This document shows positions 1 to 64,000 of a DNA stretch of 64,000 nucleotides, piece after piece. Each line of letters opens with the position of its first letter. Positions within the stretch are counted from its first letter, which is position 1. Location of the stretch: contig NZ_CALPBY010000001.1 of the NCBI RefSeq assembly GCF_943181405.1, positions 124,001 to 188,000 of the forward strand, written 5' to 3'. The translations under genes were made by a program, and so were the position numbers. The notes beneath the pieces are model-generated. The model worked only from the letters and a program-made list of their open reading frames with translations, did not search any database and was not told the DNA's origin. This stretch comes from Cellulosimicrobium sp. Marseille-Q4280 (GTDB lineage: Bacteria > Actinomycetota > Actinomycetes > Actinomycetales > Cellulomonadaceae).

Positions 1-1
1 A

Positions 2-529
2 CGCGACAGCGAGATCGACGACTGGCTGCGCCCCGACCTCGACGTGCTGTTCTGCGGCATCAACCCGGGCCTGTACTCGGCGGCCGTCGGGCTGCCGTTC
101 GCCAACCCGGGCACCCGGTACTGGAAGGCGATGCACGCGGCCGGCTTCACCGACCGCGTGCTCGGCCCGTGGGAGCGCGACGTGTTCCTCGACGCGGGGC
201 TGGGCATGACGAACGTCGTGCGGCGCGCGACGGCCCGCGCGGACGAGCTCGCGCCCGAGGAGATCGTCGACGGCGGTCGTCGGCTCGTGGAGACGGCCGA
301 GACGTGGCGCCCGCGCTGGGTCGCGGTGCTCGGGCTGGGCGCGTACCGCACGGCGTTCGGCGACCGCCGTGCGACGACGGGCCCGCAGGAGCAGCGCATC
401 GGCCCGGCGCGCGTGTGGCTGCTGCCCAACCCCAGCGGGCTCAACGCGCACCACACGGTCGCGACGCTCGGGGCGGTGTACGCGGAGCTGCGCGAGGCGG
501 CGGGGCTGCCGGACCGCCGTCGGGCCTGA
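2..529 (+). CDS. mug: G/U mismatch-specific uracil-DNA glycosylase, 5'-truncated
   Basis: Base-excision repair enzyme of the Mug/TDG family, which removes uracil (or thymine) from G:U/G:T mismatches. The reading frame is open to the left edge (R-D-S-E-I-D-D-W-L-R before the first GTG at 44), so the N-terminus lies outside the window. The family's catalytic block GINPG followed by FANPGTRYW is present, as is the second block NPSGLNAHH, which matches the NPSGL loop of Mug. About 175 residues are visible, close to full length for the family. The assignment is firm. The GTG at 44 is probably internal, because sequence before it still looks like the family. Confidence 0.93.
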   Translation, partial: RDSEIDDWLRPDLDVLFCGINPGLYSAAVGLPFANPGTRYWKAMHAAGFTDRVLGPWERDVFLDAGLGMTNVVRRATARADELAPEEIVDGGRRLVETAETWRPRWVAVLGLGAYRTAFGDRRATTGPQEQRIGPARVWLLPNPSGLNAHHTVATLGAVYAELREAAGLPDRRRA

Positions 530-677
530 CGCCGCGCTCCTGGCGGGGCCTGGCCCGGCGCAGCCGGCCGCCGCGGGGCCTAGCAGTACCCGCCGGCCCG
601 ACCAGCCTGCCGACCAAGCGGCCCGACCAGCCCGCCCGACCTCCGGACCGGAGCGCGCGAGCGCAACAGGGCGTGCC

Positions 678-690
678 TACCGTCGACAGC
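678..690 (+). promoter_or_regulatory. -10 element of leaderless promoter
   Basis: TACCGT at 678-683 lies 7 nt before the ATG at 691. No Shine-Dalgarno sequence is present, so the transcript probably starts at the ATG. No convincing -35 box is visible. Confidence 0.45.
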
Positions 691-1053
691 ATGGACGCCC
701 AGGGAACCGCTCAGGGGTTCTTCGACCGCTACACGCGAGCGCTGCTGGACCGCGACGAGGAGGCGCTCGCCGACCTGTACGCCGTGCCGGCGCTCATCGC
801 GTTCCCCCAGCAGTCGCTCGCGGTGGCCGACCGCTCGCAGACCGCCGCCTTCTTCTCCTCGGCCTTCGGCCAGTACGAGGGCGTCGAGGACACGAGCGCG
901 GACATCACGGTGATCGCGGAGGCCCCGCACAGCATCTGGGCGGACGTCACGTGGCATCACGACAACGGCATGACGGAGCGGTTCGTCTACCAGCTCCTCG
1001 ACACCGGCGACCGCTGGCAGATCGGCGTCCTCACGCCGCTGCCCACCGACTGA
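691..1053 (+). CDS. SnoaL-like / NTF2-superfamily small protein
   Basis: A 120-residue cytoplasmic protein with the helix-then-sheet pattern of NTF2/SnoaL folds. An N-terminal helix (FFDRYTRALLDRDEEALADLY) is followed by strands ending in ADVTWHHDNGMTERFVYQLL and DRWQIGVLTPL. No catalytic Asp/His set can be assigned by eye, so it may be a ligand-binding rather than an enzymatic member. The ATG at 691 was chosen because a TACCGT -10 box sits 7 nt upstream and the longer frame upstream is low-complexity R/A/P shadow. It is convergent with the FAD monooxygenase, only 9 nt away. Confidence 0.7.
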   Translation: MDAQGTAQGFFDRYTRALLDRDEEALADLYAVPALIAFPQQSLAVADRSQTAAFFSSAFGQYEGVEDTSADITVIAEAPHSIWADVTWHHDNGMTERFVYQLLDTGDRWQIGVLTPLPTD

Positions 1054-1062
1054 CGATTGCCG

Positions 1063-2358
1063 TCACGCCCCGCCCGGCGTCGGCGACCGCCAGCCCATGA
1101 CGCCGTCGAGCGCGCGCGTCCCGAGCGACGCCGCCCACGTCCCGGCCGCTCGCGCCCCGAGGTCTCGGGCGCCGGTCAGCACGGGCGACGTCCATCGCGT
1201 CGGGACGGCGACCTGCGCGGACAGTTTCATGACTTTCTCGACCCGCGGCCGTCGCTCGGCCGACCACTCCTGCAGCGCCGACGCGACGTCGAGCCCACCC
1301 GACCGGCGTGCCGCCGAGGCTGGCACGCGCGCGCCCAGCACCACCGCGTCCTCGAGCGCCTGGCACCCGCCCTGCCCGACGTTCGGCAGCATCGCGTGCG
1401 CCGCGTCGCCGACGAGCGCGACGCGTCCGGTCGCGAGCGTCGCCGGGGGAGCGGGCAGGCAGCGGAGCGCGTGCCGCAGCGTCTGCGCGGGGTCGACGGA
1501 CGCGAGCAGCTCCGGGATCGGCGCGTGCCAGTCGGCGAGGCGCGCGCGGAGCTCGTCGAAGGACTCCGGCACGCCCGCCGCGTCGGCGACCGAGACGTAG
1601 GAGTACACCCGACCGTCGGCGAGCGGCACGATCCCGACGACGATCCCGCGGCCCCAGGTCTCGCCCCCGACGATGTCCGTCCGGGCCGGAGCGACGAGCC
1701 GCCACGCCGTCGACCCACCGTGCACGGGCCGCGGCGCGTCCGGCCACCACCGCGTCCGGGTGGGCGAGTCGATGCCGTCCGCCGCGACCACGAGGTCGGC
1801 CTCGACCTCCTCGCCCGACGCCGCGGCGTCGGGCGCGTCCGTCCCCGCCGGCCCCGCGCCGTCGCGCACGTCTCCTCCCGCGGGACCCGCGGCGTCGGCC
1901 ACGTCCCCACCTGGCGACCCCGCGGCGTCGGACACCCGGACCACCGCGGGTCGCCCGCCGTCCCCGGCGTGCACGACGGCGGCGCTCGTCCCGAGCCGCA
2001 GCGCACCGTCGGGCAGGGCGTCCGCGAGCATGCCGACGAGCTGCGCGCGGTGCAGGACGAGCGTCTGGTCGCCGAACCGTGCGCCGGCGTCCGCCGTGTC
2101 CGCGCGCACGAGCCACCGGCCGTCGGGGCGGCGCATGCCGACCTCGCCCTGGAGGGTCGACAGCTCGCGCAGCGCGTCGCCGAGGCCGAGCGCGCCGAGC
2201 GCGCGCACCGCGTTGGGCGCGACGGCGATCCCGGCGCCGACGGGCTCGAGAGACGTCGCGCGCTCCAGCACCGTGACGTCCCAGCCGCCGCGCGCGAGCG
2301 CGACCGCGGACGCCAGCCCGCCGATGCCGCCGCCGATCACGACGGCCCGCGCGGTCAC
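1063..2358 (-). CDS. FAD-dependent monooxygenase (PHBH/UbiH-type)
   Basis: Class A flavoprotein monooxygenase of 431 residues. The Rossmann GxGxxG is VIGGGIGGLASAVALARGG at about residues 7-25, followed by TVLER. The second motif, VAADGIDS, is near residue 205, and the GD motif GRVALVGDAAHAMLPNVGQGG lies near 330. Such enzymes hydroxylate aromatic or ring substrates with NAD(P)H and O2; the substrate cannot be read from sequence. Residues about 165-195 are an unusual Gly/Pro/Asp-rich insertion with a repeating GPAGxDxxDAA pattern, probably a surface loop expanded by tandem duplication. GTG at 2358 was chosen because it starts the flavin fold directly; upstream in-frame codons lack homologous character. 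Confidence 0.85.
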   Translation of the reverse strand: MTARAVVIGGGIGGLASAVALARGGWDVTVLERATSLEPVGAGIAVAPNAVRALGALGLGDALRELSTLQGEVGMRRPDGRWLVRADTADAGARFGDQTLVLHRAQLVGMLADALPDGALRLGTSAAVVHAGDGGRPAVVRVSDAAGSPGGDVADAAGPAGGDVRDGAGPAGTDAPDAAASGEEVEADLVVAADGIDSPTRTRWWPDAPRPVHGGSTAWRLVAPARTDIVGGETWGRGIVVGIVPLADGRVYSYVSVADAAGVPESFDELRARLADWHAPIPELLASVDPAQTLRHALRCLPAPPATLATGRVALVGDAAHAMLPNVGQGGCQALEDAVVLGARVPASAARRSGGLDVASALQEWSAERRPRVEKVMKLSAQVAVPTRWTSPVLTGARDLGARAAGTWAASLGTRALDGVMGWRSPTPGGA

Positions 2359-2469
2359 CGTCGTCCGTCCTGAGGTGCAGTCACCCGCAGACCGTACCGT
2401 CCGCCACGGCGCCTCCACCCCGACTCCGTCGGTGGTCGATATCGCAGTGTTTGCTCTTGCCCGAATGTG

Positions 2470-2498
2470 TTGACTCGTGTGCGTTCGCCAGGGACACT
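2470..2498 (+). promoter_or_regulatory. Candidate promoter for GH43 gene
   Basis: TTGACT at 2470-2475 is 17 nt from GACACT at 2493-2498, about 60 nt upstream of the GH43 ATG. The -35 is good and the -10 weak. The surrounding block is conspicuously T-rich for this genome. Confidence 0.35.
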
Positions 2499-2558
2499 CA
2501 GATTCCCAGGGACGACGCTGCCCCGGGGACACCGCCCCTCACCGTCGAGAGGACACCG

Positions 2559-4754
2559 ATGAGGCCACGCGCCCGGTCCACCCGTTCCCTGCCCTCGCTC
2601 GCCGCGCTCGCGACGAGCGCTCTCGTCGCGCTCGGCCTCGTCGCGTCCGCGACGACCGCCACCGCGGCCGCCCCGAGCACCGCGACCACAGGGCCCGTCG
2701 CAGCGCAGGCCGCTGCCGACGCGACGCCCGTGATCGCACCCGTGATCGACGACAACTTCCCCGACCCCGACATCCTGCTCGTCGACGGCGTCTACCACGC
2801 GTACGCGACGAACTCCGGCGGCGACAACGTCCAGCACCGGACGTCGACGGACCTCGTGACGTGGACCGAGCAGCCCGACGCCGCGCCCGAGCTCGGCGCC
2901 TGGGTGGGGGAGTGCAGCTTCAGCCCGGGCGGCGCGACGGACCGGTGCGTCTGGGCGCCCGAGGTGGCCGCGGTGGAGGGCGGCTACGCGCTCTACTACA
3001 CGGCGCGCGACGCGACGACGGTGCGCCAGTGCATCGGCCTCGCGCTGTCCGACACCCCGGACGGACCGTTCGTGCCCGTCGGCGACGACCCGATCGTCTG
3101 CCCCAACGGCGAGGACGGCACGCAGGACCTCGGCGGCGCGATCGACGCCGGCACGTTCCACGACGGCGACCAGCTCTGGCTGCTGTGGAAGGCCGACGGC
3201 AACTGCTGCACGGGCAAGACGGCGATCATCTACGCCCAGCCCCTCTCGGCCGACGGCACGACGCTCACCGGTCCGGCGACGGAGCTCATCCGTGTCGACC
3301 GCGCGAACGAGGGTCGCGTCGTCGAGGCGCCGACGATCGTCGAGCGCGACGGCACGTACTACCTCATCTACTCCGCCAACGACTTCTACGGCGGCGCCTA
3401 CCGGACGGCCTACGCGACGTCGGACAGCGTGACCGGGCCCTACACCAAGGCCACCACGGAGCTCATGACGAGCGACCGCTTCCGGGGCGACGTGCGCGGC
3501 CCGGGCGGCCAGGACGTCGTGACGACGCCCGACGGTGGCACCGCGATCGTCTTCCACGGCTGGAACGAGGCGTTCACGTACCGCGCGATGTACCTCAGCG
3601 ACCTCGAGTGGTCGGAGGACGGCGTGCCGTCGGTCGCCGCCGCGTCCGACCGCTACCAGGCCGAGGACGGCGTCGTGACGAACGCGCGCGTCGTGCAGGA
3701 CGGCAGCGCGTCGGGGCTCGCCAAGGTCGGCGGGCTCGACTTCGCGGACAGCTCGATCACGGTCGAGGTCTACGCCGAGGAGGCCGGCCCGGCTCTTCTG
3801 GGCGTCCGGTACGCGAACGGCTCGACGGACGGCGCCGAGCGCGTGCCGTCGACCCACACGATGACGGTCAACGGCGAGGACGCCGGGACCGTGACGTTCG
3901 CCCACACGACGTGGGGGAACTGGCAGACGGTCGAGCACGTCGCCGAGCTGGACGCCGGCTGGAACACCGTCACGCTGACCCGTGCCACGTTCTTCGCCGA
4001 GATCGACGCGATCGACGTGTTCCCCGTCCTCGACGAGCCGCGGACCGTCGTCCCGCCGGTGATCCCCGACGACGCGACGCGGTACGAGTTCGAGGACGGC
4101 GTGATCGTGCGCGGCTCCGTGGGCACCGCTGCCGGCGCGTCGGGCGGCGAGAAGGTCGGCGGCCTCGACTTCGCCGACAGCTCCGTGACGCTCCAGGTCC
4201 AGGCCGAGGAGGCGGGGCCGTACACGCTCGCCGTGCGGTTCGCGAACGGGTCGGAGCGCGGGGGGTACACGCTCTCGTCGACCGACTTCGTCACCGTCAA
4301 CGGCGAGGACGCCGGGGTCGTCACCTTCCCGCACACGACGTGGGGCAACTGGCAGAGCGTCGAGCACGACGTCGAGCTCCAGGCCGGGCTCAACACCGTG
4401 ACCTTCACGCGCGGCACCTGGTACACCGAGCTCGACGCGCTCGACGTCTACCCGCGCGAGGAGCCGCCGACGGAGATCGACGTCGCGGTGACCGCGCAGA
4501 CCCGCTGCCTCGGCAACGCGGCCTTCGTCGCGGTGCGGGCGACCAACGACGGGGACGAGGCGCTCGCGCTGACGCTCTCGACGCCGTTCGGCGACAAGAG
4601 CTTCGCCCAGGTGGAGCCCGGCAAGAACGCGTACCAGTCCTTCAAGGTGCGCGGCACGGGGGCGGCAGGGGAGGCCACGGTCACCGCGACCGCCCCGGAC
4701 GGGACGTCGCAGACGTTCACCGCGGCCTACGACGCGCCGAGCTGCGGCGCCTGA
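2559..4754 (+). CDS. Secreted glycoside hydrolase family 43 with two CBM6/35-like modules
   Basis: Exported 731-residue enzyme, probably an arabinan/xylan-active GH43. A Sec signal peptide (twin Arg region, hydrophobic core, TATAAA) covers residues 1-37. The five-bladed propeller starts at DDNFPDPDIL (about 63-72), holding the GH43 general base Asp. The motif EAPTIVERDGTYYLIYS near 255 holds the general acid Glu. Two beta-sandwich modules follow, opening with YQAEDGVV (about 366) and YEFEDGVI (about 509), each with TVNGEDAG and HTTWGNWQ, as in CBM35/CBM6. Residues about 643-731 form a Cys-paired module also found in the phosphatase at 18097 and the peptidase at 29824. ATG 2559 has a GAGAGGA ribosome site. 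Substrate is inferred from family only. Confidence 0.9.
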   Translation: MRPRARSTRSLPSLAALATSALVALGLVASATTATAAAPSTATTGPVAAQAAADATPVIAPVIDDNFPDPDILLVDGVYHAYATNSGGDNVQHRTSTDLVTWTEQPDAAPELGAWVGECSFSPGGATDRCVWAPEVAAVEGGYALYYTARDATTVRQCIGLALSDTPDGPFVPVGDDPIVCPNGEDGTQDLGGAIDAGTFHDGDQLWLLWKADGNCCTGKTAIIYAQPLSADGTTLTGPATELIRVDRANEGRVVEAPTIVERDGTYYLIYSANDFYGGAYRTAYATSDSVTGPYTKATTELMTSDRFRGDVRGPGGQDVVTTPDGGTAIVFHGWNEAFTYRAMYLSDLEWSEDGVPSVAAASDRYQAEDGVVTNARVVQDGSASGLAKVGGLDFADSSITVEVYAEEAGPALLGVRYANGSTDGAERVPSTHTMTVNGEDAGTVTFAHTTWGNWQTVEHVAELDAGWNTVTLTRATFFAEIDAIDVFPVLDEPRTVVPPVIPDDATRYEFEDGVIVRGSVGTAAGASGGEKVGGLDFADSSVTLQVQAEEAGPYTLAVRFANGSERGGYTLSSTDFVTVNGEDAGVVTFPHTTWGNWQSVEHDVELQAGLNTVTFTRGTWYTELDALDVYPREEPPTEIDVAVTAQTRCLGNAAFVAVRATNDGDEALALTLSTPFGDKSFAQVEPGKNAYQSFKVRGTGAAGEATVTATAPDGTSQTFTAAYDAPSCGA

Positions 4755-4776
4755 CGCAGCCGACGAGCACTACCCG

Positions 4777-4817
4777 CGAGCCCGGCGGCCCCTCACGACG
4801 AGGGGCCGCCGGGCTCG
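4777..4817. terminator. Bidirectional hairpin terminator
   Basis: A perfect inverted repeat with arms 4777-4794 and 4800-4817 (GAGCCCGGCGGCCCCTC and complement) and a 5-nt ACGAC loop. It sits between the convergent GH43 and RNase Z genes and overlaps the RNase Z stop codon. No U-tract follows, which is usual in high-GC actinobacteria. Confidence 0.7.
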
Positions 4818-5836
4818 TCCGTGCCCACCGGGCGGGACGCGTCGTCGTGCCGGTGGACGCCGGGCTGGTCGACGCCGGGCTGGTCGACTCCGCGCTGGTG
4901 GGCGCTGCGGCGCCGGGGGACCGGCACGCGGTCGAGGTCCTGCGCGACGGTGAGGTCGCCGTCGAACACGGCGCGGGCCTCGCGCTCGAACTCGCGCGGG
5001 TCGGTGTAGCGCTGCGAGAAGTGCGTGAGGACAAGGTGCCGCACGCCGGCCTCGGCCGCGACCTTCGCCGCCTGGAACGCCGTGAGGTGTCCCCAGCGTT
5101 CCGCCTGGTCGAGGTCGCGGTCGAGGAACGTCGACTCGATGACGAGCAGGTCGACGCCCTCCGCGAGCTCGAGGACGGCGTCGCACAGGCGCGTGTCCAT
5201 GACGAACGCGAACGACTGGCCGGGGCGTGGCGCGCTCACGTCGTCCAGGGTGACGGTCCGGCCGTCCGGCGCGGTGACGACGCCGTCGCGCTGCAGCTGC
5301 CCGACGACCGGCCCCGCCAGACCGTGCCGCGCCAGGAGGGTGGGGTCGAGGCTGCGGCCGTCGGGCTCGTCGAGCCGGTATCCGACCGCCTCGAGCGTGT
5401 GATCCAGGCGGCGGTGGCTCAGCGTGAACCCGGGGTCGGGCCGGTCGGGTGACGGGGGGATCGTGCCGTCGGTCGTCAGCGGCTGCTCGAGGAGGTGGCT
5501 CCGGCGGTGGTGCGCCGACGCGTCGAGCAGGTGGTCGACCCACCGCTGGCCCGACGCCGGGTACGACACCGGGATCGTGTGCTGCACCCCGTCACCGCTG
5601 ATGCGCTGCGCGACGCCCGCGAGACCGAGGCTGTGGTCGCCGTGCAGGTGCGTGATCGCGACGCGCGTGACGTCCGTCGCGGAGACGCCTGCGAACGTCA
5701 TCTGCCGCTGCGTGCCCTCGCCGGGGTCGAAGAGGATCGCCTCGTCGTCCCAGAACAGCACGTACCCGTTGTGGTTCCGCGTCCGGGTCGGGACCATGCT
5801 GGCCGTTCCGAGGACCACGAGCTCCCTGCGCGACAT
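4793..5836 (-). CDS. rnz: Ribonuclease Z (tRNase Z, MBL fold)
   Basis: Metallo-beta-lactamase-fold endonuclease that trims tRNA 3' ends. [19 protein letters not shown] opens the fold, and the zinc motif [11 protein letters not shown] is near residue 64. Later metal ligands lie in FVMDTRLC and [13 protein letters not shown]. The C-terminus is odd: about 25 residues carry a tandem repeat [12 protein letters not shown] encoded by a 15-bp duplication (about 4866-4895), followed by a low-complexity tail not typical of RNase Z. ATG 5836 is preferred over GTG 5869 because the conserved start is there and CACCCT sits 6 nt upstream as a leaderless -10. Confidence 0.88.
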
Positions 5837-5974
5837 GCCGACAGGGTGCCACGCGACGTCGTTGTCCACAGACCGAGAACACGGGTTCCGCCGGACGTCA
5901 CGGTTCGCTAGGTTCTGGGGCAGTTCGTGCGGCGCGGCCCGGATCCGGGCGCGCAGGGGGTCTCAGGGGGTTGC

Positions 5975-6604
5975 ATGCGTCTCGCGTCAGGTTCGTCGTC
6001 CCGTGCCCGACGGCGCGTGCTCAGCCTCGGTGTCGTCGTCGCCGTGGGGCTGGTTGTCGGTGGGTGCACGGGGGATGAGCCCGTCGAGCCCGAACCGTCG
6101 ACGAGCTCGGCCGAGGAGACGCCCGAGCCGACCGAAGAGCCCGAGCCCACACCGACCGAGACAGGCCCGGTGAAGCCTGAGCGCCCGGCGGCGATGGAGC
6201 GGGAGGATGCCGAGGGCGCGGCGGCCGCGGCGGAGTACTTCATCGAGCTCTACCCCTATGTCATGGCGACGGGCGACACAACTGAGTGGCGGGCGATGTC
6301 CCACGAGACATGTGAGCCGTGTTCCGGATTCATCGATCAGGCCAGCACTATCGCCAGTCGCGGTGATGTCTTCGACGGTGGTGAGATCTCGGCCGAGGTG
6401 CCCGAGCCCGAGCGATACATCCGCGATGAAACCACAGGGATCTTTCCGCTCGATGTCCAATACAGCCAGGATGCGATGAAGATTCTGAGCTCGGCGGGGG
6501 AGGAACTCTTCTCATCAGACAAGACGTCGAACGAGAGGCGCGTCGAGATGGGGCTGCGCAATGGCGAGTGGGTTGTCGTAACGATCGCGGAGATTCCAGC
6601 GTGA
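5975..6604 (+). CDS. DUF6318-like lipoprotein
   Basis: A 209-residue membrane-anchored lipoprotein. The signal peptide ends in the lipobox VVGGC (Cys about residue 29), then an acidic Pro/Glu/Thr linker (residues 32-68) reaches a globular domain. The domain contains EYFIELYPYVMATGDTTEW and the motif CEPCSGFI, a Cys-x-x-Cys pair. This resembles the actinobacterial DUF6318 family; function unknown. ATG 5975 follows a purine-rich CAGGGGG. Its stop overlaps the GTG of the next gene (GTGA), so the two are probably translated together. Base composition falls to more A+T after about 6230, unlike most neighbours. Confidence 0.75.
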   Translation: MRLASGSSSRARRRVLSLGVVVAVGLVVGGCTGDEPVEPEPSTSSAEETPEPTEEPEPTPTETGPVKPERPAAMEREDAEGAAAAAEYFIELYPYVMATGDTTEWRAMSHETCEPCSGFIDQASTIASRGDVFDGGEISAEVPEPERYIRDETTGIFPLDVQYSQDAMKILSSAGEELFSSDKTSNERRVEMGLRNGEWVVVTIAEIPA

Positions 6605-7515
6605 CGACTCGCGCGGCACTACGCCGGACACCGATGATCGCGCGCTTCAGCGCGGCTGCGGTCGCGTTGGGGTTCACCCAAATTGGCGCGGCACCCGCTC
6701 TTGCAGTCGTGCCTGACTACACAGATTTCACCAGTGAGTCCAAGGGCGGCGCCATTCACACGCAGGCGGTCAGAGAAGCGACCCGTGGCGGTGGTGTCTT
6801 CGTCACCGCCGGCGCCGAGGACCCGCCCGATCGTTACTTCTCCGCGACGCCTGCGCTGTGCTCGCTCGTGACCAGCTTCGACGGTCCGTCGACGCGCTAC
6901 GACTTCGCATGTACCGAGGGCGAGCAGCTCGCCTACGAGGGCATCGAGTGCGGTCCGGACGAGTTCGCCGAGGGTGCGCTGTTCCGCGAGGTCCGGCAGC
7001 CGGACGGTTCGTGGGGTCCGCCGGAGCTCGTCGGTGACGAGGGCTGCATCACGCCCGCCGATCTGCTCGCCGAGGCGGAGCGCGAGTTCGCGACGCTGCC
7101 GATCGCGCCGTCGTCGATCGTCGTGCAGCCACCGGACGGCTGGACGCTCGTCAACGTCCCGACCATCACGTACACCGACTCCGCGGAGCAGACGTTCGAC
7201 GCCACGCTGCTCGGCATCCCGGTGCAGATCCGCGCGACGCCCGAGTCGTTCGCGTGGGACTACGCCGACGGCAGCGCGCCGCTCGTCACGTCCGACCCAG
7301 GCGGGCCGTACCCGGACCACACCGTGCACCACACCTACGAGCAGCCGGTCGAGTCGCTGACGATCGGGCTGACGACGTCCTGGTCCGGGCAATTCCGGAT
7401 CGCCGGCGCACCGACGTGGACGGACGTGCCCGGAACCGCGACGACGGCGAGCGCGGCCGAGCCGCTCCAGGTGTACGAGGCGCGCTCGCGTCTCGTCGCG
7501 GACCCCGTCGGCTGA
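6601..7515 (+). CDS. Secreted PKD-like domain protein
   Basis: A 304-residue exported protein translationally coupled to the lipoprotein upstream through a GTGA overlap. The signal peptide ends near ALA-VVPD. Residues about 50-140 contain four Cys (CSLV, FACT, IECG, GCIT), suggesting two disulfides. A C-terminal PKD-like beta-sandwich has the diagnostic FAWDYADGSAPLVTSDPG and HTYEQP pattern. Actinobacteria often pair such a protein with a DUF6318 lipoprotein, but the role is unknown. The two may form an extracytoplasmic complex, which is inference from coupling only. Confidence 0.7.
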   Translation: MTTRAALRRTPMIARFSAAAVALGFTQIGAAPALAVVPDYTDFTSESKGGAIHTQAVREATRGGGVFVTAGAEDPPDRYFSATPALCSLVTSFDGPSTRYDFACTEGEQLAYEGIECGPDEFAEGALFREVRQPDGSWGPPELVGDEGCITPADLLAEAEREFATLPIAPSSIVVQPPDGWTLVNVPTITYTDSAEQTFDATLLGIPVQIRATPESFAWDYADGSAPLVTSDPGGPYPDHTVHHTYEQPVESLTIGLTTSWSGQFRIAGAPTWTDVPGTATTASAAEPLQVYEARSRLVADPVG

Positions 7516-7706
7516 CGGGGGCCGGCCCGAGGAACGGTCGCGGCTCGTAGCGGCACCCCTCGACACCCCTCGCTGCTCACTGGACACCCCGCCCTGCTCA
7601 CGGGTCCCCTCCGGCACCATGGCGGCGCCCTCTCGGTGCCTCCGGTGCCGTCTCGTTCGCCCCTTTCGTCGCACCGGCTGTCGAGGCATGCGGGGGTTCC
7701 GGACCA

Positions 7707-7727
7707 TAGGGTGGTGGGGTACCCCAC
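7707..7727 (+). promoter_or_regulatory. -10 box plus perfect 14-bp palindrome
   Basis: TAGGGT (7707-7712) is followed by the perfect palindrome GTGGGGTACCCCAC (7714-7727), just before the histidine phosphatase ATG at 7741. It could be an operator overlapping the transcription start. The cognate regulator is unknown. Confidence 0.4.
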
Positions 7728-7740
7728 GAACCGGAGAACC

Positions 7741-8424
7741 ATGCGCCTGCTGCTCGTCCGTCACGGACAGACCCCGTCCAACGTCGCCGGTCTGCTCGAC
7801 ACCGGCCACCCCGGCCCCGGGCTCACGGCGCTGGGTGCGCGCCAGGCCGCGGCGCTCCCCGACGCGCTCTCGGAGCGGGTGATCGATGGCATCGCCGTCT
7901 CGACCCTCGTGCGCACGCACCAGACCGCCTCACCGCTCGCGGAGCACCGTCAGCTCGAACCGCTCGAGCTGGACGGGTTCCGCGAGGTCGAGGCCGGCGA
8001 CCTGGAGATGTCCGACCGGCACGAGGACCACCTGCTCTACCTCGAGACGGTGTTCGCGTGGGGTGGTGGCAACCTCACGCGTCGGATGCCGGGCGGCCCG
8101 TACGGGACCGAGTTCGTGGCGCGCTTCGACGACGCGGTCGCGAAGGTCGCGGCAACGGGCTGGCAGACGGCCGTCGTCCTCTCCCACGGGGCTGCCATCC
8201 GCTCGTGGACGAGCGTCCGCGCCGAGGGCGTCGACCTGCACGCCATGGCCTACACGCCGCTCGAGAACACGGGCCTCGTCGAGGTCGAGGGTGACCCGGA
8301 GAACGGCTGGCGCTACGTCGGCATGAGCGCCGGCCCCCTCGGTGGTCACGTCCTGGCGGACGAGCTCGCCGACGACCCGACCGGAGAGTCCGTCGCCGAG
8401 GAGCGCGCCGACGCCGAGTCCTGA
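7741..8424 (+). CDS. Histidine phosphatase family protein (phosphoglycerate mutase-like)
   Basis: A 227-residue phosphatase/mutase-fold protein. The phospho-histidine motif LLLVRHGQTPSN is at residues 3-14, the Arg motif STLVRTHQTA at about 54, and the second catalytic His in LSHGAAIRSW at about 150. Family members dephosphorylate diverse small molecules, so the substrate is open. The last 30 residues are acidic low-complexity sequence. ATG 7741 has CCGGAGAA as ribosome site. A second, unrelated family member lies at 39739-40386. Confidence 0.85.
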   Translation: MRLLLVRHGQTPSNVAGLLDTGHPGPGLTALGARQAAALPDALSERVIDGIAVSTLVRTHQTASPLAEHRQLEPLELDGFREVEAGDLEMSDRHEDHLLYLETVFAWGGGNLTRRMPGGPYGTEFVARFDDAVAKVAATGWQTAVVLSHGAAIRSWTSVRAEGVDLHAMAYTPLENTGLVEVEGDPENGWRYVGMSAGPLGGHVLADELADDPTGESVAEERADAES

Positions 8425-8481
8425 CGCGCGCTTCTCCCGCGAGCGGCCGCGCCGAGGGGCGCTCCTCGCCCGGGCGGAGCA

Positions 8482-8550
8482 GCGAGATCGGCAGGCGCGC
8501 GTGAGACCGGTCCTTCGTCGTGCCGATCTCGCGGCGAGCTGCCGATCTCG
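8482..8550. repeat. Inverted repeat with an extra half-site
   Basis: GCGAGATCGGCA (8482-8493) pairs with TGCCGATCTCGC (8521-8532), and a third copy TGCCGATCTCG follows at 8540-8550. It lies downstream of the histidine phosphatase and upstream of the kynurenine promoter. It could be a terminator or a degenerate repetitive extragenic palindrome. Confidence 0.5.
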
Positions 8551-8576
8551 AAAGGCATTGCACACTTCTGGCTCTC

Positions 8577-8597
8577 GTCACGTCTGTGACATACGCT
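8577..8597 (+). promoter_or_regulatory. Kynurenine operon promoter/operator
   Basis: GTCAC-N4-GTGAC (8577-8590) directly abuts TACGCT (8592-8597), a -10 element 6 nt before the kynA ATG at 8604. This predicts a leaderless mRNA. The palindrome is a candidate binding site for the PaaX-type regulator encoded at the operon's end. Confidence 0.5.
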
Positions 8598-8603
8598 CGG
8601 CGG

Positions 8604-9482
8604 ATGGTCGAACCGTCACAGCGCGCGAACCCGCCCTCGAACGAGCGTGCCCTCGAGCCCGATATCGTCACCGACCTGCGCGAGCGCATGACCTACGGCT
8701 CCTACCTGCACCTCGACACGCTGCTCGCGGCGCAGGAGCCCACCAGCACCCCGGCGCACCACGACGAGATGCTGTTCATCGTCCAGCACCAGACCACCGA
8801 GCTGTGGCTCAAGCTCGTGCTACACGAGCTCGTCTCGGCCCGCGACCTCCTCGCCGCCGACGAGCTCCAGGCCGCCCTCAAGCGGATCGCCCGCGTCAAG
8901 CACATCCAGCGCACGCTCACCGAGCAGTGGTCCGTCCTCGCGACGCTCACGCCCAGTGAGTACGCGCAGTTCCGCGGCTTCCTCGGGAACGCGTCGGGGT
9001 TCCAGTCGTGGCAGTACCGGGCGGTCGAGTTCCTCCTCGGCAACAAGAACGCGGGGATGCTCCAGGTCTTCGCGTCCGAGCCGGCCGCGCACGCCGAGCT
9101 CTCCCGGCTCCTCGGTGAGCCGAGCGTCTACGACGAGTTCCTCCGCTACCTCGCCCGCCACGGCCATGACGTCCCGGCACATGTCCTCGACCGCGACGTC
9201 ACGCACGCGCACGTCCTCGACGACGACCTCGTCGACGTCTTCCGCCGCATCTACGACGACCCCGACACCCACTGGTCCGCCTACGAGACGTGCGAGGAGC
9301 TCGTCGACCTCGAGGACAACTTCCAGCTCTGGCGCTTCCGCCACATGAAGACCGTCCTGCGCATCATCGGCACCAAGCGCGGCACCGGCGGGTCGAGCGG
9401 CGTCGGCTTCCTCCAGAAGGCCCTCGACCTCACGTTCTTCCCCGAGCTCTTCGCCGTCCGCACGGAGATCGGACGGTCATGA
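8604..9482 (+). CDS. kynA: Tryptophan 2,3-dioxygenase
   Basis: Haem enzyme converting L-tryptophan to N-formylkynurenine, first step of the kynurenine route. The 292 residues match the family throughout: [16 protein letters not shown], the distal-His helix [27 protein letters not shown], the haem-ligand region [14 protein letters not shown] and the substrate loop [14 protein letters not shown] 8604 is preceded by a -10 box rather than a ribosome site, so it is probably leaderless. The stop overlaps the next gene as ATGA. First gene of a four-gene operon. Confidence 0.96.
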
Positions 9483-10711
9483 CGCGCCGGGTGATCGGCC
9501 GGGTCGTCGAGGGCGGGACGCTTCTCCCGCCGTTCACCGACGCGCACGTCCACCTCGGCCTCGTCGACGCGACCGCCCTCCTCCCGCACGGCATCGCCGC
9601 CGTCCACGACCTCGGCTGGGTGCCCGACGTCGCGGCGACGTGGGCTCGCGACGCCGAGTACTCCGGGCTCCCGGAGGTCGCGTTCGCCGGTGCGTTCCTC
9701 ACCGCGCCGGGCGGCTACCCCTCCGACCGTTCCTGGGCGCCGCACGGCTCGGTCGCGGAGGTGTCGTCGCCCGACCAGGCGGTCGCCGCCGTCGACCGCC
9801 AGCTCGCGGCCGGGGCGTCGTTCGTCAAGGTCGCGCTCAACAGCGAGGCGGGTCCCTTGCCCGACGACGTCACGCTCGCCGCGATCGTCGCGCGCGCCCA
9901 CGAGCGGGGCCGGGACGTCGTCGCACACGCGGAGGGGCCGGGTCAGGTGGCGCGCGCGTTCGAGGCCGGCGTCGACCGCCTCGCCCACGCCCCGTTCTCC
10001 GAGCGACTGCCCGACGACCTGATCCTTGCCATGGCGCGCCCGGGCCCCCACCCCCGCGCCGAGCACGACGCTGCGTGCGGTCGAGCACGACCTGAGGGCC
10101 GGAATGCGCCCGGGAACGACCCTCAGGTCGTGATCGGCACGGTGCCGGTGAGCCGCACGACGTGGGTGAGCACGCTCGACATCCACGGGTGGGGCACGCC
10201 GACGCCCGCGCAGGACGTCGCGATCGACAACGTGCGGCGCTTCGCGGCCGCGGGCGGCACGGTCGTGTACGGCACGGACCTGGGCAACGGCCCGCTGCCG
10301 GTCGGCGTGAACGAGCGCGAGCTGCGCGCGCTCACCGCCGCCGGGTTCGGCCCGGAGGCCCTCGTGCGCGCCCTCACGTCCACCACGTCCTCGAACTCCA
10401 CCCGTCCCGCGAACTCCACCCGTCCCGCGGCCTCCACCCGTCCCGCGGGCTCCACCCGTCCTGCGGCCTCCACGCTTCCCGTGACCTCCGCCCTTCCTGC
10501 CGAGCACGACCTGGAGGACGGCACGAGCCGCGGGACGACCGCCAGGTCGTGCTCGGCAGAGCGGGTGACGTTCGTGCCGGGCGCACAGCCTGACGACCCG
10601 GACGACCTCCCGCGCTGGCTCGCCGGCGCCTCGACCCTGCACCTGGACGACGTGCTGCGCCCGGGGTTCACCCCGCCGTCGGGCACGACCACCCGGAAGG
10701 ACCAGCCATGA
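9479..10711 (+). CDS. Metal-dependent amidohydrolase of the kynurenine operon, with palindromic insertions
   Basis: A 410-residue imidazolonepropionase-like amidohydrolase between tryptophan dioxygenase and kynureninase, so it is a candidate N-formylkynurenine deformylase (inference from position). Expected metal ligands are present: DAHVHLG (HxH), FVKVALN (possible carbamylated Lys), VVAHAEG, LAHAPFS and VVYGTDLG. Two low-complexity stretches interrupt the fold. Residues about 187-223 coincide with a palindromic repeat at 10082-10136. Residues about 304-362 consist of six STRPA-type repeats plus a second palindrome at 10497-10559. Both are kept in frame. Start and stop overlap neighbours as ATGA. 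Whether the enzyme is still active is uncertain. Confidence 0.8.
10082..10136. repeat. Class-B palindrome inside a CDS
   Basis: Arms 10082-10098 and 10120-10136 (CGAGCACGACCTGAGGG and near-complement, one mismatch) with a 21-nt loop. An additional half-site GCCGAGCACGAC precedes it at about 10059-10070. The same core recurs at 10497-10559 and 43537-43595. Confidence 0.7.
10394..10501 (+). repeat. 18-bp minisatellite, six units
   Basis: Six tandem 18-bp units (consensus AACTCCACCCGTCCCGCG, decaying to the right) encode repeats of (N/A/G)STRPA in the amidohydrolase. It directly adjoins the palindrome at 10497. Confidence 0.85.
10497..10559. repeat. Class-B palindrome inside a CDS
   Basis: Perfect 18-bp arms at 10497-10514 and 10542-10559 (CTGCCGAGCACGACCTGG and complement) around a 27-nt loop. 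It is translated in frame as part of the amidohydrolase. Confidence 0.8.
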
Positions 10712-12105
10712 CTCCCACAACCGCGTCCCGCGACGACCACCCCGACCGTCCGGCCGACCATGCCGACCATGCCGACCATGCCGACCATGCCGACCCCGCC
10801 GCCGACCCCGTCGCCGACCGCGCCGCCGAACGTGCTGCGCGGGCGCGCCGGCTCGACGCGGCCGACCCGCTCGCGCACCACGTCGACGCGTTCGTCCCGT
10901 CGGACGACGTGGTCGCCTACCTCGACGGCAACTCGCTCGGGCGCCCGACACGCGCTTCTGCCGAACGCCTCGCCCGGTTCGCGACGGAGCAGTGGGGTGC
11001 GCGGCTCATCCGCGGCTGGGACGAGGAGTGGTACGAGCTGCCGCTGACGCTCGGGGACCGGATCGGCGCGGCGGCGCTCGGCGCGGCGGCGGGCCAGACG
11101 TTCGTCGCGGACTCCACGACCGTGGTCCTCTACAAGCTCGTCCGCGCAGCGCTCGCGGCCCCGCAGGTGGACGGGCGCGACGAGATCGTCCTCGACTCCG
11201 GCAACTTCCCGACCGACCGCTACGTCCTCGAAGGGGTCGCGCGCGAGCACGGTGCGACGCTGCGCTGGATCGAGCCCGAGCGTGACGCCGGCGTCACGCC
11301 AGACCAGGTCGCCGCTGTGCTCTCCGACCGCACCGCGCTCGTCGTGCTGAGCCACGTCGCGTACCGGTCGGGGTACGTGAGCGACGCGGAGGCGATCACG
11401 CGCCTCGCGCACGACGCCGGAGCGCTCGTCCTGTGGGACCTGTGCCACTCCGCGGGAGCGGTGCCCGTCGCGCTCGACACGTGGCGCGTCGACCTGGCGG
11501 TCGGCTGCACGTACAAGTACCTCAACGGCGGGCCGGGCGCGCCCGCGTTCGGGTACGTGCGCGCCGACCTGCAGGACGTCCTGACCCAGCCGATCCAGGG
11601 GTGGATGGGCAGCGCGGCGCCGTTCGAGATGGGGCCGGGCTACGCCCCGCACCCCGGACCGCGAGGGTTCCTCAGCGGGACGCCCGCGATCGTCGGGATG
11701 CTCGCGATGCAGGACATGGTCGACCTCATCGCCGACGCCGGCATGGACGCGATCCGCGCGAAGTCCGCCGCGCTCACCGAGCACGCGCTCGACCTCGTGG
11801 ACGAGCTGCTCGTGCCGCTCGGTGCGCACGTCGCGTCTCCGCGCGACGTCGCCCGGCGCGGCAGCCACGTCACCGTCGACCACGACGCGTTCGAGGCGAC
11901 GCTTCCCCTGCTCTGGGCGCGTGGCGTCATCCCGGACTTCCGTCGTCCGAACGGCCTGCGCCTCGGGCTCTCGCCCCTGTCGACCTCGTTCGACGAGGTG
12001 CGCGTGGGCGTCGAGGCCGTGCGCGACGCCCTCGCGGAGGTGATGTCGGGCCAAGTCCCCGCTGCGCGACTGGTCGACGACGCGCCCGACGCCCCGACGC
12101 CGTGA
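10708..12105 (+). CDS. kynU: Kynureninase
   Basis: PLP enzyme hydrolysing kynurenine to anthranilate and alanine. The 465 residues carry YLDGNSLGRPT near 71, SGNFPTDRY, the PLP Asp region VLWDLCHSAGAVPV and the Schiff-base Lys in GCTYKYLNGGPGAP near 270. The C-terminal domain motif PDFRRPNGLRLGLSPLSTSF is present. Residues 16-28 are an HAD tripeptide repeat (four 9-bp units GACCATGCC at 10756-10791), an N-terminal extension not found in typical family members. ATG overlaps the preceding stop (ATGA), and the stop overlaps the next GTG (GTGA). Confidence 0.95.
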   Translation: MTPTTASRDDHPDRPADHADHADHADHADPAADPVADRAAERAARARRLDAADPLAHHVDAFVPSDDVVAYLDGNSLGRPTRASAERLARFATEQWGARLIRGWDEEWYELPLTLGDRIGAAALGAAAGQTFVADSTTVVLYKLVRAALAAPQVDGRDEIVLDSGNFPTDRYVLEGVAREHGATLRWIEPERDAGVTPDQVAAVLSDRTALVVLSHVAYRSGYVSDAEAITRLAHDAGALVLWDLCHSAGAVPVALDTWRVDLAVGCTYKYLNGGPGAPAFGYVRADLQDVLTQPIQGWMGSAAPFEMGPGYAPHPGPRGFLSGTPAIVGMLAMQDMVDLIADAGMDAIRAKSAALTEHALDLVDELLVPLGAHVASPRDVARRGSHVTVDHDAFEATLPLLWARGVIPDFRRPNGLRLGLSPLSTSFDEVRVGVEAVRDALAEVMSGQVPAARLVDDAPDAPTP

Positions 12106-13019
12106 GCCGGCAGCTGAGCCCGGCACCTGACACCGACGACGTGGTCCTCGACGACCTCGACGCCCGCCCGGGCAGCGCGACGTCGCTGCTGCGCACGGTC
12201 GTCGGGCTGTACCTGCGCGACCTCGGCGGCTGGGTCGCCGTCGCGGATCTCGTCGCGCTGCTGGACGCCGTCGGCGTCCCGTCCGCGGGCGCCCGCAGCG
12301 CGGTCTCGCGGGTCAAGGCGAGAGGGCTGCTCCTCGCGGACGACGTCGGCGGTCGGCCGGGGTACCGGCTCGCCCCGGGCGCCGACGCGATGCTCGCGCG
12401 CGGGGACCGGCGCATCTTCGCCTACCGGCAGCAGGCCGACGACGACGCGTGGCTCCTCGTCTCGTTCTCCGTCCCCGAGGACCGGCGGGCCGCGCGCCAC
12501 CAGCTCCGACGCCACCTCGGGGGGATCGGGTGCGGGACGGTCGCCGACGCCCTGTGGATCTGCCCGGCGCACCTGTCCGGCGAGGTCGAGCAGATCCTCG
12601 ACCACCTGGACCTGCGCGACGCCGCGACGCTGTTCGTCACCGGGACGCCCCAGACCCACGGGACCTTCGCCGACGCCGCGGCTCGCTGGTGGGACCTCGA
12701 CCGGATCGCCGCGCTGCACGGCACGTTCCTCGCGGCGCACGGGGACGCACCTCGGCGGCCCGGGCCCGACGACGCCGGGTCGTCCGGGTCCACCCTCTCG
12801 CCGCGGGAGGCGTTCGCCCGGTGGGTGCGCGCCGTCGACGACTGGCGGCCCGTCCCGTACGTCGACCCGGGACTGCCCCCGAGCGCCCTGTCCGCCGACT
12901 GGCCGGGGACGGCCAGCACCGCGCTGTTCGGTGCCCTGCGGGCCGCGCTCGCCGGCCCGGCGTCCGAGCACGTCCGAGCCGTCACGAGGGAGAGCCCAGG
13001 ACGTCACGGCCGGCCGTGA
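12102..13019 (+). CDS. PaaX-family transcriptional regulator
   Basis: A 305-residue PaaX-type repressor. An N-terminal winged helix (TSLLRTVVGLYLRDLGGWV, then VSRVKARGLL) is followed by a central domain with WLLVSFSVPEDRRAARHQLR and GTVADALWICP, and a helical C-terminal domain (SPREAFARWV). PaaX proteins sense acyl-CoA-type ligands of aromatic degradation. As last gene of the kynurenine operon it probably regulates the operon, perhaps at the GTCAC-N4-GTGAC site at 8577. GTG 12102 was chosen from the GTGA overlap with kynU. Confidence 0.82.
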   Translation: MSRQLSPAPDTDDVVLDDLDARPGSATSLLRTVVGLYLRDLGGWVAVADLVALLDAVGVPSAGARSAVSRVKARGLLLADDVGGRPGYRLAPGADAMLARGDRRIFAYRQQADDDAWLLVSFSVPEDRRAARHQLRRHLGGIGCGTVADALWICPAHLSGEVEQILDHLDLRDAATLFVTGTPQTHGTFADAAARWWDLDRIAALHGTFLAAHGDAPRRPGPDDAGSSGSTLSPREAFARWVRAVDDWRPVPYVDPGLPPSALSADWPGTASTALFGALRAALAGPASEHVRAVTRESPGRHGRP

Positions 13020-13024
13020 CGTGC

Positions 13025-13061
13025 ATGCAGAGTGCCTGCATTGGCGCTAGGATGCCTGCAT
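13025..13061 (+). promoter_or_regulatory. vapBC promoter/operator (leaderless)
   Basis: ATGCAG-N5-CTGCAT (13025-13041) and a second TGCCTGCAT (13053-13061; first copy 13033-13041) flank TAGGAT (13048-13053), a -10 box 6 nt before the ATG at 13060. The repeated half-sites fit autoregulation by the antitoxin-toxin complex, and the transcript is predicted to be leaderless. Confidence 0.6.
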
Positions 13062-13290
13062 GGTGACGATCACGATCCGCGACGTCCCGCAGGACGTGCG
13101 GGACGAGCTCGCGTCGCGCGCAGCAGGCAGCGGGCGGTCGCTGCAGGAGTACCTGGCGGCGGCGCTCCGCGAGATCGCCGCGCGTCCGTCCCTCGAGAGC
13201 GCTGTGGTGGAGGTGCGCCGGCGCGCTCGTGGCCTGCCGGAGCTCGAGGTCGGCGACGTCCTGGCCGACCTCGCGGCCGACCGGCGGTGA
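13060..13290 (+). CDS. vapB: VapB-type ribbon-helix-helix antitoxin (FitA-like)
   Basis: A 76-residue antitoxin. The N-terminal strand VTITIRDVPQDVRDEL and helix SLQEYLAAALREIA form a ribbon-helix-helix DNA-binding domain. The C-terminal part (RARGLPELEVGDVLADL) is the expected toxin-wrapping segment. It overlaps the toxin gene by GTGA. It probably represses its own operon through the TGCCTGCAT repeats at the start codon. Confidence 0.88.
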   Translation: MVTITIRDVPQDVRDELASRAAGSGRSLQEYLAAALREIAARPSLESAVVEVRRRARGLPELEVGDVLADLAADRR

Positions 13291-13754
13291 GCAGCCGGTT
13301 GCCGGCGCATCGCGGCTCGAGCGGCCCGGCCCGGTCGCCGTCCGGCGGGGCGCCCCTCGGCCCGCTCGTCGTCGACGCGTCGGCGGTGCTCACGATGCTC
13401 GTCGACCCGGGCGCTCGCGGTGAGGCGGTCGCACGCCGCACGCGCGGGGTCGGCGTGCTCGACGCCCCGGACCTCCTGCCCTACGAGGTCGCGAACGTCC
13501 TCCGTCGTCGACGCGCGTCGGGGCTCCTGACCGAGCGTGAGGCGCGGTCCGCGCTGGAGGGCTTCGAGCTCCTACCGGTGCAGCTCTGGCCGTTCGCCGT
13601 CCTCGCGGCGCGGGCGTGGGAGCTCGGTGCGAACCTCTCGACCTACGACGCGTCGTACGTCGCGCTCGCGGAGCGGCTCCGCGGGACGCTGCTCACGGCC
13701 GATGCGCGGATCGCGAGAGCGTCGGGCATCCGGTGCGCGGTCGACCTGCTCTGA
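13287..13754 (+). CDS. vapC: VapC-family PIN-domain toxin ribonuclease
   Basis: A 155-residue PIN-domain RNase, toxin of a type II module. The acidic active-site residues are visible: VVDASAVLTML (Asp), LPYEVANVLRR (Glu), STYDASYVALAE (Asp) and LLTADARIARA (Asp). The first 25 residues are a low-complexity extension before the PIN fold. GTG 13287 gives the GTGA overlap with vapB; a later start near VVDAS is possible. RNA target unknown. Confidence 0.87.
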   Translation: MSSRLPAHRGSSGPARSPSGGAPLGPLVVDASAVLTMLVDPGARGEAVARRTRGVGVLDAPDLLPYEVANVLRRRRASGLLTEREARSALEGFELLPVQLWPFAVLAARAWELGANLSTYDASYVALAERLRGTLLTADARIARASGIRCAVDLL

Positions 13755-13776
13755 GAGGCCGGTGCAGCGGACGTGG

Positions 13777-13794
13777 AGCCGGCGAGCGCCGGCT
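13777..13794. terminator. Short hairpin terminator
   Basis: AGCCGGC-GAGC-GCCGGCT, 7-bp arms, between the convergent vapC and acetyltransferase genes. Confidence 0.5.
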
Positions 13795-13809
13795 ACCGCG
13801 ACCTCGACG

Positions 13810-14538
13810 TCAGACGGCGGTGCCCGGCGCGGCGGCGGGGACGATCCGCGGGCCCGGACCCGGGACGTCGAGCGTGCGCGGCGCACGGTAGGTCCACTCG
13901 CGATCGGCGTCGGTGATCCCGCGCAGCACGCGCGCGGGCACGCCCCCGACGACGGTCATCGGCGGCACGTTCCCCGCCACGACGGCTCCCGCGGCGACGA
14001 CCGAACCCCGCCCCACGGTGACGCCCGGCAGGATGACTGCTCCCGTCCCGACCCACACGTCGTCCTCGATGACGACCGGCGCGGAAAACTGGGTGCCGTC
14101 GGGTCGCAGGTCGGGGTGCACGGGATGTCCGGTCGTCGAGATCGTCACGTTCGGCGCGAACATCACGCGGTCGCCCACGGTGATCTCCACGTCGTCGACG
14201 AGCGTGAGCCCGAAGTTCGCGTACACGCCGTTCCCGAGGCGCGTCGTGCTGCCGTAAGCCACGCGCAGCGTCGGCTCGATCCAGACGTCGTCGCCGACGG
14301 CGGCGAACAGCTCGTGCAGCAGACGCCGCCGCTCGTCGGTCGCCGACGGCCGGGTCGCGTTGAAGTCGTAGGTCAGGTCGGTCGCTCGTGCGCGCTCGGC
14401 GGCGAGGCCGGCGACGCCGTGGTCCGTGTACAGCTCGTGCGCCGCCATGCGCCGCCGGATCTCGCGTTCGTGCTCGTCCACAGGTCTGGGCTCCCAGGGA
14501 TCGGGGTGGAGGTCGGGTTCGGGACCAGCCTCTCGCAC
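13810..14538 (-). CDS. Maltose O-acetyltransferase-like sugar acetyltransferase
   Basis: A 242-residue left-handed beta-helix acetyltransferase (LacA/Maa group) transferring acetyl from acetyl-CoA to a sugar hydroxyl. The N-terminal Maa region (MAAHELYTDHGVAGLAAERA, DFNATRP) precedes hexapeptide repeats. These carry the catalytic-His motif TTGHPVHPDLR and VWVGTGAVILPGVTVGRGSV. The C-terminal about 35 residues are a Pro-rich extension. GTG 14538 is the longest start; the family region begins near residue 20, so a shorter start is possible. Confidence 0.85.
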   Translation of the reverse strand: MREAGPEPDLHPDPWEPRPVDEHEREIRRRMAAHELYTDHGVAGLAAERARATDLTYDFNATRPSATDERRRLLHELFAAVGDDVWIEPTLRVAYGSTTRLGNGVYANFGLTLVDDVEITVGDRVMFAPNVTISTTGHPVHPDLRPDGTQFSAPVVIEDDVWVGTGAVILPGVTVGRGSVVAAGAVVAGNVPPMTVVGGVPARVLRGITDADREWTYRAPRTLDVPGPGPRIVPAAAPGTAV

Positions 14539-14623
14539 CCGAGCTCGAACGGCGCACTCCGGGCCGGGAGATGCGCTCTCCCGTGCATCCCTGGAGCGGG
14601 AGCGGATCTCTCGCCGGCTGCCC

Positions 14624-15367
14624 TCAGGCGACGTCGCCTCCGCCGTCCGGCAGGACGATCGTCGTCACGACGTCCGTCACGGCGGGGCGTCGCGGCGTCG
14701 ACCCGAACCCGAAGCGCACCGGCGGGTCGACGGACGTGAGGTTTCCCAGCGGCTCGCCGTCCCACGAGGACGTGACCTCGTCGAGCGCGTGCACGTCCGT
14801 GGCGCCGTAGTGCTCGACGCGGCCCGACCCTGCGCTCCCGCGCGTGCGCACGCCGTGCATCAGCGCTCGGGCGACGGGGTCGGTCACGGTCGTGAACCGT
14901 CGTGACCCGGCGACCCGATCCGGGACCGCCCGCAGTGCGTGCCCCAGGCCGGTCCGCCGCCCGACGACGAGCCGCGCCTCGAGCGGGCCCGCCGACACCT
15001 GCCACGGGCGAGGAACCCGATCCAGCCGCGTCCGGCGGCCTGCCGAGCCACCTGTCGTTTCGCCCGTCGTTCCGCCCGTCGTCCCGCCCGGCGGAGCCTC
15101 GACGTCCGTGACCTCGACGTCCACGACCTCGACGTCCACGACCCGCACGGCGACGACCTCGACCCGGTCGAACCGGTACGTCGAGGCCACGAGCTCGGCG
15201 ACCTCCGCGGTCGGTGCGAGCAGGAGGCGCTCGCCGTCGGGTCGTTCCACCATGACGTCGGCGAACAGGCCGAAGGGCGAGCGGTCCCAGCGGCCGACGA
15301 CGACCCGGGTCCCGGACGACGTGCCCCAACCGGCGATCCGGCCGTGGAAGATCAGGGCGGGCGACAT
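14624..15367 (-). CDS. Hypothetical protein with Val/Asp repeat
   Basis: A 247-residue protein I do not recognise. It has no signal peptide or membrane segment. The N-terminal domain (SPALIFHGRIAGWGTSSGTR, VGRWDRSPFGLFADVMVERPDG) looks beta-rich. The middle carries tandem VVDVEV repeats and a PGGTTGGTTGETTGG run, both made of 9-15-bp direct repeats. The C-terminal half has HALDEVTSSWDGEPLGNLTS. ATG 15367 was chosen because TACGCT lies 6 nt upstream as a leaderless -10. Confidence 0.6.
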   Translation of the reverse strand: MSPALIFHGRIAGWGTSSGTRVVVGRWDRSPFGLFADVMVERPDGERLLLAPTAEVAELVASTYRFDRVEVVAVRVVDVEVVDVEVTDVEAPPGGTTGGTTGETTGGSAGRRTRLDRVPRPWQVSAGPLEARLVVGRRTGLGHALRAVPDRVAGSRRFTTVTDPVARALMHGVRTRGSAGSGRVEHYGATDVHALDEVTSSWDGEPLGNLTSVDPPVRFGFGSTPRRPAVTDVVTTIVLPDGGGDVA

Positions 15368-15543
15368 CCGGGAAGCGTAGGCCGGTGCGTTCCTGGTCGC
15401 CCGTCGGTGGGCACGTGGCGTCGACCCGCGCTGCCGCACCGCCGCGCCGCCGTGCGGCCGCGCTGGCGAGCGACGGCGGGCGGCGAGACGCTCGACGGGA
15501 GGCGGCGACCGCCGTCGGGCAGCGAGCGCGAAGGAGGCCGACC

Positions 15544-15969
15544 GTGCCGAAGACGACCCGCAGCGGGGACGCGAAGGAGTCCGAGATCCCGAGCACGCTC
15601 CAGCGCTCGGACGAGAAGGCGCAGCGGACGTTCGCCAAGGCCTACGACGCCGCGATGGAGCAGTACGGATCCGCCGAGCGCGCAGGCCGCGTGGCGTTCG
15701 CGGCGCTCAAGCACACGCACGAGAAGGTCGGCGACCACTGGGAGCCCAAGGACGAGCCGGGGCCGTCGGACGAGCGCGCCGAGGAGGACGGCCTGGAGTC
15801 CTCGGCGGAGACGGCGGGCGGCGTGGACGCGAACGCGACCAAGGAGCACCTGCTCGACGTCGCGCGACGGCTCGACGTGGACGGCCGGTCGTCGATGACG
15901 AAGGACGAGCTGGTCGAGGCGATCCAGCGCGCGAACGACCGCGCGACCAGGCACGCTCGCGGCGACTGA
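15544..15969 (+). CDS. ChaB-like protein with Rho N-terminal-type domain
   Basis: A 141-residue protein. Residues about 12-65 match the ChaB family (IPSTLQRSDEKAQRTFAKAY, ALKHTHEKVGDHW), small proteins of unclear role once linked to cation transport. An acidic linker leads to residues about 100-135 (TKEHLLDVARRLDVDGRSSM, TKDELVEAIQRANDR), a Rho-N/SAP-like helical nucleic-acid-binding motif. GTG 15544 has an ideal ribosome site, AAGGAGG at 15531-15537. Confidence 0.8.
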   Translation: MPKTTRSGDAKESEIPSTLQRSDEKAQRTFAKAYDAAMEQYGSAERAGRVAFAALKHTHEKVGDHWEPKDEPGPSDERAEEDGLESSAETAGGVDANATKEHLLDVARRLDVDGRSSMTKDELVEAIQRANDRATRHARGD

Positions 15970-16158
15970 CGGACCTCGGCGTCGGCGACTCTGACAACTC
16001 CGGCACTCCGGGAGCAACCAGGACGGCTCTCCGGTGGCCTTCGTCACAGCCTGACGCGTTCACCCGCGCTCGCCCCCGGAGGTGCGTCCGGAGCGACCTA
16101 CGGTGGATCCGTGGGTCGCCCCCGGCCCGCCGCCCGTGATGCCGACCCCCAGGTAGTG

Positions 16159-17871
16159 ATGACCCTCTCGACGACGTCCGTGTCCCCTCTGTCCTCGGAG
16201 CTGTTGCTCCGGTCAACCGGTCCCCGGCGTCGACGCCGGACGCGCGCGGCCCTGACCGCGGCGGCCCTCGTCTCCGCGTCCCTGCTGCTCCCGACCCAGG
16301 GAGCCGTCGCAGCCGTAGAGCCGGTCAACCCGTTCGACCTTGCCGGTGGCTTCAGCGTCTACGCCCGCGGCGACGCGCAGCTCGACAACACCGAGACCGA
16401 GGGCGCGGTCGCCGTCGGCGGCGAGCTCGCCGTCCGTGCCGACGGGGGCATGTACGGGATCATCCACCACGCAGCAGGCACGGCCGACTACACGATCCCG
16501 ACCGTCGACGGCGACCCGACGCGGCTCCTCGTCGGCAGCTACGCGCCGACGTCGGGCACGGTCGAGATCACGAACCAGGGGGTGCCCGCGGGCAGCGGCG
16601 GCGAGCTGGAGGGATATCTCAAGGTCGTCGGCGACGACCCCGCGTTCGGCACCTACGAGCGCGGTAGCTGGGTCCGGTACCGCACGGCCGTCGACGACGC
16701 ACCGGCGATCGACGCGACGAACCAGGACTGGCCGGCCGACGCGGGGACCGTCGCGACGCAGGGAGACTCCGTCGCGGGGTACGTCGAGCAGGGTGCTACC
16801 GACCCCGACGTCGTCCGCCAGTGCCTTGCCGACCTCGTCCCCTCCGGAGCGGCGCACGAGCTGACCGTCACCGAGGACGCCGGCGACCGCGTGGTGCTCT
16901 CCGCGCTCGAGCCCGGCCGCCCCAACGTCGTGGACTACGCGGCGATCGCCGACGCGTACCAGGTCCAGTTCGCCGACGGGGTCCTGCCCTCGGTCGACGC
17001 GCCGCTCGTCGTCTCCGTGCCCCCGGGCACGACGACGGTCGAGGGCAAGGTCTTCGGAGCGCAGGGCGAGGCGTCGCGCTACGTCCTGTGGGACCTCTCG
17101 CAGCTCGACGGCGCGGTGACCCTCGACGGCGCGGGGACGCGCGTCGACGGCTCGGTCTACGCGCCCGACGCCGACCTGACCGTGAACGCGGCACCGCTCG
17201 ACGGCCAGGTCGTCGCGCACGACCTCACGCTCCTCGGCGGCGAGGCGCACGCCTACCTGTTCGCCGGGGCGATCCCGTGCGAGACAGCGCCCGTCGACGA
17301 GACCGGCAGCATCAAGGTGTCGAAGGTCGTCGACGGCGACGCCGCGAGCAGTGTCCCGGACGGCACGGAGTTCACCGTCGCGTACGTCGTCGGCGGGACG
17401 TCGGGCGAGCTGACCGTCCCGGTCGGCGGTTCGCAGACGATCGACGATCTCCCGCTCGGCTCCGAGGTCGTCCTGTCCGAGCCGACGTTCCCGGAGGTCG
17501 ACGGCGTCGTGTGGGGCGAGCCCGCCTGGGAGGTCGACGGCGAGCTCGTCGAGCCCGCCGCGGACGGTGTGGTGAGTGTCGAGGTGAGCGGTACCGACGG
17601 CGTCGAGCTGGTCCTGACGAACACGGCGGGCAGCGAGCCCGCGCCGGACCCGACCCCGGACCCGACCACGGACCCCTCCCCGAGCCCGACGCCGGACCCG
17701 ACACCGACCACCCCGGACGCGACCGTCACGCCGACGGAGACCGCGACGGACACGCCGACGGACGAGGGCCTCGCCACGACCGGTGCGCAGACCGTGGGGA
17801 TCGCCGTGGCCGCCCTCGTGCTCGTCGCGCTCGGCGCGGTGCTCGTCGCGCGCCGTCGCCGGAGCGTCTGA
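16159..17871 (+). CDS. Sortase-anchored choice-of-anchor A surface protein
   Basis: A 570-residue wall protein. The signal peptide (RRRRR then ALTAAALVSASLLLP...AVA) is followed by a choice-of-anchor A domain starting NPFDLAGGFSVYARGDAQLDN. A DUF5979-like beta domain follows (GSIKVSKVVDGDAASSVPDG to LTNTAG). Then come a Pro/Thr/Asp spacer (DPTPDPTTDPSPSPTPDP), the sortase motif LATTGA, a hydrophobic helix and the basic tail RRRRSV. It is presumably displayed on peptidoglycan; ligand unknown. ATG 16159 was chosen over the upstream GTG, which gives a non-signal-like N-terminus. Confidence 0.85.
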   Translation: MTLSTTSVSPLSSELLLRSTGPRRRRRTRAALTAAALVSASLLLPTQGAVAAVEPVNPFDLAGGFSVYARGDAQLDNTETEGAVAVGGELAVRADGGMYGIIHHAAGTADYTIPTVDGDPTRLLVGSYAPTSGTVEITNQGVPAGSGGELEGYLKVVGDDPAFGTYERGSWVRYRTAVDDAPAIDATNQDWPADAGTVATQGDSVAGYVEQGATDPDVVRQCLADLVPSGAAHELTVTEDAGDRVVLSALEPGRPNVVDYAAIADAYQVQFADGVLPSVDAPLVVSVPPGTTTVEGKVFGAQGEASRYVLWDLSQLDGAVTLDGAGTRVDGSVYAPDADLTVNAAPLDGQVVAHDLTLLGGEAHAYLFAGAIPCETAPVDETGSIKVSKVVDGDAASSVPDGTEFTVAYVVGGTSGELTVPVGGSQTIDDLPLGSEVVLSEPTFPEVDGVVWGEPAWEVDGELVEPAADGVVSVEVSGTDGVELVLTNTAGSEPAPDPTPDPTTDPSPSPTPDPTPTTPDATVTPTETATDTPTDEGLATTGAQTVGIAVAALVLVALGAVLVARRRRSV

Positions 17872-17897
17872 CCGGCGACCCACAACCACCACGAGCC

Positions 17898-17929
17898 GAC
17901 GCCGCGTCCCCGCCCGGGGGCGCGGCGTC
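17898..17929 (+). terminator. Hairpin terminator
   Basis: GACGCCGCG (17898-17906) pairs with CGCGGCGTC (17921-17929), with an inner CCCC/GGGG stem, 27 nt after the stop of the surface protein. Confidence 0.65.
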
Positions 17930-18096
17930 GCGCGTCTCCCGAGGCGGCCACCTGATCGCCGCGTGCCGTTCACGGTGCGGACCGCTTCGGGACACCGGCC
18001 CTCCGTAGCGTGACAGCGCTTCCCTCCCCGGGTCCTGCGCTGCCACGGTGGTCCGACGGCCGTCGCTGCCGGGACCCCTGACCTGCGAAGGAACCC

Positions 18097-20265
18097 ATGA
18101 CCCCGCATGCCTCCCGGCAGCCCGGCGCGCTGACGCGCGCGGCCGCGGCGACGCTCGCCGCGTCGCTCGTCGGCACCGTCCTCGTCACGAGCAGCATCGC
18201 GACCGCCGCCTCCGCGGTCGCCGACGACGAGTCGCTCCTCAGCACGAGCGGCACCACGTGGCGCTACCTCGACGACAACACGAACCCCGCAGGCGCCGAC
18301 GCGGACCAGCGCGTCTGGACCACGACGGCGTTCGACGACACGGCCTGGAAGTCCGGCACCGGCGCGTTCGGCGCGAAGCGCGGCCAGCCGACGGGCATCG
18401 GTGCGGCGTTCCCGATCACCACCCTGCTGACCCAGTACATCGCCGGCACGACGACGGACGTCCCGACGTTCTTCTTCCGCACCGACGTCGACCTCACCGC
18501 GACGGACCTCGACGGCGTCCCGGCGTTCGAGGGCGAGATCGTCTACGACGACGCCGCGATCGTCTACGTCAACGGCGAGGAGGTCGCGCGCCTCGGCGAC
18601 GACGCCGGCGAGATCACGGAGAACCTGCAGTACCACGGCAACAGCCGCACGGACCCGGTGACGAGCACGTTCGTCGTCCCGGCGGACGCGTTCGCGCCGG
18701 GGGAGAACACGATCTCCGTCGCGCTCTACCAGGACGCCCCGACGAGCTCCGACATCTACCTCGACGTCCGCTCGCTCGTGCCGACGCACGGCGAGGTCCG
18801 CGACGTCGCGCTCAACGTCGGCGCGGACGAGACGCAGGCGAACGTCGCGTGGTTCTCGACCCTGCCCGGCGCGGGCGAGGTTCAGTGGACGCGTGCCGAC
18901 GAGGCGACCGACGCCGCGGGCGACCTCTCGTGGGAGGGCGCGGCGACGGCGTCGTCCACGGGCGGCGCGTCCGCCGACGGCGCGACGTACCACCACGCCA
19001 CGATGACCGGCCTGGAGGAGGCCTCCTCCTACGTGTACCGCGTGGGCAGCGCCTCCTCCGGCTGGTCGGAGCCCAGCACGTTCGACACCGGCACGTTCGG
19101 GGACGAGTTCTCGTTCCTGTTCGTCGGTGACGCGCAGATCGGCGCGAGCGGCAACGCCACGAACGACGCCGCGCGCTGGGCCGAGAACCTCGGCACGATG
19201 ACCGCTCGCCACCCGGACGCGTCGTTCCTCGTCTCCGCGGGGGACCAGGTCGAGCACGCGGGCAGCGCCCAGCAGTACACGGGCTTCCTCGCCTCGCAGC
19301 AGATGCGCGAGCTGCGGTTCGCGACGCAGGACGGCAACCACGACACGGCGAGCGCGCTGTACGACCAGCACTTCGCGATGCCGAACGTCTCGGCCGAGCA
19401 GCGCCGCGACTACTGGTACGGCTACAACGACGTGCTCGTCGTCGGCATCGACTCGAACGACTGGAGCGAGGCGGACCTCGCCGGGCACGAGGCGTTCCTG
19501 CGCGACGTGGTCGGCACGCACGGCGACTCCTACGACTGGGTCCTCGTGACGTTCCACCACTCGCTGTACAGCCAGGCGTTCCACTCGCGCGACCGCGACG
19601 TCGTCGCGATGCGCGACGCCCTGTCGCCGGTGTTCAGCGACCTGGGCGTCGACCTGGTGCTCGCGGGCCACGACCACATCTACACCCGCAGCCACCTCAT
19701 GGAGGGCACGACGCCGGTCGCCCCGGCGACCGACCCCGCCGTCGGCGACGTGCTCGTCCCCGACGAGGACCAGGTCCTCTACGTGACCGGGAACTCCGCG
19801 AGCGGCTCGAAGTACTACGGCTTCGACGGCGACAAGCCGTGGACCGCGCGCTGGGAGCAGGAGCGTACGCCGAGCTACTCCGACGTCGACGTCACGCCCG
19901 AGGCGCTGACGATCACGACCTACGAGACCGCGACCGAGCGCGTCATGGACCGGGTCACGCTGCAGCGCGCGCCGCAGGGCCCTGAGCTCGTCGAGGTCAC
20001 CGCCCAGACCCGCTGCCTCGCGGGCACGGCCTACGTCGCGGTCCGCGCGACGAACGGCGAGGAGGTGCCGGTCGACGTCACGCTCGCGACGCCGTTCGGC
20101 ACCCGCGCGTACGCGGACGTCGCGCCCGGCAGGGCGGCGTACCAGTCCTTCCCGACGCGCACGACGTCGGTCGAGGCCGGCACGGTCACGGTCACCGCGG
20201 CTCTGCCCGACGGCGGAGCCTCCCGGGCGTACGACGTCCCGGTGGATGCCCTGACCTGCTCCTGA
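18097..20265 (+). CDS. Secreted metallophosphoesterase (purple acid phosphatase-like)
   Basis: A 722-residue exported phosphatase. The signal peptide ends near residue 39 (ATAASA). Residues about 45-230 form a beta-sandwich (TTWRYLDDNTNPAG, FFFRTDVDL). A fibronectin III-type purple-acid-phosphatase N-domain spans about 230-325. The binuclear metal core has FLFVGDAQIG (about 342), SAGDQVEH (about 382), GNHD (about 413), TFHHSLYS (about 486) and AGHDHIYTR (about 525). Residues about 628-722 repeat the Cys-paired module of the GH43 and M28 proteins. ATG 18097 has AAGGAA upstream. Confidence 0.9.
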   Translation: MTPHASRQPGALTRAAAATLAASLVGTVLVTSSIATAASAVADDESLLSTSGTTWRYLDDNTNPAGADADQRVWTTTAFDDTAWKSGTGAFGAKRGQPTGIGAAFPITTLLTQYIAGTTTDVPTFFFRTDVDLTATDLDGVPAFEGEIVYDDAAIVYVNGEEVARLGDDAGEITENLQYHGNSRTDPVTSTFVVPADAFAPGENTISVALYQDAPTSSDIYLDVRSLVPTHGEVRDVALNVGADETQANVAWFSTLPGAGEVQWTRADEATDAAGDLSWEGAATASSTGGASADGATYHHATMTGLEEASSYVYRVGSASSGWSEPSTFDTGTFGDEFSFLFVGDAQIGASGNATNDAARWAENLGTMTARHPDASFLVSAGDQVEHAGSAQQYTGFLASQQMRELRFATQDGNHDTASALYDQHFAMPNVSAEQRRDYWYGYNDVLVVGIDSNDWSEADLAGHEAFLRDVVGTHGDSYDWVLVTFHHSLYSQAFHSRDRDVVAMRDALSPVFSDLGVDLVLAGHDHIYTRSHLMEGTTPVAPATDPAVGDVLVPDEDQVLYVTGNSASGSKYYGFDGDKPWTARWEQERTPSYSDVDVTPEALTITTYETATERVMDRVTLQRAPQGPELVEVTAQTRCLAGTAYVAVRATNGEEVPVDVTLATPFGTRAYADVAPGRAAYQSFPTRTTSVEAGTVTVTAALPDGGASRAYDVPVDALTCS

Positions 20266-20272
20266 CAGCAGT

Positions 20273-20332
20273 GCCGAACCCGGGGTTGCGCGTCACGAAC
20301 CTGCTGACGTGGCGTGCGACCCCGGGTTCGGC
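20273..20332. repeat. Class-A palindrome at convergent gene ends
   Basis: GCCGAACCCGGGGT (20273-20286) pairs perfectly with ACCCCGGGTTCGGC (20319-20332), and wobble pairing extends the stem inward. It separates the phosphatase from the convergent small membrane-protein gene and may serve as a terminator. Further copies lie at 22951-23010 and 54921-54978. Confidence 0.8.
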
Positions 20333-20373
20333 GTCACCGTGTGCCTGCGCGGCGTCTCAGCGCGCGGGAGCGG

Positions 20374-20679
20374 TCAGCGGCGGTTCGGCGGCGGGTACGC
20401 GCCGCTGCGGATCTGACGCATCGCCAGCCCGCGGGTGACCCAGGCGAAGATGCCGACCCCACCGAACGCCACGACCCCGATCCAGCGGGCGACGTTCTTG
20501 CTCTCCCCGGCCCAGGCACCCGTGAGCAGCCCGACGAGGAGCGCGACGGCCACGACCAGGGCGATCGTGCCCATGACGGGGAGCCAGTAGCGGACGAAGC
20601 GCACGGCACCCTCGGGCGTGCGCCGCCCGTTCCCGTGCGGCGCGGGAGGCGGTCCGGGGTGCTGGGGGTGGTGGCTCAT
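20374..20679 (-). CDS. Small two-helix membrane protein
   Basis: A 101-residue protein with a Pro/His-rich cytoplasmic N-terminus. The two hydrophobic helices are LPVMGTIALVVAVALLVGLL (about 34-53) and ARWIGVVAFGGVGIFAWV (about 63-80), followed by a basic tail. No family recognised. ATG 20679 overlaps the stop of the upstream gene (ATGA), making it last in the three-gene WXG100 cluster. It could be a membrane partner or immunity factor (inference). Confidence 0.7.
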   Translation of the reverse strand: MSHHPQHPGPPPAPHGNGRRTPEGAVRFVRYWLPVMGTIALVVAVALLVGLLTGAWAGESKNVARWIGVVAFGGVGIFAWVTRGLAMRQIRSGAYPPPNRR

Positions 20680-21302
20680 CGGAGCGCGGTCCCGAGCGCG
20701 GCGAGTGCCGCGTCGGCGTCGGGGAAGGTCTCGTCCCGGATGGTCAGGGCACCGTCGGCGTCCACGGGCTCGGTGGCGACGCGCCACGTCCCGGCGTCGT
20801 CGCGGTGGACGGCCGCCGCGACGCTGCCGTCGAGCGTGGTCACCTTGAGGCTCGCGCTGACCGGCTGGTCCCCGGCGTCCTCGATCCCGCGCCGGGCGAG
20901 GTCGAGGCCGCCGTCCAGCAGGTCGGACCCGGGCCGCAGCGGCAGCACGTCCCACGTGTCGAGGCCGCGCGGGCTGACGAGCAGCCCGCTGCCGCCGACG
21001 CCGACGAGGACGGCGGCGTCGGTCCGGTCACGGCGGACGATGCCCACCTCGACCCACCGGTCTGCCCGGGTCAGCACGCCGCTCACGCCGCCCGCGTTGC
21101 CGAGGGGCGCGACCTGGCCGTCGGTCGCGACGGCGAGCCCGCGGACGAGCAGGGAGGACAGCCCGGCCCGGCGCGCCTCGGGGGACGGCTGCGTGTCCGC
21201 CAGGCGCAGGCTCTGCGCGGACTGCGTCGCGGCCGCGCCGGGCTGGAACGTCAGCAGGGCGACGAGCTCGAACGACGTGAAGGGCATCGCGGGGTTGCTC
21301 AA
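20676..21302 (-). CDS. Hypothetical protein of the WXG100 cluster
   Basis: A 208-residue soluble alpha/beta protein between a WXG100 protein gene and a membrane-protein gene. It starts SNPAMPFTSFELVALLTFQPG and contains LTRADRWVEVGIVRRDRTD and VSASLKVTTLDGSVAAAVHRD. It may be a dedicated chaperone or partner like EspG, but I see no diagnostic motif. The TTG at 21302 is favoured because GGAGAA lies 4-5 nt upstream; ATG 21287 is the alternative. Confidence 0.65.
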   Translation of the reverse strand: MSNPAMPFTSFELVALLTFQPGAAATQSAQSLRLADTQPSPEARRAGLSSLLVRGLAVATDGQVAPLGNAGGVSGVLTRADRWVEVGIVRRDRTDAAVLVGVGGSGLLVSPRGLDTWDVLPLRPGSDLLDGGLDLARRGIEDAGDQPVSASLKVTTLDGSVAAAVHRDDAGTWRVATEPVDADGALTIRDETFPDADAALAALGTALR

Positions 21303-21344
21303 GGGGTTCTCCGGCTGGTGTCGGGTGCTCGGTCAGGCCGGTGC

Positions 21345-22307
21345 TCAGCCGAACCCGAACAGTGTACGGACGGGTGAGGTCACGTCGTCGACGAAGTCGC
21401 TCGCGGCGTCGACCGCGTGGGACGCGCCCTCCGCGATGTTCGACCCGACGTCGCCCGCGAACGACGTGGTGGCGTTCCAGGCGTCGCTCGCCATGCCACC
21501 GATCCACTCGGTGGTCTCCATGCCGTCGGGCGTGAGGAGGTTGAGGCCACCCCAGACGAGGCCGGCGACGCCGATACCGGCGGCGACGCCCCAGCCGACG
21601 GGGTTCGAGGCGAGCGCCGCGATGGCGACGGCGGTCCCGGCGCCGCCGATGGCCGTGCTGATGACGCCGTCCGCCGTGGCCCAGCCGTTCCCGTCGATGA
21701 TGCCGTTGACGCCCTCGACGATGCCGTCCGCCATGGTGAGGGCGGAGAAGAGACCGCCCGCGGCGGTGAAGGCCGAGCCGAGCGCGGTGACGCCCTTGCC
21801 CGCGTTCGCGAGGAAGCCGAACTCGTCCAGGCTCGAGAAGATCAGGTCCGCGGTGCCGGCAACGAGGCCGCCGCCGGTGACCGCGTCGGACACCCAGCCC
21901 GGCAGGCCGAACCACCACGTGTCCTCGTCGGCGCCCGGCGTGCCGGGTCCGCCGGGTCCGCCCGGTCCACCGGGTCCGCCCGGTCCACCGGGACCGCCGG
22001 GGCCGCCCGGACCCCCGGGACCGCCCGGTCCGCCGGAGTCGGTGCTCGTCTGCTCCTGCTGGTCGGCGTTCGTCTGCAAGGACTCGGCATGACCGGCGAG
22101 CATGTCGGCGACGGAGGTGAGCTGCGGCGCCAGCGCCGCGTCCCACGTGCCGATGAACTCCGAGCGGTCGGGTCCCGACCACGGGCTCTGCGCCACCTGC
22201 GGCCCGACGGTCGACGCCACCGAGCGCAGCGTGTCGCTCGCGGTCCCCATCTGCTGCGCGAGAGCGCGCAGGGCGGCGATGTCGGCGCCCCACATCCCTG
22301 AGCTCAC
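21345..22307 (-). CDS. WXG100 protein with collagen-like GGP linker and membrane-active C-terminus
   Basis: A 320-residue protein. Residues about 1-85 look like a WXG100/ESX helical hairpin (ALRALAQQMGTASDTLRSV, then SPWSGPDRSEFIGTW carrying the W-S-G turn). Residues about 92-120 are about ten GGP repeats. The rest is rich in Gly/Ala hydrophobic stretches (AGGLFSALTMADGIVEGV, GGAGTAVAIAALASNPVGWG, GVAAGIGVAGLVWGGLNLL) and ends SPVRTLFGFG. This is the layout of a type VII-exported effector. GTG 22307 sits behind AGGGGGA; ATG 22295 is the alternative. Confidence 0.75.
   Translation of the reverse strand: MSSGMWGADIAALRALAQQMGTASDTLRSVASTVGPQVAQSPWSGPDRSEFIGTWDAALAPQLTSVADMLAGHAESLQTNADQQEQTSTDSGGPGGPGGPGGPGGPGGPGGPGGPGGPGGPGTPGADEDTWWFGLPGWVSDAVTGGGLVAGTADLIFSSLDEFGFLANAGKGVTALGSAFTAAGGLFSALTMADGIVEGVNGIIDGNGWATADGVISTAIGGAGTAVAIAALASNPVGWGVAAGIGVAGLVWGGLNLLTPDGMETTEWIGGMASDAWNATTSFAGDVGSNIAEGASHAVDAASDFVDDVTSPVRTLFGFG
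21946..22036 (-). repeat. Collagen-like 9-bp tandem repeat
   Basis: About ten near-identical 9-bp units encode Gly-Gly-Pro between the WXG100 hairpin and the hydrophobic domain. Confidence 0.85.
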
Positions 22308-22460
22308 GCGTCCCCCTCGTCGTCTCGTGGATGCTGCGCGGGCCGTGCCCGCGCGGGTGTCGTGCGCCGGTGTGCTGCGCTCCGAGGACCCTAGCCGACG
22401 GCGGTGCGGGGCTCCCATGGGGAGAGGTGCCCATCGGCCCGCTCGTGCCACGATGGCGGC

Positions 22461-22940
22461 ATGACGACGACGCCCGACGACCTTGCCGCGACCATCGCCT
22501 CCGTCGAGGCGCAGGAGCACGAGCTCGTGCTCGCCTCGTTCACGCACGACGACGCGTGGCGCCTCGGGTGCCTCCTCGTCGAGCTCGCTGCCGAGCGCGA
22601 CCTCGCGGTGACGATCGACGTCCGGAAGGGCACGCAGCAGGTGTTCCACGCGGCGCGCGAGGGCACGACTCCCGACAACGACTCCTGGGTCGAGCGCAAG
22701 GTGCGGGTCGTGCAGCGGTTCGGGGCGTCGTCGTACCTCGTGGGCCTGCGGGCGCGCGCCAAGGGGACGACGTTCACCGAGCAGCACCAGCTCCCGCTCC
22801 AGGAGTACGCCGCGCACGGCGGGGCCTTCCCGGTGCGCGTCGAGGGCGTCGGGCCCGTCGGGGTCGTCACCGTCTCGGGCCTGCCGCAGGCGGACGACCA
22901 CGCGCTCGTCGTCGAGGCGCTGCGGGCGTTCCGCGGCTGA
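22461..22940 (+). CDS. HbpS-like/UPF0303 haem-degrading-domain protein
   Basis: A 159-residue protein of the UPF0303 branch of the GlcG/HbpS superfamily. Typical blocks are SFTHDDAWRLGCLLVELA, AVTIDVRKGTQQVFHAA, DSWVERKVRVVQRFGASSY and a C-terminal GPVGVVTVSGLPQADDHALV. Relatives bind haem or small ligands; activity here is unknown. ATG 22461 has CACGAT 6 nt upstream, compatible with a leaderless start. Confidence 0.85.
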   Translation: MTTTPDDLAATIASVEAQEHELVLASFTHDDAWRLGCLLVELAAERDLAVTIDVRKGTQQVFHAAREGTTPDNDSWVERKVRVVQRFGASSYLVGLRARAKGTTFTEQHQLPLQEYAAHGGAFPVRVEGVGPVGVVTVSGLPQADDHALVVEALRAFRG

Positions 22941-22950
22941 GCGGCCGCCT

Positions 22951-23010
22951 GCCGAACCCGGGGTTACGCGTCAGTCGAGGCGCTGAGCGGCCCGTCACCC
23001 GGGGTTCGGC
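22951..23010. repeat. Class-A palindrome at convergent gene ends
   Basis: GCCGAACCCGGGGT (22951-22964) pairs with ACCCGGGGTTCGGC (22997-23010), with one mismatch. It follows the HbpS-like gene and faces hsp20. Confidence 0.78.
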
Positions 23011-23030
23011 ACGTTCAGTCCGCCGCACGA

Positions 23031-23066
23031 CGACGGGCCGGTACCTCGGGAGGTACCGGCCCGTCG
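23031..23066. terminator. Bidirectional hairpin terminator
   Basis: Perfect 17-bp arms (CGACGGGCCGGTACCTC at 23031-23047 and complement 23050-23066) with a 2-nt loop, between the convergent HbpS-like and hsp20 genes. Confidence 0.75.
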
Positions 23067-23115
23067 GGCCCGGCCGCGGCAGGGGAGGGGCGCGGCCGGA
23101 GCAGGGAGCGCGGCG

Positions 23116-23640
23116 TCAGGCCGCGCGCGTGACCTCGATGCGCTGCGGCGCACGGCCGGCGAACACGCCGGCGACGGTCACGGTGAGCACGCCCGCGTCG
23201 TACGACGCGCGGACGGCGTCGGCGTCCGCCGCCTTCGGCAGCGTGACGGTCCGGCGGAACTCGCCGAACCGCACCTCACGGATGCGTCGGCCGACCGGCT
23301 TCTCGACCGGCTCGGCGACGGGCTCCGCCGCAGTGCCGTCGGTCGCCTCCGAGCCCTCGGCGGGCTCGTCGGTGGCCTCGGGCGCCTCGACGACGCGCTG
23401 GTCGCGACGCTCGCCACGCACGACGAGCCGGCGACCCTCGAGCTCGACGGTCACGTCGCGCTCCGGGTCGACGCCCGGCAGGTCGAAGCGGGCGACGAGG
23501 TCGTCGCCGTCGCGGTAGACGTCGGCGGCCGGTGCGTAGCCGCTCCGCTGCGCAGGGGCGGCGGGACGGGTCCACAGGTCGCGGACGAGACGGTCCGCGG
23601 CCAGAGCGCCGAACGGGATCGGGGTGAGGGTGGTGGTCAT
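23116..23640 (-). CDS. hsp20: Hsp20/alpha-crystallin small heat-shock protein
   Basis: A 174-residue ATP-independent holdase chaperone. The alpha-crystallin domain runs from PAADVYRDGDDLVARFDLPG (about 38) through VELEGRRLVVRGERR. It is interrupted by an acidic Glu/Ala/Pro loop (residues about 88-115) and resumes with REVRFGEFRRTVTLPKAAD and YDAGVLTVTV. The loop is longer than usual. A strong GGAGGAG precedes the ATG. A HAIR element lies 57 nt upstream, so HspR probably represses it in the absence of stress. Confidence 0.93.
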   Translation of the reverse strand: MTTTLTPIPFGALAADRLVRDLWTRPAAPAQRSGYAPAADVYRDGDDLVARFDLPGVDPERDVTVELEGRRLVVRGERRDQRVVEAPEATDEPAEGSEATDGTAAEPVAEPVEKPVGRRIREVRFGEFRRTVTLPKAADADAVRASYDAGVLTVTVAGVFAGRAPQRIEVTRAA

Positions 23641-23696
23641 GGTGACTCCTCCGGGTCTGCTGCCGCGGTGAGCCCGCGGCGTCTGACGGGATCAAC

Positions 23697-23717
23697 CTTG
23701 AGCGATCCCGGCTCAAT
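23697..23717. promoter_or_regulatory. HAIR element (HspR operator)
   Basis: CTTGAGC-N7-GCTCAAT matches the actinobacterial HAIR consensus CTTGAGT-N7-ACTCAAG at most positions. It lies upstream of hsp20. Confidence 0.8.
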
Positions 23718-23810
23718 CCCGCGTTCGCGCACGACGAACGGCGACGGTACGGGTCGGCCCGTGCAAGGTCGCGCGGGGTCACCACACGATCAGAGCGAGG
23801 GGAGGACGTG

Positions 23811-24170
23811 ATGACCGGAGCACTTCGCGGTCGCCGGGGCGCGGCCGTGCTCGTCGTCCTGACGGCGTGCCTCTCCGCGTGCGGTCCAGCGGTCCGAGGG
23901 CCGGACGACGGCGCCCCGGACGAGGCCTGGACGATCGGCGTCGCGCACGGCGAGGGGGACTGGATGTCGTGCGTCGAGGCGTCGGGCCTGTCGGTCGCCG
24001 AGATGATCTCCACGGCCGACATGCCGGCGTCGTCGGTCGGCGTGCGGTTCGATCCGGGGGTGTCCCGGTCGGAGGCGTCCGATGTCGTGCGGTGCATCGA
24101 GGACCGGCTCACGGCGGGCGAGGTGTCGCTGGAGCTGTCGCCCCCGCTCGCCCGGCCCGGCGTCGGCTGA
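23811..24170 (+). CDS. Small secreted lipoprotein, unknown
   Basis: A 119-residue protein. The N-terminus RGRRGAAVLVVLTACLSACG is a lipoprotein signal with lipobox LSAC. The mature part has two further Cys (WMSCVEASG and VVRCIEDRL) likely to pair, around DMPASSVGVRFDPGVSRSEA. No family recognised. ATG 23811 follows GGAGGA (23801-23806) at ideal spacing; GTG 23808 would be too close. Confidence 0.7.
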   Translation: MTGALRGRRGAAVLVVLTACLSACGPAVRGPDDGAPDEAWTIGVAHGEGDWMSCVEASGLSVAEMISTADMPASSVGVRFDPGVSRSEASDVVRCIEDRLTAGEVSLELSPPLARPGVG

Positions 24171-24173
24171 GCC

Positions 24174-25142
24174 TCAGGGCCGCGGGCGACGGGCGGCGCG
24201 GCGAGCCTTGCGCGCCTCGGCGGCACGCTCCTCCGCCGCCTCGAGCGCGTCGTCGGCGGACCCCAGCTCGGCCCGTGCCTCGTCCTGTGCAGCGCGCGCG
24301 GCCTCCAGCCGGGTGCGGGCCTCGTCGCGTTCGTCGGCGAGCCGGGCGAGCTCGTCCTCGATGCGGCCCAGCTCGTCCTCCACCTGCCCGACGGCGTCGC
24401 TCGCCTCGCGCGCCAGCGCGTCCGCCTCGTCACGGGCGGCCTCGAGCCGGTCGACCTCGGCCGCGGTCTCCTCGACGGCGCGCTCGGCCTCGGCGAGCGG
24501 GTCCGGCTCCTCCGCTTCCGCGGGCTCTGCCTCGGCACCCTTGCCGCCGCCGCCGGCCTTCCCCTCGCCGGCGCTGCGGCGACCCTTCCGCGGACGTTCG
24601 CGGCCGTCGTCGCCCACGACGTGGAGGGTGACGACGTCCGCGGGCTCCCCGCCCTCGTCGACGATCCCGAACCCGACGTGCTGCAGCGCCTGGCTCAGGC
24701 GCCCGGCCTGCACGACGGCGCCTGCGTCCGGGTCCATGACGGCGGCGGTCAGCGTCTCGGCGAGGCGGTCGACCGCGCTCGAGGAGACCGCGCGACCGGC
24801 GACCTCGCCGGCCTTTCTGACGGTCCCGACCAGCGCCTCGACGCGCTCGCGACGCAGCCGGTCCAGAGCGGTCAGCCGGCCCCGGTCGCGGTCCTCGGTC
24901 GCGTCGCGCAGCTCGTCGCCGATCGCGACGAGCGCCGCGACCTCGTCGGGGTGCTCGCGAGCGACCTGGTTGACGACCCACGCCGCGACCGTCGGCTTGG
25001 GGAGCCGCCCCACGCGCTCGGCACCGACGGCATCGCCCGACGCCTTGATCCGTTTCGACGCCGCCGTGCGCGCGACGACGAACTGCTCGAGCGGCAGCGC
25101 GTACAGCTCGTCGAGCGCAGCGTTGAGATCGGCCTTGGTCAT
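24174..25142 (-). CDS. Coiled-coil protein of unknown function
   Basis: A 322-residue cytoplasmic protein. The N-terminal helical domain (residues 1-170) begins KADLNAALDELYALPLEQF and contains KPTVAAWVVNQVAREHPDEV and TVRKAGEVAGRAVSSSAVDRL. A Gly/Lys/Arg-rich hinge (about 188-208) leads to about 100 residues of Glu/Ala/Arg heptads, a long coiled coil, ending RKARRAARRPRP. The basic tail could bind nucleic acid. The family is widespread in actinobacteria, but I know no function. Confidence 0.75.
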   Translation of the reverse strand: MTKADLNAALDELYALPLEQFVVARTAASKRIKASGDAVGAERVGRLPKPTVAAWVVNQVAREHPDEVAALVAIGDELRDATEDRDRGRLTALDRLRRERVEALVGTVRKAGEVAGRAVSSSAVDRLAETLTAAVMDPDAGAVVQAGRLSQALQHVGFGIVDEGGEPADVVTLHVVGDDGRERPRKGRRSAGEGKAGGGGKGAEAEPAEAEEPDPLAEAERAVEETAAEVDRLEAARDEADALAREASDAVGQVEDELGRIEDELARLADERDEARTRLEAARAAQDEARAELGSADDALEAAEERAAEARKARRAARRPRP

Positions 25143-25284
25143 GCGCCCACGATGTCACCAAGTGCTCCATTCAAACACCGCTGTAGATGGCTCCATCCGC
25201 ACCAGATTCACCCGCTTTCATCTCGGACGAGCGCGCCCGTCCGTGCGCATACTGTCGCGATCAGCCATGGAAAGGTGTGGAGAG

Positions 25285-25734
25285 ATGAGACGAACATCGG
25301 TTGTCGTGACGGCAGGATTCGGATTGTTGCTGCTGAGCGCGTGCGGTGGGGAGGGCTCGCCCGAGCAGGTCACGGTAACCGTGACAGAGGAGGCCGCACA
25401 GCCGGTGCCCTCGCCCACCGAGCCGGAAGCGGAGCCGGTCGACGAGAGCGCACCAGAGGACTCCGCAGCCGCATCCGAACCGCCTGCCGCCGAAGTGGAA
25501 GAGACCTTCGAGATGCCTAACGTCGTGGGTCAGAACCTCCAGGATGCGCAAGACCTTCTTCAAACGCTGGACTCGTACGTCATGGATCAAGTCGACGCGA
25601 CGGGACTTGAACGTTTCGCTGTGGACGATTCGAACTGGACGGTGTGTACTCAGGACCCCCCGGCTGGAACCGTTTCTCCTGTGTCGACGGTTGTGACGCT
25701 CTCAGCCGTGAAGCTGGATGAGACGTGCCCATAG
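25285..25734 (+). CDS. Single-PASTA-domain lipoprotein
   Basis: A 149-residue lipoprotein with lipobox LLSAC near residue 21, an acidic Pro/Glu/Ala linker (residues 30-72) and one PASTA-like repeat. The repeat starts EMPNVVGQNLQDAQDLLQ and ends TVVTLSAVKLDETCP. Cys residues in WTVCTQDP and ETCP may form a disulfide. PASTA modules bind peptidoglycan fragments, usually on Ser/Thr kinases or PBPs; a free lipoprotein form is unusual. A paralogue lies at 31766-32254. A+T content is higher than in neighbours, which may mean lower expression or transfer. Confidence 0.8.
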   Translation: MRRTSVVVTAGFGLLLLSACGGEGSPEQVTVTVTEEAAQPVPSPTEPEAEPVDESAPEDSAAASEPPAAEVEETFEMPNVVGQNLQDAQDLLQTLDSYVMDQVDATGLERFAVDDSNWTVCTQDPPAGTVSPVSTVVTLSAVKLDETCP

Positions 25735-25743
25735 TCTGCGGCG

Positions 25744-27096
25744 TCAGGCGGTCATGACGTCCATGTCGCTCGCGCGCAGCATCCGGGCGAACGCGTCCTC
25801 GGTGACGATCGGGATGCCGTAGCGGCGCGCCGTGCGGGCCTTGGTCGACAGCGAGTCCGGGTCCGCCGCGACGACGAGCCGGGTGCGGCGCGTCACGTAC
25901 GCCCACGGCGCGAGCCCGGCCCGGCGCACGGCGTCCTCCCACGCGGGACGCGTGCGCCGCATCGACCCGGTGAGCACCACTTCGTCACCCGGCACGAGGA
26001 CGAAGCGCTCCCGGTGCCCGACGCCGACCCGCGCGTCGCCCACGAGCCGCGCCCCGAGCGCGGCCTGGGATGCGGCGACGACGTCGTCGGCGTCGAGCCC
26101 GAGCTGGCCCGCGACCTCGTGCAGCGTCGGGTCCTCCGTGAGGGCGCCGAGCACCCCGGTCTCGTAGACCCGCTCGCCGAGGGCCGACGACACGGCGACG
26201 TCCAGGACGTCGCCCGCGAGGAGCGCGAGGTGGTCGCGGTGCAGCCGCTCGACGTCCGACCGAGACAGCCCGGCACGTCGCGCGGCGTCGACCAGGGCGC
26301 TGCGCTCCGTGTGCGACACGTACCGGTCGAGCAGCGCGAGGTCGAGCAGGGAGAGGTACTCGTCGGTCGAGCCCGCCGTGACGGTCGCGGACCGGGACGA
26401 CCGACGTCCCCCCGCGCCGTCGGGCAGCGCCGTGGCGGCAAGGACGGGTGGTCTGTCGAGGGCCGCGAGCCAGTGGCCGTGGAGGCGGCTCGCGCCGCGC
26501 TGCACGGGCTCGACGTCGAGCGCGGGCGGCAGCGTCCAGCGAACGCCGTCCGCCGCGGCGCGGGCGACGTCCCAGCACTCGTCCTCCCGCGCGACGTCGA
26601 GGTAGTGCGCGAGCAGCCCCGCGGTGGCGCGCGCGTCCCCGAGGGCCGAGTGGACGCCGTCGTGCACCACGCCCACGGTCGCGCAGCACGCGGCGAGGCT
26701 CCGCGACCCGGTGAGCCAGCGCCCGGCGAGCTGCTGCGTGCACAGGCACGCGAGCGGGTCGATCGCCGCCGCGACGCCCGCGCGTCCGAGCTCGGCGCGC
26801 AGGAACCTGGTGTCGAAGGACGCGTTGTGCGCGACGAGGACCCGGCCGTCGAGCAGACGGAGGAGTGCCGGGACGACGCGGTCGAACGCCGGCGCGAGCG
26901 CGACGTCGGCGGCCGCGATGCCGTGCACGTGCTGCGGACCCAGGTCGCGACCGGGGTTGACCAGGGTGCACCACTCGTCCTCGACCCGGCCCGCGTCGTC
27001 GACCAGGACGACGGCGACCTCCGCGACCCGGTCGCCGAGGCGGGGGGAGAACCCGGTGGTCTCGAGGTCGACGACGGCGAATCCGGGCACGGGCAC
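25744..27096 (-). CDS. DnaQ-like 3'-5' exonuclease with C-terminal BRCT domain
   Basis: A 450-residue protein. Residues 1-170 are a DEDDh exonuclease: [19 protein letters not shown] (D, E), [12 protein letters not shown] (D), and [14 protein letters not shown] (H, D). The middle is helical. The C-terminal about 90 residues ([20 protein letters not shown] to [14 protein letters not shown]) form a BRCT domain. Similar proteins are annotated as DNA polymerase III epsilon-like and probably act in repair. It is convergent with the PASTA lipoprotein, 9 nt apart. Confidence 0.85.
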
Positions 27097-27197
27097 AGTC
27101 TGCCCGACGCCGCCGACGGGGACGTCCGACCGCGCGTGACCGTTTCCGTTCGGTTCCGCCGCGGCCGAGGTCGGTCCGGTCGGCCTGTGCGAGCCTG

Positions 27198-28946
27198 GTG
27201 CGCGTGCCCGGCCCGCTGACCCCCGACTACGCCCCCTGGACCTTCGACACCACGGCCTCGCCGGAGCAGCGCGAGGCGAACGACGAGCGCGTCGCGTCCC
27301 TCCGCGCGGCCGGCCACGCGATCGGTGACGCCTGCGTCGTCTCCGGCCTCGCCGACGTCGACGCCGACACGTTCGCCCTGGGCGACCGCAGCTACGTCGC
27401 CGCGCACGCCCACGTGACGGGCGACGTCGCGATCGGGGCGGACTGCTCGGTCAACGTCTCCGCCGCGATCCGGGGGGCCGTGACCGTCGGCGACGCCGTG
27501 CGCATCGGCAGCCACACGAGCATCCTCGGGTTCGACCACGCGTTCGACCGCGTGGACGTGCCGGTGTTCCGGCAGGGCCTCACGTCGCGCGGCATCACGA
27601 TCGGCGACGACGTGTGGATCGGCGCGCACGTCGTGATCCTCGACGGGGTCGACGTGGGCGACCACGCGGTCATCGGCGCCGGCGCCGTCGTCACGCGCGA
27701 CGTACCTGCGGACGCGGTCGCCGTCGGCAACCCGGCGCGCGTCGTGCGCGACCGCCGCACGGGCGAGCGGCCCGCCACCTCCACCGGCACCGCACCCCCG
27801 TCCGCGCCGGCCCGGCGCCCGGAGCCCGACGCCGAGCGGGCGCGCCGGCTCGAGCGCTTCGGCGCCGAGGCGTTGGCGGCCCTGCCGGCGCTCGTCGAGC
27901 GGGCCTTCGACGGCCAGGACCACCGCGACGCGCCCGGCGCCCCGCCGACCGTGCGCGCCCACTGCGACGCCGTCGAGCTCGCGGCGCTCGCGGGTGGCAC
28001 GCCCGCGGGTCTGTCGCGCGACGAGCACGTCCGGCGCCTCACGGACCTCGTCGGTCCGGACGGTCGCACCCCGGAGCTCGGGCACGGGGAGAAGGTCCTG
28101 CCCGACGGCGCGGGGCCCGACGGCGCGCAACCTGAGGACGCGCAGCCCGACGGCGCGTGGGCCGACGGCGCGGCCGCGTACCACGTGCTGTGCGTCGGGT
28201 ACGCGCTCGACCTGCTCGGTGCGACGCTGCCCGCCGTGCCGTCCGTGGCCGCGAGCGCCGCCGAGGTCGTGCGGAGGGTCGAGGCGCTGCCGTGGGCGAC
28301 GAACGCGTGGGGTGCGGGGTCGACGATCGACACCGTCGGGACCGCGCTGACGTTCGCGGGCGAGGCCAGCGTCGAGGTGCCCGCAGGGGCGCGGGAGGCC
28401 CTCGTCGGCTGGCTCGTCGAGCACCGCGACCCGGTGACGGGGCTCTGGGGCGCCCCGCGCGCGTCCGACGGGTGGCGCGAGCCGGTCAACGGGACGTACC
28501 GGCTGGTGCGCGGCACGTTCGCGCAGTGGGGGACGGCCCTCGGGCTCGGGCGCGAGCTCACCGACTCGGTGCTGCGGCACGCGTCCTGCGGGGTGCTCGA
28601 CGCGCCGCGAGTCACGGCCTGCGACGCGCTCGACGTGGTGCACCTGCTGTGGTGGGCGCGCCGGTGCGGCGCCGACGGCTACCGAAGGGCCGAGGCGGAC
28701 GACGTCGCGCGCCACGTCCTCGACGGGATCGCCGAGCGCTGGACGCCGGACGGTCTGGCCTTCGCCCCGGAGGGGTCCCGGACGGCACGGGGCGGCACGG
28801 TGTCCGGGGTTCCGGACGGGCTGCCGAGCCTCCAGGGCACCGAGATGTGGCTCGCGACCGCGTGGTACGCCGCGGACCTCCTGGGCCGTCCGGGCGTCCT
28901 CGGGTGGGTGCCCCGCGGCATCCACGCCCCCGCGCCGCGCGTCTGA
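27198..28946 (+). CDS. Hexapeptide acetyltransferase fused to an alpha-helical domain
   Basis: A 582-residue two-domain protein. Residues about 1-195 are a left-handed beta-helix acyltransferase ([60 protein letters not shown]). After a Pro/Arg linker, residues about 215-575 form an all-helical domain resembling alpha/alpha-toroid proteins (terpenoid-cyclase or glycosidase type). It carries [35 protein letters not shown] and [20 protein letters not shown]. An expansion of PDGAxP repeats lies near 305-325. Substrate unknown. The second GTG at 27204 is an alternative start. Confidence 0.75.
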
Positions 28947-29024
28947 GCCTCGTCCCGGGTGGCGGCGGGCCGGCTCCCGGGCCACGGTGGAGCCACATCC
29001 AGCACCCCCACGGAAGGACGCCCC

Positions 29025-29687
29025 ATGAAGGTCGCCGTCATCGGAGCGCACGGCAAGGTCGGTCGGCTGCTCCTGCCGATCCTCGCGGACCGCGGTGAGC
29101 ACGCGGCGGGAGTCGTGCGGCGCGAGGAGCAGGTGCCGCTCGTCCGCTCCCTCGGCGCGGAGCCCGTCCTGCTCGACGTGGAGCACGCGTCGACCGAGGA
29201 GATCGCCGCGGCGCTCGACGGGTTCGACGCGGTCGTGTGGTCGGCCGGCGCGGGCGGCGGCGCACCGGAGCGCACGTACGCCGTCGACCGGGACGCCGCG
29301 ATCCGCTCGATGGACGCCGCGGCGTCGGCGGGGGTCCGTCGCTACGTCATGGTGTCGTGGGTCGGCTCCGTCCCCGAGCACGGCGTCCCGGAGGACAGCA
29401 GCTTCTTCGCGTACGCCGACGCGAAGCTCGCCGCGGACGACCACCTGCGCGGCACCGACCTCGAGTGGACGATCCTCGGGCCGGGCACGCTCACGGACGA
29501 CGACCCGACGGGCGCGATCACGGTCCTCGCGGACGACGCCGAGACACCGGAGGGCGCGGCGTCGCAGGTCTCCCGGGCGGACGTCGCGATGGTCGTGACG
29601 CAGGTGCTGCGCACGCCCGGGACCGTAGGCCGGTTCGTCCGGTTCACCTCCGGCGACGCGCCGATCCTCGAGGTGTTCGCGGAGTAG
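29025..29687 (+). CDS. NAD(P)-binding atypical SDR oxidoreductase
   Basis: A 220-residue NAD(P)H-binding Rossmann protein (SDR5/YwnB-like). The nucleotide motif is KVAVIGAHGKVGRLLLPIL at the N-terminus. VVWSAGAGGG, RYVMVSWVG and FAYADAKLAADDHLRGTDLE cover the atypical active site, and TILGPGTLTDDDPTG follows. Members act as oxidoreductases, isomerases or redox sensors; function not resolved. ATG 29025 follows GGAAGGA. Confidence 0.85.
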   Translation: MKVAVIGAHGKVGRLLLPILADRGEHAAGVVRREEQVPLVRSLGAEPVLLDVEHASTEEIAAALDGFDAVVWSAGAGGGAPERTYAVDRDAAIRSMDAAASAGVRRYVMVSWVGSVPEHGVPEDSSFFAYADAKLAADDHLRGTDLEWTILGPGTLTDDDPTGAITVLADDAETPEGAASQVSRADVAMVVTQVLRTPGTVGRFVRFTSGDAPILEVFAE

Positions 29688-29760
29688 CCGGGCACGTCCC
29701 GCCCGAGGCCGAGGCCGAGGCCGAGCGCGGGTCGCGGCCGGCCCGAGGTCCCGGGCCCTG

Positions 29761-29809
29761 CACGAGAACGGCGACCGGGGTCCGTGCGGACCCGGTCGCC
29801 GTCCTCGTG
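29761..29809. terminator. Bidirectional hairpin terminator
   Basis: Arms 29761-29783 and 29788-29809 pair over about 21 bp, with one mismatch and one bulged G, around GTGC. It separates the convergent SDR and M28 peptidase genes. A GAGGCC hexamer repeat precedes it at about 29705-29727. Confidence 0.7.
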
Positions 29810-29823
29810 CTCACCGCCGTGCG

Positions 29824-31587
29824 TCAGCCGCAGCTGATCGCGTCGTACGGCACCTCGTACACCTGGTGGCGCGGGTCGCCGTCGTTCCACCGGTACGCGC
29901 TGACCGTGGCGCTGCCGGCCTCGACCGACGCCGAGCGGGTGCTGAACGACTGGTACGCGTTCGAGCCGGACCCGACCTTCGTGAACTTCTTCTGGCCGAA
30001 GTCCGTGGCGATCCGGACGTCCGCCCACCCGGTCTCGTCGTTCGTCGCGCGCACCGCGACGTACGCCGTGCCGTTCAGGCAGCGGGCCTCGGCCGTGAGC
30101 GCCGTGAGCTCCGGGTTGCCCGCGCCGTTGACCGGGAACGTGTCGTCGGCGAGGGCCGCGACCGCGTGGCCGATCGCGCGCGACATGATGTCGAGCGCCG
30201 TCGGGTCCACGTTGTCGATCGTGTCCTCGGGAGAGTGGTAGTTCGGGTCGTAGAAGATGCCCTCGGTGCCGCCGAACAGCGCGACCTCCTCGGCGGTCTT
30301 CGAGCCGTCGGCGCCGGTGAACAGCCCGGACGCCGGGACGCCGTTGTTGATGAACGCCTGGTAGTCGGAGCGGCCCGAGAACTCGGTGTCGACCCACGGC
30401 TGCCCGATCTGGTCGAAGTAGTCCGTGAAGACGGCCTCGGTCTCGGCCGAGCCCTCCGGCACGGGGACCGGGGCCTCGTGCGTCGACTCGTCGGCGTCGT
30501 ACACGCCGATGATGTAGTTCGGCGAGCCGACCATGTCGAAGTTGAGGTAGGTGGCGATGTCGTCGAGCGCCGCGGGGTCGTTCGCGACGAGGTCGTCGAC
30601 GTAGTGCGTCGAGCCGACGAGCCCGACCTCCTCCGCGCCCCACCACGCGAACCGCACCGCGTTGTCGGGCCAGCCGTCCTCCTCCGCGGCGGCGGCGAGC
30701 TGGACCGCGACCTCGAGGATCGCCATCGAGCCCGACCCGTTGTCGTTGATGCCCGGGCCCTCCTCGACGCCGTCGAGGTGCGCGCCGGCCATGACGACGT
30801 TGTTCGCGCGGCCGCCCGGTGTCTGGGCGATGACGTTGAAGGTCTCGAACTCGTCGACGTGGTACTGGTAGTCGTAGGTCGCCTCGGCGGCGGCGCCCCC
30901 CTCGAGCGCGGCGAGGATCTCCTGGCCGTCCGACAGCGAGAGCCCGACCGTCGGGACCCACGCGCCCGCGGCACCGAGCGTCGGGTTCAGCGGTTCGTCG
31001 ACGTTGTTGTAGAGGATCACCGCGACGGCCCCGTCGGCCATGGCGTTCGTGACCTTGATCGAGAAGGCGCACGTGCCGCGGCTGACGAGCGCGACGGCGC
31101 CCGTCGCGTCGACGCCGTCCCAGTCCGCGGCGGTGCAGCCGTGGCGCAGGTCGTCGACGGGCTGGACGATCGGCCCCGTGACGCCGTCGTCCGGGGTGGC
31201 GGGGGAGAACTCGGCGGCGTACAGGTCATCGGTCGGCTCGACCCCGGCCGCCGTGAGCGACAGGTCGTCCACGACGAGGTCCTCGAACGTGAAGTACTGG
31301 CGCTCGGGCGTGTACCCGGCGGCCGTCAGGGCCTCCTCGACGTACACGGCGCTGGCCTCGTACCCGGGGGTCTCGAGCGCGCGGCTGTTGCCGTTCGCGT
31401 CGGCGATGGCCTGCAGGTCCACCAGGCGGTCCATGACCGCGTCGCCGGTGACGAGGTCCTCGAGCGGGAGCGGGTCTGCGGCGGCGCGCAGGGCGCCGGC
31501 CGGGGCGGCGCCCACCGGCGCGGCGGACAGGACCGCGAGCACGAGGCTCGCGGCGGCTGCGGACGGGACGAACGATCGTGGTCTCAC
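29824..31587 (-). CDS. Secreted M28-family zinc aminopeptidase with PA domain
   Basis: A 587-residue exported peptidase like Streptomyces aminopeptidase S. Signal peptide about 1-30 (VLAVLSAAPVGAAPAGA). A PA domain (about 130-230; VALVSRGTCAFSIKVTNAMA) is inserted before the catalytic core. Zinc ligands lie in VVMAGAHLDGV (about 266), GINDNGSGSMA (about 278), AWWGAEEVGLVGS (about 318), LNFDMVGS (about 349) and NYHSPEDTID (about 450). Residues about 495-587 are the Cys-paired module shared with GH43 and the phosphatase. GTG 31587 follows GAGGAGG. Confidence 0.92.
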   Translation of the reverse strand: MRPRSFVPSAAAASLVLAVLSAAPVGAAPAGALRAAADPLPLEDLVTGDAVMDRLVDLQAIADANGNSRALETPGYEASAVYVEEALTAAGYTPERQYFTFEDLVVDDLSLTAAGVEPTDDLYAAEFSPATPDDGVTGPIVQPVDDLRHGCTAADWDGVDATGAVALVSRGTCAFSIKVTNAMADGAVAVILYNNVDEPLNPTLGAAGAWVPTVGLSLSDGQEILAALEGGAAAEATYDYQYHVDEFETFNVIAQTPGGRANNVVMAGAHLDGVEEGPGINDNGSGSMAILEVAVQLAAAAEEDGWPDNAVRFAWWGAEEVGLVGSTHYVDDLVANDPAALDDIATYLNFDMVGSPNYIIGVYDADESTHEAPVPVPEGSAETEAVFTDYFDQIGQPWVDTEFSGRSDYQAFINNGVPASGLFTGADGSKTAEEVALFGGTEGIFYDPNYHSPEDTIDNVDPTALDIMSRAIGHAVAALADDTFPVNGAGNPELTALTAEARCLNGTAYVAVRATNDETGWADVRIATDFGQKKFTKVGSGSNAYQSFSTRSASVEAGSATVSAYRWNDGDPRHQVYEVPYDAISCG

Positions 31588-31765
31588 GCATCCTCCTCGG
31601 CAGTGGCCCCCGCCGGCCGCCCCCGGTCGTGCCGAGGGGTCAGCCGAGTCGCACACGAGACGCGACGGTGCGAGGACTCGTGTGATCGTGAGCGTAGGCG
31701 CTGCCCGGGGCGCCGTCGAGAGGTCGACGGCTCGGGGTCAGGCGGGAGGGCGGCTCAGTGTCGGG

Positions 31766-32254
31766 TCAGGGGCACTGGCGAGCGTTCGGCGCGGCGGTGA
31801 GCACGACCTCGGCGGCGTCGATCGTGAAGGTCCCCGCAGCGGGCTCGTGCTCGCACACCGTCCAGCCGCTCGACCGACCTGCGACGACGTCGCCACGACG
31901 CGCGTCGACCACCTGGACCGTCGTCGCTCCCTCGCGCTCGAGCGTGCGTCGCGCCTGCCCGAGAGAGGCCTCGACAAGGTTGGGCATCGTGTAGCCGGGC
32001 TCGATGCGGACGCGGACGTCGACGCCCTCGCTCTCCCCGGGGAGCGCCGGGTCCGCCGGGTCGGTGGTCGGGGTGTCGTCCGTCGGCGCGGGCGTCGGCT
32101 GGTCGGTGGGCGCGTCCGTCACCGGGCTCGTGGGGCCCGGCGGCGTGGTGGGCCCGCCCGCGCCGGGATCGACCGGCGCACGGCACGCCCCGAGGACGGC
32201 GACGACCACGACGGCCGTCACCACGGCACCACTCTGACGCACGACACAACGCAC
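31766..32254 (-). CDS. Single-PASTA-domain lipoprotein (paralogue of 25285 gene)
   Basis: A 162-residue lipoprotein. A hydrophobic segment (VVTAVVVVAVLGAC) ends in a lipobox, and a long Pro/Thr/Asp linker follows. One PASTA-like repeat starts YTMPNLVEASLGQARRTLE and ends VVLTAAPNARQCP. It shares with the 25285 gene the WTVC Cys, the (D/E)PPAGT-type turn and the terminal Cys-Pro. GTG 32254 was chosen because it gives a short basic N-region; an upstream start would add 15 residues. Confidence 0.72.
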   Translation of the reverse strand: MRCVVRQSGAVVTAVVVVAVLGACRAPVDPGAGGPTTPPGPTSPVTDAPTDQPTPAPTDDTPTTDPADPALPGESEGVDVRVRIEPGYTMPNLVEASLGQARRTLEREGATTVQVVDARRGDVVAGRSSGWTVCEHEPAAGTFTIDAAEVVLTAAPNARQCP

Positions 32255-32347
32255 TGCTGCCCCCCGGCATCGGTGGGCGCCGCCCCCTGCGGCTCCCACG
32301 TCGAGCGTACGGGACGATTGCCCCCGGCGATCGAGAGCCGGGGTGTT

Positions 32348-33682
32348 TCAGGCGGACCTGTCCGCGATGTCCGTGCGGTCGGTGGCCGCACGGGCCGCAC
32401 CGGGGCCCTTCTTGGGGGGCCGGATCGTCGGCACGTCGCCCACGATGGGGATGGGCCGGCGGTGGAACGGGAAGCCGTACCGCGTGACCAGGCCCGCGAG
32501 CGTCGTCAGGCGGTTGCGCGGTCCGATGAGGCCCATGATGTGCACGAACAGCCAGGCCAGCCAGGCGACCCCGCGCGTGAGCCGGACCTTCCCGACGACC
32601 TCGGCGATCGCTGCGCGCCGCCCGATGACGGCCATGGTGCCCTTGTCGAAGTAGTGCAGGGGCGCCGTCGGGCGCCCGTCGACGAGGGCCCGGATGTTGC
32701 GCGCGACCTGCGTGCCGGACTGGATCGCGGGCTGCGCGAGCTGCGGCAGTCCCGCGGGCGACGCGGCGATGTCGCCCGCCGCGAACACGCCGGGCAGGCC
32801 CTCGACCTGCAGGTCGTCGCCCACGACGACGCGACCGCCCTCGCCGCGCGGCAGACCCCAGTCGTCGACCTCCTCGTGCGGGTGCACGCCCGCGGACCAG
32901 ACGGTGAGGTCGGAGCGGATGCGCGTGCCGTCGGTGAGCACGACGGCGTCGGGCAGGACCTCTGCGACGCCGGCCCCGAGGTGCAGGCTCACGTCGCGAC
33001 GCCGCAGCTCCTCGGCGGCGTAGCGGCGCAGCCGCGGGTCGAAGGACTTGAGCACCTCGGCGCCGCGCTGGACGATCTTCACCTCGAACGCGTCGCCGTG
33101 GATCTCCGGGTACGCGGGCCGCAGCCCGGCGGTGCGCAGCTCGGCGAGCGCCCCGGCGACCTCGACGCCCGTCGCGCCGCCGCCCACGACCACGACCCGC
33201 AGCCCGTCGTCGGTGCCCGGCGTCGACGCCGCCTTCTCGAGCCGGACGAAGAGCGTGTCGCGGATCTTCATCGCCTGGGACCGCGAGTACATGGGGAACG
33301 AGTTCTCCTTGGCGCCCGGGGTGCCGAAGAAGTTCGCGGTGACGCCGTTGGCGAGCACGAGGTAGTCGTAGCCGACCCACTCGTCGTTGAGGAGCCGGAT
33401 CCGCCGGCCCTCGTGGTCGATGCCGACGAGGTGCTCGTGCACGACCCGCACGTTCTTCTGCTTGAGCCGCAGGCCGCGCAGGAAGTACGTGACGTCGCCC
33501 GGGTTCAGGCCGCCCGTCGCCACCTGGTAGAGGAGCGGCTGGAACGTGTTGTAGACGCGGCGGTCGACGAGCGTGACGCGCACGGGGGCCTTCGCGAGCT
33601 CCTTGACCACGGCGAGACCGGCGAACCCGGCGCCGACCACCACGACGTGCGGCAGGGCGGTGGGTGGGGCGGACTCGGGCAC
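32348..33682 (-). CDS. ndh: Type II NADH dehydrogenase / FAD-dependent pyridine nucleotide oxidoreductase
   Basis: A 444-residue membrane-associated flavoprotein passing electrons from NADH to quinone without proton pumping. The FAD motif VVVVGAGFAGLAVVKEL is near residue 13, and FQPLLYQVATGGLNPGDV is the NDH-2 signature. The NADH motif VVVVGGGATGVEVAGALAEL is near 165, and VFAAGDIAASP binds FAD. The C-terminal helices with LAWLFVHIMGLIGPRNRL anchor it at the membrane. GTG 33682 follows GAGGAGG. Identity as Ndh is from family features. Confidence 0.9.
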   Translation of the reverse strand: MPESAPPTALPHVVVVGAGFAGLAVVKELAKAPVRVTLVDRRVYNTFQPLLYQVATGGLNPGDVTYFLRGLRLKQKNVRVVHEHLVGIDHEGRRIRLLNDEWVGYDYLVLANGVTANFFGTPGAKENSFPMYSRSQAMKIRDTLFVRLEKAASTPGTDDGLRVVVVGGGATGVEVAGALAELRTAGLRPAYPEIHGDAFEVKIVQRGAEVLKSFDPRLRRYAAEELRRRDVSLHLGAGVAEVLPDAVVLTDGTRIRSDLTVWSAGVHPHEEVDDWGLPRGEGGRVVVGDDLQVEGLPGVFAAGDIAASPAGLPQLAQPAIQSGTQVARNIRALVDGRPTAPLHYFDKGTMAVIGRRAAIAEVVGKVRLTRGVAWLAWLFVHIMGLIGPRNRLTTLAGLVTRYGFPFHRRPIPIVGDVPTIRPPKKGPGAARAATDRTDIADRSA

Positions 33683-33810
33683 GGGGCCTCCTCAGGGCGA
33701 CGGGTGGTGGGGCCCGACGGCGCCCGCCACCTGCGTCGCGGACGTCGCCGACGACGCCAGTCAGGTTACGGCGGCCGCGCGCCGCCCCGGCGAGGGGGGG
33801 GCGCCCGCCG

Positions 33811-35664
33811 TCAGCCGCGGTGGCGCTCGACGTCGTCGCGGCCGAGGAGGTCCTCGCGCACGACGCGGCGCAGGACCTTGCCGATCTGCGAGCGCGGGAG
33901 CTCCGGCACGACGGCGAGCGTCCGCGGCAGCGCGTACCGGGCGAGGCGCTTCTCGCCCCACTCCCGGACCGCGGCGAGGTCGACGCGCGGCGGCGACCCG
34001 CCGTCGTCGGCCCCGACCGGACCGCCGGGCGCCTCGTCCAGGACGAGGACGGCCGCCACCTGCTCGTCCGAGCCCGTCCCGGGCAGGCCCACGACCGCGA
34101 CGTCGCGCACGCCGGGCATCTGCCGCAGGTGCTCCTCGACCTGCGACGGGTACACCTTGAACCCGCCGGTGACGATCATCTCCTTGATGCGGTCGACGAG
34201 CGTGACCGTGCCGGCGTCGGGACCGTCCAGCGGCACCTCGACGACGTCGCCCGTGCGCAGCCAGCCGTCGTCGAGGAGCTGGCCCGCGGTCTCGTCGGGG
34301 CGCTGCCAGTAGCCCTGGAAGACCTGGGGGCCGCGGACGAGGAGCTCGCCCCGGACGGTCGGGACGCCGCCGTCCGGCGTGGTGGGCTCCGCGTCGCGCA
34401 GGTCGCCCGCGTCGAGCGCCTCGGCGTCGACGACGCGGATGTCGGTGCTCGGGAACGGCAGACCGAGGGTCCCGGGGCGGCGGTCGTCGGAGCAGGGGTT
34501 GCCGAGCGCGACCGGTGCCGTCTCCGTCATGCCGTAGCCCTCGATGAGCAGGCCGCCCGTGGCGTCCTCCCAGCGCTGTGCGGTCTCTGCGGTGATCGGC
34601 ATCGCGCCGGCGAACGCGAGCCGGATCGACGACAGGTCGGCCCGGGGCTCCGCCGCCCGACCCTCGGAGCCGTCGCCGGACGCGGTCCCGGTGGCGGCCG
34701 CGACGATCCGGTCGAACATGGGCGCGACGCCGGGCAGGAACGTCGCCGGGCGTCGCTTCTGCGCGGCGACGAACGCCTGCGGGTCGAACTTCGGGAACGC
34801 GACGAGCGTCGCGCCGATGCGCGCGGGGAGCGTGAGGCAGAACGTCAGGCCGAACGCGTGGAAGAACGGCAGGACGCCGTAGACGACCTCCGCGCCCTCC
34901 GTGAACGCGGCCCACGCCTGGCCCTGCACGACGTTCGCGACGAGGTTGCGGTGCGTGAGGACGGCGCCCTTGGGCGTGCCCGTGGTGCCGCCCGTGTACT
35001 GGATGAGCGCGACGTCGTCGGAGGTCGGGTGGGGGAGCGCCGGCGGCAGGCGGCGCGCGCGACGGACGAGGTCGTGCCAGTCCGGGACCCCGGCGGGGAC
35101 CGGGCCGCGCAACGCGTCGCGCTGGGCGCGGGCGCGCGCCACGGGCAGGCGCAGGGCCAGCCGTGACGCGGTGGGCAGGTCGCGTGCCAGGTCGACCGCG
35201 ACGACCGTGCGGAGGTCGGGTGCCGCGTGCTCCGAGCCGTCGCGGGCGGCGAGGACCGCGGGCACGGCCTTGGTCCACACGAGGGCGACGCTCGCACCCG
35301 AGTCGGCGAGCTGGTGCGCGATCTCGTCCGCGGTGTACGTGGGGTTGTGCTCGACGACGACCGCGCCGAGGCGCAGGACCGCGTAGAACGCCACGACGTG
35401 GGCGGTGGTGTTGGGCAGGACGATCGCGACGCGGTCACCGCGCCGCACGCCGAGGTCGTGGAGGGCGCCGGCCGCGCGCTCCACCTCGGCGGCGAGATGC
35501 GCGTAGGTGGTCGTCGCGCCGAAGAAGTCGACCGCGACGCGCGCGGGCCAGCGGCCCGCGGCTGCGGTGAGGGCAGCGGTGACCGGCTCGTCGGGGATCT
35601 TCACGTCGGCCGGGACGCCCGGTGCGTAGCGGGACGTCCACGGCTTCGTCGCCAGCATGTTCAC
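33811..35664 (-). CDS. fadD: Long-chain fatty-acid-CoA ligase (AMP-forming)
   Basis: A 617-residue ANL-superfamily ligase. Motifs: YTGGTTGTPKGAVLTHRNL (P-loop, about 235), GYGMTETAPVALGNPC (about 390), LRTGDVVEV (about 488) and the hinge/catalytic Lys region KEMIVTGGFKVYPSQVEE then RSQIGKVLRR. It activates fatty acids for beta-oxidation or lipid synthesis. The start is GTG 35664 or ATG 35658. A palindrome overlapping the -10 region and the start codon suggests control by a TetR-type fatty-acid regulator. Confidence 0.9.
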   Translation of the reverse strand: MNMLATKPWTSRYAPGVPADVKIPDEPVTAALTAAAGRWPARVAVDFFGATTTYAHLAAEVERAAGALHDLGVRRGDRVAIVLPNTTAHVVAFYAVLRLGAVVVEHNPTYTADEIAHQLADSGASVALVWTKAVPAVLAARDGSEHAAPDLRTVVAVDLARDLPTASRLALRLPVARARAQRDALRGPVPAGVPDWHDLVRRARRLPPALPHPTSDDVALIQYTGGTTGTPKGAVLTHRNLVANVVQGQAWAAFTEGAEVVYGVLPFFHAFGLTFCLTLPARIGATLVAFPKFDPQAFVAAQKRRPATFLPGVAPMFDRIVAAATGTASGDGSEGRAAEPRADLSSIRLAFAGAMPITAETAQRWEDATGGLLIEGYGMTETAPVALGNPCSDDRRPGTLGLPFPSTDIRVVDAEALDAGDLRDAEPTTPDGGVPTVRGELLVRGPQVFQGYWQRPDETAGQLLDDGWLRTGDVVEVPLDGPDAGTVTLVDRIKEMIVTGGFKVYPSQVEEHLRQMPGVRDVAVVGLPGTGSDEQVAAVLVLDEAPGGPVGADDGGSPPRVDLAAVREWGEKRLARYALPRTLAVVPELPRSQIGKVLRRVVREDLLGRDDVERHRG

Positions 35665-35692
35665 TACGCCACCGTAACCTACGGTTGCGTAG
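35664..35692 (-). promoter_or_regulatory. Operator palindrome at fadD start
   Basis: CTACGCCACCGTA (35664-35676) pairs with TACGGTTGCGTAG (35680-35692), 12 of 13 positions, around ACC. On the minus strand TAGGTT (35681-35676) is a likely -10 inside the palindrome. Binding here would block initiation. TetR-family lipid regulators use such sites. Confidence 0.6.
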
Positions 35693-35719
35693 GTTCTGTG
35701 AGGCCCTCGTGCCCGCTCC

Positions 35720-36007
35720 TCAGGCGGGGTACCAGCGCGCGCCCCACCGGCGGGTCAGGCGGCGGTCCGACGCCGCCGCGAGGGTCCGCACGCCGGCCTC
35801 CACCGCACGCGCCACCGCGTGCGCCGCCTCGTCTCCGTCGGCGAGGAAGCGCACGGTGATGCGCGCCTCACCGCGCACGACGCCGACGTCGTACGCCTCG
35901 ACGGTCGTGCGCTCGCGGCCGGCGGCGACGGCGGCGGGCAGGACGGACTCCGGGTCGGCGCCGGGGTGCAGCAGCCCGACGGCGAGCGTGACGCGGTAGG
36001 AGGGCAC
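35720..36007 (-). CDS. Hypothetical small protein
   Basis: A 95-residue protein I do not recognise. It reads SYRVTLAVGLLHPGADPESV, TTVEAYDVGVVRGEARITVR and AGVRTLAAASDRRLTRRWG, a likely beta-alpha-beta fold without membrane segment or Cys. GTG 36007 is the only sensible start. It lies 12 nt downstream of the lipoprotein gene on the same strand, so it is probably in the same operon. Confidence 0.6.
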   Translation of the reverse strand: MPSYRVTLAVGLLHPGADPESVLPAAVAAGRERTTVEAYDVGVVRGEARITVRFLADGDEAAHAVARAVEAGVRTLAAASDRRLTRRWGARWYPA

Positions 36008-36019
36008 GGGCGCTCTCCG

Positions 36020-36538
36020 TCAGCCGAGCGCCGGCAGGCCGGCCTCGTCGCACGGGTCGAGCGCGACCGGGCCGGACAGGTCGAGGCGCACGACGTCGCC
36101 GTCCGCGGTCACGCGGACCGACCACCCGGCGGGGTCCTCGGCCTCGACGTACGCCGACCCCCCGTGCTCCGGGTGCACGACGTCCGAGGGCGCACCGAAG
36201 CCGTGCTCCTCGAGCGTGGAGGCGATCGCGTCGGGAACCTCCTCGAGCAGGTCGTAGGACGCCGAGCCCTCGCGCGTCGCGTGGGAGTCCAGGAGGAAGA
36301 CGACGCAGCGGCCGTCCTCCTGCCCCGTCGCGGTGGGGACGTGGTCGTCGGCCCAGCCGTCGGCGCCGAGCACGCCGTCGACGTCGGCGCGGAGGGCCCG
36401 ACCCGCCTCCGCGTAGGACGTGAGCGCGTCCGGCGGGGGTGCGGGTTCCGACGGTTCGGCGCCGCCACCGCACGCGGCCACCGCCCCGAGCAGGCCGAAG
36501 GAGAGGACCGGGCCGCCCGCGCGTCGTGCGGCGCTCAC
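36020..36538 (-). CDS. Hypothetical lipoprotein
   Basis: A 172-residue lipoprotein with signal GGPVLSFGLLGAVAAC and its lipid Cys near residue 22, followed by GGGAEPSEPAPPPD. The mature domain has a helix TSYAEAGRALRADVDGVLG, two Cys (GRCVVF, DPCDEAG) and EGSASYDLLEEVPDAIASTL. Function unknown. GTG 36538 overlaps the stop of the methyltransferase-like gene (GTGA), so the two are coupled. Confidence 0.68.
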   Translation of the reverse strand: MSAARRAGGPVLSFGLLGAVAACGGGAEPSEPAPPPDALTSYAEAGRALRADVDGVLGADGWADDHVPTATGQEDGRCVVFLLDSHATREGSASYDLLEEVPDAIASTLEEHGFGAPSDVVHPEHGGSAYVEAEDPAGWSVRVTADGDVVRLDLSGPVALDPCDEAGLPALG

Positions 36539-36930
36539 GACGCGGAGAGCACGGCGACGAGGAAGTCTGCGTCGGGGGACCACGGACGCAGGTCCCACGT
36601 CGAGAGGGCGAGGTCGAGCTCGGCGAGGTCCCCGACGCGCCAGTCCGGTCCCGGGTGGTCGGTGCGAGCGGCGTCGACGAGCACCGGGTCGACGTCCACG
36701 CCGACCACGACGTGCCCCCGCGCCGCGAGCTCCGCCCCCACCCGGCCCGGACCGCACCCTGCGTCGAGCACGCGCGAGCCGCGCGGCAGCATCGCGTCGA
36801 CGAGCCGCGCCTCGCCCGCGAGGTCGGCGCCGTCGGCGGCCATGCTGCGGAACCTCTCGACGTACCAGGTGGAGTGGGACGGGTCGGCGGCGACCTTCTG
36901 CTCCCAGCGGGAGGGACGGGCGGTGCTCAT
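36535..36930 (-). CDS. Truncated class I SAM-dependent methyltransferase
   Basis: Only 131 residues. The SAM motif RVLDAGCGPGRVGAELAARG (about 57-76) and VVGVDVDPVLVDAARTDHP are intact, and WRVGDLAELDL follows. The sequence stops shortly after beta-strand 4 (DADFLVAVLSAS). Family members usually continue for another 60-80 residues with strands 5-7, so this looks like a 3'-truncated gene whose end was replaced by the lipoprotein gene that overlaps its stop. It may be non-functional. ATG 36930 is clear; the region before it is intergenic. Confidence 0.75.
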   Translation of the reverse strand: MSTARPSRWEQKVAADPSHSTWYVERFRSMAADGADLAGEARLVDAMLPRGSRVLDAGCGPGRVGAELAARGHVVVGVDVDPVLVDAARTDHPGPDWRVGDLAELDLALSTWDLRPWSPDADFLVAVLSAS

Positions 36931-36964
36931 TCCCCGACGGTACCCGGGCTGCGACAATCCGAGG

Positions 36965-37690
36965 ATGAGCACCACGACCACCGCCCCCGTGACCGATCTC
37001 GCGTCGTCCGCCCCGACCGGTGCGCTGCTCGCCGTGTGCCGCGTGCACGCGCTCCTGCCGGACGCCGGCCCTATCGGTGTCACGGCGATCGACAAGAGAC
37101 CCGTCGACGGGCCCGTCAAGGTGCGCCGCCTCGGGCTCTACGCCGACGTGCAGGCCGACCGCGCCGACCACGGCGGCGAGGAGCAGGCCGTGTACGCGTA
37201 CGGGCAGGACGACGCCGAGTGGTGGGCCGGCGAGCTCGGGCGCGAGGTCACGCCGGGCCTGTTCGGCGAGAACCTGCGCGTGCAGGGCATCCCGGTGAGC
37301 GGCGCCGTCGTGGGCGAGCGGTGGTCCGTCGGCACGGCGCTGCTCGAGGTCACCCTCCCGCGGACGCCGTGCGCGACGTTCGCGCGCTACCTGGGCGAGG
37401 AGAGGTGGGTCAAGCGGTTCGCCGTCGCGAACCGGACGGGCGCGTACCTGCGGGTCGTGCGCACCGGCGAGCTCCGCGCGGGCGACGCCGTGACCGTCTG
37501 CTACCGGCCGGAGCACGGCGTGACGCTCCAGGACTGGTTCGGCGCGTGGACCGGCCGCGGGGCCGACCCGGAGCGTGCCGCCGACATCGCCCGGCGCCTC
37601 CTCGCGGCCCACCTCGGCGGCGACACGACCCTCGCGGACGAGCTGCGCGAGCGTGCCGAGATCGCCGCCGGCCACGGCGTGGACGACTGA
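36965..37690 (+). CDS. MOSC-domain protein (YiiM-like)
   Basis: A 241-residue MOSC protein. KRPVDGPVKVRRLGLYADVQ, DHGGEEQAVYAYGQDDAEWW, GLFGENLRVQGIPVSGAVVG and TLPRTPCATFARYLG (conserved Cys) are the family blocks. MOSC proteins handle molybdenum-cofactor-bound sulfur or reduce N-hydroxylated compounds, as YiiM does. The C-terminal helical segment (RAADIARRLLAAHLGGDTTL) also fits YiiM. It is divergent from the methyltransferase-like gene across 34 nt. GACAAT 6 nt before the ATG suggests a leaderless transcript. Confidence 0.88.
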   Translation: MSTTTTAPVTDLASSAPTGALLAVCRVHALLPDAGPIGVTAIDKRPVDGPVKVRRLGLYADVQADRADHGGEEQAVYAYGQDDAEWWAGELGREVTPGLFGENLRVQGIPVSGAVVGERWSVGTALLEVTLPRTPCATFARYLGEERWVKRFAVANRTGAYLRVVRTGELRAGDAVTVCYRPEHGVTLQDWFGAWTGRGADPERAADIARRLLAAHLGGDTTLADELRERAEIAAGHGVDD

Positions 37691-37723
37691 GGCGCCCAGC
37701 CGACCGCGGCTACCCTTCGTCAC

Positions 37724-39058
37724 GTGCAGGCCACGTCACCCGCGTCCGTCGTCCGTGATCTCCGGCCGCTCCTCCGTGAGGGGGTGCGCGGGCGGCTGTC
37801 GCTGGCCGCGGAGAGGCTGTGCGCCGTCGTCGCCGGCCCGGCGGCGGTCGGCTCCGACGCGTGGTGGGACGAGGTCGCCCGGATCGGCACGCCGCTGCGC
37901 GTCCCCGGCCCGGGGACGACCGACCTCACGCTCTTCCTCCACCGGGACGCTCACGCCGCCGCCGTGTACGTCGACGTCCAGCCGTTCGCCGACCGCTCGC
38001 ACCTCGCCGACGGTCTCATGGAGCACGTGCCCGGGACCGACGTGTGGTGGGCGGCGTTCGCGACCGGTCCGCAGTGGGTCTCCGGGTACGGCTTCCTCCC
38101 GCTCGACGAGGAGCCGGTCGCCCCGGGCGGCAGGGACGACGCGGCGACGCGCGCCTGGTGGCTCGACCTCCTGGGGCGATCCGTCCACGACGTGCTCAAC
38201 CCGTCGCCGTCGTACCGGGGTCTGCGGGGCGAGGCCCGCTCGGTCGCCCGCGGCCCGCGCGCGCCCCGCCCGCCCGCACTGCCCGACGGCGCGCCGCCCG
38301 GCGTCCTCGAACGGCGCACCTGGCAGCGGCCCGGCGCGGGCGCCTACCCCGTGTGGACGTACGTGCCGCCGGGCTCGGGCCACGCGCCGGCCGGGTTCCC
38401 GGTGGCAGGCCGGCGCGAGCTGCCGCTCGTCGTGCTGCACGACGGCCAGGTCTGGGCCGAGCAGCTCGACGCCCGCTCGCTGTTCGACGCCCTCGTCGCG
38501 CACCGCACGGTGACACCGTTCGTCGCCGTGCTCGTGGGTTCCCTGACCCGGGCCGAGCGCGGACGGGACCTGCCCGACAGCACGGCGTACTACGACGACC
38601 TCGCCGACCACCTGCTGCCCGAGGTCACGCGGCACCTCGCCGACCGCGGGGTCCGCCTCACGCGCGACCCCGCCCTGACCGTCGTGGCCGGGCAGAGCTT
38701 CGGCGGTCTCGCGGCGCTCCAGGAGGTGCGGCACCGTCCGGACCGGTTCGGGAACGCCCTCGCGCAGTCAGGATCGCTGTGGTGGCCCGACCTCGACGAC
38801 GCGTCGGCGCGCGACGTCGCCGGCTGGCTCCGGACCGCGGGCCCGCGCACGGGCCGCACGGTGCTGCAGGTCGGGGCCCACGAGGGGACGATCACGGACG
38901 CGAACCGCGAGGTGCGGGACCTGCTGCGCGGCCGGCGCGAGCACGTGGTCCTCACCGAGGTCGACGGCGGTCACGACTGGGCGTGGTGGCACGCGTGCCT
39001 CGGCACCGGGCTGGCGGAGGTCCTCGGCCCGCCGAAGGGGACGGGATGGTCGCGCTGA
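37724..39058 (+). CDS. Enterochelin esterase-like alpha/beta hydrolase (Fes family)
   Basis: A 444-residue protein with an N-terminal Fes-type beta-sandwich (TTDLTLFLHRDAHAAAVYVD, MEHVPGTDVWWAAFATGP). The C-terminal esterase domain has LPLVVLHDGQVWAEQ, the nucleophile elbow VVAGQSFGGLAALQ, SGSLWWPD and the catalytic His in VDGGHDWAWWHACL. Such enzymes hydrolyse ferric catecholate siderophores in the cytoplasm to release iron. No Fur/DtxR/IdeR box is evident. GTG 37724 has TACCCT 7 nt upstream, suggesting leaderless expression. Confidence 0.85.
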   Translation: MQATSPASVVRDLRPLLREGVRGRLSLAAERLCAVVAGPAAVGSDAWWDEVARIGTPLRVPGPGTTDLTLFLHRDAHAAAVYVDVQPFADRSHLADGLMEHVPGTDVWWAAFATGPQWVSGYGFLPLDEEPVAPGGRDDAATRAWWLDLLGRSVHDVLNPSPSYRGLRGEARSVARGPRAPRPPALPDGAPPGVLERRTWQRPGAGAYPVWTYVPPGSGHAPAGFPVAGRRELPLVVLHDGQVWAEQLDARSLFDALVAHRTVTPFVAVLVGSLTRAERGRDLPDSTAYYDDLADHLLPEVTRHLADRGVRLTRDPALTVVAGQSFGGLAALQEVRHRPDRFGNALAQSGSLWWPDLDDASARDVAGWLRTAGPRTGRTVLQVGAHEGTITDANREVRDLLRGRREHVVLTEVDGGHDWAWWHACLGTGLAEVLGPPKGTGWSR

Positions 39059-39066
39059 GCGTCCGT

Positions 39067-39122
39067 CGTGCTCGGCGCGCGGGACGGTCCCGCTGAAGGT
39101 CAGCCGTGCTCGGCGCGCGGGA
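39067..39122. repeat. Direct repeat at convergent gene ends
   Basis: CGTGCTCGGCGCGCGGGA occurs at 39067-39084 and 39105-39122, the second copy forming the last codons of the PH-domain gene. It contains the GTGCTCGGC half-site of the class-B palindromes. Confidence 0.6.
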
Positions 39123-39669
39123 TGCGCGGCGCGCGAGGGCCCCGGGGGCCGCGCGGCGGCTCGTTCGGCGGCCACTCGCCGTCGTCGGAGCCGTCGTCGG
39201 CGCTGAAGAGGAGGTCGTGCAGGCGCACCTGGACGGTCTCGACGTCGGGGACGTCGTGCAGCTCGAGGCCCGGCTTGTCGGTGGCGTCGGAGATGACGAG
39301 CGTCCCGCACCCGAAGAGCCGGTCGATCGGGCCCTTCTCGTAGTTGACGTCGTTGATGCGGTAGAGCGGGATGTCGCGGCCGGTGCGCGTGATGATGCCC
39401 GTGCGCAGCGAGATGCGCTTGTTGGTCACCGTGTACTCGGTGGTGCGCCAGCGCAGCCACGGCACGAAGACCCAGATCACGGCCGCGACGAGCGCGACGC
39501 CGGCGATCACCCAGCGCACGACCGGGTCCGGGACGAGGACGACCGCGACGACGACCGCCGCGACGAGGAGGGCCAGCAGCGCGAGGGGCCAGAACAGCGC
39601 CTTCGCGTGCTCCTTGAGCTCCATGACGACGTGCTCACCCTCGGTGAGGTGCTTCTCGCTCAGTCCCAT
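39100..39669 (-). CDS. PH-domain membrane protein (bPH2/YdbT-like)
   Basis: A 189-residue protein. Two membrane helices (FWPLALLALLVAAVVVAVVL and WVIAGVALVAAVIWVFVPWL) precede a bacterial PH domain with TTEYTVTNKRISLRTGIITR, DIPLYRINDVNYEKGPIDRL and GCGTLVISDATDKPGLEL. A Pro/Arg-rich tail (PPRGPRGPRAPRIPRAEHG) extends into the repeat at its 3' end. Function unknown; homologues sit at the membrane. ATG 39669 matches the conserved start; ATG 39678 is possible. Confidence 0.88.
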   Translation of the reverse strand: MGLSEKHLTEGEHVVMELKEHAKALFWPLALLALLVAAVVVAVVLVPDPVVRWVIAGVALVAAVIWVFVPWLRWRTTEYTVTNKRISLRTGIITRTGRDIPLYRINDVNYEKGPIDRLFGCGTLVISDATDKPGLELHDVPDVETVQVRLHDLLFSADDGSDDGEWPPNEPPRGPRGPRAPRIPRAEHG

Positions 39670-39738
39670 GGGGAGCATGGTGCCACCTCGTGACGCGCCG
39701 GCCCAGGGCGTCCCACACCTGTGGACCGCGCCGCGAGG

Positions 39739-40386
39739 TCAGCCGTTCGCGGGCAGGTTCCAGCCCTCGATCGTGCGCAGACCGTGGCCGTACCCGAGCA
39801 GGCAGATCGTGGCCGTGCCGAGCTCCAGGCGTGCGCCCAGCCCGGGCTCGACGCCGAGCCACACGGTCGCGAGGACGCGCAGCACGTGCCCGTGGGCGAA
39901 CAGCACGACGTCGTCGCCGTCGCGCAGCGTCGGCTCCACCCGGGCGAGGACCCGGGCGCAGCGCGCGGCCACGTCGTCGAGCGCCTCGCCGCGGTGACCG
40001 TCGGGCGAGGAGAGCACGTTGACCCCGTCGCGGAACACGAGCCACTCGCGTCCGAGCTCGGCGGAGATCTCGCGCGTCGTGCGGCCCTCCACCGGCCCGT
40101 AGTCCCACTCGACGAGGTCGTCGTCCGTCGGCACGTCGGCGAACCCCGCGAGGTCGGCCGTCCGTCGCGCCCGCTGCCGGGGGCTCGCGAGCACGACGGC
40201 GGGGCGTCGCCCGCGCTCGTCGGCCCACCGCTGCAGCCACACGCCCGCCGCGACGGCCTGCTGCTCGCCCGCGACGGTGAGCGGGATGTCGCTGCGGCCG
40301 GTGTGCCTGCCCGTCGCGCTCCACTCGGTCTCCCCGTGCCGGACGAGCACGAGCTGGGGGTCGGGTGCGGTGTCGTTCGCAGTCAC
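39739..40386 (-). CDS. Histidine phosphatase family protein (acid phosphatase)
   Basis: A 215-residue phosphoglycerate-mutase-fold phosphatase. LVLVRHGETEWSATGRHTGR carries the phosphohistidine, VVLASPRQRARRTADLAG the Arg, DLVEWDYGPVEGRTTREI the catalytic Glu and VVLFAHGHVLRVLATVWL the second His. Substrate unknown. GTG 40386 is the first start in the conserved region. The RNA start is unclear. Confidence 0.87.
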   Translation of the reverse strand: MTANDTAPDPQLVLVRHGETEWSATGRHTGRSDIPLTVAGEQQAVAAGVWLQRWADERGRRPAVVLASPRQRARRTADLAGFADVPTDDDLVEWDYGPVEGRTTREISAELGREWLVFRDGVNVLSSPDGHRGEALDDVAARCARVLARVEPTLRDGDDVVLFAHGHVLRVLATVWLGVEPGLGARLELGTATICLLGYGHGLRTIEGWNLPANG

Positions 40387-40489
40387 GGGGGGCCTTCCTG
40401 CTCGGGGTCCGAGGGTCTCGGGCCTCCCAGCAGGATCCCCCGCGGTCCCCGTGGGCGCGCGGCGGGCAGCGCGGAGGGACGGTCCGGCG

Positions 40490-40603
40490 TCAGTCCGGGA
40501 CGCCGTCGACCCCGTTGACCGCGAGGAACACGACGAGCGCGGCGAGGAGCACGACGGCGATCCCGGTCGCGACGAGCAGGACGGTGCGAGGGCGGACGCG
40601 CAA
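40490..40603 (-). CDS. 37-residue single-pass membrane peptide (TTG start)
   Basis: A small ORF reading LRVRPRTVLLVATGIAVVLL, then AALVVFLAVN and GVDGVPD. A basic N-terminus is followed by one strong transmembrane helix and a short acidic tail. The start codon is TTG at 40603, with GGAG 7 nt upstream; the stop is TGA. The pattern (basic, hydrophobic, polar) and the ribosome site support a real gene, but there is no database check. Confidence 0.5.
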   Translation of the reverse strand: MRVRPRTVLLVATGIAVVLLAALVVFLAVNGVDGVPD

Positions 40604-40729
40604 GGCTGGGCTCCGGTCGGTGTCGTTGTCGGTGTCTGTGTCTGTGTCCGTGTGTGTCTGGCGGGCCGGTGTGGGCGGCTCGTCCTAGTGTCGCGCAGGT
40701 CGAGCAGCTCCACGGTGAGGAGAAGGACG

Positions 40730-41425
40730 ATGGCGCGCGAAGGCGGCGGCACGGACGGCATTGACGGTACTGACGGCACGGACGGCGCTCGGGCCACGGA
40801 TCAGGACGAGCACACGTACGGCAGCCCGGAGTTCGACTGGTCGGTCCTCGAGGTCCCGACCGCGGCAGCCGTCGTGCGGGGCCAGCTCGGGTTCTCCTGG
40901 CTCGTCCTCGCGGACCGCCTCGCGACCGTGACGCAGGCCGAGCTCGAGTGGGAGCCGGGACCCGACGCGCTGCGGGTCGTGCGGCGCGGGGAGGAGCGCG
41001 CGCCCCGGACGCTCGGGCCGGGGGAGTGGGTCATGGAGTGGCCGGCAGGTCCGGAGTCGGCGCAGCCCCGCACGATCGCGTGGCTCGTCGCGCACCTCAC
41101 GGAGGCGTTCTTCGAACGCTGGGAGTGGACGTTCGGCGACCACGAGCGGCGGCGCGACGCGGTGCCGTTCTCGGGCGAGGTGGGTCCTGCCGTCGACGGG
41201 CTGCGCCGCGGGGTGGACCGCTGGCGCGAGGGCGTCGAGGCGCTGCCCGACGACGAGATGTTCACGGTCGGCCTGAGCCAGGCCACCCCGATCGACGCGC
41301 AGTCCCCGTTCGCCCACCTCGTCGCGCACATGAACCGCGAGCTGATCCACCACGGCGCGGAGATCCTCCTGCTCCAGGACCTGTACCGGGCGTCGCACGT
41401 CACAGCGGCGCCGGGGAATCGGTGA
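40730..41425 (+). CDS. DinB-family protein
   Basis: A 231-residue DinB/MDMPI-type four-helix protein. VVRGQLGFSWLVLADRLATV, IAWLVAHLTEAFFERWEWTF (with H) and FAHLVAHMNRELIHHGAEIL carry the three metal-site His positions. Members are thiol-dependent transferases or hydrolases linked to stress. Residues 6-19 are a GTDGIDGTDGTDG repeat of 9-bp units. ATG 40730 follows AGGAGAAGGA. Upstream, 40621-40660 is a TGTCTG-rich simple repeat. Confidence 0.82.
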   Translation: MAREGGGTDGIDGTDGTDGARATDQDEHTYGSPEFDWSVLEVPTAAAVVRGQLGFSWLVLADRLATVTQAELEWEPGPDALRVVRRGEERAPRTLGPGEWVMEWPAGPESAQPRTIAWLVAHLTEAFFERWEWTFGDHERRRDAVPFSGEVGPAVDGLRRGVDRWREGVEALPDDEMFTVGLSQATPIDAQSPFAHLVAHMNRELIHHGAEILLLQDLYRASHVTAAPGNR

Positions 41426-41450
41426 GCCTCCTGGACAGTTGAACCGTCAC

Positions 41451-42125
41451 ATGACGCAGAACCCCTCGACGGTGAAGATCGACATCTGGTCCGACGTGGC
41501 GTGCCCGTGGTGCTACGTGGGCAAACGACGTCTCGAGACGGCGCTCGGGCGCCTCGAGGAGAGCGGCTTCGCGCCGCAGGTCGAGATCGAGTACCACTCG
41601 TTCGAGCTGTCCCCCGACACCCCCGTCGACTTCGACGGCACGGAGGTCGACTTCCTCGCCGGGCACAAGGGGATGCCGCGCGAGCAGGTCGAGCAGATGC
41701 TCGGTCAGATGACGCAGCTCGCCGCCGCCGAGGGCCTCGCGTACGACTTCGACGCCGTGCAGCACACGAAGACGCTGGCCGCCCACGAGCTGCTGCACCA
41801 CGCGAAGGCGCACGGCAAGCAGGTCGAGATGAAGGAGCGCCTGCTCAAGGCCTACTTCGAGGAGGGACAGCATGTGGGCCGTCCCGAGATCCTGGCCGAC
41901 CTCGCCGCCGAGGTGGGTCTCGACCGCGACGAGACCGTCGCCGCGCTCGAGGACGGCCGGTACGCCGACGACGTGCAGGCGGACATCGAGCAGGCCCGCG
42001 CCTACGGCATCAACGGCGTCCCGTTCTTCGTCGTCGACGGGCGGTACGGAGTCTCAGGCGCACAGGACCCGGCCGTGTTCGTCCAGGTGCTCGAGCAGGC
42101 GGCGGCCGAGGGTGCCGCAGCCTGA
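41451..42125 (+). CDS. DsbA-family oxidoreductase (FrnE-like)
   Basis: A 224-residue thioredoxin-fold thiol oxidoreductase/isomerase of the cytoplasmic FrnE type. It has no signal peptide. The active site CPWC is in DIWSDVACPWCYVGKRRLE, the helical insertion has AAHELLHHAKAHGKQVEMKE, and the cis-Pro loop is GINGVPFFVVDGRYGVSGAQ. FrnE homologues help in oxidative stress and disulfide repair. ATG 41451 fits the family start; TTG 41439 is 12 nt upstream. Confidence 0.92.
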   Translation: MTQNPSTVKIDIWSDVACPWCYVGKRRLETALGRLEESGFAPQVEIEYHSFELSPDTPVDFDGTEVDFLAGHKGMPREQVEQMLGQMTQLAAAEGLAYDFDAVQHTKTLAAHELLHHAKAHGKQVEMKERLLKAYFEEGQHVGRPEILADLAAEVGLDRDETVAALEDGRYADDVQADIEQARAYGINGVPFFVVDGRYGVSGAQDPAVFVQVLEQAAAEGAAA

Positions 42126-42273
42126 CAGGCCTGCGACCAGGGCGACGCACGTCACAGGCGGTGCGGTGGAACCGAGACGCGGTATCACCGACACTGGACA
42201 GAAGCCCGCACCGCCGCCGGCACCGACTCCCACGTGCACCGGAGCCCGTGAATCCCACGAGGAGGATCTCCCG

Positions 42274-42447
42274 ATGACCGACACCACGCTCTTCCACTCC
42301 ATCGCCAACCCGCGCCGCACGACCCTCATGACCGTGTCCGCCGCGGAGGCCGCGGCGCCCCACCACGAGGACGCCCAGACGTTCACGATGGTCGGCTCCG
42401 ACGACGCCGGCGCGTGCGTCGACGGGGTGTGCGCGCTGCCCGAGTGA
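42274..42447 (+). CDS. 57-residue peptide with C-terminal Cys pair
   Basis: A short protein reading TDTTLFHSIANPRRTTLMTV, then AAEAAAPHHEDAQTFTMVG and SDDAGACVDGVCALPE. It has a strong GGAGGA before the ATG and its own 148-nt upstream region, which holds a 10-bp inverted repeat (42157-42166/42206-42215). No signal peptide. The terminal C-V-D-G-V-C could bind metal, form a disulfide, or be a modified core peptide. No modifying enzyme is adjacent. Function unknown. Confidence 0.65.
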   Translation: MTDTTLFHSIANPRRTTLMTVSAAEAAAPHHEDAQTFTMVGSDDAGACVDGVCALPE

Positions 42448-42463
42448 CGGGTGGGGCGGCCGG

Positions 42464-43486
42464 TCAGTTCTGCCGGTGGTCCTGGATCGAGAGCTTCGGT
42501 CCGCGGCGCGGGGGTCGCGCGCGCCCGGAGATCTCGAGCAGCCGCACGACGCGGTAGCGGTGCGGCGCGTAGGGGGCGAGGAGCTCGAGCATGCGGTCGT
42601 CGTCGACGCGCTCGCCGACGAGCACCCACCCCACCGCCTTCGACAGGTGGTAGTCGCCGACCGACACCGAGTCGGCGTCGCCGAGCGCGCGCTGCGCGAC
42701 CTCGGCCGCCGTCCAGACGCCGACTCCCGGGACGAGCCGTAGCCGTGCGTGCGCTGCGGGCGCCCCGTGGGCGTCGAGCACGTCGGCGCACTCCTCGAGC
42801 CGTCGCGCGACCTGCGCCGCCGCGCGCACGGTCCGCGCGCGTCCCGGGTCCACCCCGGCCCGGTGCCACTCCCAGCTCGGGATGCCCACCCAGGTGGCGG
42901 CGTCGGGCACGACGAGCATCCCCACCCCGCCCGCGGGACCGGGGGCGGGCTCGCCGTACCGGCGCACCAGCGAGATCCAGGAGCGCCACGCGACGACGGT
43001 CTGCACGCGCTGCTCGAGGATCGCGGGCACGAGCGCCTCGAGGACGCGTCCGGTCCGGGGCACGCGCAGACCGGCCGCGCGGCGGTGGACGTCGTGGAGC
43101 GAGGGCGGCGGGACGAACCCGGACGCGTCGTCGTGCTCGCCCAGGAGGGCCGGGAGCCCGTCGAGCGCCTCCTCGGCGCCGGGGCCCCACGCGTGGCAGA
43201 CGACGTCGCGCGGCCCCGCCTGGACGAGGCAGCACGTGACGGGTCCGGACGCGAGACGGCTCGTCCGCCAGACCTCGCCGGACGGCGACACGCGGACGGT
43301 CGGGTCGTAGGGCCCGCGCCGGAGCCGGGCGAGCGTGAGGTGGAGGTCGACCGGCCGGTCGGAGGTGAGGCGTCGGGCGCGGGGCTCATCCGTGCCGAGC
43401 ACGGGATCGGCCACCGGTTCCGGCCGAGAACGGTCGACAGGCCCGTGCTCGGCGGGCTCCAGGCCCGTGCTCGGCGCGACGGTCAC
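42464..43486 (-). CDS. HhH-GPD DNA-3-methyladenine glycosylase (AlkA-like)
   Basis: A 340-residue base-excision glycosylase. The helix-hairpin-helix motif is LRLVPGVGVWTAAEVAQRAL near 265, followed by DADSVSVGDYHL with the catalytic Asp. VLEALVPAILEQRVQTVVAW is the usual Q/N-rich helix before it. The first 35 residues are encoded inside a palindromic repeat (43394-43453), so the authentic start may be downstream or the N-terminus may have been extended by the repeat. The homologous region begins near LTSDRPVDLHLTL. Confidence 0.85.
   Translation of the reverse strand: MTVAPSTGLEPAEHGPVDRSRPEPVADPVLGTDEPRARRLTSDRPVDLHLTLARLRRGPYDPTVRVSPSGEVWRTSRLASGPVTCCLVQAGPRDVVCHAWGPGAEEALDGLPALLGEHDDASGFVPPPSLHDVHRRAAGLRVPRTGRVLEALVPAILEQRVQTVVAWRSWISLVRRYGEPAPGPAGGVGMLVVPDAATWVGIPSWEWHRAGVDPGRARTVRAAAQVARRLEECADVLDAHGAPAAHARLRLVPGVGVWTAAEVAQRALGDADSVSVGDYHLSKAVGWVLVGERVDDDRMLELLAPYAPHRYRVVRLLEISGRARPPRRGPKLSIQDHRQN
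43394..43475. repeat. Class-B-related palindrome at AlkA start
   Basis: GCCGAGCACGGG (43394-43405) pairs perfectly with CCCGTGCTCGGC (43442-43453). A third copy CCCGTGCTCGGC follows at about 43464-43475. It lies within the annotated 5' end of the glycosylase gene. Confidence 0.7.
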
Positions 43487-43536
43487 CGTTCCATGGTCGC
43501 ACCCGCCCCCGACGCCCGAGCACGACGCTGCTCGCT

Positions 43537-43595
43537 GCCGAGCACGACATGGAGGTCGTTCTCGCCGGGATGACGACCCTCAGGTCGTTCTCGGC
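43537..43595. repeat. Class-B palindrome
   Basis: GCCGAGCACGAC (43537-43548) pairs with GTCGTTCTCGGC (43584-43595), one mismatch, with inner copies of GAGGTCGTTCTCG and CCTCAGGTCG. It lies between RNase HI and the glycosylase, both on the minus strand. Same core as inside the kynurenine amidohydrolase. Confidence 0.75.
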
Positions 43596-43606
43596 GGGGC
43601 GGAAGA

Positions 43607-44212
43607 TCAGTCGAAGAGCGTGTCCATGCCCCAGTCGGGGGCCGCCGCACCAGCCTTCGTCGCAGCCGTCGCAGCCGTCGCAGCCGTCGCAGCCGTCGCG
43701 GCGGACGACGGCGCGGCTCGCCCGGGAGCGGCGGTGGGGTCGCCGAGCTCGGGGACGAGGGTCCCGTCGAGGTCGCCGCGACCGGCGGCCCAGTCCTGGG
43801 CGGCGAGGCCGGCGAGCTGGTCCGCGCGCTCGTTGAACGGGTCGCCCACGTGGCCGCGGACCCAGCGGAAGCGCACCGGCCCGGCACGCTCCGTGATCGC
43901 CCGGTCGATGGCCTGCACGAGCTCGAGGTTCTTCACCGGCTGACCGCCGGCGGTCCGCCAGCCCTTGCGCTTCCACGCGACGACCCACTCCGACGCGCAC
44001 TTGATCGCGTACTGGGAGTCGGACTCGATGAGCAGCGGCTCGGCACCCGGGTGCGAGCGGACGGCTTGGAGGAGGGCCGTGAGCTCGGCGACCTGGTTGG
44101 TCCCGCTCACGGCACCGCCGGAGTCGAACGACCCGTCGTGGTTGATCCACGCCCATCCGATCGCCCCGCCGGGGTTGACCAGGCACGAGCCGTCGGTGCT
44201 GACAGTGATCAC
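43607..44212 (-). CDS. rnhA: Ribonuclease HI
   Basis: A 201-residue enzyme cleaving RNA of RNA:DNA hybrids. ITVSTDGSCLVNPGGAIGWA supplies the first Asp, NQVAELTALLQAVRS the Glu, LLIESDSQYAIKCASEWV the second Asp and RWVRGHVGDPFNERADQLA the last acidic site. After the catalytic domain (about 150 residues) there is a low-complexity tail with an AAT repeat (9-bp units at 43661-43696) ending in DWGMDTLFD. GTG 44212 has GGAG upstream and begins the fold directly. Confidence 0.94.
   Translation of the reverse strand: MITVSTDGSCLVNPGGAIGWAWINHDGSFDSGGAVSGTNQVAELTALLQAVRSHPGAEPLLIESDSQYAIKCASEWVVAWKRKGWRTAGGQPVKNLELVQAIDRAITERAGPVRFRWVRGHVGDPFNERADQLAGLAAQDWAAGRGDLDGTLVPELGDPTAAPGRAAPSSAATAATAATAATAATKAGAAAPDWGMDTLFD
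43661..43696 (-). repeat. 9-bp minisatellite in rnhA
   Basis: Four exact CGCAGCCGT units encode Ala-Ala-Thr repeats in the RNase HI tail. Confidence 0.85.
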
Positions 44213-44397
44213 TGCGCTCCTCGATCCACTGTGCTCCTCGATCACGGACGTCCCCGTCCGCGGGCTGCGGCGCGGGGAGGCGAATGCGTCGGGGCACATT
44301 GTCTCCCGTCCGGGGACGACGTCGTGCACGCGTCCGGCGTCGAGGTCGACGGGCCCCGAGGGACCTGCCGTCCCGTCCCGCGGCACGACGTCGGGGA

Positions 44398-44447
44398 CCC
44401 CGGTTCTCCCGCGGCACGGTCGGGGTCGCCTCAGGGGAGAACCGGGG
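44398..44447. repeat. 13-bp inverted repeat upstream of dedA
   Basis: CCCCGGTTCTCCC (44398-44410) pairs perfectly with GGGAGAACCGGGG (44435-44447) in the 281-nt gap between rnhA and dedA. It may regulate dedA. I see no gene in this gap. Confidence 0.55.
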
Positions 44448-44493
44448 GGATACCCCATGGTGGGAGGCAGGGCCGGTCGTCGAGGGTGGGGAC

Positions 44494-45207
44494 ATGGTCA
44501 CGTGGGTGGGAGAGCTGTGGGGACAGGTCGAGTCATGGTTGCTCGCGCTCGTCGACTCCGTGTGGGCGCTGCCGACGCTCTTCGCGACGACCGCGGCCGA
44601 CGGGTTCTTCCCGCCGATCCCCGGCGAGACGGTCATCGTCATGCTCGCGGTCGGGGCGCAGTCGGGCGGCGGGGTGGCCTGGGGGCTCGTCCTGCTCGTC
44701 GCGGCGCTCGGCGCGTGGTGCGGTGACCAGCTCGCCTACGCGCTCGGTCGCGCGCTCGGGACACGGGCGCTCCCCGCCCTGCGTGGCTCCCGCGGGCAGC
44801 GCACCGTGGGCTGGGCGGCACGAGCGCTCGACCGTCGCGGCGCGTCCGTCGTCCTGGCGGCGCGGTTCGTGCCCGTCGGGCGGACGGCGGTCAACGTCAC
44901 GGCCGGTGCGGTGGGCTTCTCGCGGCGGCGCTTCATGGGACTCTCGGCGGTCGCGTCCGTGGTGTGGTCCGCGTACTCCGTCGCGGTCGGCACGCTCGCG
45001 GCCGCCTGGCTCGGCGACAGCCCGCTCCTGGCCGTGGTCGTCGGTGTCGTCGGGGGAGTGCTCGTCGGCGTCGTCGTCGACGCGGTGGTCCGGGTCCGCG
45101 CCGCCCGCCGGGAACGGTCCGTACTGACGTCGGGCGTCACGAACCCGGACCCGTCGCCGTCTGATCGCGAGGCGGCTCTGGTCTCGTGCTCCGCTCCGGC
45201 GAGGTAG
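44494..45207 (+). CDS. DedA-family membrane protein
   Basis: A 237-residue polytopic protein of the DedA/SNARE-associated family, now linked to phospholipid and undecaprenyl-phosphate flipping. ADGFFPPIPGETVIVMLAVG carries the re-entrant-loop motif. GAWCGDQLAYALGRALGTRA and VLAARFVPVGRTAVNVTAGA are the F/YxxR...G-type signatures. Several hydrophobic helices follow. The last about 25 residues (SGVTNPDPSPSDREAAL...) read into the palindromic element at 45199, so the C-terminus may have been extended by it. ATG 44494 follows GAGGGTGGGGA. Confidence 0.9.
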   Translation: MVTWVGELWGQVESWLLALVDSVWALPTLFATTAADGFFPPIPGETVIVMLAVGAQSGGGVAWGLVLLVAALGAWCGDQLAYALGRALGTRALPALRGSRGQRTVGWAARALDRRGASVVLAARFVPVGRTAVNVTAGAVGFSRRRFMGLSAVASVVWSAYSVAVGTLAAAWLGDSPLLAVVVGVVGGVLVGVVVDAVVRVRAARRERSVLTSGVTNPDPSPSDREAALVSCSAPAR

Positions 45208-45260
45208 TACCCCGGTCTGAAGACCGCGGTACTACCTCGCGGACCGGGGTGCTACCTCGC
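45199..45260. repeat. Palindrome with third half-site; likely bidirectional terminator
   Basis: Arms 45199-45217 and 45222-45240 (GCGAGGTAGTACCCCGGTC and near-complement, one mismatch) with loop TGAA. A third partial copy, GGACCGGGGTGCTACCTCGC, follows at 45241-45260. It separates the convergent dedA and FKBP genes. Confidence 0.75.
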
Positions 45261-45277
45261 GGGAGAGGCGGTGCAGG

Positions 45278-45649
45278 TCAGGAGACGCCGAGCAGGTCGA
45301 TGACGAAGATCAGCGTCTTGCCGGACAGGCGGTGGCCGCCGCCGGCGGGGCCGTAGGCGAGCTCCGGCGGCACGACGAGCTTGCGGCGCCCGCCCACCTT
45401 CATCCCGGGGATGCCCTGCTGCCAGCCCGCGATGAGGCTGCGCAGCGGGAAGTTGATCGACTGGCCGCGGTTCCACGACGCGTCGAACTCGTCGCCGGTC
45501 TCGTACTCGACGCCGAGGTAGTGGACGTCGACGGTCGAGCCGGGGGTGGCCTCCGGTCCGTCGCCGACGACGACGTCCTCGACGACGAGCTCGGTGGGTG
45601 CGGGCCCTTCGGGCGCGTCGATCTCGGGGCGTTCAGGCTGTGTGGTCAT
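45278..45649 (-). CDS. FKBP-type peptidyl-prolyl cis-trans isomerase
   Basis: A 123-residue single-domain cytoplasmic FKBP. VDVHYLGVEYETGDEFDASW, the active-site region SINFPLRSLIAGWQQGIPGM and RRKLVVPPELAYGPAGGGHR are typical, ending TLIFVIDLLGVS. It catalyses proline isomerisation during folding. TTGGAT lies 7 nt before the ATG on the minus strand, a possible leaderless -10. Confidence 0.95.
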   Translation of the reverse strand: MTTQPERPEIDAPEGPAPTELVVEDVVVGDGPEATPGSTVDVHYLGVEYETGDEFDASWNRGQSINFPLRSLIAGWQQGIPGMKVGGRRKLVVPPELAYGPAGGGHRLSGKTLIFVIDLLGVS

Positions 45650-45747
45650 GCCGTCGATCCAACCACGTGCCGACGGACGGCGTCAGACGGACACCGCCGT
45701 CCCCGTCTTCGGGGAGGCGAAACACCAGGACGCGAAAGATCGCCATC

Positions 45748-46875
45748 ATGGGAGGCATGGCCACCTCCCCCGAGCCGTCGTCCGGCGTGCCCGCAGAACC
45801 ATCCGCCGGCGTCGCCCCGAGCGCCCGCGACGTGCGCCGGTGGCGCCGGTACCTCGCCGACGAGCGTGCGGAGGCGGCGTCCTACCGTGACCTCGCGAGC
45901 CGGCGCAGCGGCGAGGAGCGCGAGATCCTCCTCGCACTGGCCGACGCCGAGAGGCGCCACGAGCAGCACTGGCTCGACCTCCTCGGTGACGACGTCGGGC
46001 GGCCGCTGCGCGGCGACTGGCGCACCCGGAGCCTGGGCTCGCTCGCACGGCGCTTCGGTGGCGTGTTCGTCCTCGCGCTCGCGCAGCGGGCCGAGTCGCG
46101 GTCGTCGTACGAGACCGACGCGGACGCGACCGCGACGATGGCCGCCGACGAGCGCATCCACGAGGAGGTCGTGCGCGGCCTCGCGACCCGGGGGCGGAAC
46201 CGCATGTCGGGGACGTTCCGCGCCGCCGTGTTCGGGGCGAACGACGGTCTCGTCTCCAACCTCGCGCTCATCCTCGGCATCGGGGCGTCGGGTGCCTCGA
46301 ACCAGACCGTCCTGCTCTCCGGGCTCGCCGGGCTCCTGGCCGGGGCGCTGTCGATGGGCGCGGGGGAGTACGTGTCGGTGCGCTCGCAGCGCGAGCTCCT
46401 CGACGCGTCGACGCCGAGCCCGCACGCGTCGGCCGCGCTGCCCGACCTCGACGTCGACGCGAACGAGCTCGCGCTGGTCTACCGGGCGCGCGGGATGACT
46501 GCGGGCGAGGCCGAGGCGCACGCGTCCGAGGTGCTCTCGACCTACACGGCGCAGACGGAGATCGCGCCCGCCCCCTCGGTCGACGAGCACGAGACCCACG
46601 GCACGGCGATCGGCGCGGCCGTGTCGTCGTTCCTCTTCTTCGCGTCGGGTGCGCTCATCCCGGTCCTGCCCTACCTGCTGGGCCTGACGGGAGCGGCGGC
46701 TGTGGCGGTCGCCGGCGGTCTCGTCGGGATCGCGCTCCTCGCGACCGGTGCGACGGTCGGCCTCCTGTCCGGCACGTCGCCCGTGACGCGCGGGCTCCGG
46801 CAGGTCGCCATCGGGTTCGGCGCTGCGCTCGCCACGTACCTGCTCGGTCGGGTGTTCGGGGCAACGGTCGGGTGA
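45748..46875 (+). CDS. Ferritin-like domain fused to VIT1/CCC1-type Fe/Mn transporter
   Basis: A 375-residue protein. Residues about 25-165 form a ferritin-like helical bundle with metal-binding pairs (DERAEAASYRDLA, EREILLALADAERRHEQHW, DERIHEEVVRGLA). The transporter follows: FRAAVFGANDGLVSNLALIL, GLLAGALSMGAGEYVSVRSQ and C-terminal helices FLFFASGALIPVLPYLLGL and GGLVGIALLATGATVGLL. The ferritin-like part is thought to feed iron or manganese to the transporter. The start is ATG 45748 or 45757. Confidence 0.9.
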   Translation: MGGMATSPEPSSGVPAEPSAGVAPSARDVRRWRRYLADERAEAASYRDLASRRSGEEREILLALADAERRHEQHWLDLLGDDVGRPLRGDWRTRSLGSLARRFGGVFVLALAQRAESRSSYETDADATATMAADERIHEEVVRGLATRGRNRMSGTFRAAVFGANDGLVSNLALILGIGASGASNQTVLLSGLAGLLAGALSMGAGEYVSVRSQRELLDASTPSPHASAALPDLDVDANELALVYRARGMTAGEAEAHASEVLSTYTAQTEIAPAPSVDEHETHGTAIGAAVSSFLFFASGALIPVLPYLLGLTGAAAVAVAGGLVGIALLATGATVGLLSGTSPVTRGLRQVAIGFGAALATYLLGRVFGATVG

Positions 46876-46977
46876 AAATCGGTGCGTCGGGTGGTGTGAC
46901 CGGCGGCACTCTGCCTACCGTGGCCCGGACCGGTCCTGCGACGGGCCGGCCATGGGGGATCGACACAGGGGACGGTC

Positions 46978-48210
46978 GTGGACGAGACGCAGGGACAGCA
47001 GCGCAGACGCTCCGGCGTCCGCCGCTGGGCGCTGCGTGGCCTGCTGACCCTTGGTGGTGCGGGCCTCGGGCTCGGCCTGGCCGTCGCGACCGCCGGTGGT
47101 GCGAGCGCCGCCGAGCGTGACCCGCTGGGCCTCGGCGCCGTCCTCGACCCCGTCACGTCGACGGTGCAGACCGTCGTCGAGCCGGTGGTCGAGCACGTGG
47201 TGGAGCCGGTCGCCGCACCGGTCGTGCAGCACGTCGTCGAGCCGGTGGCGCGCGACGTCGTGGCGCCGGTGACCGCACCCGTCGCCCCGGTGGTCGAGGC
47301 GGTCGCTCAGCCTGTGGCTCCCGTGGTGGAGCAGGTGGTGGAGCCCGTCGCACCCGTCGTCGACGCCGTGGCCGAGCCGGTCGCTCCGGTGGTGGAGCAG
47401 GTGGTGGAGCCCGTCGTCCCGGTCGTCGAGGCGGTGACGGAGCCCGTCGCTCCCGTCGTCCGCCCGGTCGTCGACGCGGTCGAGCCGGTCACCACGCCGG
47501 CCCTCGACACCGTGACCGACGTCGTCACCCCCGTGGTCGGCGCTCTCGCGCCGGTCCTCGACCCGGTGCTCGCGGCGACCGCGCCGCTGGCGCCCGTGAC
47601 CACGCCGGTCCTCGACCTGCTTGCGCCGGTGACCGACGAGCTCGCGCCGATCACCGACCCGGTCCTCGGCCCGATCACCGGGCTCCTCGCGCCGGTCGAC
47701 CCCCTGGCGCCGCTGCTGCCTCAGGTACCGGGACCCGGTGGCACCGGCCCCGGGACCCCCGGCACGCCAGCGCCGCCGGGAGGCTCGACCTCCCAGCCGC
47801 CGGGCGCCTCCGACGCCCCTGCGGCGCCGGGGACCGCCGCCGTCGCCGGACCCCCGAGCGGCGCGCCCGCGTCGTCGTCGGCCGGGGCCGGCGTCTCGCG
47901 CTCCTTCGCCGCGCCGGGTTCGCCCGTGACGCAGGACGTCGCCGGCGAGGGCTTCCCGGAGGCCACGGTCGCGACGCCGGCCGGCGCGTCCGGGACCGAC
48001 GGCGGGCACCACGGCCCCGCGGACGGGGCCCTCGGCACCGCGCCCGCGCCGTCGGGCAGCGTGACCCCGCGCACGGCCGGCGGCGGCGCCGACGCGGCGC
48101 TCGGCGCCCACGCGGCCCTGGCGGCCCCCGACTCCTGGACCGTCGTCGTCGACGACGCGCGGTCCGCGCACCCGTCGACCTTCTTCGAGGTCCCGGTCTC
48201 TCCTGCCTGA
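46978..48210 (+). CDS. Secreted VEPV-repeat protein
   Basis: A 410-residue exported protein. The signal peptide (RRSGVRRWALRGLLTLGGAG to ASA) is followed by about 200 residues of imperfect VEPVxxPVVxxV repeats (VVEPVAPVVDAVAEPVAPVV is typical), predicted extended strand or coiled stretch. A Pro/Gly/Ser-rich region with no sortase motif comes next. The end AHPSTFFEVPVSPA is not hydrophobic. Unknown function; probably a surface or matrix protein, in an operon with the next gene (80 nt). GTG 46978 has AGGGGA upstream. Confidence 0.72.
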   Translation: MDETQGQQRRRSGVRRWALRGLLTLGGAGLGLGLAVATAGGASAAERDPLGLGAVLDPVTSTVQTVVEPVVEHVVEPVAAPVVQHVVEPVARDVVAPVTAPVAPVVEAVAQPVAPVVEQVVEPVAPVVDAVAEPVAPVVEQVVEPVVPVVEAVTEPVAPVVRPVVDAVEPVTTPALDTVTDVVTPVVGALAPVLDPVLAATAPLAPVTTPVLDLLAPVTDELAPITDPVLGPITGLLAPVDPLAPLLPQVPGPGGTGPGTPGTPAPPGGSTSQPPGASDAPAAPGTAAVAGPPSGAPASSSAGAGVSRSFAAPGSPVTQDVAGEGFPEATVATPAGASGTDGGHHGPADGALGTAPAPSGSVTPRTAGGGADAALGAHAALAAPDSWTVVVDDARSAHPSTFFEVPVSPA

Positions 48211-48290
48211 GGCGGTCGCGCCGTGCCCCGAGCACGGCACGCGACCCGGCGCACCGAGCGCCACCACCTCAGACCAGGAAAGAGCACATC

Positions 48291-49990
48291 ATGCACATCT
48301 TCTTCCGGCGTGCGCTGCGCACAGCGCTCGTCACAGGCGGCCTGCTGGCCGTCGGGGCCGGAGCGGCCCACGCTGCCGAGGGCGACCTCCTCGGCGATCT
48401 CGGGATCGACGTCTCGGTCGACGCTCCGTTGAGCGACGTCGTGGACGTCCTGCCCGACGTCTCGGTCGACGTCCCCGTGGACGTGCCGATCTCTGTGTCC
48501 GACGTCGCGGTGGGGGTGGTCGGCGACGCGAGCGTCGCCCCGGCCGAGGCCCCGCCCCGGCGCCCGAGGCGGCCCCCGCACCGGCACCCGAAGCGGCCTC
48601 CGCACCGGTGGCCGAGCCCGCGGACGTCGCCGTGGACGTGCCGGTGACCGTCCCGGTGGACGTCTCCGGCGTCGCCGTGGGCGTCCTCGGCGACGCCGCG
48701 GTGGAGCCCGCACCGGAGCCTCCGGCTTCGGCTCCCGCTCCGTCGCAGGACGCACCGGCGGAACCGGCCGCAGCAGCTCCCGACGTGGACGTCGACGTAC
48801 CGGTGACCGTCCCGGTCGACGTGTCCGGTGTCGCGGTGGGTGTCCTCGGCGACGCGACCGTGACGCAGCCCACGACGGGCGGAGGAGCGGGCGCGCCCGC
48901 GTCGCCGCCCGCGCAGGGTGAGGCGGGGACCGTCGACGTCGACGCGCCGGTGACCGTGCCGGTAAACGTGTCGGGCGTCGCGGTGGGCGTCCTGGGCGAC
49001 GCGGTGGTGACCTCCCCGGCGGAGGGCACCGCGGGCGAGACCCCGGCACCCGGCGGCGCGACCACCGACGACAGCTCGTCCGACGTGGACGTCGACGCAC
49101 CGGTCACGATCCCGGTGGACGTGTCCGACGTGGCGATCGGCGTGGTCGGCGACGCCGTCGTCGGTTCCGGTTCGGGCTCGGGCTCGGGCTCGGGTCCGGG
49201 GACGGGCGGCGACGGCGCCACGGGTGACGACGGCGGTCTGCTCGACGAGCTTCTCGGCGCGGGCGGCCTCGTGGACGACCTCCTCGGGAACGGTGACGCT
49301 GACGGTGTCCTCGACGGCGTCCTCGGTGACGGTGGTCTGGTCGAGGACCTGCTGGGCGACGACCTGGTCGGCGGCGGGGACACCGGCGGTCTGCTGGACG
49401 GGGTCGCCGGTGACGGCGGTCTGCTGGACGGCGTCGTCGGTGACGGCGGTCTGGTCGACGGGCTGCCCGACCTCGACGTCGACCTGCCGGTGACGGTCCC
49501 GGTGGACGTCTCCTGCATCGGCGTGGGGCTCCTGGGCGACGCGAGCCTCGCCTGCCCGGCCGCCGTCGTCCCGACCGACCCGACCGACCCGACGGACCCG
49601 ACGGACCCGACGGACCCGACGGACCCGACGGACCCGGTGGACCCGACGGACCCGACCGACCCGACCGACCCGACGGACCCGACCGACCCGACGACCCCGG
49701 GCGGCTCGGGCGGCTCGAACGACTCGGACGGCACGGTGATCCTGGTGCAGTACCCGACCGGCTCGGGGAGCGGTGCCGTGACGACCGGTGGGGTCGGCAC
49801 GGCGGGTCCGGTGGTCGCCGCGTCGGGGCCGACTGCTCTCGCGACGACGGGCGCCGGCGGTGACGACCTCGGCCTGCTGCTGATGGCCGGCGGGCTCACG
49901 CTCGTCGGGCTGGTCATGCGACGCCTGCGCCGCAAGCCGTGGCTCGCGGACCCGGACGCGTACGCCCCGGTGTTCACCGAGCGGGGCTGA
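48291..49990 (+). pseudogene. Chaplin-like repeat, sortase-anchored surface protein with a frameshift
   Basis: One gene split over two frames. Frame 1 (48291-48647) has a signal peptide (RTALVTGGLLAVGAGAAHA) and a first repeat DVPISVSDVAVGVVGDASV. After PAEAP it turns into out-of-frame Arg/Pro sequence. Frame 2 (from the GTG at 48608 or before, to 49990) has five repeats of the type PVTVPVDVSGVAVGVLGDA. The last one carries two Cys (VDVSCIGVGLLGDASLAC). Then come GGLLDGV repeats, a PTDP spacer, LATTGA, a hydrophobic helix and a basic tail. Adding one C in the C-runs at 48550-48558 joins the frames perfectly as EAPAPAPEAAPAPAPEAAS. It is either a real mutation, slippage, or a sequence error. 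Confidence 0.8.
49571..49697 (+). repeat. 9-bp PTDP tandem repeat
   Basis: About 14 units of CCGAC(C/G)GAC encode the Pro-Thr-Asp wall-spanning spacer before the sortase motif. Confidence 0.85.
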
Positions 49991-50005
49991 CCTCACCGAT
50001 CACGG

Positions 50006-50034
50006 GACCGCCCGGGCCTCGCGCCCGGGCGGTC
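50006..50034. terminator. Bidirectional hairpin terminator
   Basis: GACCGCCCGGGC (50006-50017) pairs perfectly with GCCCGGGCGGTC (50023-50034) around CTCGC, between the convergent surface-protein and ABC-permease genes. Confidence 0.75.
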
Positions 50035-50114
50035 TCCGTGGCGCGGTCGCGCAGGACGTGGGCGGGGCAGGCGACGTGACCGCCCCGGGGCGTCACCTCG
50101 GCCCGGCCTCGCTC

Positions 50115-50795
50115 TCACGAGGGAGGCCGGATCTCGGCGGGGCGGAGTCGCGCGATGCTCACGACCCACGCGACGAGCACGCACAGCGTGGCCGTGAGGG
50201 CGAAGTGGGCCAGACCTGCGGTGAGGGAGTCGGTCCCGGTGCTGCCGTCGATGGCATAGCCGGACAGCTCGCGGGTGGACCACAGCGGGAGGAGCCAGGC
50301 GAGGGAACCGGAAGGATCGACCAGGAGCTGGAGCGACATGATCGAGAGCAGCGCGAGCGCTCCCTCGAGCTCGCGCGTGATGACCAGGCTCACGAGCGCG
50401 CCCAGGGGCGCGGCGACGCACACCGTCGTGACCAGGAGCAGCGCGATGCCGCCAAGCCGCGGCAGGTCGGGCTGGGTGATCGCGACGAGACCGAAGTAGA
50501 CACCGGCCATGACCAGCCCGACGGCGAGCAGCGCGAGCTGTCGGCCGAAGAACAGGGTGGTGGGCCGTGCGCCCACCACGCTGAGCCGCCGGTCGAGGTG
50601 GCGCGAGCCGACGTGGCTGAACAGCGACAGCGTCGCGACCGCCCAGCCGATCCCGAGGGCGAGGAACCGGATCGCCTGCCAGTGCACGTCGAGGCGGACC
50701 AGGTAGAAGACCAGCGGGAGCAGGAGGACGAGCACCAGCGCGACGCGTCGCCTGCTCAACTCGCGCAGGCTCGTCGTCGCGACGGTCAGCAGCAT
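50115..50795 (-). CDS. ABC-2-type transporter permease
   Basis: A 226-residue integral membrane protein with about six hydrophobic helices (VALVLVLLLPLVFYLV, LALLAVGLVMAGVYFGLVAI, GIALLLVTTVCVAAPLGALV, ALTATLCVLVAWVVSIARL). It pairs with the ATPase gene, whose stop overlaps its start. Substrate unknown; PadR-linked ABC-2 exporters often pump antibiotics, lipids or peptides. ATG 50795 or GTG 50798, behind GGAGGAGA. Confidence 0.82.
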   Translation of the reverse strand: MLLTVATTSLRELSRRRVALVLVLLLPLVFYLVRLDVHWQAIRFLALGIGWAVATLSLFSHVGSRHLDRRLSVVGARPTTLFFGRQLALLAVGLVMAGVYFGLVAITQPDLPRLGGIALLLVTTVCVAAPLGALVSLVITRELEGALALLSIMSLQLLVDPSGSLAWLLPLWSTRELSGYAIDGSTGTDSLTAGLAHFALTATLCVLVAWVVSIARLRPAEIRPPS

Positions 50796-51625
50796 CACGT
50801 CTCCTCCACCGGGGCCAGCTCGAGCACGTGGTCGACCCGGTCGAGGTCGTGCAGGAGGTGCGTCACGACGAGGACGCCGGCACCGGCGTCCCGCCAGCGG
50901 AACAGCTGGTCCCAGAAGTCGAGGTACGAGTCCTGGTCGAACCCTTGGTATGGCTCGTCCAGCAGGATCAGGTCGGGCCGGCCGAGCTCGCCGAGCACGA
51001 CGTTGAGCTTCTGCTGCGTCCCACCCGACAGTTGTGCCACGACGCCGTCCGTACGCGCCCGCCACCCGAGCTGGGCGGCGAGGTGATCGCCGAGCGCCAC
51101 CGACTTCCGGGCGGTCATCCGGTGGGCTGCTCCGAAGAGCCGGAAGTGCTCCGAGGGTGTCAGCAGAGGGGCGACGCCGTTCTGCTGGGGCGCGTACCCG
51201 ATCCGCTCGGTGCGCTCGACCGTCCCGGACGAGGGCCTGGTCGACCCGGCGCAGATGTTGAGCAGCGTCGACTTCCCGGAGCCGTTGGCGCCCACGACCG
51301 CGGCCACCTCGCCTGCCCGGAGGGTGAGGTCGACGTCGCGCAGGACGTGTCGCCGCCGGTAGCGCTTGGACACGCCCAGCAGCCGCAGGACGACCGGGCC
51401 GAGCACGCGCGGCAGCGGCGCCGCGGCGGCGGCGCCGGACCGTGCGGCCTGTGCCAGCGTCCCGGCGTAGGCGACGGCGGGCCCGTACATCGCGGCCGGC
51501 TCGACGTCGGCGGCCCGGGACTCGGACAGGGCGTCCGCGGCGAGCTCGTCGGCCTGGGGGACGCCGATCCCCAGGTCGGTCAGGCGACCGCGAAGCTGTC
51601 TCGTCCACTCCTCGGCCGTCGTCAT
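50795..51625 (-). CDS. ABC transporter ATP-binding protein
   Basis: A 276-residue ATPase. Walker A is [18 protein letters not shown], the Q-loop YAPQQNGVAPLL, the signature AQLSGGTQQKLNVVLGE, Walker B LILLDEPYQGFD and the H-loop VVTHLLHD. The first about 85 residues are an unusual helical extension (EEWTRQLRGRLTDLGIGVPQ...ALSESRAADVEPAAMYG), likely a regulatory or assembly domain. ATG 51625 overlaps the PadR stop (ATGA). It energises the permease downstream. Confidence 0.9.
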   Translation of the reverse strand: MTTAEEWTRQLRGRLTDLGIGVPQADELAADALSESRAADVEPAAMYGPAVAYAGTLAQAARSGAAAAAPLPRVLGPVVLRLLGVSKRYRRRHVLRDVDLTLRAGEVAAVVGANGSGKSTLLNICAGSTRPSSGTVERTERIGYAPQQNGVAPLLTPSEHFRLFGAAHRMTARKSVALGDHLAAQLGWRARTDGVVAQLSGGTQQKLNVVLGELGRPDLILLDEPYQGFDQDSYLDFWDQLFRWRDAGAGVLVVTHLLHDLDRVDHVLELAPVEET

Positions 51626-51984
51626 GGCGTCGCGCCGTTCCGGGCGGTCGCGGTCTCCGAGGGCTTCACGACGGCGTCCACAGCGGTGCGGAACTGGCGC
51701 CACGCCACCCGGCGCTCTCGGACGGCCGCGCGGCCGTCGTCGGTCAGCTCGTAGTACTTCCGCGGTGGACCGGAGGTGGACGGCTCCTTCTCGGTGCGCA
51801 CGAGGCCCTGCGTCTCCAGGCGCAGGAGCGCCGGGTACAGCGTCCCGCCCGGGACCTCGTCGAACCCGGCCTGCACGAGCCTCTCGACGAGCCCTCGTCC
51901 GTAGTCCCTGCTCTCGTCGAGCAGGGACAGGAGGCACGCGTCGAGAAGCCCGTGGAGCCACTGCTGCCGCACGGTACGAGTCAC
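51622..51984 (-). CDS. PadR-family transcriptional regulator
   Basis: A 120-residue PadR repressor. The winged helix has HGLLDACLLSLLDESRDYG, GTLYPALLRLETQGLVRTEK and PPRKYYELTDDGRAAVRERR. It is first gene of the padR-ATPase-permease operon and probably an autorepressor responding to the exporter's ligand. GTG 51984 is preceded by TAATCT at 6 nt, so the transcript is predicted to be leaderless, and the -10 lies inside an inverted repeat. Confidence 0.9.
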   Translation of the reverse strand: MTRTVRQQWLHGLLDACLLSLLDESRDYGRGLVERLVQAGFDEVPGGTLYPALLRLETQGLVRTEKEPSTSGPPRKYYELTDDGRAAVRERRVAWRQFRTAVDAVVKPSETATARNGATP

Positions 51985-51987
51985 ATA

Positions 51988-52006
51988 GGTAGATTAATTT
52001 TCTACC
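51988..52006 (-). promoter_or_regulatory. padR promoter/operator
   Basis: GGTAGA-N7-TCTACC (51988-52006), an AT-rich island in a GC-rich region. It contains the minus-strand -10 TAATCT (51996-51991). It fits PadR autoregulation. Confidence 0.6.
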
Positions 52007-52047
52007 GGTAGTCAGTCCACCTACCCACCGCGGTCGGTCGGGTCTCG

Positions 52048-53430
52048 TCAGGCGACGACGAACACCAGGGCGGCGATGGCGAAGCCCATCACGCCGATGG
52101 CCGTCTCCATGACGGTCCAGGTCTTCAGCGTCGTCTTGACGTCCATGTCGAAGAAGCGGCCGACGAGCCAGAACCCGGAGTCGTTCACGTGGCTGAGCAC
52201 CACCGACCCGGCGGCGACCGAGACGACGATCGCGGCGAGCTCGACCGGGTTGAAGGATCCCGCCTCGACCGCCGGGGCGATGAGGCCGGCCGCCGTAGTG
52301 AGCGCGACGGTCGCCGACCCCTGCGCCACACGCAGGATCGCGGCGATGAGGAACCCGGCGACGATCACGGGGAGGCCGAGGTCGCTGAGCACCTCCGCGA
52401 GCGCGTCGCCGATGCCGGTGGCGCGCAGCACGCCACCGAACATGCCGCCCGCGCCCGTGATGAGGATGACGGAGCAGACCGGCCCGAGCGCGGAGTCGAG
52501 GGTCTTCTCCAGCGCCGTCCCGGTCACGCCGCGGCGCTTGCCGAGGACCCAGGCCGCGACGAGCACGGTGATGAGCAGCGCGACGGGCGTCGCGCCGATG
52601 GCCCGCAGGGCGAGCACGCCGGGGTTCTCGCGGTCGACGGCGCCCGCGGCCCCCAGCGCGTCGAGGCCCGTGTTGGCGAAGATCAGGATGAGCGGCAGCA
52701 GGAGGATCGTGATGACCGTGCCGAACTTCGGCGGGTTCTCGAGCTGGTCCTCGTCGGCCTTGCCGAGGATCGCGGGGATCGGGAGGTCGATGCGCTTCCC
52801 GACGTAGCGGCCGAACAGGTAGCTCGTGACGTACCACGTGGGGATCGCGACGACGAGGCCGAGCAGGATGACGATGCCGATGTTCGCGCCGAGGAACTCG
52901 GTCGCGGCGACGGGGCCGGGGTGCGGCGGCACGTAGATGTGCATGACCGAGAAGGCACCCGCGACGGGGAGGCCGTAGAGCAGGAGCGACCCGCCGAGCT
53001 TGCGCCCGACCGAGAAGACGATCGGCAGCATCACGACGAGGCCGGCGTCGAAGAAGATCGGGAACCCGAAGATGAGGGACGCGAGCCCGAGCGCGAACGG
53101 TGCGCGCTTCTCGCCGAACTTGTCGATGAGGAAGTCGGCCATCACCTGGGCGCCGCCGCTCGTCTCGACGAGCCGGCCGAGCATCGCACCGAGCCCGACG
53201 AGCAGGGCGACGGTGGCGAGCGTCGTGCCGAACCCTGCCGTGAGCACCTCGATGACGGACCCCGTGGGGATGCCGGCGACGAGCGCGGTGAGCAGGCTGA
53301 CGACGATCAGGGCGAGGAACGCGTGGAGCTTGAGCTTGATGATGAGGAACAGCAGGAGCGCGATGGCGCCCGCGGCGATCGCGAGCAGCGGGCCCGCGGT
53401 CAGGGTCTGGGTCCAGTCCTCGGGGGGCAT
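52048..53430 (-). CDS. gntP: Gluconate:H+ symporter, GntP family
   Basis: A 460-residue transporter with 12-14 hydrophobic helices. Family signatures include FGFPIFFDAGLVVMLPIVFS, MHIYVPPHPGPVAATEFLGA and the C-terminal VLSHVNDSGFWLVGRFFDMD. It imports gluconate or related sugar acids. It lies 40 nt downstream of the gluconokinase gene in one transcription unit controlled by the divergent GntR. The full family length is present. Confidence 0.95.
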   Translation of the reverse strand: MPPEDWTQTLTAGPLLAIAAGAIALLLFLIIKLKLHAFLALIVVSLLTALVAGIPTGSVIEVLTAGFGTTLATVALLVGLGAMLGRLVETSGGAQVMADFLIDKFGEKRAPFALGLASLIFGFPIFFDAGLVVMLPIVFSVGRKLGGSLLLYGLPVAGAFSVMHIYVPPHPGPVAATEFLGANIGIVILLGLVVAIPTWYVTSYLFGRYVGKRIDLPIPAILGKADEDQLENPPKFGTVITILLLPLILIFANTGLDALGAAGAVDRENPGVLALRAIGATPVALLITVLVAAWVLGKRRGVTGTALEKTLDSALGPVCSVILITGAGGMFGGVLRATGIGDALAEVLSDLGLPVIVAGFLIAAILRVAQGSATVALTTAAGLIAPAVEAGSFNPVELAAIVVSVAAGSVVLSHVNDSGFWLVGRFFDMDVKTTLKTWTVMETAIGVMGFAIAALVFVVA

Positions 53431-53470
53431 GGGTGTCTCCGTCGACGTCGTGGGGATGCGGTCAGGTAGG

Positions 53471-54058
53471 TCAGCGGGCCTCGGCGGTGCCGCGCAGGTG
53501 CGCTCGCGCGAGGATCTCCTCCACGAGCTGCTCGGGCGGCGCGGCGATGTCGAGCCGGAAGCCCCGCTCGTCGTCGGTCAGGGGCTCGAGCGTGGCGAGC
53601 TGTGACGGCAGGAGCGACGTCGGCATGAAGTGCCCGCTCCGGTGCTGCATGCGATCGGCCAGGAGCTCGGGCGACCCGTCGAGGTGCACGAAGCACACCT
53701 GGCCGCGCGCGGTGCGCAGCAGGTCGCGGTACGAGCGCCTGAGCGCGGAGCACGTCACGACGCCGGACCGGCCGGCGTCGGCCTCGCTGCTCAGCCAGTC
53801 GCGGATCGCCTCGAGCCACGGCCAGCGGTCCTCGTCGGTGAGCGGGGTGCCCGCGCTCATCTTGTCGATGTTGGCCTGCGGGTGGAACTGGTCGGCCTCG
53901 GCGTAGGTGATGCCGAGGTGGTCGCCGAGGAGCGTCGCGACCGTGGTCTTGCCCGAGCCGGCCACGCCCATGACGACGAGGTGCTCGGGTGCTGGTGCGG
54001 TGGAGCCGGGCGCCTGCGCCGGCGTGCCGGGAGCGTCTTCGCGTTCCGTGCTGTCCAT
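53471..54058 (-). CDS. gntK: Gluconokinase
   Basis: A 195-residue kinase making 6-phosphogluconate from gluconate and ATP. The P-loop VVMGVAGSGKTTVATLLGDH, the substrate region YAEADQFHPQANIDKMSAG, DRWPWLEAIRDW and TCSALRRSYRDLLR are the GntK blocks, followed by HRSGHFMPTSLLPSQLATLE. ATG 54058 has AGGAA upstream; about 25 Pro/Ala-rich residues precede the P-loop. Operon with gntP. Confidence 0.95.
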   Translation of the reverse strand: MDSTEREDAPGTPAQAPGSTAPAPEHLVVMGVAGSGKTTVATLLGDHLGITYAEADQFHPQANIDKMSAGTPLTDEDRWPWLEAIRDWLSSEADAGRSGVVTCSALRRSYRDLLRTARGQVCFVHLDGSPELLADRMQHRSGHFMPTSLLPSQLATLEPLTDDERGFRLDIAAPPEQLVEEILARAHLRGTAEAR

Positions 54059-54150
54059 GCGGATTCCTGTCCGGTCCGTTCGGACCGACGTCGACCGTCG
54101 ACGTCGGTGTCGCGGCGCGGCCGTCGCGCCGTGCGTTCGAGGATGCATCA

Positions 54151-54202
54151 TTGATCACACCATTGGCAAGTGATTGATCACACCAATGGTCACCACTAGG
54201 CT
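54151..54202 (+). promoter_or_regulatory. gntR promoter with repeated GntR operators
   Basis: Two near-identical 16-mers, TTGATCACACCATTGG (54151-54166) and TTGATCACACCAATGG (54174-54189), lie 23 bp apart between divergent gntK and gntR. The second overlaps a -35 (TTGATC, 54174-54179), 17 nt from TAGGCT (54197-54202), which is 7 nt before the ATG at 54210. This predicts autoregulation and control of gntKP. Confidence 0.7.
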
Positions 54203-54209
54203 CGACGTC

Positions 54210-54917
54210 ATGGCGACGACGGTCCTGCACACCACCGTGCTCGACTCTCTCGGGCGTCGCATCACCAGCGGCGACGTCGCCGCCGGCACGCCCCTCACGC
54301 TCGACGCGATCGGGACCGAGTTCGGCGTCTCGCGCACCGTCGCCCGCGAGGTCATGCGCCTCCTCGAAGGGCTCGGCCTCGTCCGCTCCGGGCGGCGCGT
54401 GGGCATCGTCGTGCTCGGCATGGACGCCTGGAACGTGCTCGACCCGCGCGTCATCCGCTGGCGGCTCGAGGGTCCCGGTCGTGACGCGCAGCTCCGCACG
54501 CTCACCGAGCTGCGCCACGCCGTCGAGCCGCTCGCCGCGGCGGGCGCCGCACGGAACGCGACGCAGGAGGTCCGCGACGAGCTCGTCGCGACCGCCGCGC
54601 GCATGCGGATGCTCGGCGAGGCGGGAGACCTCGAGGAGTTCCTCGCGCTCGACGTGCGCATGCACGAGCTCCTGCTCCGATCGAGCGGCAACGAGATGTT
54701 CGGGGCGCTCGCCGACGTCGTCGCCGCCGTGCTCTCCGGCCGGACGCACCTCGGGCTCATGCCTGCGTCGCCCGTCCCCGAGGCGCTCGACCAGCACGAG
54801 GCCGTCGCGCACGCCGTCGCGGAAGGCGACGCGGAGCGGGCCGAGGCGGCGATGGCGGCGCTGGTCGGCGAGGTGCGCAGCGCGCTCGGCGGCGTCTCGC
54901 CGTCCTCGTCAGTCTGA
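54210..54917 (+). CDS. gntR: FadR-subfamily GntR regulator of gluconate genes
   Basis: A 235-residue repressor. The winged helix includes VLDSLGRRITSGDVAAGTPL and FGVSRTVAREVMRLLEGLGL. The FCD ligand domain includes ELRHAVEPLAAAGAARNATQ and DVRMHELLLRSSGNEMFG (metal-binding His), then HEAVAHAVAEGDAERAEAAM. It is divergent from gntK-gntP and presumably releases its operators on binding gluconate or 6-phosphogluconate. ATG 54210 was chosen because the upstream TTG at 54174 is inside the operator. Confidence 0.9.
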   Translation: MATTVLHTTVLDSLGRRITSGDVAAGTPLTLDAIGTEFGVSRTVAREVMRLLEGLGLVRSGRRVGIVVLGMDAWNVLDPRVIRWRLEGPGRDAQLRTLTELRHAVEPLAAAGAARNATQEVRDELVATAARMRMLGEAGDLEEFLALDVRMHELLLRSSGNEMFGALADVVAAVLSGRTHLGLMPASPVPEALDQHEAVAHAVAEGDAERAEAAMAALVGEVRSALGGVSPSSSV

Positions 54918-54920
54918 CCC

Positions 54921-54978
54921 GCCGAACCCGGGGTCGTGTCCACCCGGGCGGATCCGCGGCGCGCAACCCCGGATCGGC
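54921..54978. repeat. Class-A palindrome (degenerate)
   Basis: GCCGAACCCGGGGT (54921-54934) pairs with ACCCCGGATCGGC (54966-54978), with an indel. It separates the convergent gntR and molybdate transporter genes. Left arm identical to the copies at 20273 and 22951. Confidence 0.7.
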
Positions 54979-55038
54979 TGACGCTCACCCGGGAACGGCG
55001 AGAGGCCCGAGGGGGATGGGTCCCGGCAGGCGGTCCCG

Positions 55039-57228
55039 TCAGCGCGCGTGGAGCCGGACCTCCGCCGCCTTGACGACGAACCAGACGCTCTCGCCGGGCG
55101 CGAGGCGCAGCTCGGCCACCGCGCGCGGGGTGAGGTCGGCGGCGAGGCGCGGGGCGTCGTCGCGCACGACGGCGGACCGCTCGCCCGGCCGGAGGTCGTC
55201 CCGCTCGACCCGGCCCCACGCGCGCAGCAGCGGGCCGTGCGGCTCGACGCTCGTGACGACCACGCGCCACGCGTTGCGCGGGCTGCCCTCCGGCGTCGCG
55301 CGGTGGACCGCGACCGTCCGCGGCTCGAAGACGGCCACGGCCGCGGAGCCGACGGCGAGCGGCTCGCCCGCCGTCCCCAGCACCCCGGTCTCGGTGCCGC
55401 CGACCGACAGCGCCGCCTCGTGCTCGACGGCCTCGACGGCTTCGACAGCCCTGAGGGCGGACCGCGTCGAGACCGGCACGGGTTCGGTGACGTCCGAGAC
55501 CACTCCGGCGAGCAGGTTGACGCCCGCGAGCCTCGCCGCGAACCGGGACCGCGGACGCGTCAGCACCTCGGTGGCCGGGCCGTCCTCGACGACGCGGCCG
55601 TCCTCGAGCACGACGGCGCGGTCCGCCAGGAGCAGCACGTCCAGCAGGTCGTGGGTGACGAGCAGCGTCGTGCGCGGCCGGTCGCGCTGCGCGTCGTGCA
55701 GCACCGAGCGCACGCGCTGCGCGACCCCGACGTCGAGCGACGCGAGCGGCTCGTCCAGCAGGAGGACGCGCGGGTCCGTCGCGAGGGCGCGGGCGATCGA
55801 GACCCGCTGCGCCTGGCCGCCGGACAGCTCGGTCGCGCGGCGTCCCGCGAGGTCGTCGACGCCGACCCTTGCGAGGACGTCGAGCGCGGTGGCGCCGGCC
55901 GCGCCTCGCCCGGCACCGCGAGCCCTCGGGCCGAACGCGACGTTGCCGACGACCGAGAGGTGCTCGAACAGGAGCGGGCGCTGGCTGAGCCACGCGACGC
56001 GTCGGCCGCGCGGCGGCTCGCGCGTGACGTCGGCCCCGTCGACCGTGACGCGAGCGGACCGGGCCGCGGCGGGGGGCAGCAGCCCGGCGACCGCCTGGAG
56101 CAGCGTCGACTTTCCCGACCCGTTCTCCCCGAGCACGGCGACGACCTCTCCGGGAGCGACCGTGAGGTCGACGTCGAGCCCTCGCCCCGGCACGACGGCC
56201 CGCACGGCGAGCGAGGCGGCCGGCTCCGCCGCACCCATGGTCGCCTCGGCGACTTCCGCCGGGGTCCGTCGCCCGACACGCGCCGAGGCCCGGCGACCGA
56301 CGAGGGGTCGGGGTAGGGACGCGCGCCCGACCGTGGCGGGTCTGGCGGGAGCGTCGCGAGGAACGAGCGGCGCGGATGGTAGGTCGGGCGCGCGTCCCCA
56401 CCTCGGCCCCGGACCTGAGCGCCCGGCACCCGCGCCGTCGAGCACGCGCGGACCGTGGACCCCGGCGGTGATCACCACCGCGACGACGACGAGCACGAAC
56501 GACAGCGCGACCGCGGCGTCAGGGTCGGCGCTGCGCTGCAGGTAGATCTCGAGCGGCAGCGTCTGCGTCACGCCCTGGAGCGCGCCCGCGAACGTGATCG
56601 TCGCGCCGAACTCGCCGAGGGCCCGCGCGAACGCGAGGACGGAGCCGGACAGCAGCGCCGGCAGCACGCGGGGGAGCGTGACCCGGCGCAGCACGGTCGT
56701 CGGGCGTGCGCCGAGCGTCGCGGCGACGTCCTCGAACCGGGTGTCCTGGGTGCGCAGCGCGCCCTCGAGGCTGAGGACGAGGAACGGGAGCGCGACGAAC
56801 GTCTGGGCCAGCACGACCGCCGTCGTCGTGAACGCGATCTCGATCCCGAGCACCTCGAGGTGCTGCCCGATCAGGCCACGCCGCCCGAACGTGTGGAGCA
56901 GCGCGATGCCGCCCACCACGGGCGGCAGCACGAGCGGGAGCAGGACCAGCGCGCGCGCGACCCGCTGCCCGGGGAACGTCGTGCGCGCGAGGACGAGCGC
57001 CATCGGCGTGCCGACGACGACGCAGCACGCGGTGGCGGCGAGCGACGTCCGCAGCGACAGCCAGAGCGCGTCGACCGCGGTCGGCGACGTGACGAGCGAC
57101 CAGAGCCCCCCCGTCCCGTCCGCACCCGGCGCGAGATCGACACGGGCGGCCATCGCCACGAGCGGCACGACGACGAACAGGGCCCCGAGCGCCGCCGGGA
57201 CGAGCAGCCAGCGGGGGAGCGTGCGCAT
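55039..57228 (-). CDS. modBC: Molybdate ABC transporter permease-ATPase fusion (ModB-ModC)
   Basis: A 729-residue fusion. Residues 1-265 are ModB, with membrane helices and the EAA loop [20 protein letters not shown], then [17 protein letters not shown] linker of about 75 residues rich in Arg/Pro follows. ModC spans about 340-570: [20 protein letters not shown] (Walker A), [20 protein letters not shown] (signature), [13 protein letters not shown] (Walker B). The C-terminal MOP/TOBE region contains [14 protein letters not shown] and ends [30 protein letters not shown] is a short expansion. It imports molybdate (or tungstate) delivered by ModA, 37 nt upstream. Confidence 0.92.
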
Positions 57229-57265
57229 CAGCCGGTTCCTGGCACGGCGCGGCTCATGGTCATGG

Positions 57266-58051
57266 TCACGGCGTGCCGAAGCCCGCCTCGGCGAGCGCGG
57301 CCCGGCCGGTCTCGCCGGTCACGAGGTCCACCCACGCCTGCGCGAGCTCCCGCTGCTCCGCCCCGGCGTCGGTCGCGGCCGCGACCACGGCGATCGGGTA
57401 CGTGTTGAGCGCCGCGTCGGTCTCGGGCACGTCGACGACCTCGACGTCGTGCCCCGCGAGCGCTGCGTCCGTGACGTAGACGAGCCCGGCGTCGGCCTCA
57501 CCCGCGGTGACCTTGCCGAGCACGTCGGTGACGCTCGCCTCCTCGCTCACGCGGTGGATCGTCACGCCCGCGGCGTCGGCGACCGTCTCCGTCGCGCTCC
57601 CGCACGGCACCTCGGGCGCGCACACGACGACCTTGACGTCGTCGCGGGCGAGGTCGGCGAACGACCCGACGCCCGCGGGGTTGCCCGGAGGCGTGACGAC
57701 CGTCAGCGTGTTCGTCGCGAACGCGACCGGGTCGTCCGCGTCACCGGCCTCGACGACACGGTCCATGGTCCGCTCGTCGGCGGGCGCGAAGACGTCGGCC
57801 GGCGCTCCCGCGAGGATCTGGTCACCCAGGTCCGACGACCCCGCGAACGAGAGCGTCACCGTCACGCCGTCGTGCTCCGACTCGAAGTCCGTCGCGAGGT
57901 CGGTGAACACGTCGCGCAGCGACGCCGCCGCGAGCACGGTCAGCGTGCGATCCTGCGGTGCCCCGGCCTCCGCGTCCGCGCCGCACGCCGCGAGGCCGAC
58001 CGCGAGCGCCAGCGAGCCCAGTGCGGCCGTGCCCCGGGCGGCTGCGCTCAC
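57266..58051 (-). CDS. modA: Molybdate-binding lipoprotein
   Basis: A 261-residue periplasmic-type binding protein, lipid-anchored ([10 protein letters not shown]). [40 protein letters not shown] and [13 protein letters not shown] line the oxyanion site. [17 protein letters not shown] and [16 protein letters not shown] follow, as in ModA. GTG 58051 overlaps the stop of the regulator gene (GTGA). It delivers molybdate to the ModBC fusion. Confidence 0.93.
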
Positions 58052-58452
58052 GCTGCGCCACCAGGGGTCTCGACGATGACGGTCGTCGCCTTGACCACCG
58101 CGACGGCGAGACTCCCGGGCTCGAGCCGCAGCTCCCGGACGGCCTCCGTGCTCATGAGCGACACGACGCGCTGCCCGCCGCACAGCATCTCGACCTGCGA
58201 CATGACCTGGTCGCTCACGACATCCGTCACGATGCCCACGAACCGGTTGCGCGCCGAGCGCGCGACCCCCGACGGGTCCGGCGTCGGGTGCGACTGCGCG
58301 ACCGCGAACCGCGCGAGCTCCGCGCCGTCGACCACCTTGCGCCCGGCGGCGTCGGTGCTCGCGGCGAGGTCCCCGGCGTCGACCCACCGGCGGACGGTGT
58401 CGTCGCTCACGCCGAGAAGACTCGCGGTCTGACTGATCCGAAAGTGCGGCAT
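58048..58452 (-). CDS. HTH-TOBE molybdate-responsive regulator
   Basis: A 134-residue one-component regulator. Residues 1-55 are an excisionase/MerR-like helix-turn-helix (FRISQTASLLGVSDDTVRRW, GRKVVDGAELARFA). Residues about 68-132 are a single TOBE/MOP domain (ARNRFVGIVTDVVSDQVMSQ, VVSLMSTEAVRELRLEPGS, VVKATTVIVETPGG) that binds molybdate. First gene of the mod operon, probably autoregulating through the palindrome in its promoter. ATG 58452 is preferred because TATGAT lies 7 nt upstream (leaderless). Confidence 0.88.
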   Translation of the reverse strand: MPHFRISQTASLLGVSDDTVRRWVDAGDLAASTDAAGRKVVDGAELARFAVAQSHPTPDPSGVARSARNRFVGIVTDVVSDQVMSQVEMLCGGQRVVSLMSTEAVRELRLEPGSLAVAVVKATTVIVETPGGAA

Positions 58453-58459
58453 GAGAACG

Positions 58460-58482
58460 ATCATAGACCCGCATGTGCGGGT
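58460..58482 (-). promoter_or_regulatory. mod operon promoter/operator
   Basis: On the minus strand TATGAT (58465-58460) is a near-ideal -10, 7 nt before the ATG. It abuts the perfect palindrome ACCCGCA-TG-TGCGGGT (58467-58482), which would lie between the -35 and -10 boxes. The rest of 58453-58736 holds no gene that I can support. Confidence 0.65.
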
Positions 58483-58736
58483 TGTTGCCCACTCTTGGGC
58501 AGTCGGTCCGCGGACGGTGCGCCGCCGGTGCTCGGGCTGTCCGCGCCGTCACCTCGCACGGTCGGCCGTGCGTCTGAGGAGCGCGGCCTTGACGCCCTTC
58601 GCATCCGACGTCGCACCGCCCGCTCGGCCGTCGTCTCGCCGCGGTCTCGGTCGTGCACGACGCCGCTGCGTCCGCTCCTCCACCCTCTCGCCCTGGCGAT
58701 CCGGCCGGGACGCGCCGTCGCCGTCGGCTCGCGACC

Positions 58737-59309
58737 TCACCGCGCCGGAAGCAGGCCTGCCACGAGTGCGTCGATCACGTCGTCGACCGGGACCTCCGGG
58801 TCGACCGGTGTCGTCAACCGGTCGAAGAGGAGCCCGTCGATCGCGTAGTGGAACAGGGCGATCTCCCTGCGCCCGCCGGGCAGGCCTGCCGACCGGTTGA
58901 ACTCGACGTCGGCCTCGAACCCCGCGCGCAGCCACGGCTCGAGCACGGCGGCGAGCTCCGGCCGGCGCCCGGAGGCGAGCCGCAGCTCGAACAGGGCTCG
59001 GGTGACGTCGGGGTCGGCGGACAGCCGCCGCACGATGTCGCGGAGGTAGTCGGCGAACAGCGCGCGACTGGGCTGCTGTGCTGCTCGCCGGGCCAGGTCC
59101 TCCGGTGTCGGCGCGAGCCGGGCCCCGATGCGCTCGAACAGCCCGGCGACGAGCGCGTCACGGCTCCTGAAGTAGTTCGACGTCGTTCCCGTGGGAACCC
59201 CGGCCTCGTCGTCGATCGCTCGATGCGTCAGGCCGCGCGACCCCTCGCGTGCGAGCACGGCGATCCCCGCGTCCGCCAGTGCGCTGCGTCGTGCCGGGTT
59301 CTTCGCCAT
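58737..59309 (-). CDS. TetR-family transcriptional regulator
   Basis: A 190-residue TetR repressor. The helix-turn-helix is LTHRAIDDEAGVPTGTTSNY, then FRSRDALVAGLFERIG. The C-terminal ligand domain contains ALFADYLRDIVRRLSADPDV and LFHYAIDGLLFDRL. ATG 59309 has TATCGT 6 nt upstream (leaderless). It is divergent from a DHFR-like reductase gene and likely controls both through repeats in the 73-nt gap. Confidence 0.9.
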   Translation of the reverse strand: MAKNPARRSALADAGIAVLAREGSRGLTHRAIDDEAGVPTGTTSNYFRSRDALVAGLFERIGARLAPTPEDLARRAAQQPSRALFADYLRDIVRRLSADPDVTRALFELRLASGRRPELAAVLEPWLRAGFEADVEFNRSAGLPGGRREIALFHYAIDGLLFDRLTTPVDPEVPVDDVIDALVAGLLPAR

Positions 59310-59315
59310 GCGCCG

Positions 59316-59378
59316 ACGATAGCCCGACCACTGCACCTGTTGTAGTCTCCAACCACTGCACCTGTAGTTATTGGAGAC
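59316..59378. promoter_or_regulatory. tetR/DHFR-like divergent control region
   Basis: ACCACTGCACCTGT occurs twice (59327-59340, 59352-59365), and GTCTCCAA (59345-59352) pairs with TTGGAGAC (59371-59378). Minus-strand -10 TATCGT is at 59321-59316. These repeats are candidate TetR operators. Confidence 0.6.
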
Positions 59379-59382
59379 TCTG

Positions 59383-59961
59383 ATGCGAGAAGTGACCTAT
59401 TACGCCGCCGTCAGCCTCGACGGGTACATCGCCGGTCCGGGCGGTGAGTTCGACGCCTTCCTCGCCGAGGGCGATCACATGGGACCGATCTGGGAGCGGT
59501 TTCGTGGCACCGCGCCGACGCGGCTGGCCGAGGCGGTCGGCCTCCCGGTCGACGACGGCCCGTTCGACACCGTTCTCATGGGATGGAACACCTACGCCGT
59601 CGGCCTTCCCGACCACCACCTGCCGAACCCGTACGAGCACCTGCGGCAGATCGTCTTCTCCCGCGCGCACGAGGCGCCTCCCGGGAGCGAGGGGGTGCAC
59701 GTCACGGACTCCGACCCGGTGGAGACCGTCCGCGCGCTCAAGCAGGAGGACGGCAAGGGGATCTGGCTGTGCGGCGGGGGCGTTCTCGCCGCGGTGCTCG
59801 CCGACGAGATCGACCGGCTCGCGCTGAAGATCAACCCCGTCCTTCTCGGTGGGGGGATACCGCTCTTCGGCGCGCGGGACTACGCGCCGCAGCGGTGGGA
59901 GAACACCGGCACGCAGACCTTCGGGTCCGGCGTGACGCTCGCGGAGTACGCCCGGTCGTGA
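59383..59961 (+). CDS. Dihydrofolate reductase-family protein (RibD C-domain-like)
   Basis: A 192-residue reductase of the RibD_C/YwjB type. REVTYYAAVSLDGYIAGPGG opens the fold. DTVLMGWNTYAVGLP, QIVFSRAHEAPPGSEGVHVT and GIWLCGGGVLAAVLADEIDR (NADPH-binding GGG) follow, ending LFGARDYAP. Substrate unknown. ATG 59383 has GGAGAC upstream; the TTG at 59371 lies within the operator. Confidence 0.87.
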   Translation: MREVTYYAAVSLDGYIAGPGGEFDAFLAEGDHMGPIWERFRGTAPTRLAEAVGLPVDDGPFDTVLMGWNTYAVGLPDHHLPNPYEHLRQIVFSRAHEAPPGSEGVHVTDSDPVETVRALKQEDGKGIWLCGGGVLAAVLADEIDRLALKINPVLLGGGIPLFGARDYAPQRWENTGTQTFGSGVTLAEYARS

Positions 59962-60040
59962 GGTCCGCACCCGTCGGGGGAGGACCTGAGGCCCGAGGGC
60001 GCGGCTGCTCCACGATCGGGGGGTGTGGCACCCTCGTCCC

Positions 60041-60535
60041 GTGAACGACACGACCACCCGGGGCGACGTGCGCGTCGCCGTCGAGGACCCGTCGGCGACC
60101 GACGTCCTCGCGCTGCTGCAGGAGCACCTCGACGACATGTTCGCGACGTCGCCGCCGGAGAGCGTGCACGCGCTCGACGTCGAGCGGCTGCGGGTCCCGG
60201 AGATCACGTTCGTCACGGCGCGCTCGGCCGAGGGGACCCTGCTCGGCTGCGGCGCGCTCAAGGAGCACGCGGGCGGGCTCGGGGAGCTCAAGTCGATGCG
60301 CACGACGGCGGCCGCGCGCGGGCGAGGGGTCGCGACGACGGTGCTGGTGTTCCTGCTCGACGAGGCACGACGCCGAGGGATGGACCGGGTGAGCCTGGAG
60401 ACCGGCACGGAGGCCTACTTCGCTCCGGCGCGTCGTCTCTACGCGCGGCACGGGTTCGTCGGGTCCCCGCCGTTCGCCGACTACACCGACGACCCGAACA
60501 GCGTGTTCATGACCCTGGGCCTCCAGGTCCGCTGA
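60041..60535 (+). CDS. GNAT-family N-acetyltransferase
   Basis: A 164-residue acetyltransferase. GCGALKEHAGGLGELKSMRT, the acetyl-CoA loop RGRGVATTVLVFLLDEARRR and LYARHGFVGSPPFADYTDDP are typical of the PhnO/YsnE-like group acting on small amines or amino acids. GTG 60041 has CACCCT 7 nt upstream (possible leaderless start). Confidence 0.88.
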   Translation: MNDTTTRGDVRVAVEDPSATDVLALLQEHLDDMFATSPPESVHALDVERLRVPEITFVTARSAEGTLLGCGALKEHAGGLGELKSMRTTAAARGRGVATTVLVFLLDEARRRGMDRVSLETGTEAYFAPARRLYARHGFVGSPPFADYTDDPNSVFMTLGLQVR

Positions 60536-60543
60536 CCGACGGC

Positions 60544-60619
60544 CACCACCGCCGAGAAGTGGGTTCCCGCCCCGAGCTCTGCTGATCCCGGGGCGGAAAC
60601 CCACTTCTCGGCGGTGGTG
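60544..60619. repeat. Very long hairpin (31-bp arms)
   Basis: Arms 60544-60574 and 60589-60619 pair with one mismatch around a 14-nt loop; the outer 22 bp are perfect (CACCACCGCCGAGAAGTGGG...). It lies between the convergent GNAT and DoxX genes, so it can serve as a terminator, but it is far longer than needed. Confidence 0.85.
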
Positions 60620-60641
60620 GTGCTGTCGGCGTGCGGTGCGG

Positions 60642-61214
60642 TCATGCCTCGAGCTTCAGGCGTGCACCGAGCGCGACGGCCGCGACCACGGAGGCGCCTG
60701 CGACGAGCACGGCGTCCTTGAGGACGTACTGGCCCATGAGCGTCATGCCGTCGCCGAAGAGCTCGCCGAAGAACAGGAGCAGCGGGGACAGGATGCCGAC
60801 CAGGGCGACGGCGAGCGCGAGCAGGCCGATCTTCAGGAAGCGGCCGGTGACGAGAGACAGGCCGATGAACGTCTCGAGCACGGCGGTGAAGAGCACCGCA
60901 GCGGTGCCGCCGACGAGCCCGAACGTGAGCGTCTCGACGGTGCGTGCGGCGATGGTCTCGGCAGGGCTGCCGCCCGGCACGAACTTCAGGACGCCGAAGC
61001 CGAGGAAGACCAGGCCGATCGCGACGCGCAGCGCCGGCACCGACCAGCGTGTGAGGAACCGCGCGGTCGCGGCGACGGCGGTGTCGACGTGCCCGGTGAC
61101 CGTGGCGACGAGCTGACGCGTCGGCGGGGCGGCGGCCGGAGCGGCGGGACCGGCGGTGACCACCGGACGTGGTGCGACGGCCGGGGTGGCGTGTGTCGGG
61201 GCCGGGTGGAACAT
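60642..61214 (-). CDS. DoxX-family membrane protein
   Basis: A 190-residue protein. A Pro/Ala/Thr-rich cytoplasmic N-terminus (about 35 residues) precedes four membrane helices typical of DoxX/DoxD: VPALRVAIGLVFLGFGVLKF, TLTFGLVGGTAAVLFTAVLE, IGLLALAVALVGILSPLLLF and VLVAGASVVAAVALGARL. Some DoxX proteins act with oxidoreductases in thiol stress, but the specific role here is unknown. Confidence 0.82.
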   Translation of the reverse strand: MFHPAPTHATPAVAPRPVVTAGPAAPAAAPPTRQLVATVTGHVDTAVAATARFLTRWSVPALRVAIGLVFLGFGVLKFVPGGSPAETIAARTVETLTFGLVGGTAAVLFTAVLETFIGLSLVTGRFLKIGLLALAVALVGILSPLLLFFGELFGDGMTLMGQYVLKDAVLVAGASVVAAVALGARLKLEA

Positions 61215-61333
61215 GGTGAAGCCTCCTCCAGGTGGTGGGAGCAGCCGGTGTGGCCGCCTCTGGAAGGAGGGGAGCGCAGGACCCCGTGGGGCGTCCTCGC
61301 GCCGTTTTCACCCAGGCGGGTGGCGGAGTGCCG

Positions 61334-62092
61334 TCACCGCCGCTTCGGCGCGGAGGACGGGTCCCAGCCGGGTCGCGGCTCGCGCGACGTCGTCGACGCG
61401 TCGCGCGAGCGGTACACGACGTAGGGCCTGAACAGGTACGGGACCGGCGCCGAGAAGGCGTGCACGAGGCGCGTGAACGGCCACACGGCGAACAGGAGCA
61501 TCGCGGCGACGACGTGGACCTGGAACGCGGTGGGGACCCCGGCCATCAGCTCGGGCTGCGGCTGGAGGTACCAGAGCGAGCGGTACCAGGGGGAGATCGT
61601 CTCGCGGTAGTCGTAGCCGTGGCCGCCCGCCAGGATCTGGGTCTGCACGGTGGCCCACGCCCCCGAGAGGATGGATGCCCCGAGGAACACGTACATCCCC
61701 TTGTCCACGCGCGTCGTCGCGAGGAACACGGGCCCGGTGGTGCGCCGCCGGTAGATGAGGATGAGGAGTCCCGCGACGGCGACGACGGCCGCGACCGTTC
61801 CCATCGACGTCGCGATGAAGTGGTAGAACCCCTCGCTGATGCCGACGGCCTCGGTCCACGCCTTCGGCACGACGAGCCCCAGCAGGTGCCCGAGCACGAC
61901 GAACAGCAGCCCGAAGTGGAACAGCGGCGAGCCGAGGCGCAGGAGCCTCTTCTCGTAGAGCTCGCTCGACCGGGTGGTCCAGCCGAACTTGTCGTAGCGG
62001 TACCGCCAGATCGACCCGACGACGAGCACCGCGAACGTCACGTACGGCAGCACGACCCAGAGCAGGACCTCGCCCGCGCTCACGCCGCTCAT
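61334..62092 (-). CDS. narI: Respiratory nitrate reductase gamma subunit
   Basis: A 252-residue membrane cytochrome b subunit taking electrons from quinol for NarGH. VLLWVVLPYVTFAVLVVGSI is the first helix, SPLFHFGLLFVVLGHLLGL holds two haem-ligand His, and FQVHVVAAMLLFAVWPFTRL and HAFSAPVPYLFRPYVVYR hold the others near the C-terminus. ATG 62092 overlaps the narJ stop (ATGA). Last gene of the nar operon. Confidence 0.95.
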   Translation of the reverse strand: MSGVSAGEVLLWVVLPYVTFAVLVVGSIWRYRYDKFGWTTRSSELYEKRLLRLGSPLFHFGLLFVVLGHLLGLVVPKAWTEAVGISEGFYHFIATSMGTVAAVVAVAGLLILIYRRRTTGPVFLATTRVDKGMYVFLGASILSGAWATVQTQILAGGHGYDYRETISPWYRSLWYLQPQPELMAGVPTAFQVHVVAAMLLFAVWPFTRLVHAFSAPVPYLFRPYVVYRSRDASTTSREPRPGWDPSSAPKRR

Positions 62093-62892
62093 CGCCGTCC
62101 ACCCCGCTCGTCCGTGTCCGTCGGCCCGAACGGCGCGAGCCCCTCGAGCCCGACCATCTCGCTCGGCGGGCCCGCCGTGACGAGCGCCTCGTAGCGGCGC
62201 TCGGCCGCCTCGTCGAGCGGCGGCAGCGTGAGGCACACGGCTTCGACGACCCCTGTCCACGGCGCTCCCGTGTCCGCGAGCGCCGCCCGCAGCACCTCGA
62301 TCCCGTCGCGGTGCATGCCCAGGAGCCCGGCGGCGATGGTCGCGTCGTCGCCGGTCGTGCGGGCCGAGAACTCGAGCACGGTCGGCAGGTAGTCCGGCAG
62401 CTCCGGCCCGCCCGCGGACGTCCGGGCGGCGAGCTCCCAGCCGGCGGCACGGTACGCCTCGACGAACCGGACGAGCGCGATCCCGCGCCTCCGGGTGTCC
62501 CCGGCGGCGTAGTACGAGAGGTACATCGAGCACTTGCGCTTGAGGTCGAACGTCGCGACGTAGAGCGCCTGGAGCTCGCGGAGCCCGCGGGGACCGGGTC
62601 CGTCCGTCCCGCCCGTGCCCGACGCCGCGTGGTCCAGCAGGTCGCAGAACCCGCCGAGCCGCTCGGCCACCGGGGCCGGCAGCCCGGGCAGGGCGGGCCG
62701 GACGGCGGCAGCGGCGGCGAGCACGTCGTCGTCGGGATAGGCGAGCAGGAGCGAGGCGGCCATGTGCGCGGTCCGGCGCTGGGCCGCCGTCGTGGGGACG
62801 GGGGCGACCGCCCGGGCGGCGTCGTCGGCGGTCCTGGCGCCGCGGCGTCGGGCCCCTGGGCGCAGGCGGGGCAGCGGGAGGAGCGAGGTCAT
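62089..62892 (-). CDS. narJ: Nitrate reductase molybdenum-cofactor assembly chaperone
   Basis: A 267-residue NarJ chaperone needed to insert Mo-bis-MGD into NarG. Conserved blocks: MAASLLLAYPDDDVLAAAAA, LQALYVATFDLKRKCSMYLS with YYAAGDTRRRGIALVRFVEA, and ELPDYLPTVLEFSA. The first 40 residues are an Arg/Ala-rich extension. ATG 62892 overlaps the narH stop (ATGA), and its own stop overlaps narI. Confidence 0.95.
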   Translation of the reverse strand: MTSLLPLPRLRPGARRRGARTADDAARAVAPVPTTAAQRRTAHMAASLLLAYPDDDVLAAAAAVRPALPGLPAPVAERLGGFCDLLDHAASGTGGTDGPGPRGLRELQALYVATFDLKRKCSMYLSYYAAGDTRRRGIALVRFVEAYRAAGWELAARTSAGGPELPDYLPTVLEFSARTTGDDATIAAGLLGMHRDGIEVLRAALADTGAPWTGVVEAVCLTLPPLDEAAERRYEALVTAGPPSEMVGLEGLAPFGPTDTDERGGRR

Positions 62893-64000
62893 CGCACACC
62901 GCCCGTGGTGTCCGGGGGTCCGGGACTCGGGGGCTCGCCCGACGACTCCACGCCGCCGGGGGCGTCGTGGCGCGCGTCCTGCCGTCCACCGGGAAGCGTG
63001 CCGGGCGCACCGGGCGGGGTGCCGCCGCCCTGCCCGACCGCCGCCGCGTGACCCGTCTCCATCTCGGGCGGGAACAGCCCGGCGGGACGCCCCCTGCCGT
63101 CCCAGTTGAGCAGGTTCACGCGCGACGTGGTCGACGGCTCGTGCGGCGAGTCCGCCGTCTGGCGGGCCTGGAGCACGTGGAAGTTCTCGACGGCGACGGG
63201 CATCGGCTGCCCGGAGGACGACCCGAACGGTCCACCGCCACCCATGGTCGTCCCGCCGTACCCGCCCATGCCCGGGCCGCCGTCGACGTCGAGCGAGCAC
63301 GCCATCTCGTCGAGCTCGCGCGCGATCTCCGTGTGCGCGGTGGGGATGACGTAGCGCTCCTCGTACTTCGCGATCGCCAGGAGCCGGTACATCTCCTGCA
63401 CCTCGCGTCCCGTCATCCCGACCGCGGTCGCGTTCTCCTCGGGGAACGCGTTGCCGAGGTTGACCTCGCGCATCGACGAGCGCATCGCCGCGAGGCGTCG
63501 CAGCACCTTCTCCACAGGTGCCGTGTCGCCCGCGGTGAACAGCCCGGCGAGGTACTCGAGCGGGATGCGCAGCTGCGAGATCGCGGCGAAGAGCGTGCGC
63601 CCGTCCTCGCCGTCGTTGCCGGACGCCGTGACGGTGTCGACGACAGGGGACAGCGGTGGGATGTACCAGACCATCGGGAGCGTGCGGTACTCGGGGTGCA
63701 GCGGCAGCGCGACCTCGTACTCGGAGATGAGCTTCCAGATCGGCGACGCCTGCGCCGCGGTGATCCAGTCGTCGGGGATGCCCTCGCGACGGGCCGCGGC
63801 GACGACCTCGGGGTCGTGCGGGTCGAGCAGGATCGAGCGCTGCGCGGCGAGCAGGTCGTGCTCGTCCTCGGCGGCCGCGGCGGTCGAGACGCGGTCGGCG
63901 TCGTAGAGCACGAGACCGAGGTAGCGCAGGCGGCCCACGCACGTCTCGGAGCACACCGTCGGCAGCCCCACCTCGAGCCGCGGGTAGCACAGCGTGCACT
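62889..64000 (-). CDS. narH: Respiratory nitrate reductase beta subunit, 5'-truncated
   Basis: The C-terminal about 370 residues of NarH, the iron-sulfur electron-transfer subunit; the gene runs off the right edge. A cluster-binding CTLCYPRLEVGLPTVC and ETCVGRLRYLG open the visible part. ASPIWKLISEYEVALPLHPE and TLPMVWYIPPLSPVVD follow. AMRSSMREVNLGNAF and MYRLLAIAKYEERYVIPTAH are typical. The last about 140 residues are a Gly/Pro-rich tail (GGPGMGGYGGTTMGGGGPFG, GQGGGTPPGAPGTLPGG) longer than usual for NarH. narG should lie just outside. Confidence 0.95.
   Translation of the reverse strand, partial: CTLCYPRLEVGLPTVCSETCVGRLRYLGLVLYDADRVSTAAAAEDEHDLLAAQRSILLDPHDPEVVAAARREGIPDDWITAAQASPIWKLISEYEVALPLHPEYRTLPMVWYIPPLSPVVDTVTASGNDGEDGRTLFAAISQLRIPLEYLAGLFTAGDTAPVEKVLRRLAAMRSSMREVNLGNAFPEENATAVGMTGREVQEMYRLLAIAKYEERYVIPTAHTEIARELDEMACSLDVDGGPGMGGYGGTTMGGGGPFGSSSGQPMPVAVENFHVLQARQTADSPHEPSTTSRVNLLNWDGRGRPAGLFPPEMETGHAAAVGQGGGTPPGAPGTLPGGRQDARHDAPGGVESSGEPPSPGPPDTTGGVR

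Follow-up and report, generated by a model that had tools for sequence, protein, structure and literature searches.

A C-terminal module shared by many secreted Cellulosimicrobium enzymes is a probable docking tag for a WxL-type surface platform

In Firmicutes, gene clusters of the CscA/CscB/CscC type, which encode a WxLIP protein, a small WxL protein and a large WxL protein, have been proposed by Siezen et al. to form surface complexes for carbon acquisition (PMC1534035). The WxL domain of the large proteins lies at the C-terminus and is thought to bind peptidoglycan (PMC9772566), and a 2023 proposal has WxLIP, which carries a membrane helix, binding WxL on peptidoglycan (PMC10599100). Actinobacteria go unmentioned in the main texts of two recent WxL papers, and our search of the open-licence literature found no paper on WxL in Actinobacteria or Micromonospora, nor any on the module described here. 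For DUF916 (the Pfam family WxLIP_PGBD) in actinobacteria, that literature yielded a single paper, on lactobacilli and bifidobacteria of the honeybee gut.

A large, cellulosome-like enzyme particle has been described from Cellulosimicrobium itself. Dou et al. (2015, PMC4562250) characterized a culture-fluid particle of C. cellulans F16, of 17.9 MDa by light scattering, in which they identified 27 proteins (predicted glucanases, xylanases, mannases, peptidases and laccases). They report no cohesin or dockerin in the genome or complex, and call the subunit interaction not clear. The key subunit, with the Pfam order ThuA-GSDH-PKD-CBM6-PKD, is full-length inside the complex. Proteinase K releases a form without the C-terminal ~500 residues, and a similarly shortened form occurs free in the fluid; both were judged monomeric, and the truncated subunit is much less stable than the complex (PMC4562250).

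Here we examine a module that ends three proteins encoded in one window, a stretch of 64,000 nucleotides of Cellulosimicrobium sp. Marseille-Q4280 to which all positions below refer. We consider it probable that this module is a dockerin-like C-terminal tag attaching enzymes to a WxL-type surface platform, and propose that WxL/WxLIP surface systems thereby gain a C-terminal module of a new type. Such a module would mark, across the genome, which secreted enzymes form a group, and might supply enzyme engineering with a new docking pair. The three proteins and their tails are as follows:

2451..4754, forward strand: GH43 protein with two stretches of CBM35-like domains and the module (open reading frame, Pfam); 2451 is the earliest in-frame start, and the ATG at 2559 is, by eye, the more likely one
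4473..4748, forward strand: module at the end of the GH43 protein (HMM boundaries), with Cys residues at TRC-L and S-C-GA
18097..20265, forward strand: signal peptide-like N-terminus, metallophosphatase of purple-acid-phosphatase type, and module (open reading frame, Pfam)
19981..20262, forward strand: module at the end of the metallophosphatase (HMM boundaries)
29824..31656, reverse strand: PA and peptidase M28 protein with terminal module (open reading frame, Pfam)
29827..30114, reverse strand: module at the end of the M28 peptidase (HMM boundaries)

The tails are genuine C-termini of long open reading frames and align end to end, which bears out the initial annotation in treating them as copies of one module. 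Over the full-length alignment the other two tails are 53% and 47% identical to the GH43 tail, and 34 columns are invariant across all three, both Cys among them. The motifs named earlier are all present: TAxxRCL reads TAQTRCL, TAQTRCL and TAEARCL in the GH43, metallophosphatase and M28 tails, A(F/Y)VAVRATN is AFVAVRATN in one tail and AYVAVRATN in two, the FG strand appears as FGDK, FGTR and FGQK, AYQSF occurs in 3/3, and the terminal Cys lies in the endings SCGA, TCS and SCG. The catalytic bodies are indeed unrelated, Pfam assigning them to GH43 (with CBM35), metallophosphatase, and PA plus M28 peptidase. Chance or low-complexity similarity is ruled out by the alignment together with profile searches, whose best match in the same genome has an E-value of 4e-50.

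Against Pfam, the three window tails gave no match above cut-off (best CFSR, E 0.005; Big_1, 0.036; Big_7, 0.056), and neither a CBM nor a dockerin model matched them at E ≤ 10, so the possibility that the segment belongs to a characterised CBM family fell away. PHROGs returned one weak match to the tails (E 0.27), NCBIfam models placed nothing within the tail regions of the three full proteins, and a PDB sequence search produced four hits, of which three are de novo designed Ig proteins (E 4e-4 to 0.95) and the fourth is unrelated (E 1). A beta-sandwich is a plausible fold for the module. It resembles CBM2, a domain of about 100 residues with a terminal Cys pair that is C-terminal in most copies read, but profile similarity is absent: a relationship to CBM2 is unsupported, hhalign of the module against the CBM2 set of its own genome giving 3% probability. 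By coordinates, none of the nine CBM2 hits in that genome lies inside a tagged open reading frame, an exclusion that we do not use as evidence because its p ranges from 0.03 to 0.31 with the assumed number of secreted proteins. Kinship to WxL-like or WxLIP sequence is likewise unsupported (hhalign 1.5% and 0.7% probability, against sets that hold no Firmicute WxL domain). The module has no conserved Trp and does not correspond to the large-WxL C-terminal domain with its two Trp-x-Leu motifs. The cellulosome offers a likeness in that one small non-catalytic domain is common to many enzymes, but the three window tails lack a dockerin match, and we know of no multi-cohesin-like scaffold.

A profile of the three tails has 51 matches at E ≤ 1 in its own genome (4.86 Mb, 12 contigs), the best at 4e-50 and 48 of them below 3e-7; the 51 collapse to 48 non-redundant open reading frames that carry a module of ~95 residues. 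Sixteen other Cellulosimicrobium genomes hold 26-64 matches each, and the module is present in 17/17 genomes of the genus searched. The suggested genome-wide tag is thus upheld, with hits reaching far beyond the three proteins from which the profile was built. Outside Cellulosimicrobium the module is rare. Within the family and order, two of 22 further genera searched have it (four and two copies), and in an even sample of 396 genomes across the phylum seven have a match at E ≤ 0.001, one of which (G205, 9.5e-4) is marginal and was dropped, leaving six tag-bearing genomes with our own included. Among the best 80 of 433 matching stretches, the named ones are nearly all from Cellulosimicrobium and the further ones from Micromonosporaceae. 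Records of Sphaerisporangium cinnabarinum ATCC 31213 (L103, L123, L137, L142, L148) contain module copies 69-83% identical to the query; the record is probably misnamed, because these copies resemble those of Cellulosimicrobium. Carriage by phages was considered and rejected, as no phage record matches.

The module ends within two residues of the stop codon in 42 of the 48 open reading frames of its own genome; among 205 complete modules from all loci collected, 176 lie 0-1 residues from the stop and 201 at most 12. A simple hydrophobicity rule finds a signal-peptide-like N-terminus in 43/48, and the five that fail it include the three shortest, one of them at a contig end. The Pfam scan of 47 of the 48 (a 97-residue fragment, L071, was left out) returned mutually unrelated partners, with glycosidases, phosphoesterases, peptidases and an asparaginase among them. 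The glycosidases are GH43 (eight, one just under the Pfam cut-off), GH92 (four, one with GH76), GH2 (two) and single cases of GH13 pullulanase, GH10 with polysaccharide deacetylase, GH127, GH97, GH59, GH30 and arabinofuranosidase. Six proteins carry ThuA and/or GSDH, three are 3-keto-disaccharide hydrolase-like, and two have a TIM-barrel AP_endonuc_2 domain (one already counted with GSDH); the others are four phosphoesterases or nucleases, peptidases M28 and S8, the asparaginase and one alpha/beta hydrolase. Three tagged open reading frames have no Pfam hit and four have Ig-like or F5/8-type domains only. Nine tagged proteins scanned from other genera carry GH43 (six), GH20, ThuA and metallophosphatase domains.

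Both Cys are present in 186 of the 205 complete modules, neither in 17, and the first only in two, both of which lose the reading frame after ~55 residues; further Cys between the two positions occur in none of the 205. Exactly one residue follows the last Cys in 159 of the 186 two-Cys modules, and none in 15. The 17 Cys-less modules do not amount to 17 independent losses, as two are degenerate internal repeats of one aberrant protein (L074, below) and about nine appear to represent a single orthologous GH43 gene. Joint loss and retention match the expectation for a disulfide, and thus support the earlier suggestion of a disulfide-closed domain, with a predicted bond between the two terminal Cys. 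Positions R14, R25, N28, Y57, Q58 and R63 are kept in 42-45 of 47 module copies of the genome irrespective of the enzyme, which is what recognition of the tag by one partner would predict. The module is mostly acidic (median pI 4.5).

Two irregular loci deserve mention beside this pattern. In L199 (G000:C8:46885-47037) and L150 the module frame is lost after ~55 residues, for which a decayed gene, phase variation and sequencing error are candidate causes. A single open reading frame, L074 (G000:C1, about 279.8-285.1 kb), combines sigma-70 region 2 and a putative zinc-finger domain with several degenerate module-like repeats, which are weak matches, all internal and none C-terminal; it is reminiscent of sigma systems responsive to extracellular substrates and might regulate the tagged enzymes.

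The surroundings of tagged genes suggest a partner. Plasmids of Clavibacter phaseoli and Cellulosimicrobium protaetiae carry, next to tagged genes, a DUF916 gene and a gene for a secreted protein of ~210 residues, and operon-like runs of a tagged gene, a WxL-like gene and a WxLIP gene occur in Nonomuraea and in genomes G022, G261, G304 (three loci) and G352. Micromonosporaceae have a tagged gene with a WxL-like gene, and WxLIP was not found in the flanks of their loci L153, L154 and L165. Three of the four WxLIP proteins scanned pass the WxLIP_PGBD cut-off (28.1 versus 27.3 bits in our genome; 25.1 in Nonomuraea); by eye, the aligned sequences (alignment A5) have a hydrophobic C-terminal stretch followed by basic residues, read here as a membrane helix. 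The small WxL-like proteins (alignment A6, rows of 200-251 residues) have D-T/S-R, without Gly, followed by W-x-V, and a pI of 4.1-4.6, and no second Trp-x-Leu motif was seen at their C-terminus. Pfam WxL models match none of six such proteins at E ≤ 1 (the sole hit, DUF4402 at E 0.21, is below cut-off), so the name WxL-like rests on layout, size, pI and motif.

Compared with the Firmicute WxL clusters, as far as the cited texts describe them (PMC1534035, PMC9772566, PMC10599100), these loci share a DUF916/WxLIP protein with a C-terminal membrane helix, a small acidic secreted protein of ~210 residues in which Asp-x-Arg precedes a Trp-x-aliphatic motif, and large multidomain partners that have their common domain at the C-terminus. 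They differ in that the large partners end in a Cys-flanked module of ~95 residues without Trp-x-Leu, that the small protein is unmatched by Pfam WxL, and that in Cellulosimicrobium ~50 scattered genes appear to share one or two pairs. The layout of the tag loci is that of Firmicute WxL clusters, with the module standing where the C-terminal WxL domain would be.

To put numbers on the linkage, genomes outside the genus were searched for both tag and WxL-like genes, using for the latter an alignment of eight tag-adjacent members, three non-adjacent ones and two divergent ones. The 32 WxL-like matches were divided post hoc, on their scores, into 18 close homologues in six genomes (234-317 bits, except for a contig-end piece at 81 bits) and 14 divergent paralogues (at most 131 bits, longer open frames), three of them in the tag-free genome G024. 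All 18 close matches begin 26-408 bp downstream of a tag match on the same strand, and none of the 14 divergent paralogues has a same-strand tag within 4.6 kb upstream; by chance, ~0.01 of all 32 matches would be expected within 500 bp of a tag. Counted from the 51 tags of nine genomes outside the genus, a close WxL-like gene lies within 10 kb in 30 and within 25 kb in 38; for the remaining 13 it is more than 25 kb away or absent from the contig, which counts against docking.

Tag and platform also occur together across genomes. Among relatives, Pfam finds WxLIP (E ≤ 0.001) in 18/19 tag-bearing versus 1/20 tag-free genomes, the lone exception being a 75% complete genome that has a partial WxL-like gene; by genus, the counts are 3/3 versus 1/20 (Fisher p 0.002, kinship ignored). 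In the phylum sample, at the same threshold, WxLIP is present in 5/6 tag-bearing genomes versus 28/390 others (Fisher p 2e-5, kinship ignored). The family cut-off is exceeded in 17/19 of the hit genomes among relatives and 25/33 of those in the phylum sample, and our own genome is counted in both sets. An actinobacterial WxLIP profile, run on 31 chosen genomes, gave 8/10 tag-bearing versus 1/21 others. Individual genomes depart from the rule: G379 has one tag and no hit to WxLIP or WxL-like searches, G293 and G036 have tags and only a divergent pair far away, and G024 has divergent pairs and no tag.

Within Cellulosimicrobium the arrangement is looser. The close WxL-like/WxLIP pair has no tag in its flanks (~9 kb where the contig allows) at 15/15 non-plasmid loci, which counts against docking; the plasmid copy of C. 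protaetiae is the exception, with a tagged gene in its flanks, and the divergent pair has a tag in its flanks at 3/8 loci. Our genome has two WxL-like/WxLIP pairs, one on contig C7 with the nearest tag 32 kb away, the other on C6 with the nearest tag at 5.7 kb. With the close pair standing apart from the tags, about fifty enzymes would share one or two platforms.

Orthologues of two tagged enzymes indicate what else can occupy the C-terminal slot. Among 79 genomes of the order searched with the M28 peptidase, 14 match at E ≤ 1e-60, our own included; of the 14 tails read from other genomes, three, all of one genus, end in an LPRTG sortase anchor, which speaks for a retention role of the slot. 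The other 11/14 lack any recognisable anchor, which shows that the slot can be dispensed with and counts against docking. For the nuclease, we read 29 tails from other genomes, namely the subset of matches with loci, and found LPRTG in 3/29, LAETG-type anchors in two, SLH-like repeats in two and chitin-binding-like repeats in about four, the rest having other tails; slot types other than LPXTG were assigned by eye. The module itself is absent from every M28 or nuclease orthologue locus of other genomes. The slot thus appears sometimes, not always, to hold retention devices. LPXTG anchors and SLH domains share it in some orthologues of both enzymes, but the tag has neither sortase motif nor membrane helix, and as 180/186 two-Cys tags end 0-2 residues past the last Cys there is no room for an LPXTG anchor, for which our genome has one Pfam hit. 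Four nuclease orthologues of another family (L237, L238, L240, L241) end in a different conserved Cys-containing tail with Trp/Tyr, and six others (L245, L248, L253 and L247, L250, L254) in Trp-rich hydrophobic tails; these alternative tails are possibly further C-terminal tags.

The module may explain how the published Cellulosimicrobium hemicellulosome assembles, and offers a testable answer to the question of 2015, how a 27-protein complex holds together without cohesin and dockerin. All ThuA-GSDH proteins of our genome (L090, L091, L201) end in the module, as do homologues from another Cellulosimicrobium (L167), G304 (L205), G022 (L376) and Nonomuraea (L265); for one further hit (L135) the end of the protein is missing. 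The published truncation removes ~500 residues, a stretch longer than the tag, which counts against this line of argument. We infer that the tag system corresponds to the reported multienzyme complex, and it is even conceivable that the 20-65 nm particles are membrane vesicles bearing WxLIP to which the enzymes are docked. That the module plays the part of a dockerin in a non-cellulosomal complex of Actinomycetota, docking ~50 enzymes to a WxL-type platform and so assembling the hemicellulosome, we offer tentatively, as a possibility rather than an expectation. At three loci (L288, L300, L306) a divergent WxL-like/WxLIP pair lies near an untagged protein with a terminal Ig-like stretch, a distant ThuA-GSDH homologue without the module; the arrangement may represent a related platform that has a large partner of its own.

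In the docking model, enzymes would be exported by an ordinary signal peptide, and the tag would fold extracellularly into a small beta domain closed by a disulfide. It would then attach each enzyme to a platform consisting of the small WxL-like protein and of WxLIP (DUF916), its partner anchored in the membrane. WxLIP would fix the assembly to the membrane, and many unrelated enzymes would thus be held together, on the envelope, or both. The platform genes would act in cis in most other tag-bearing genomes examined, where they adjoin tagged enzymes, and in trans in Cellulosimicrobium, where one or few separate gene pairs would serve about 50 scattered enzymes. The small WxL-like protein is, from its gene position, the best candidate partner; its binding by the tag, the fold and the surface location are what we infer. 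A docking or retention tag is probable because in other bacteria such genes often adjoin known surface-platform genes. Of the common jobs that the initial annotation had envisaged, retention or assembly is favoured by the WxL/WxLIP neighbourhood, the orthologue slot and the published complex; glycan binding found no positive support, and special export is unneeded, because 43/48 proteins already have a signal-peptide-like N-terminus.

The strongest rival, on balance somewhat unlikely, is that the tag binds the wall directly, through peptidoglycan or a secondary polymer in the style of large WxL proteins, with the WxL-like protein and WxLIP merely neighbours in a surface complex; it overlaps with docking, and the two are not mutually exclusive. 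The C-terminal WxL domains of Firmicutes, thought in the cited text to bind peptidoglycan (PMC9772566), and the sortase anchors in the same slot of some orthologues speak for it, but tight linkage to a single small secreted protein points to it as the partner, and mostly acidic tags do not suggest binding to an anionic wall polymer. A new family of carbohydrate-binding module, targeting enzymes to plant, fungal or own-wall polysaccharide, would fit the many glycosidase partners, often with other CBMs, and a size, flanking Cys and C-terminal place that recall CBM2. Yet phosphoesterases, a nuclease, peptidases and an asparaginase are also partners, the tag is single and terminal (the aberrant L074 excepted), no CBM family matches the three window tails, the comparison with the genome's CBM2 set gave 3%, and the WxL/WxLIP link goes unexplained unless the wall itself is the ligand, all of which makes this reading improbable.

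Still less likely is a cap for folding, stability or protease resistance with no binding partner. A terminal disulfide and flush termini would suit it, and the stability of the published complex relative to its truncated subunit (PMC4562250) agrees, but it leaves unexplained the adjoining WxL-like gene, the enrichment in platform-bearing genomes and the conserved Arg/Tyr/Gln positions. That the module merely spreads as a 3' gene cassette with no common function is very unlikely: copies are scattered and flush with the stop codon, as a cassette would be, but strong protein conservation over 48 paralogues and operon linkage argue for selection.

In three genomes from other genera (G304, G352 and G293; L203-L208), some of the tagged enzymes cluster in islands of three to seven genes. 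These islands look like a horizontally transferred degradation locus, with the platform included in two of the three genomes.
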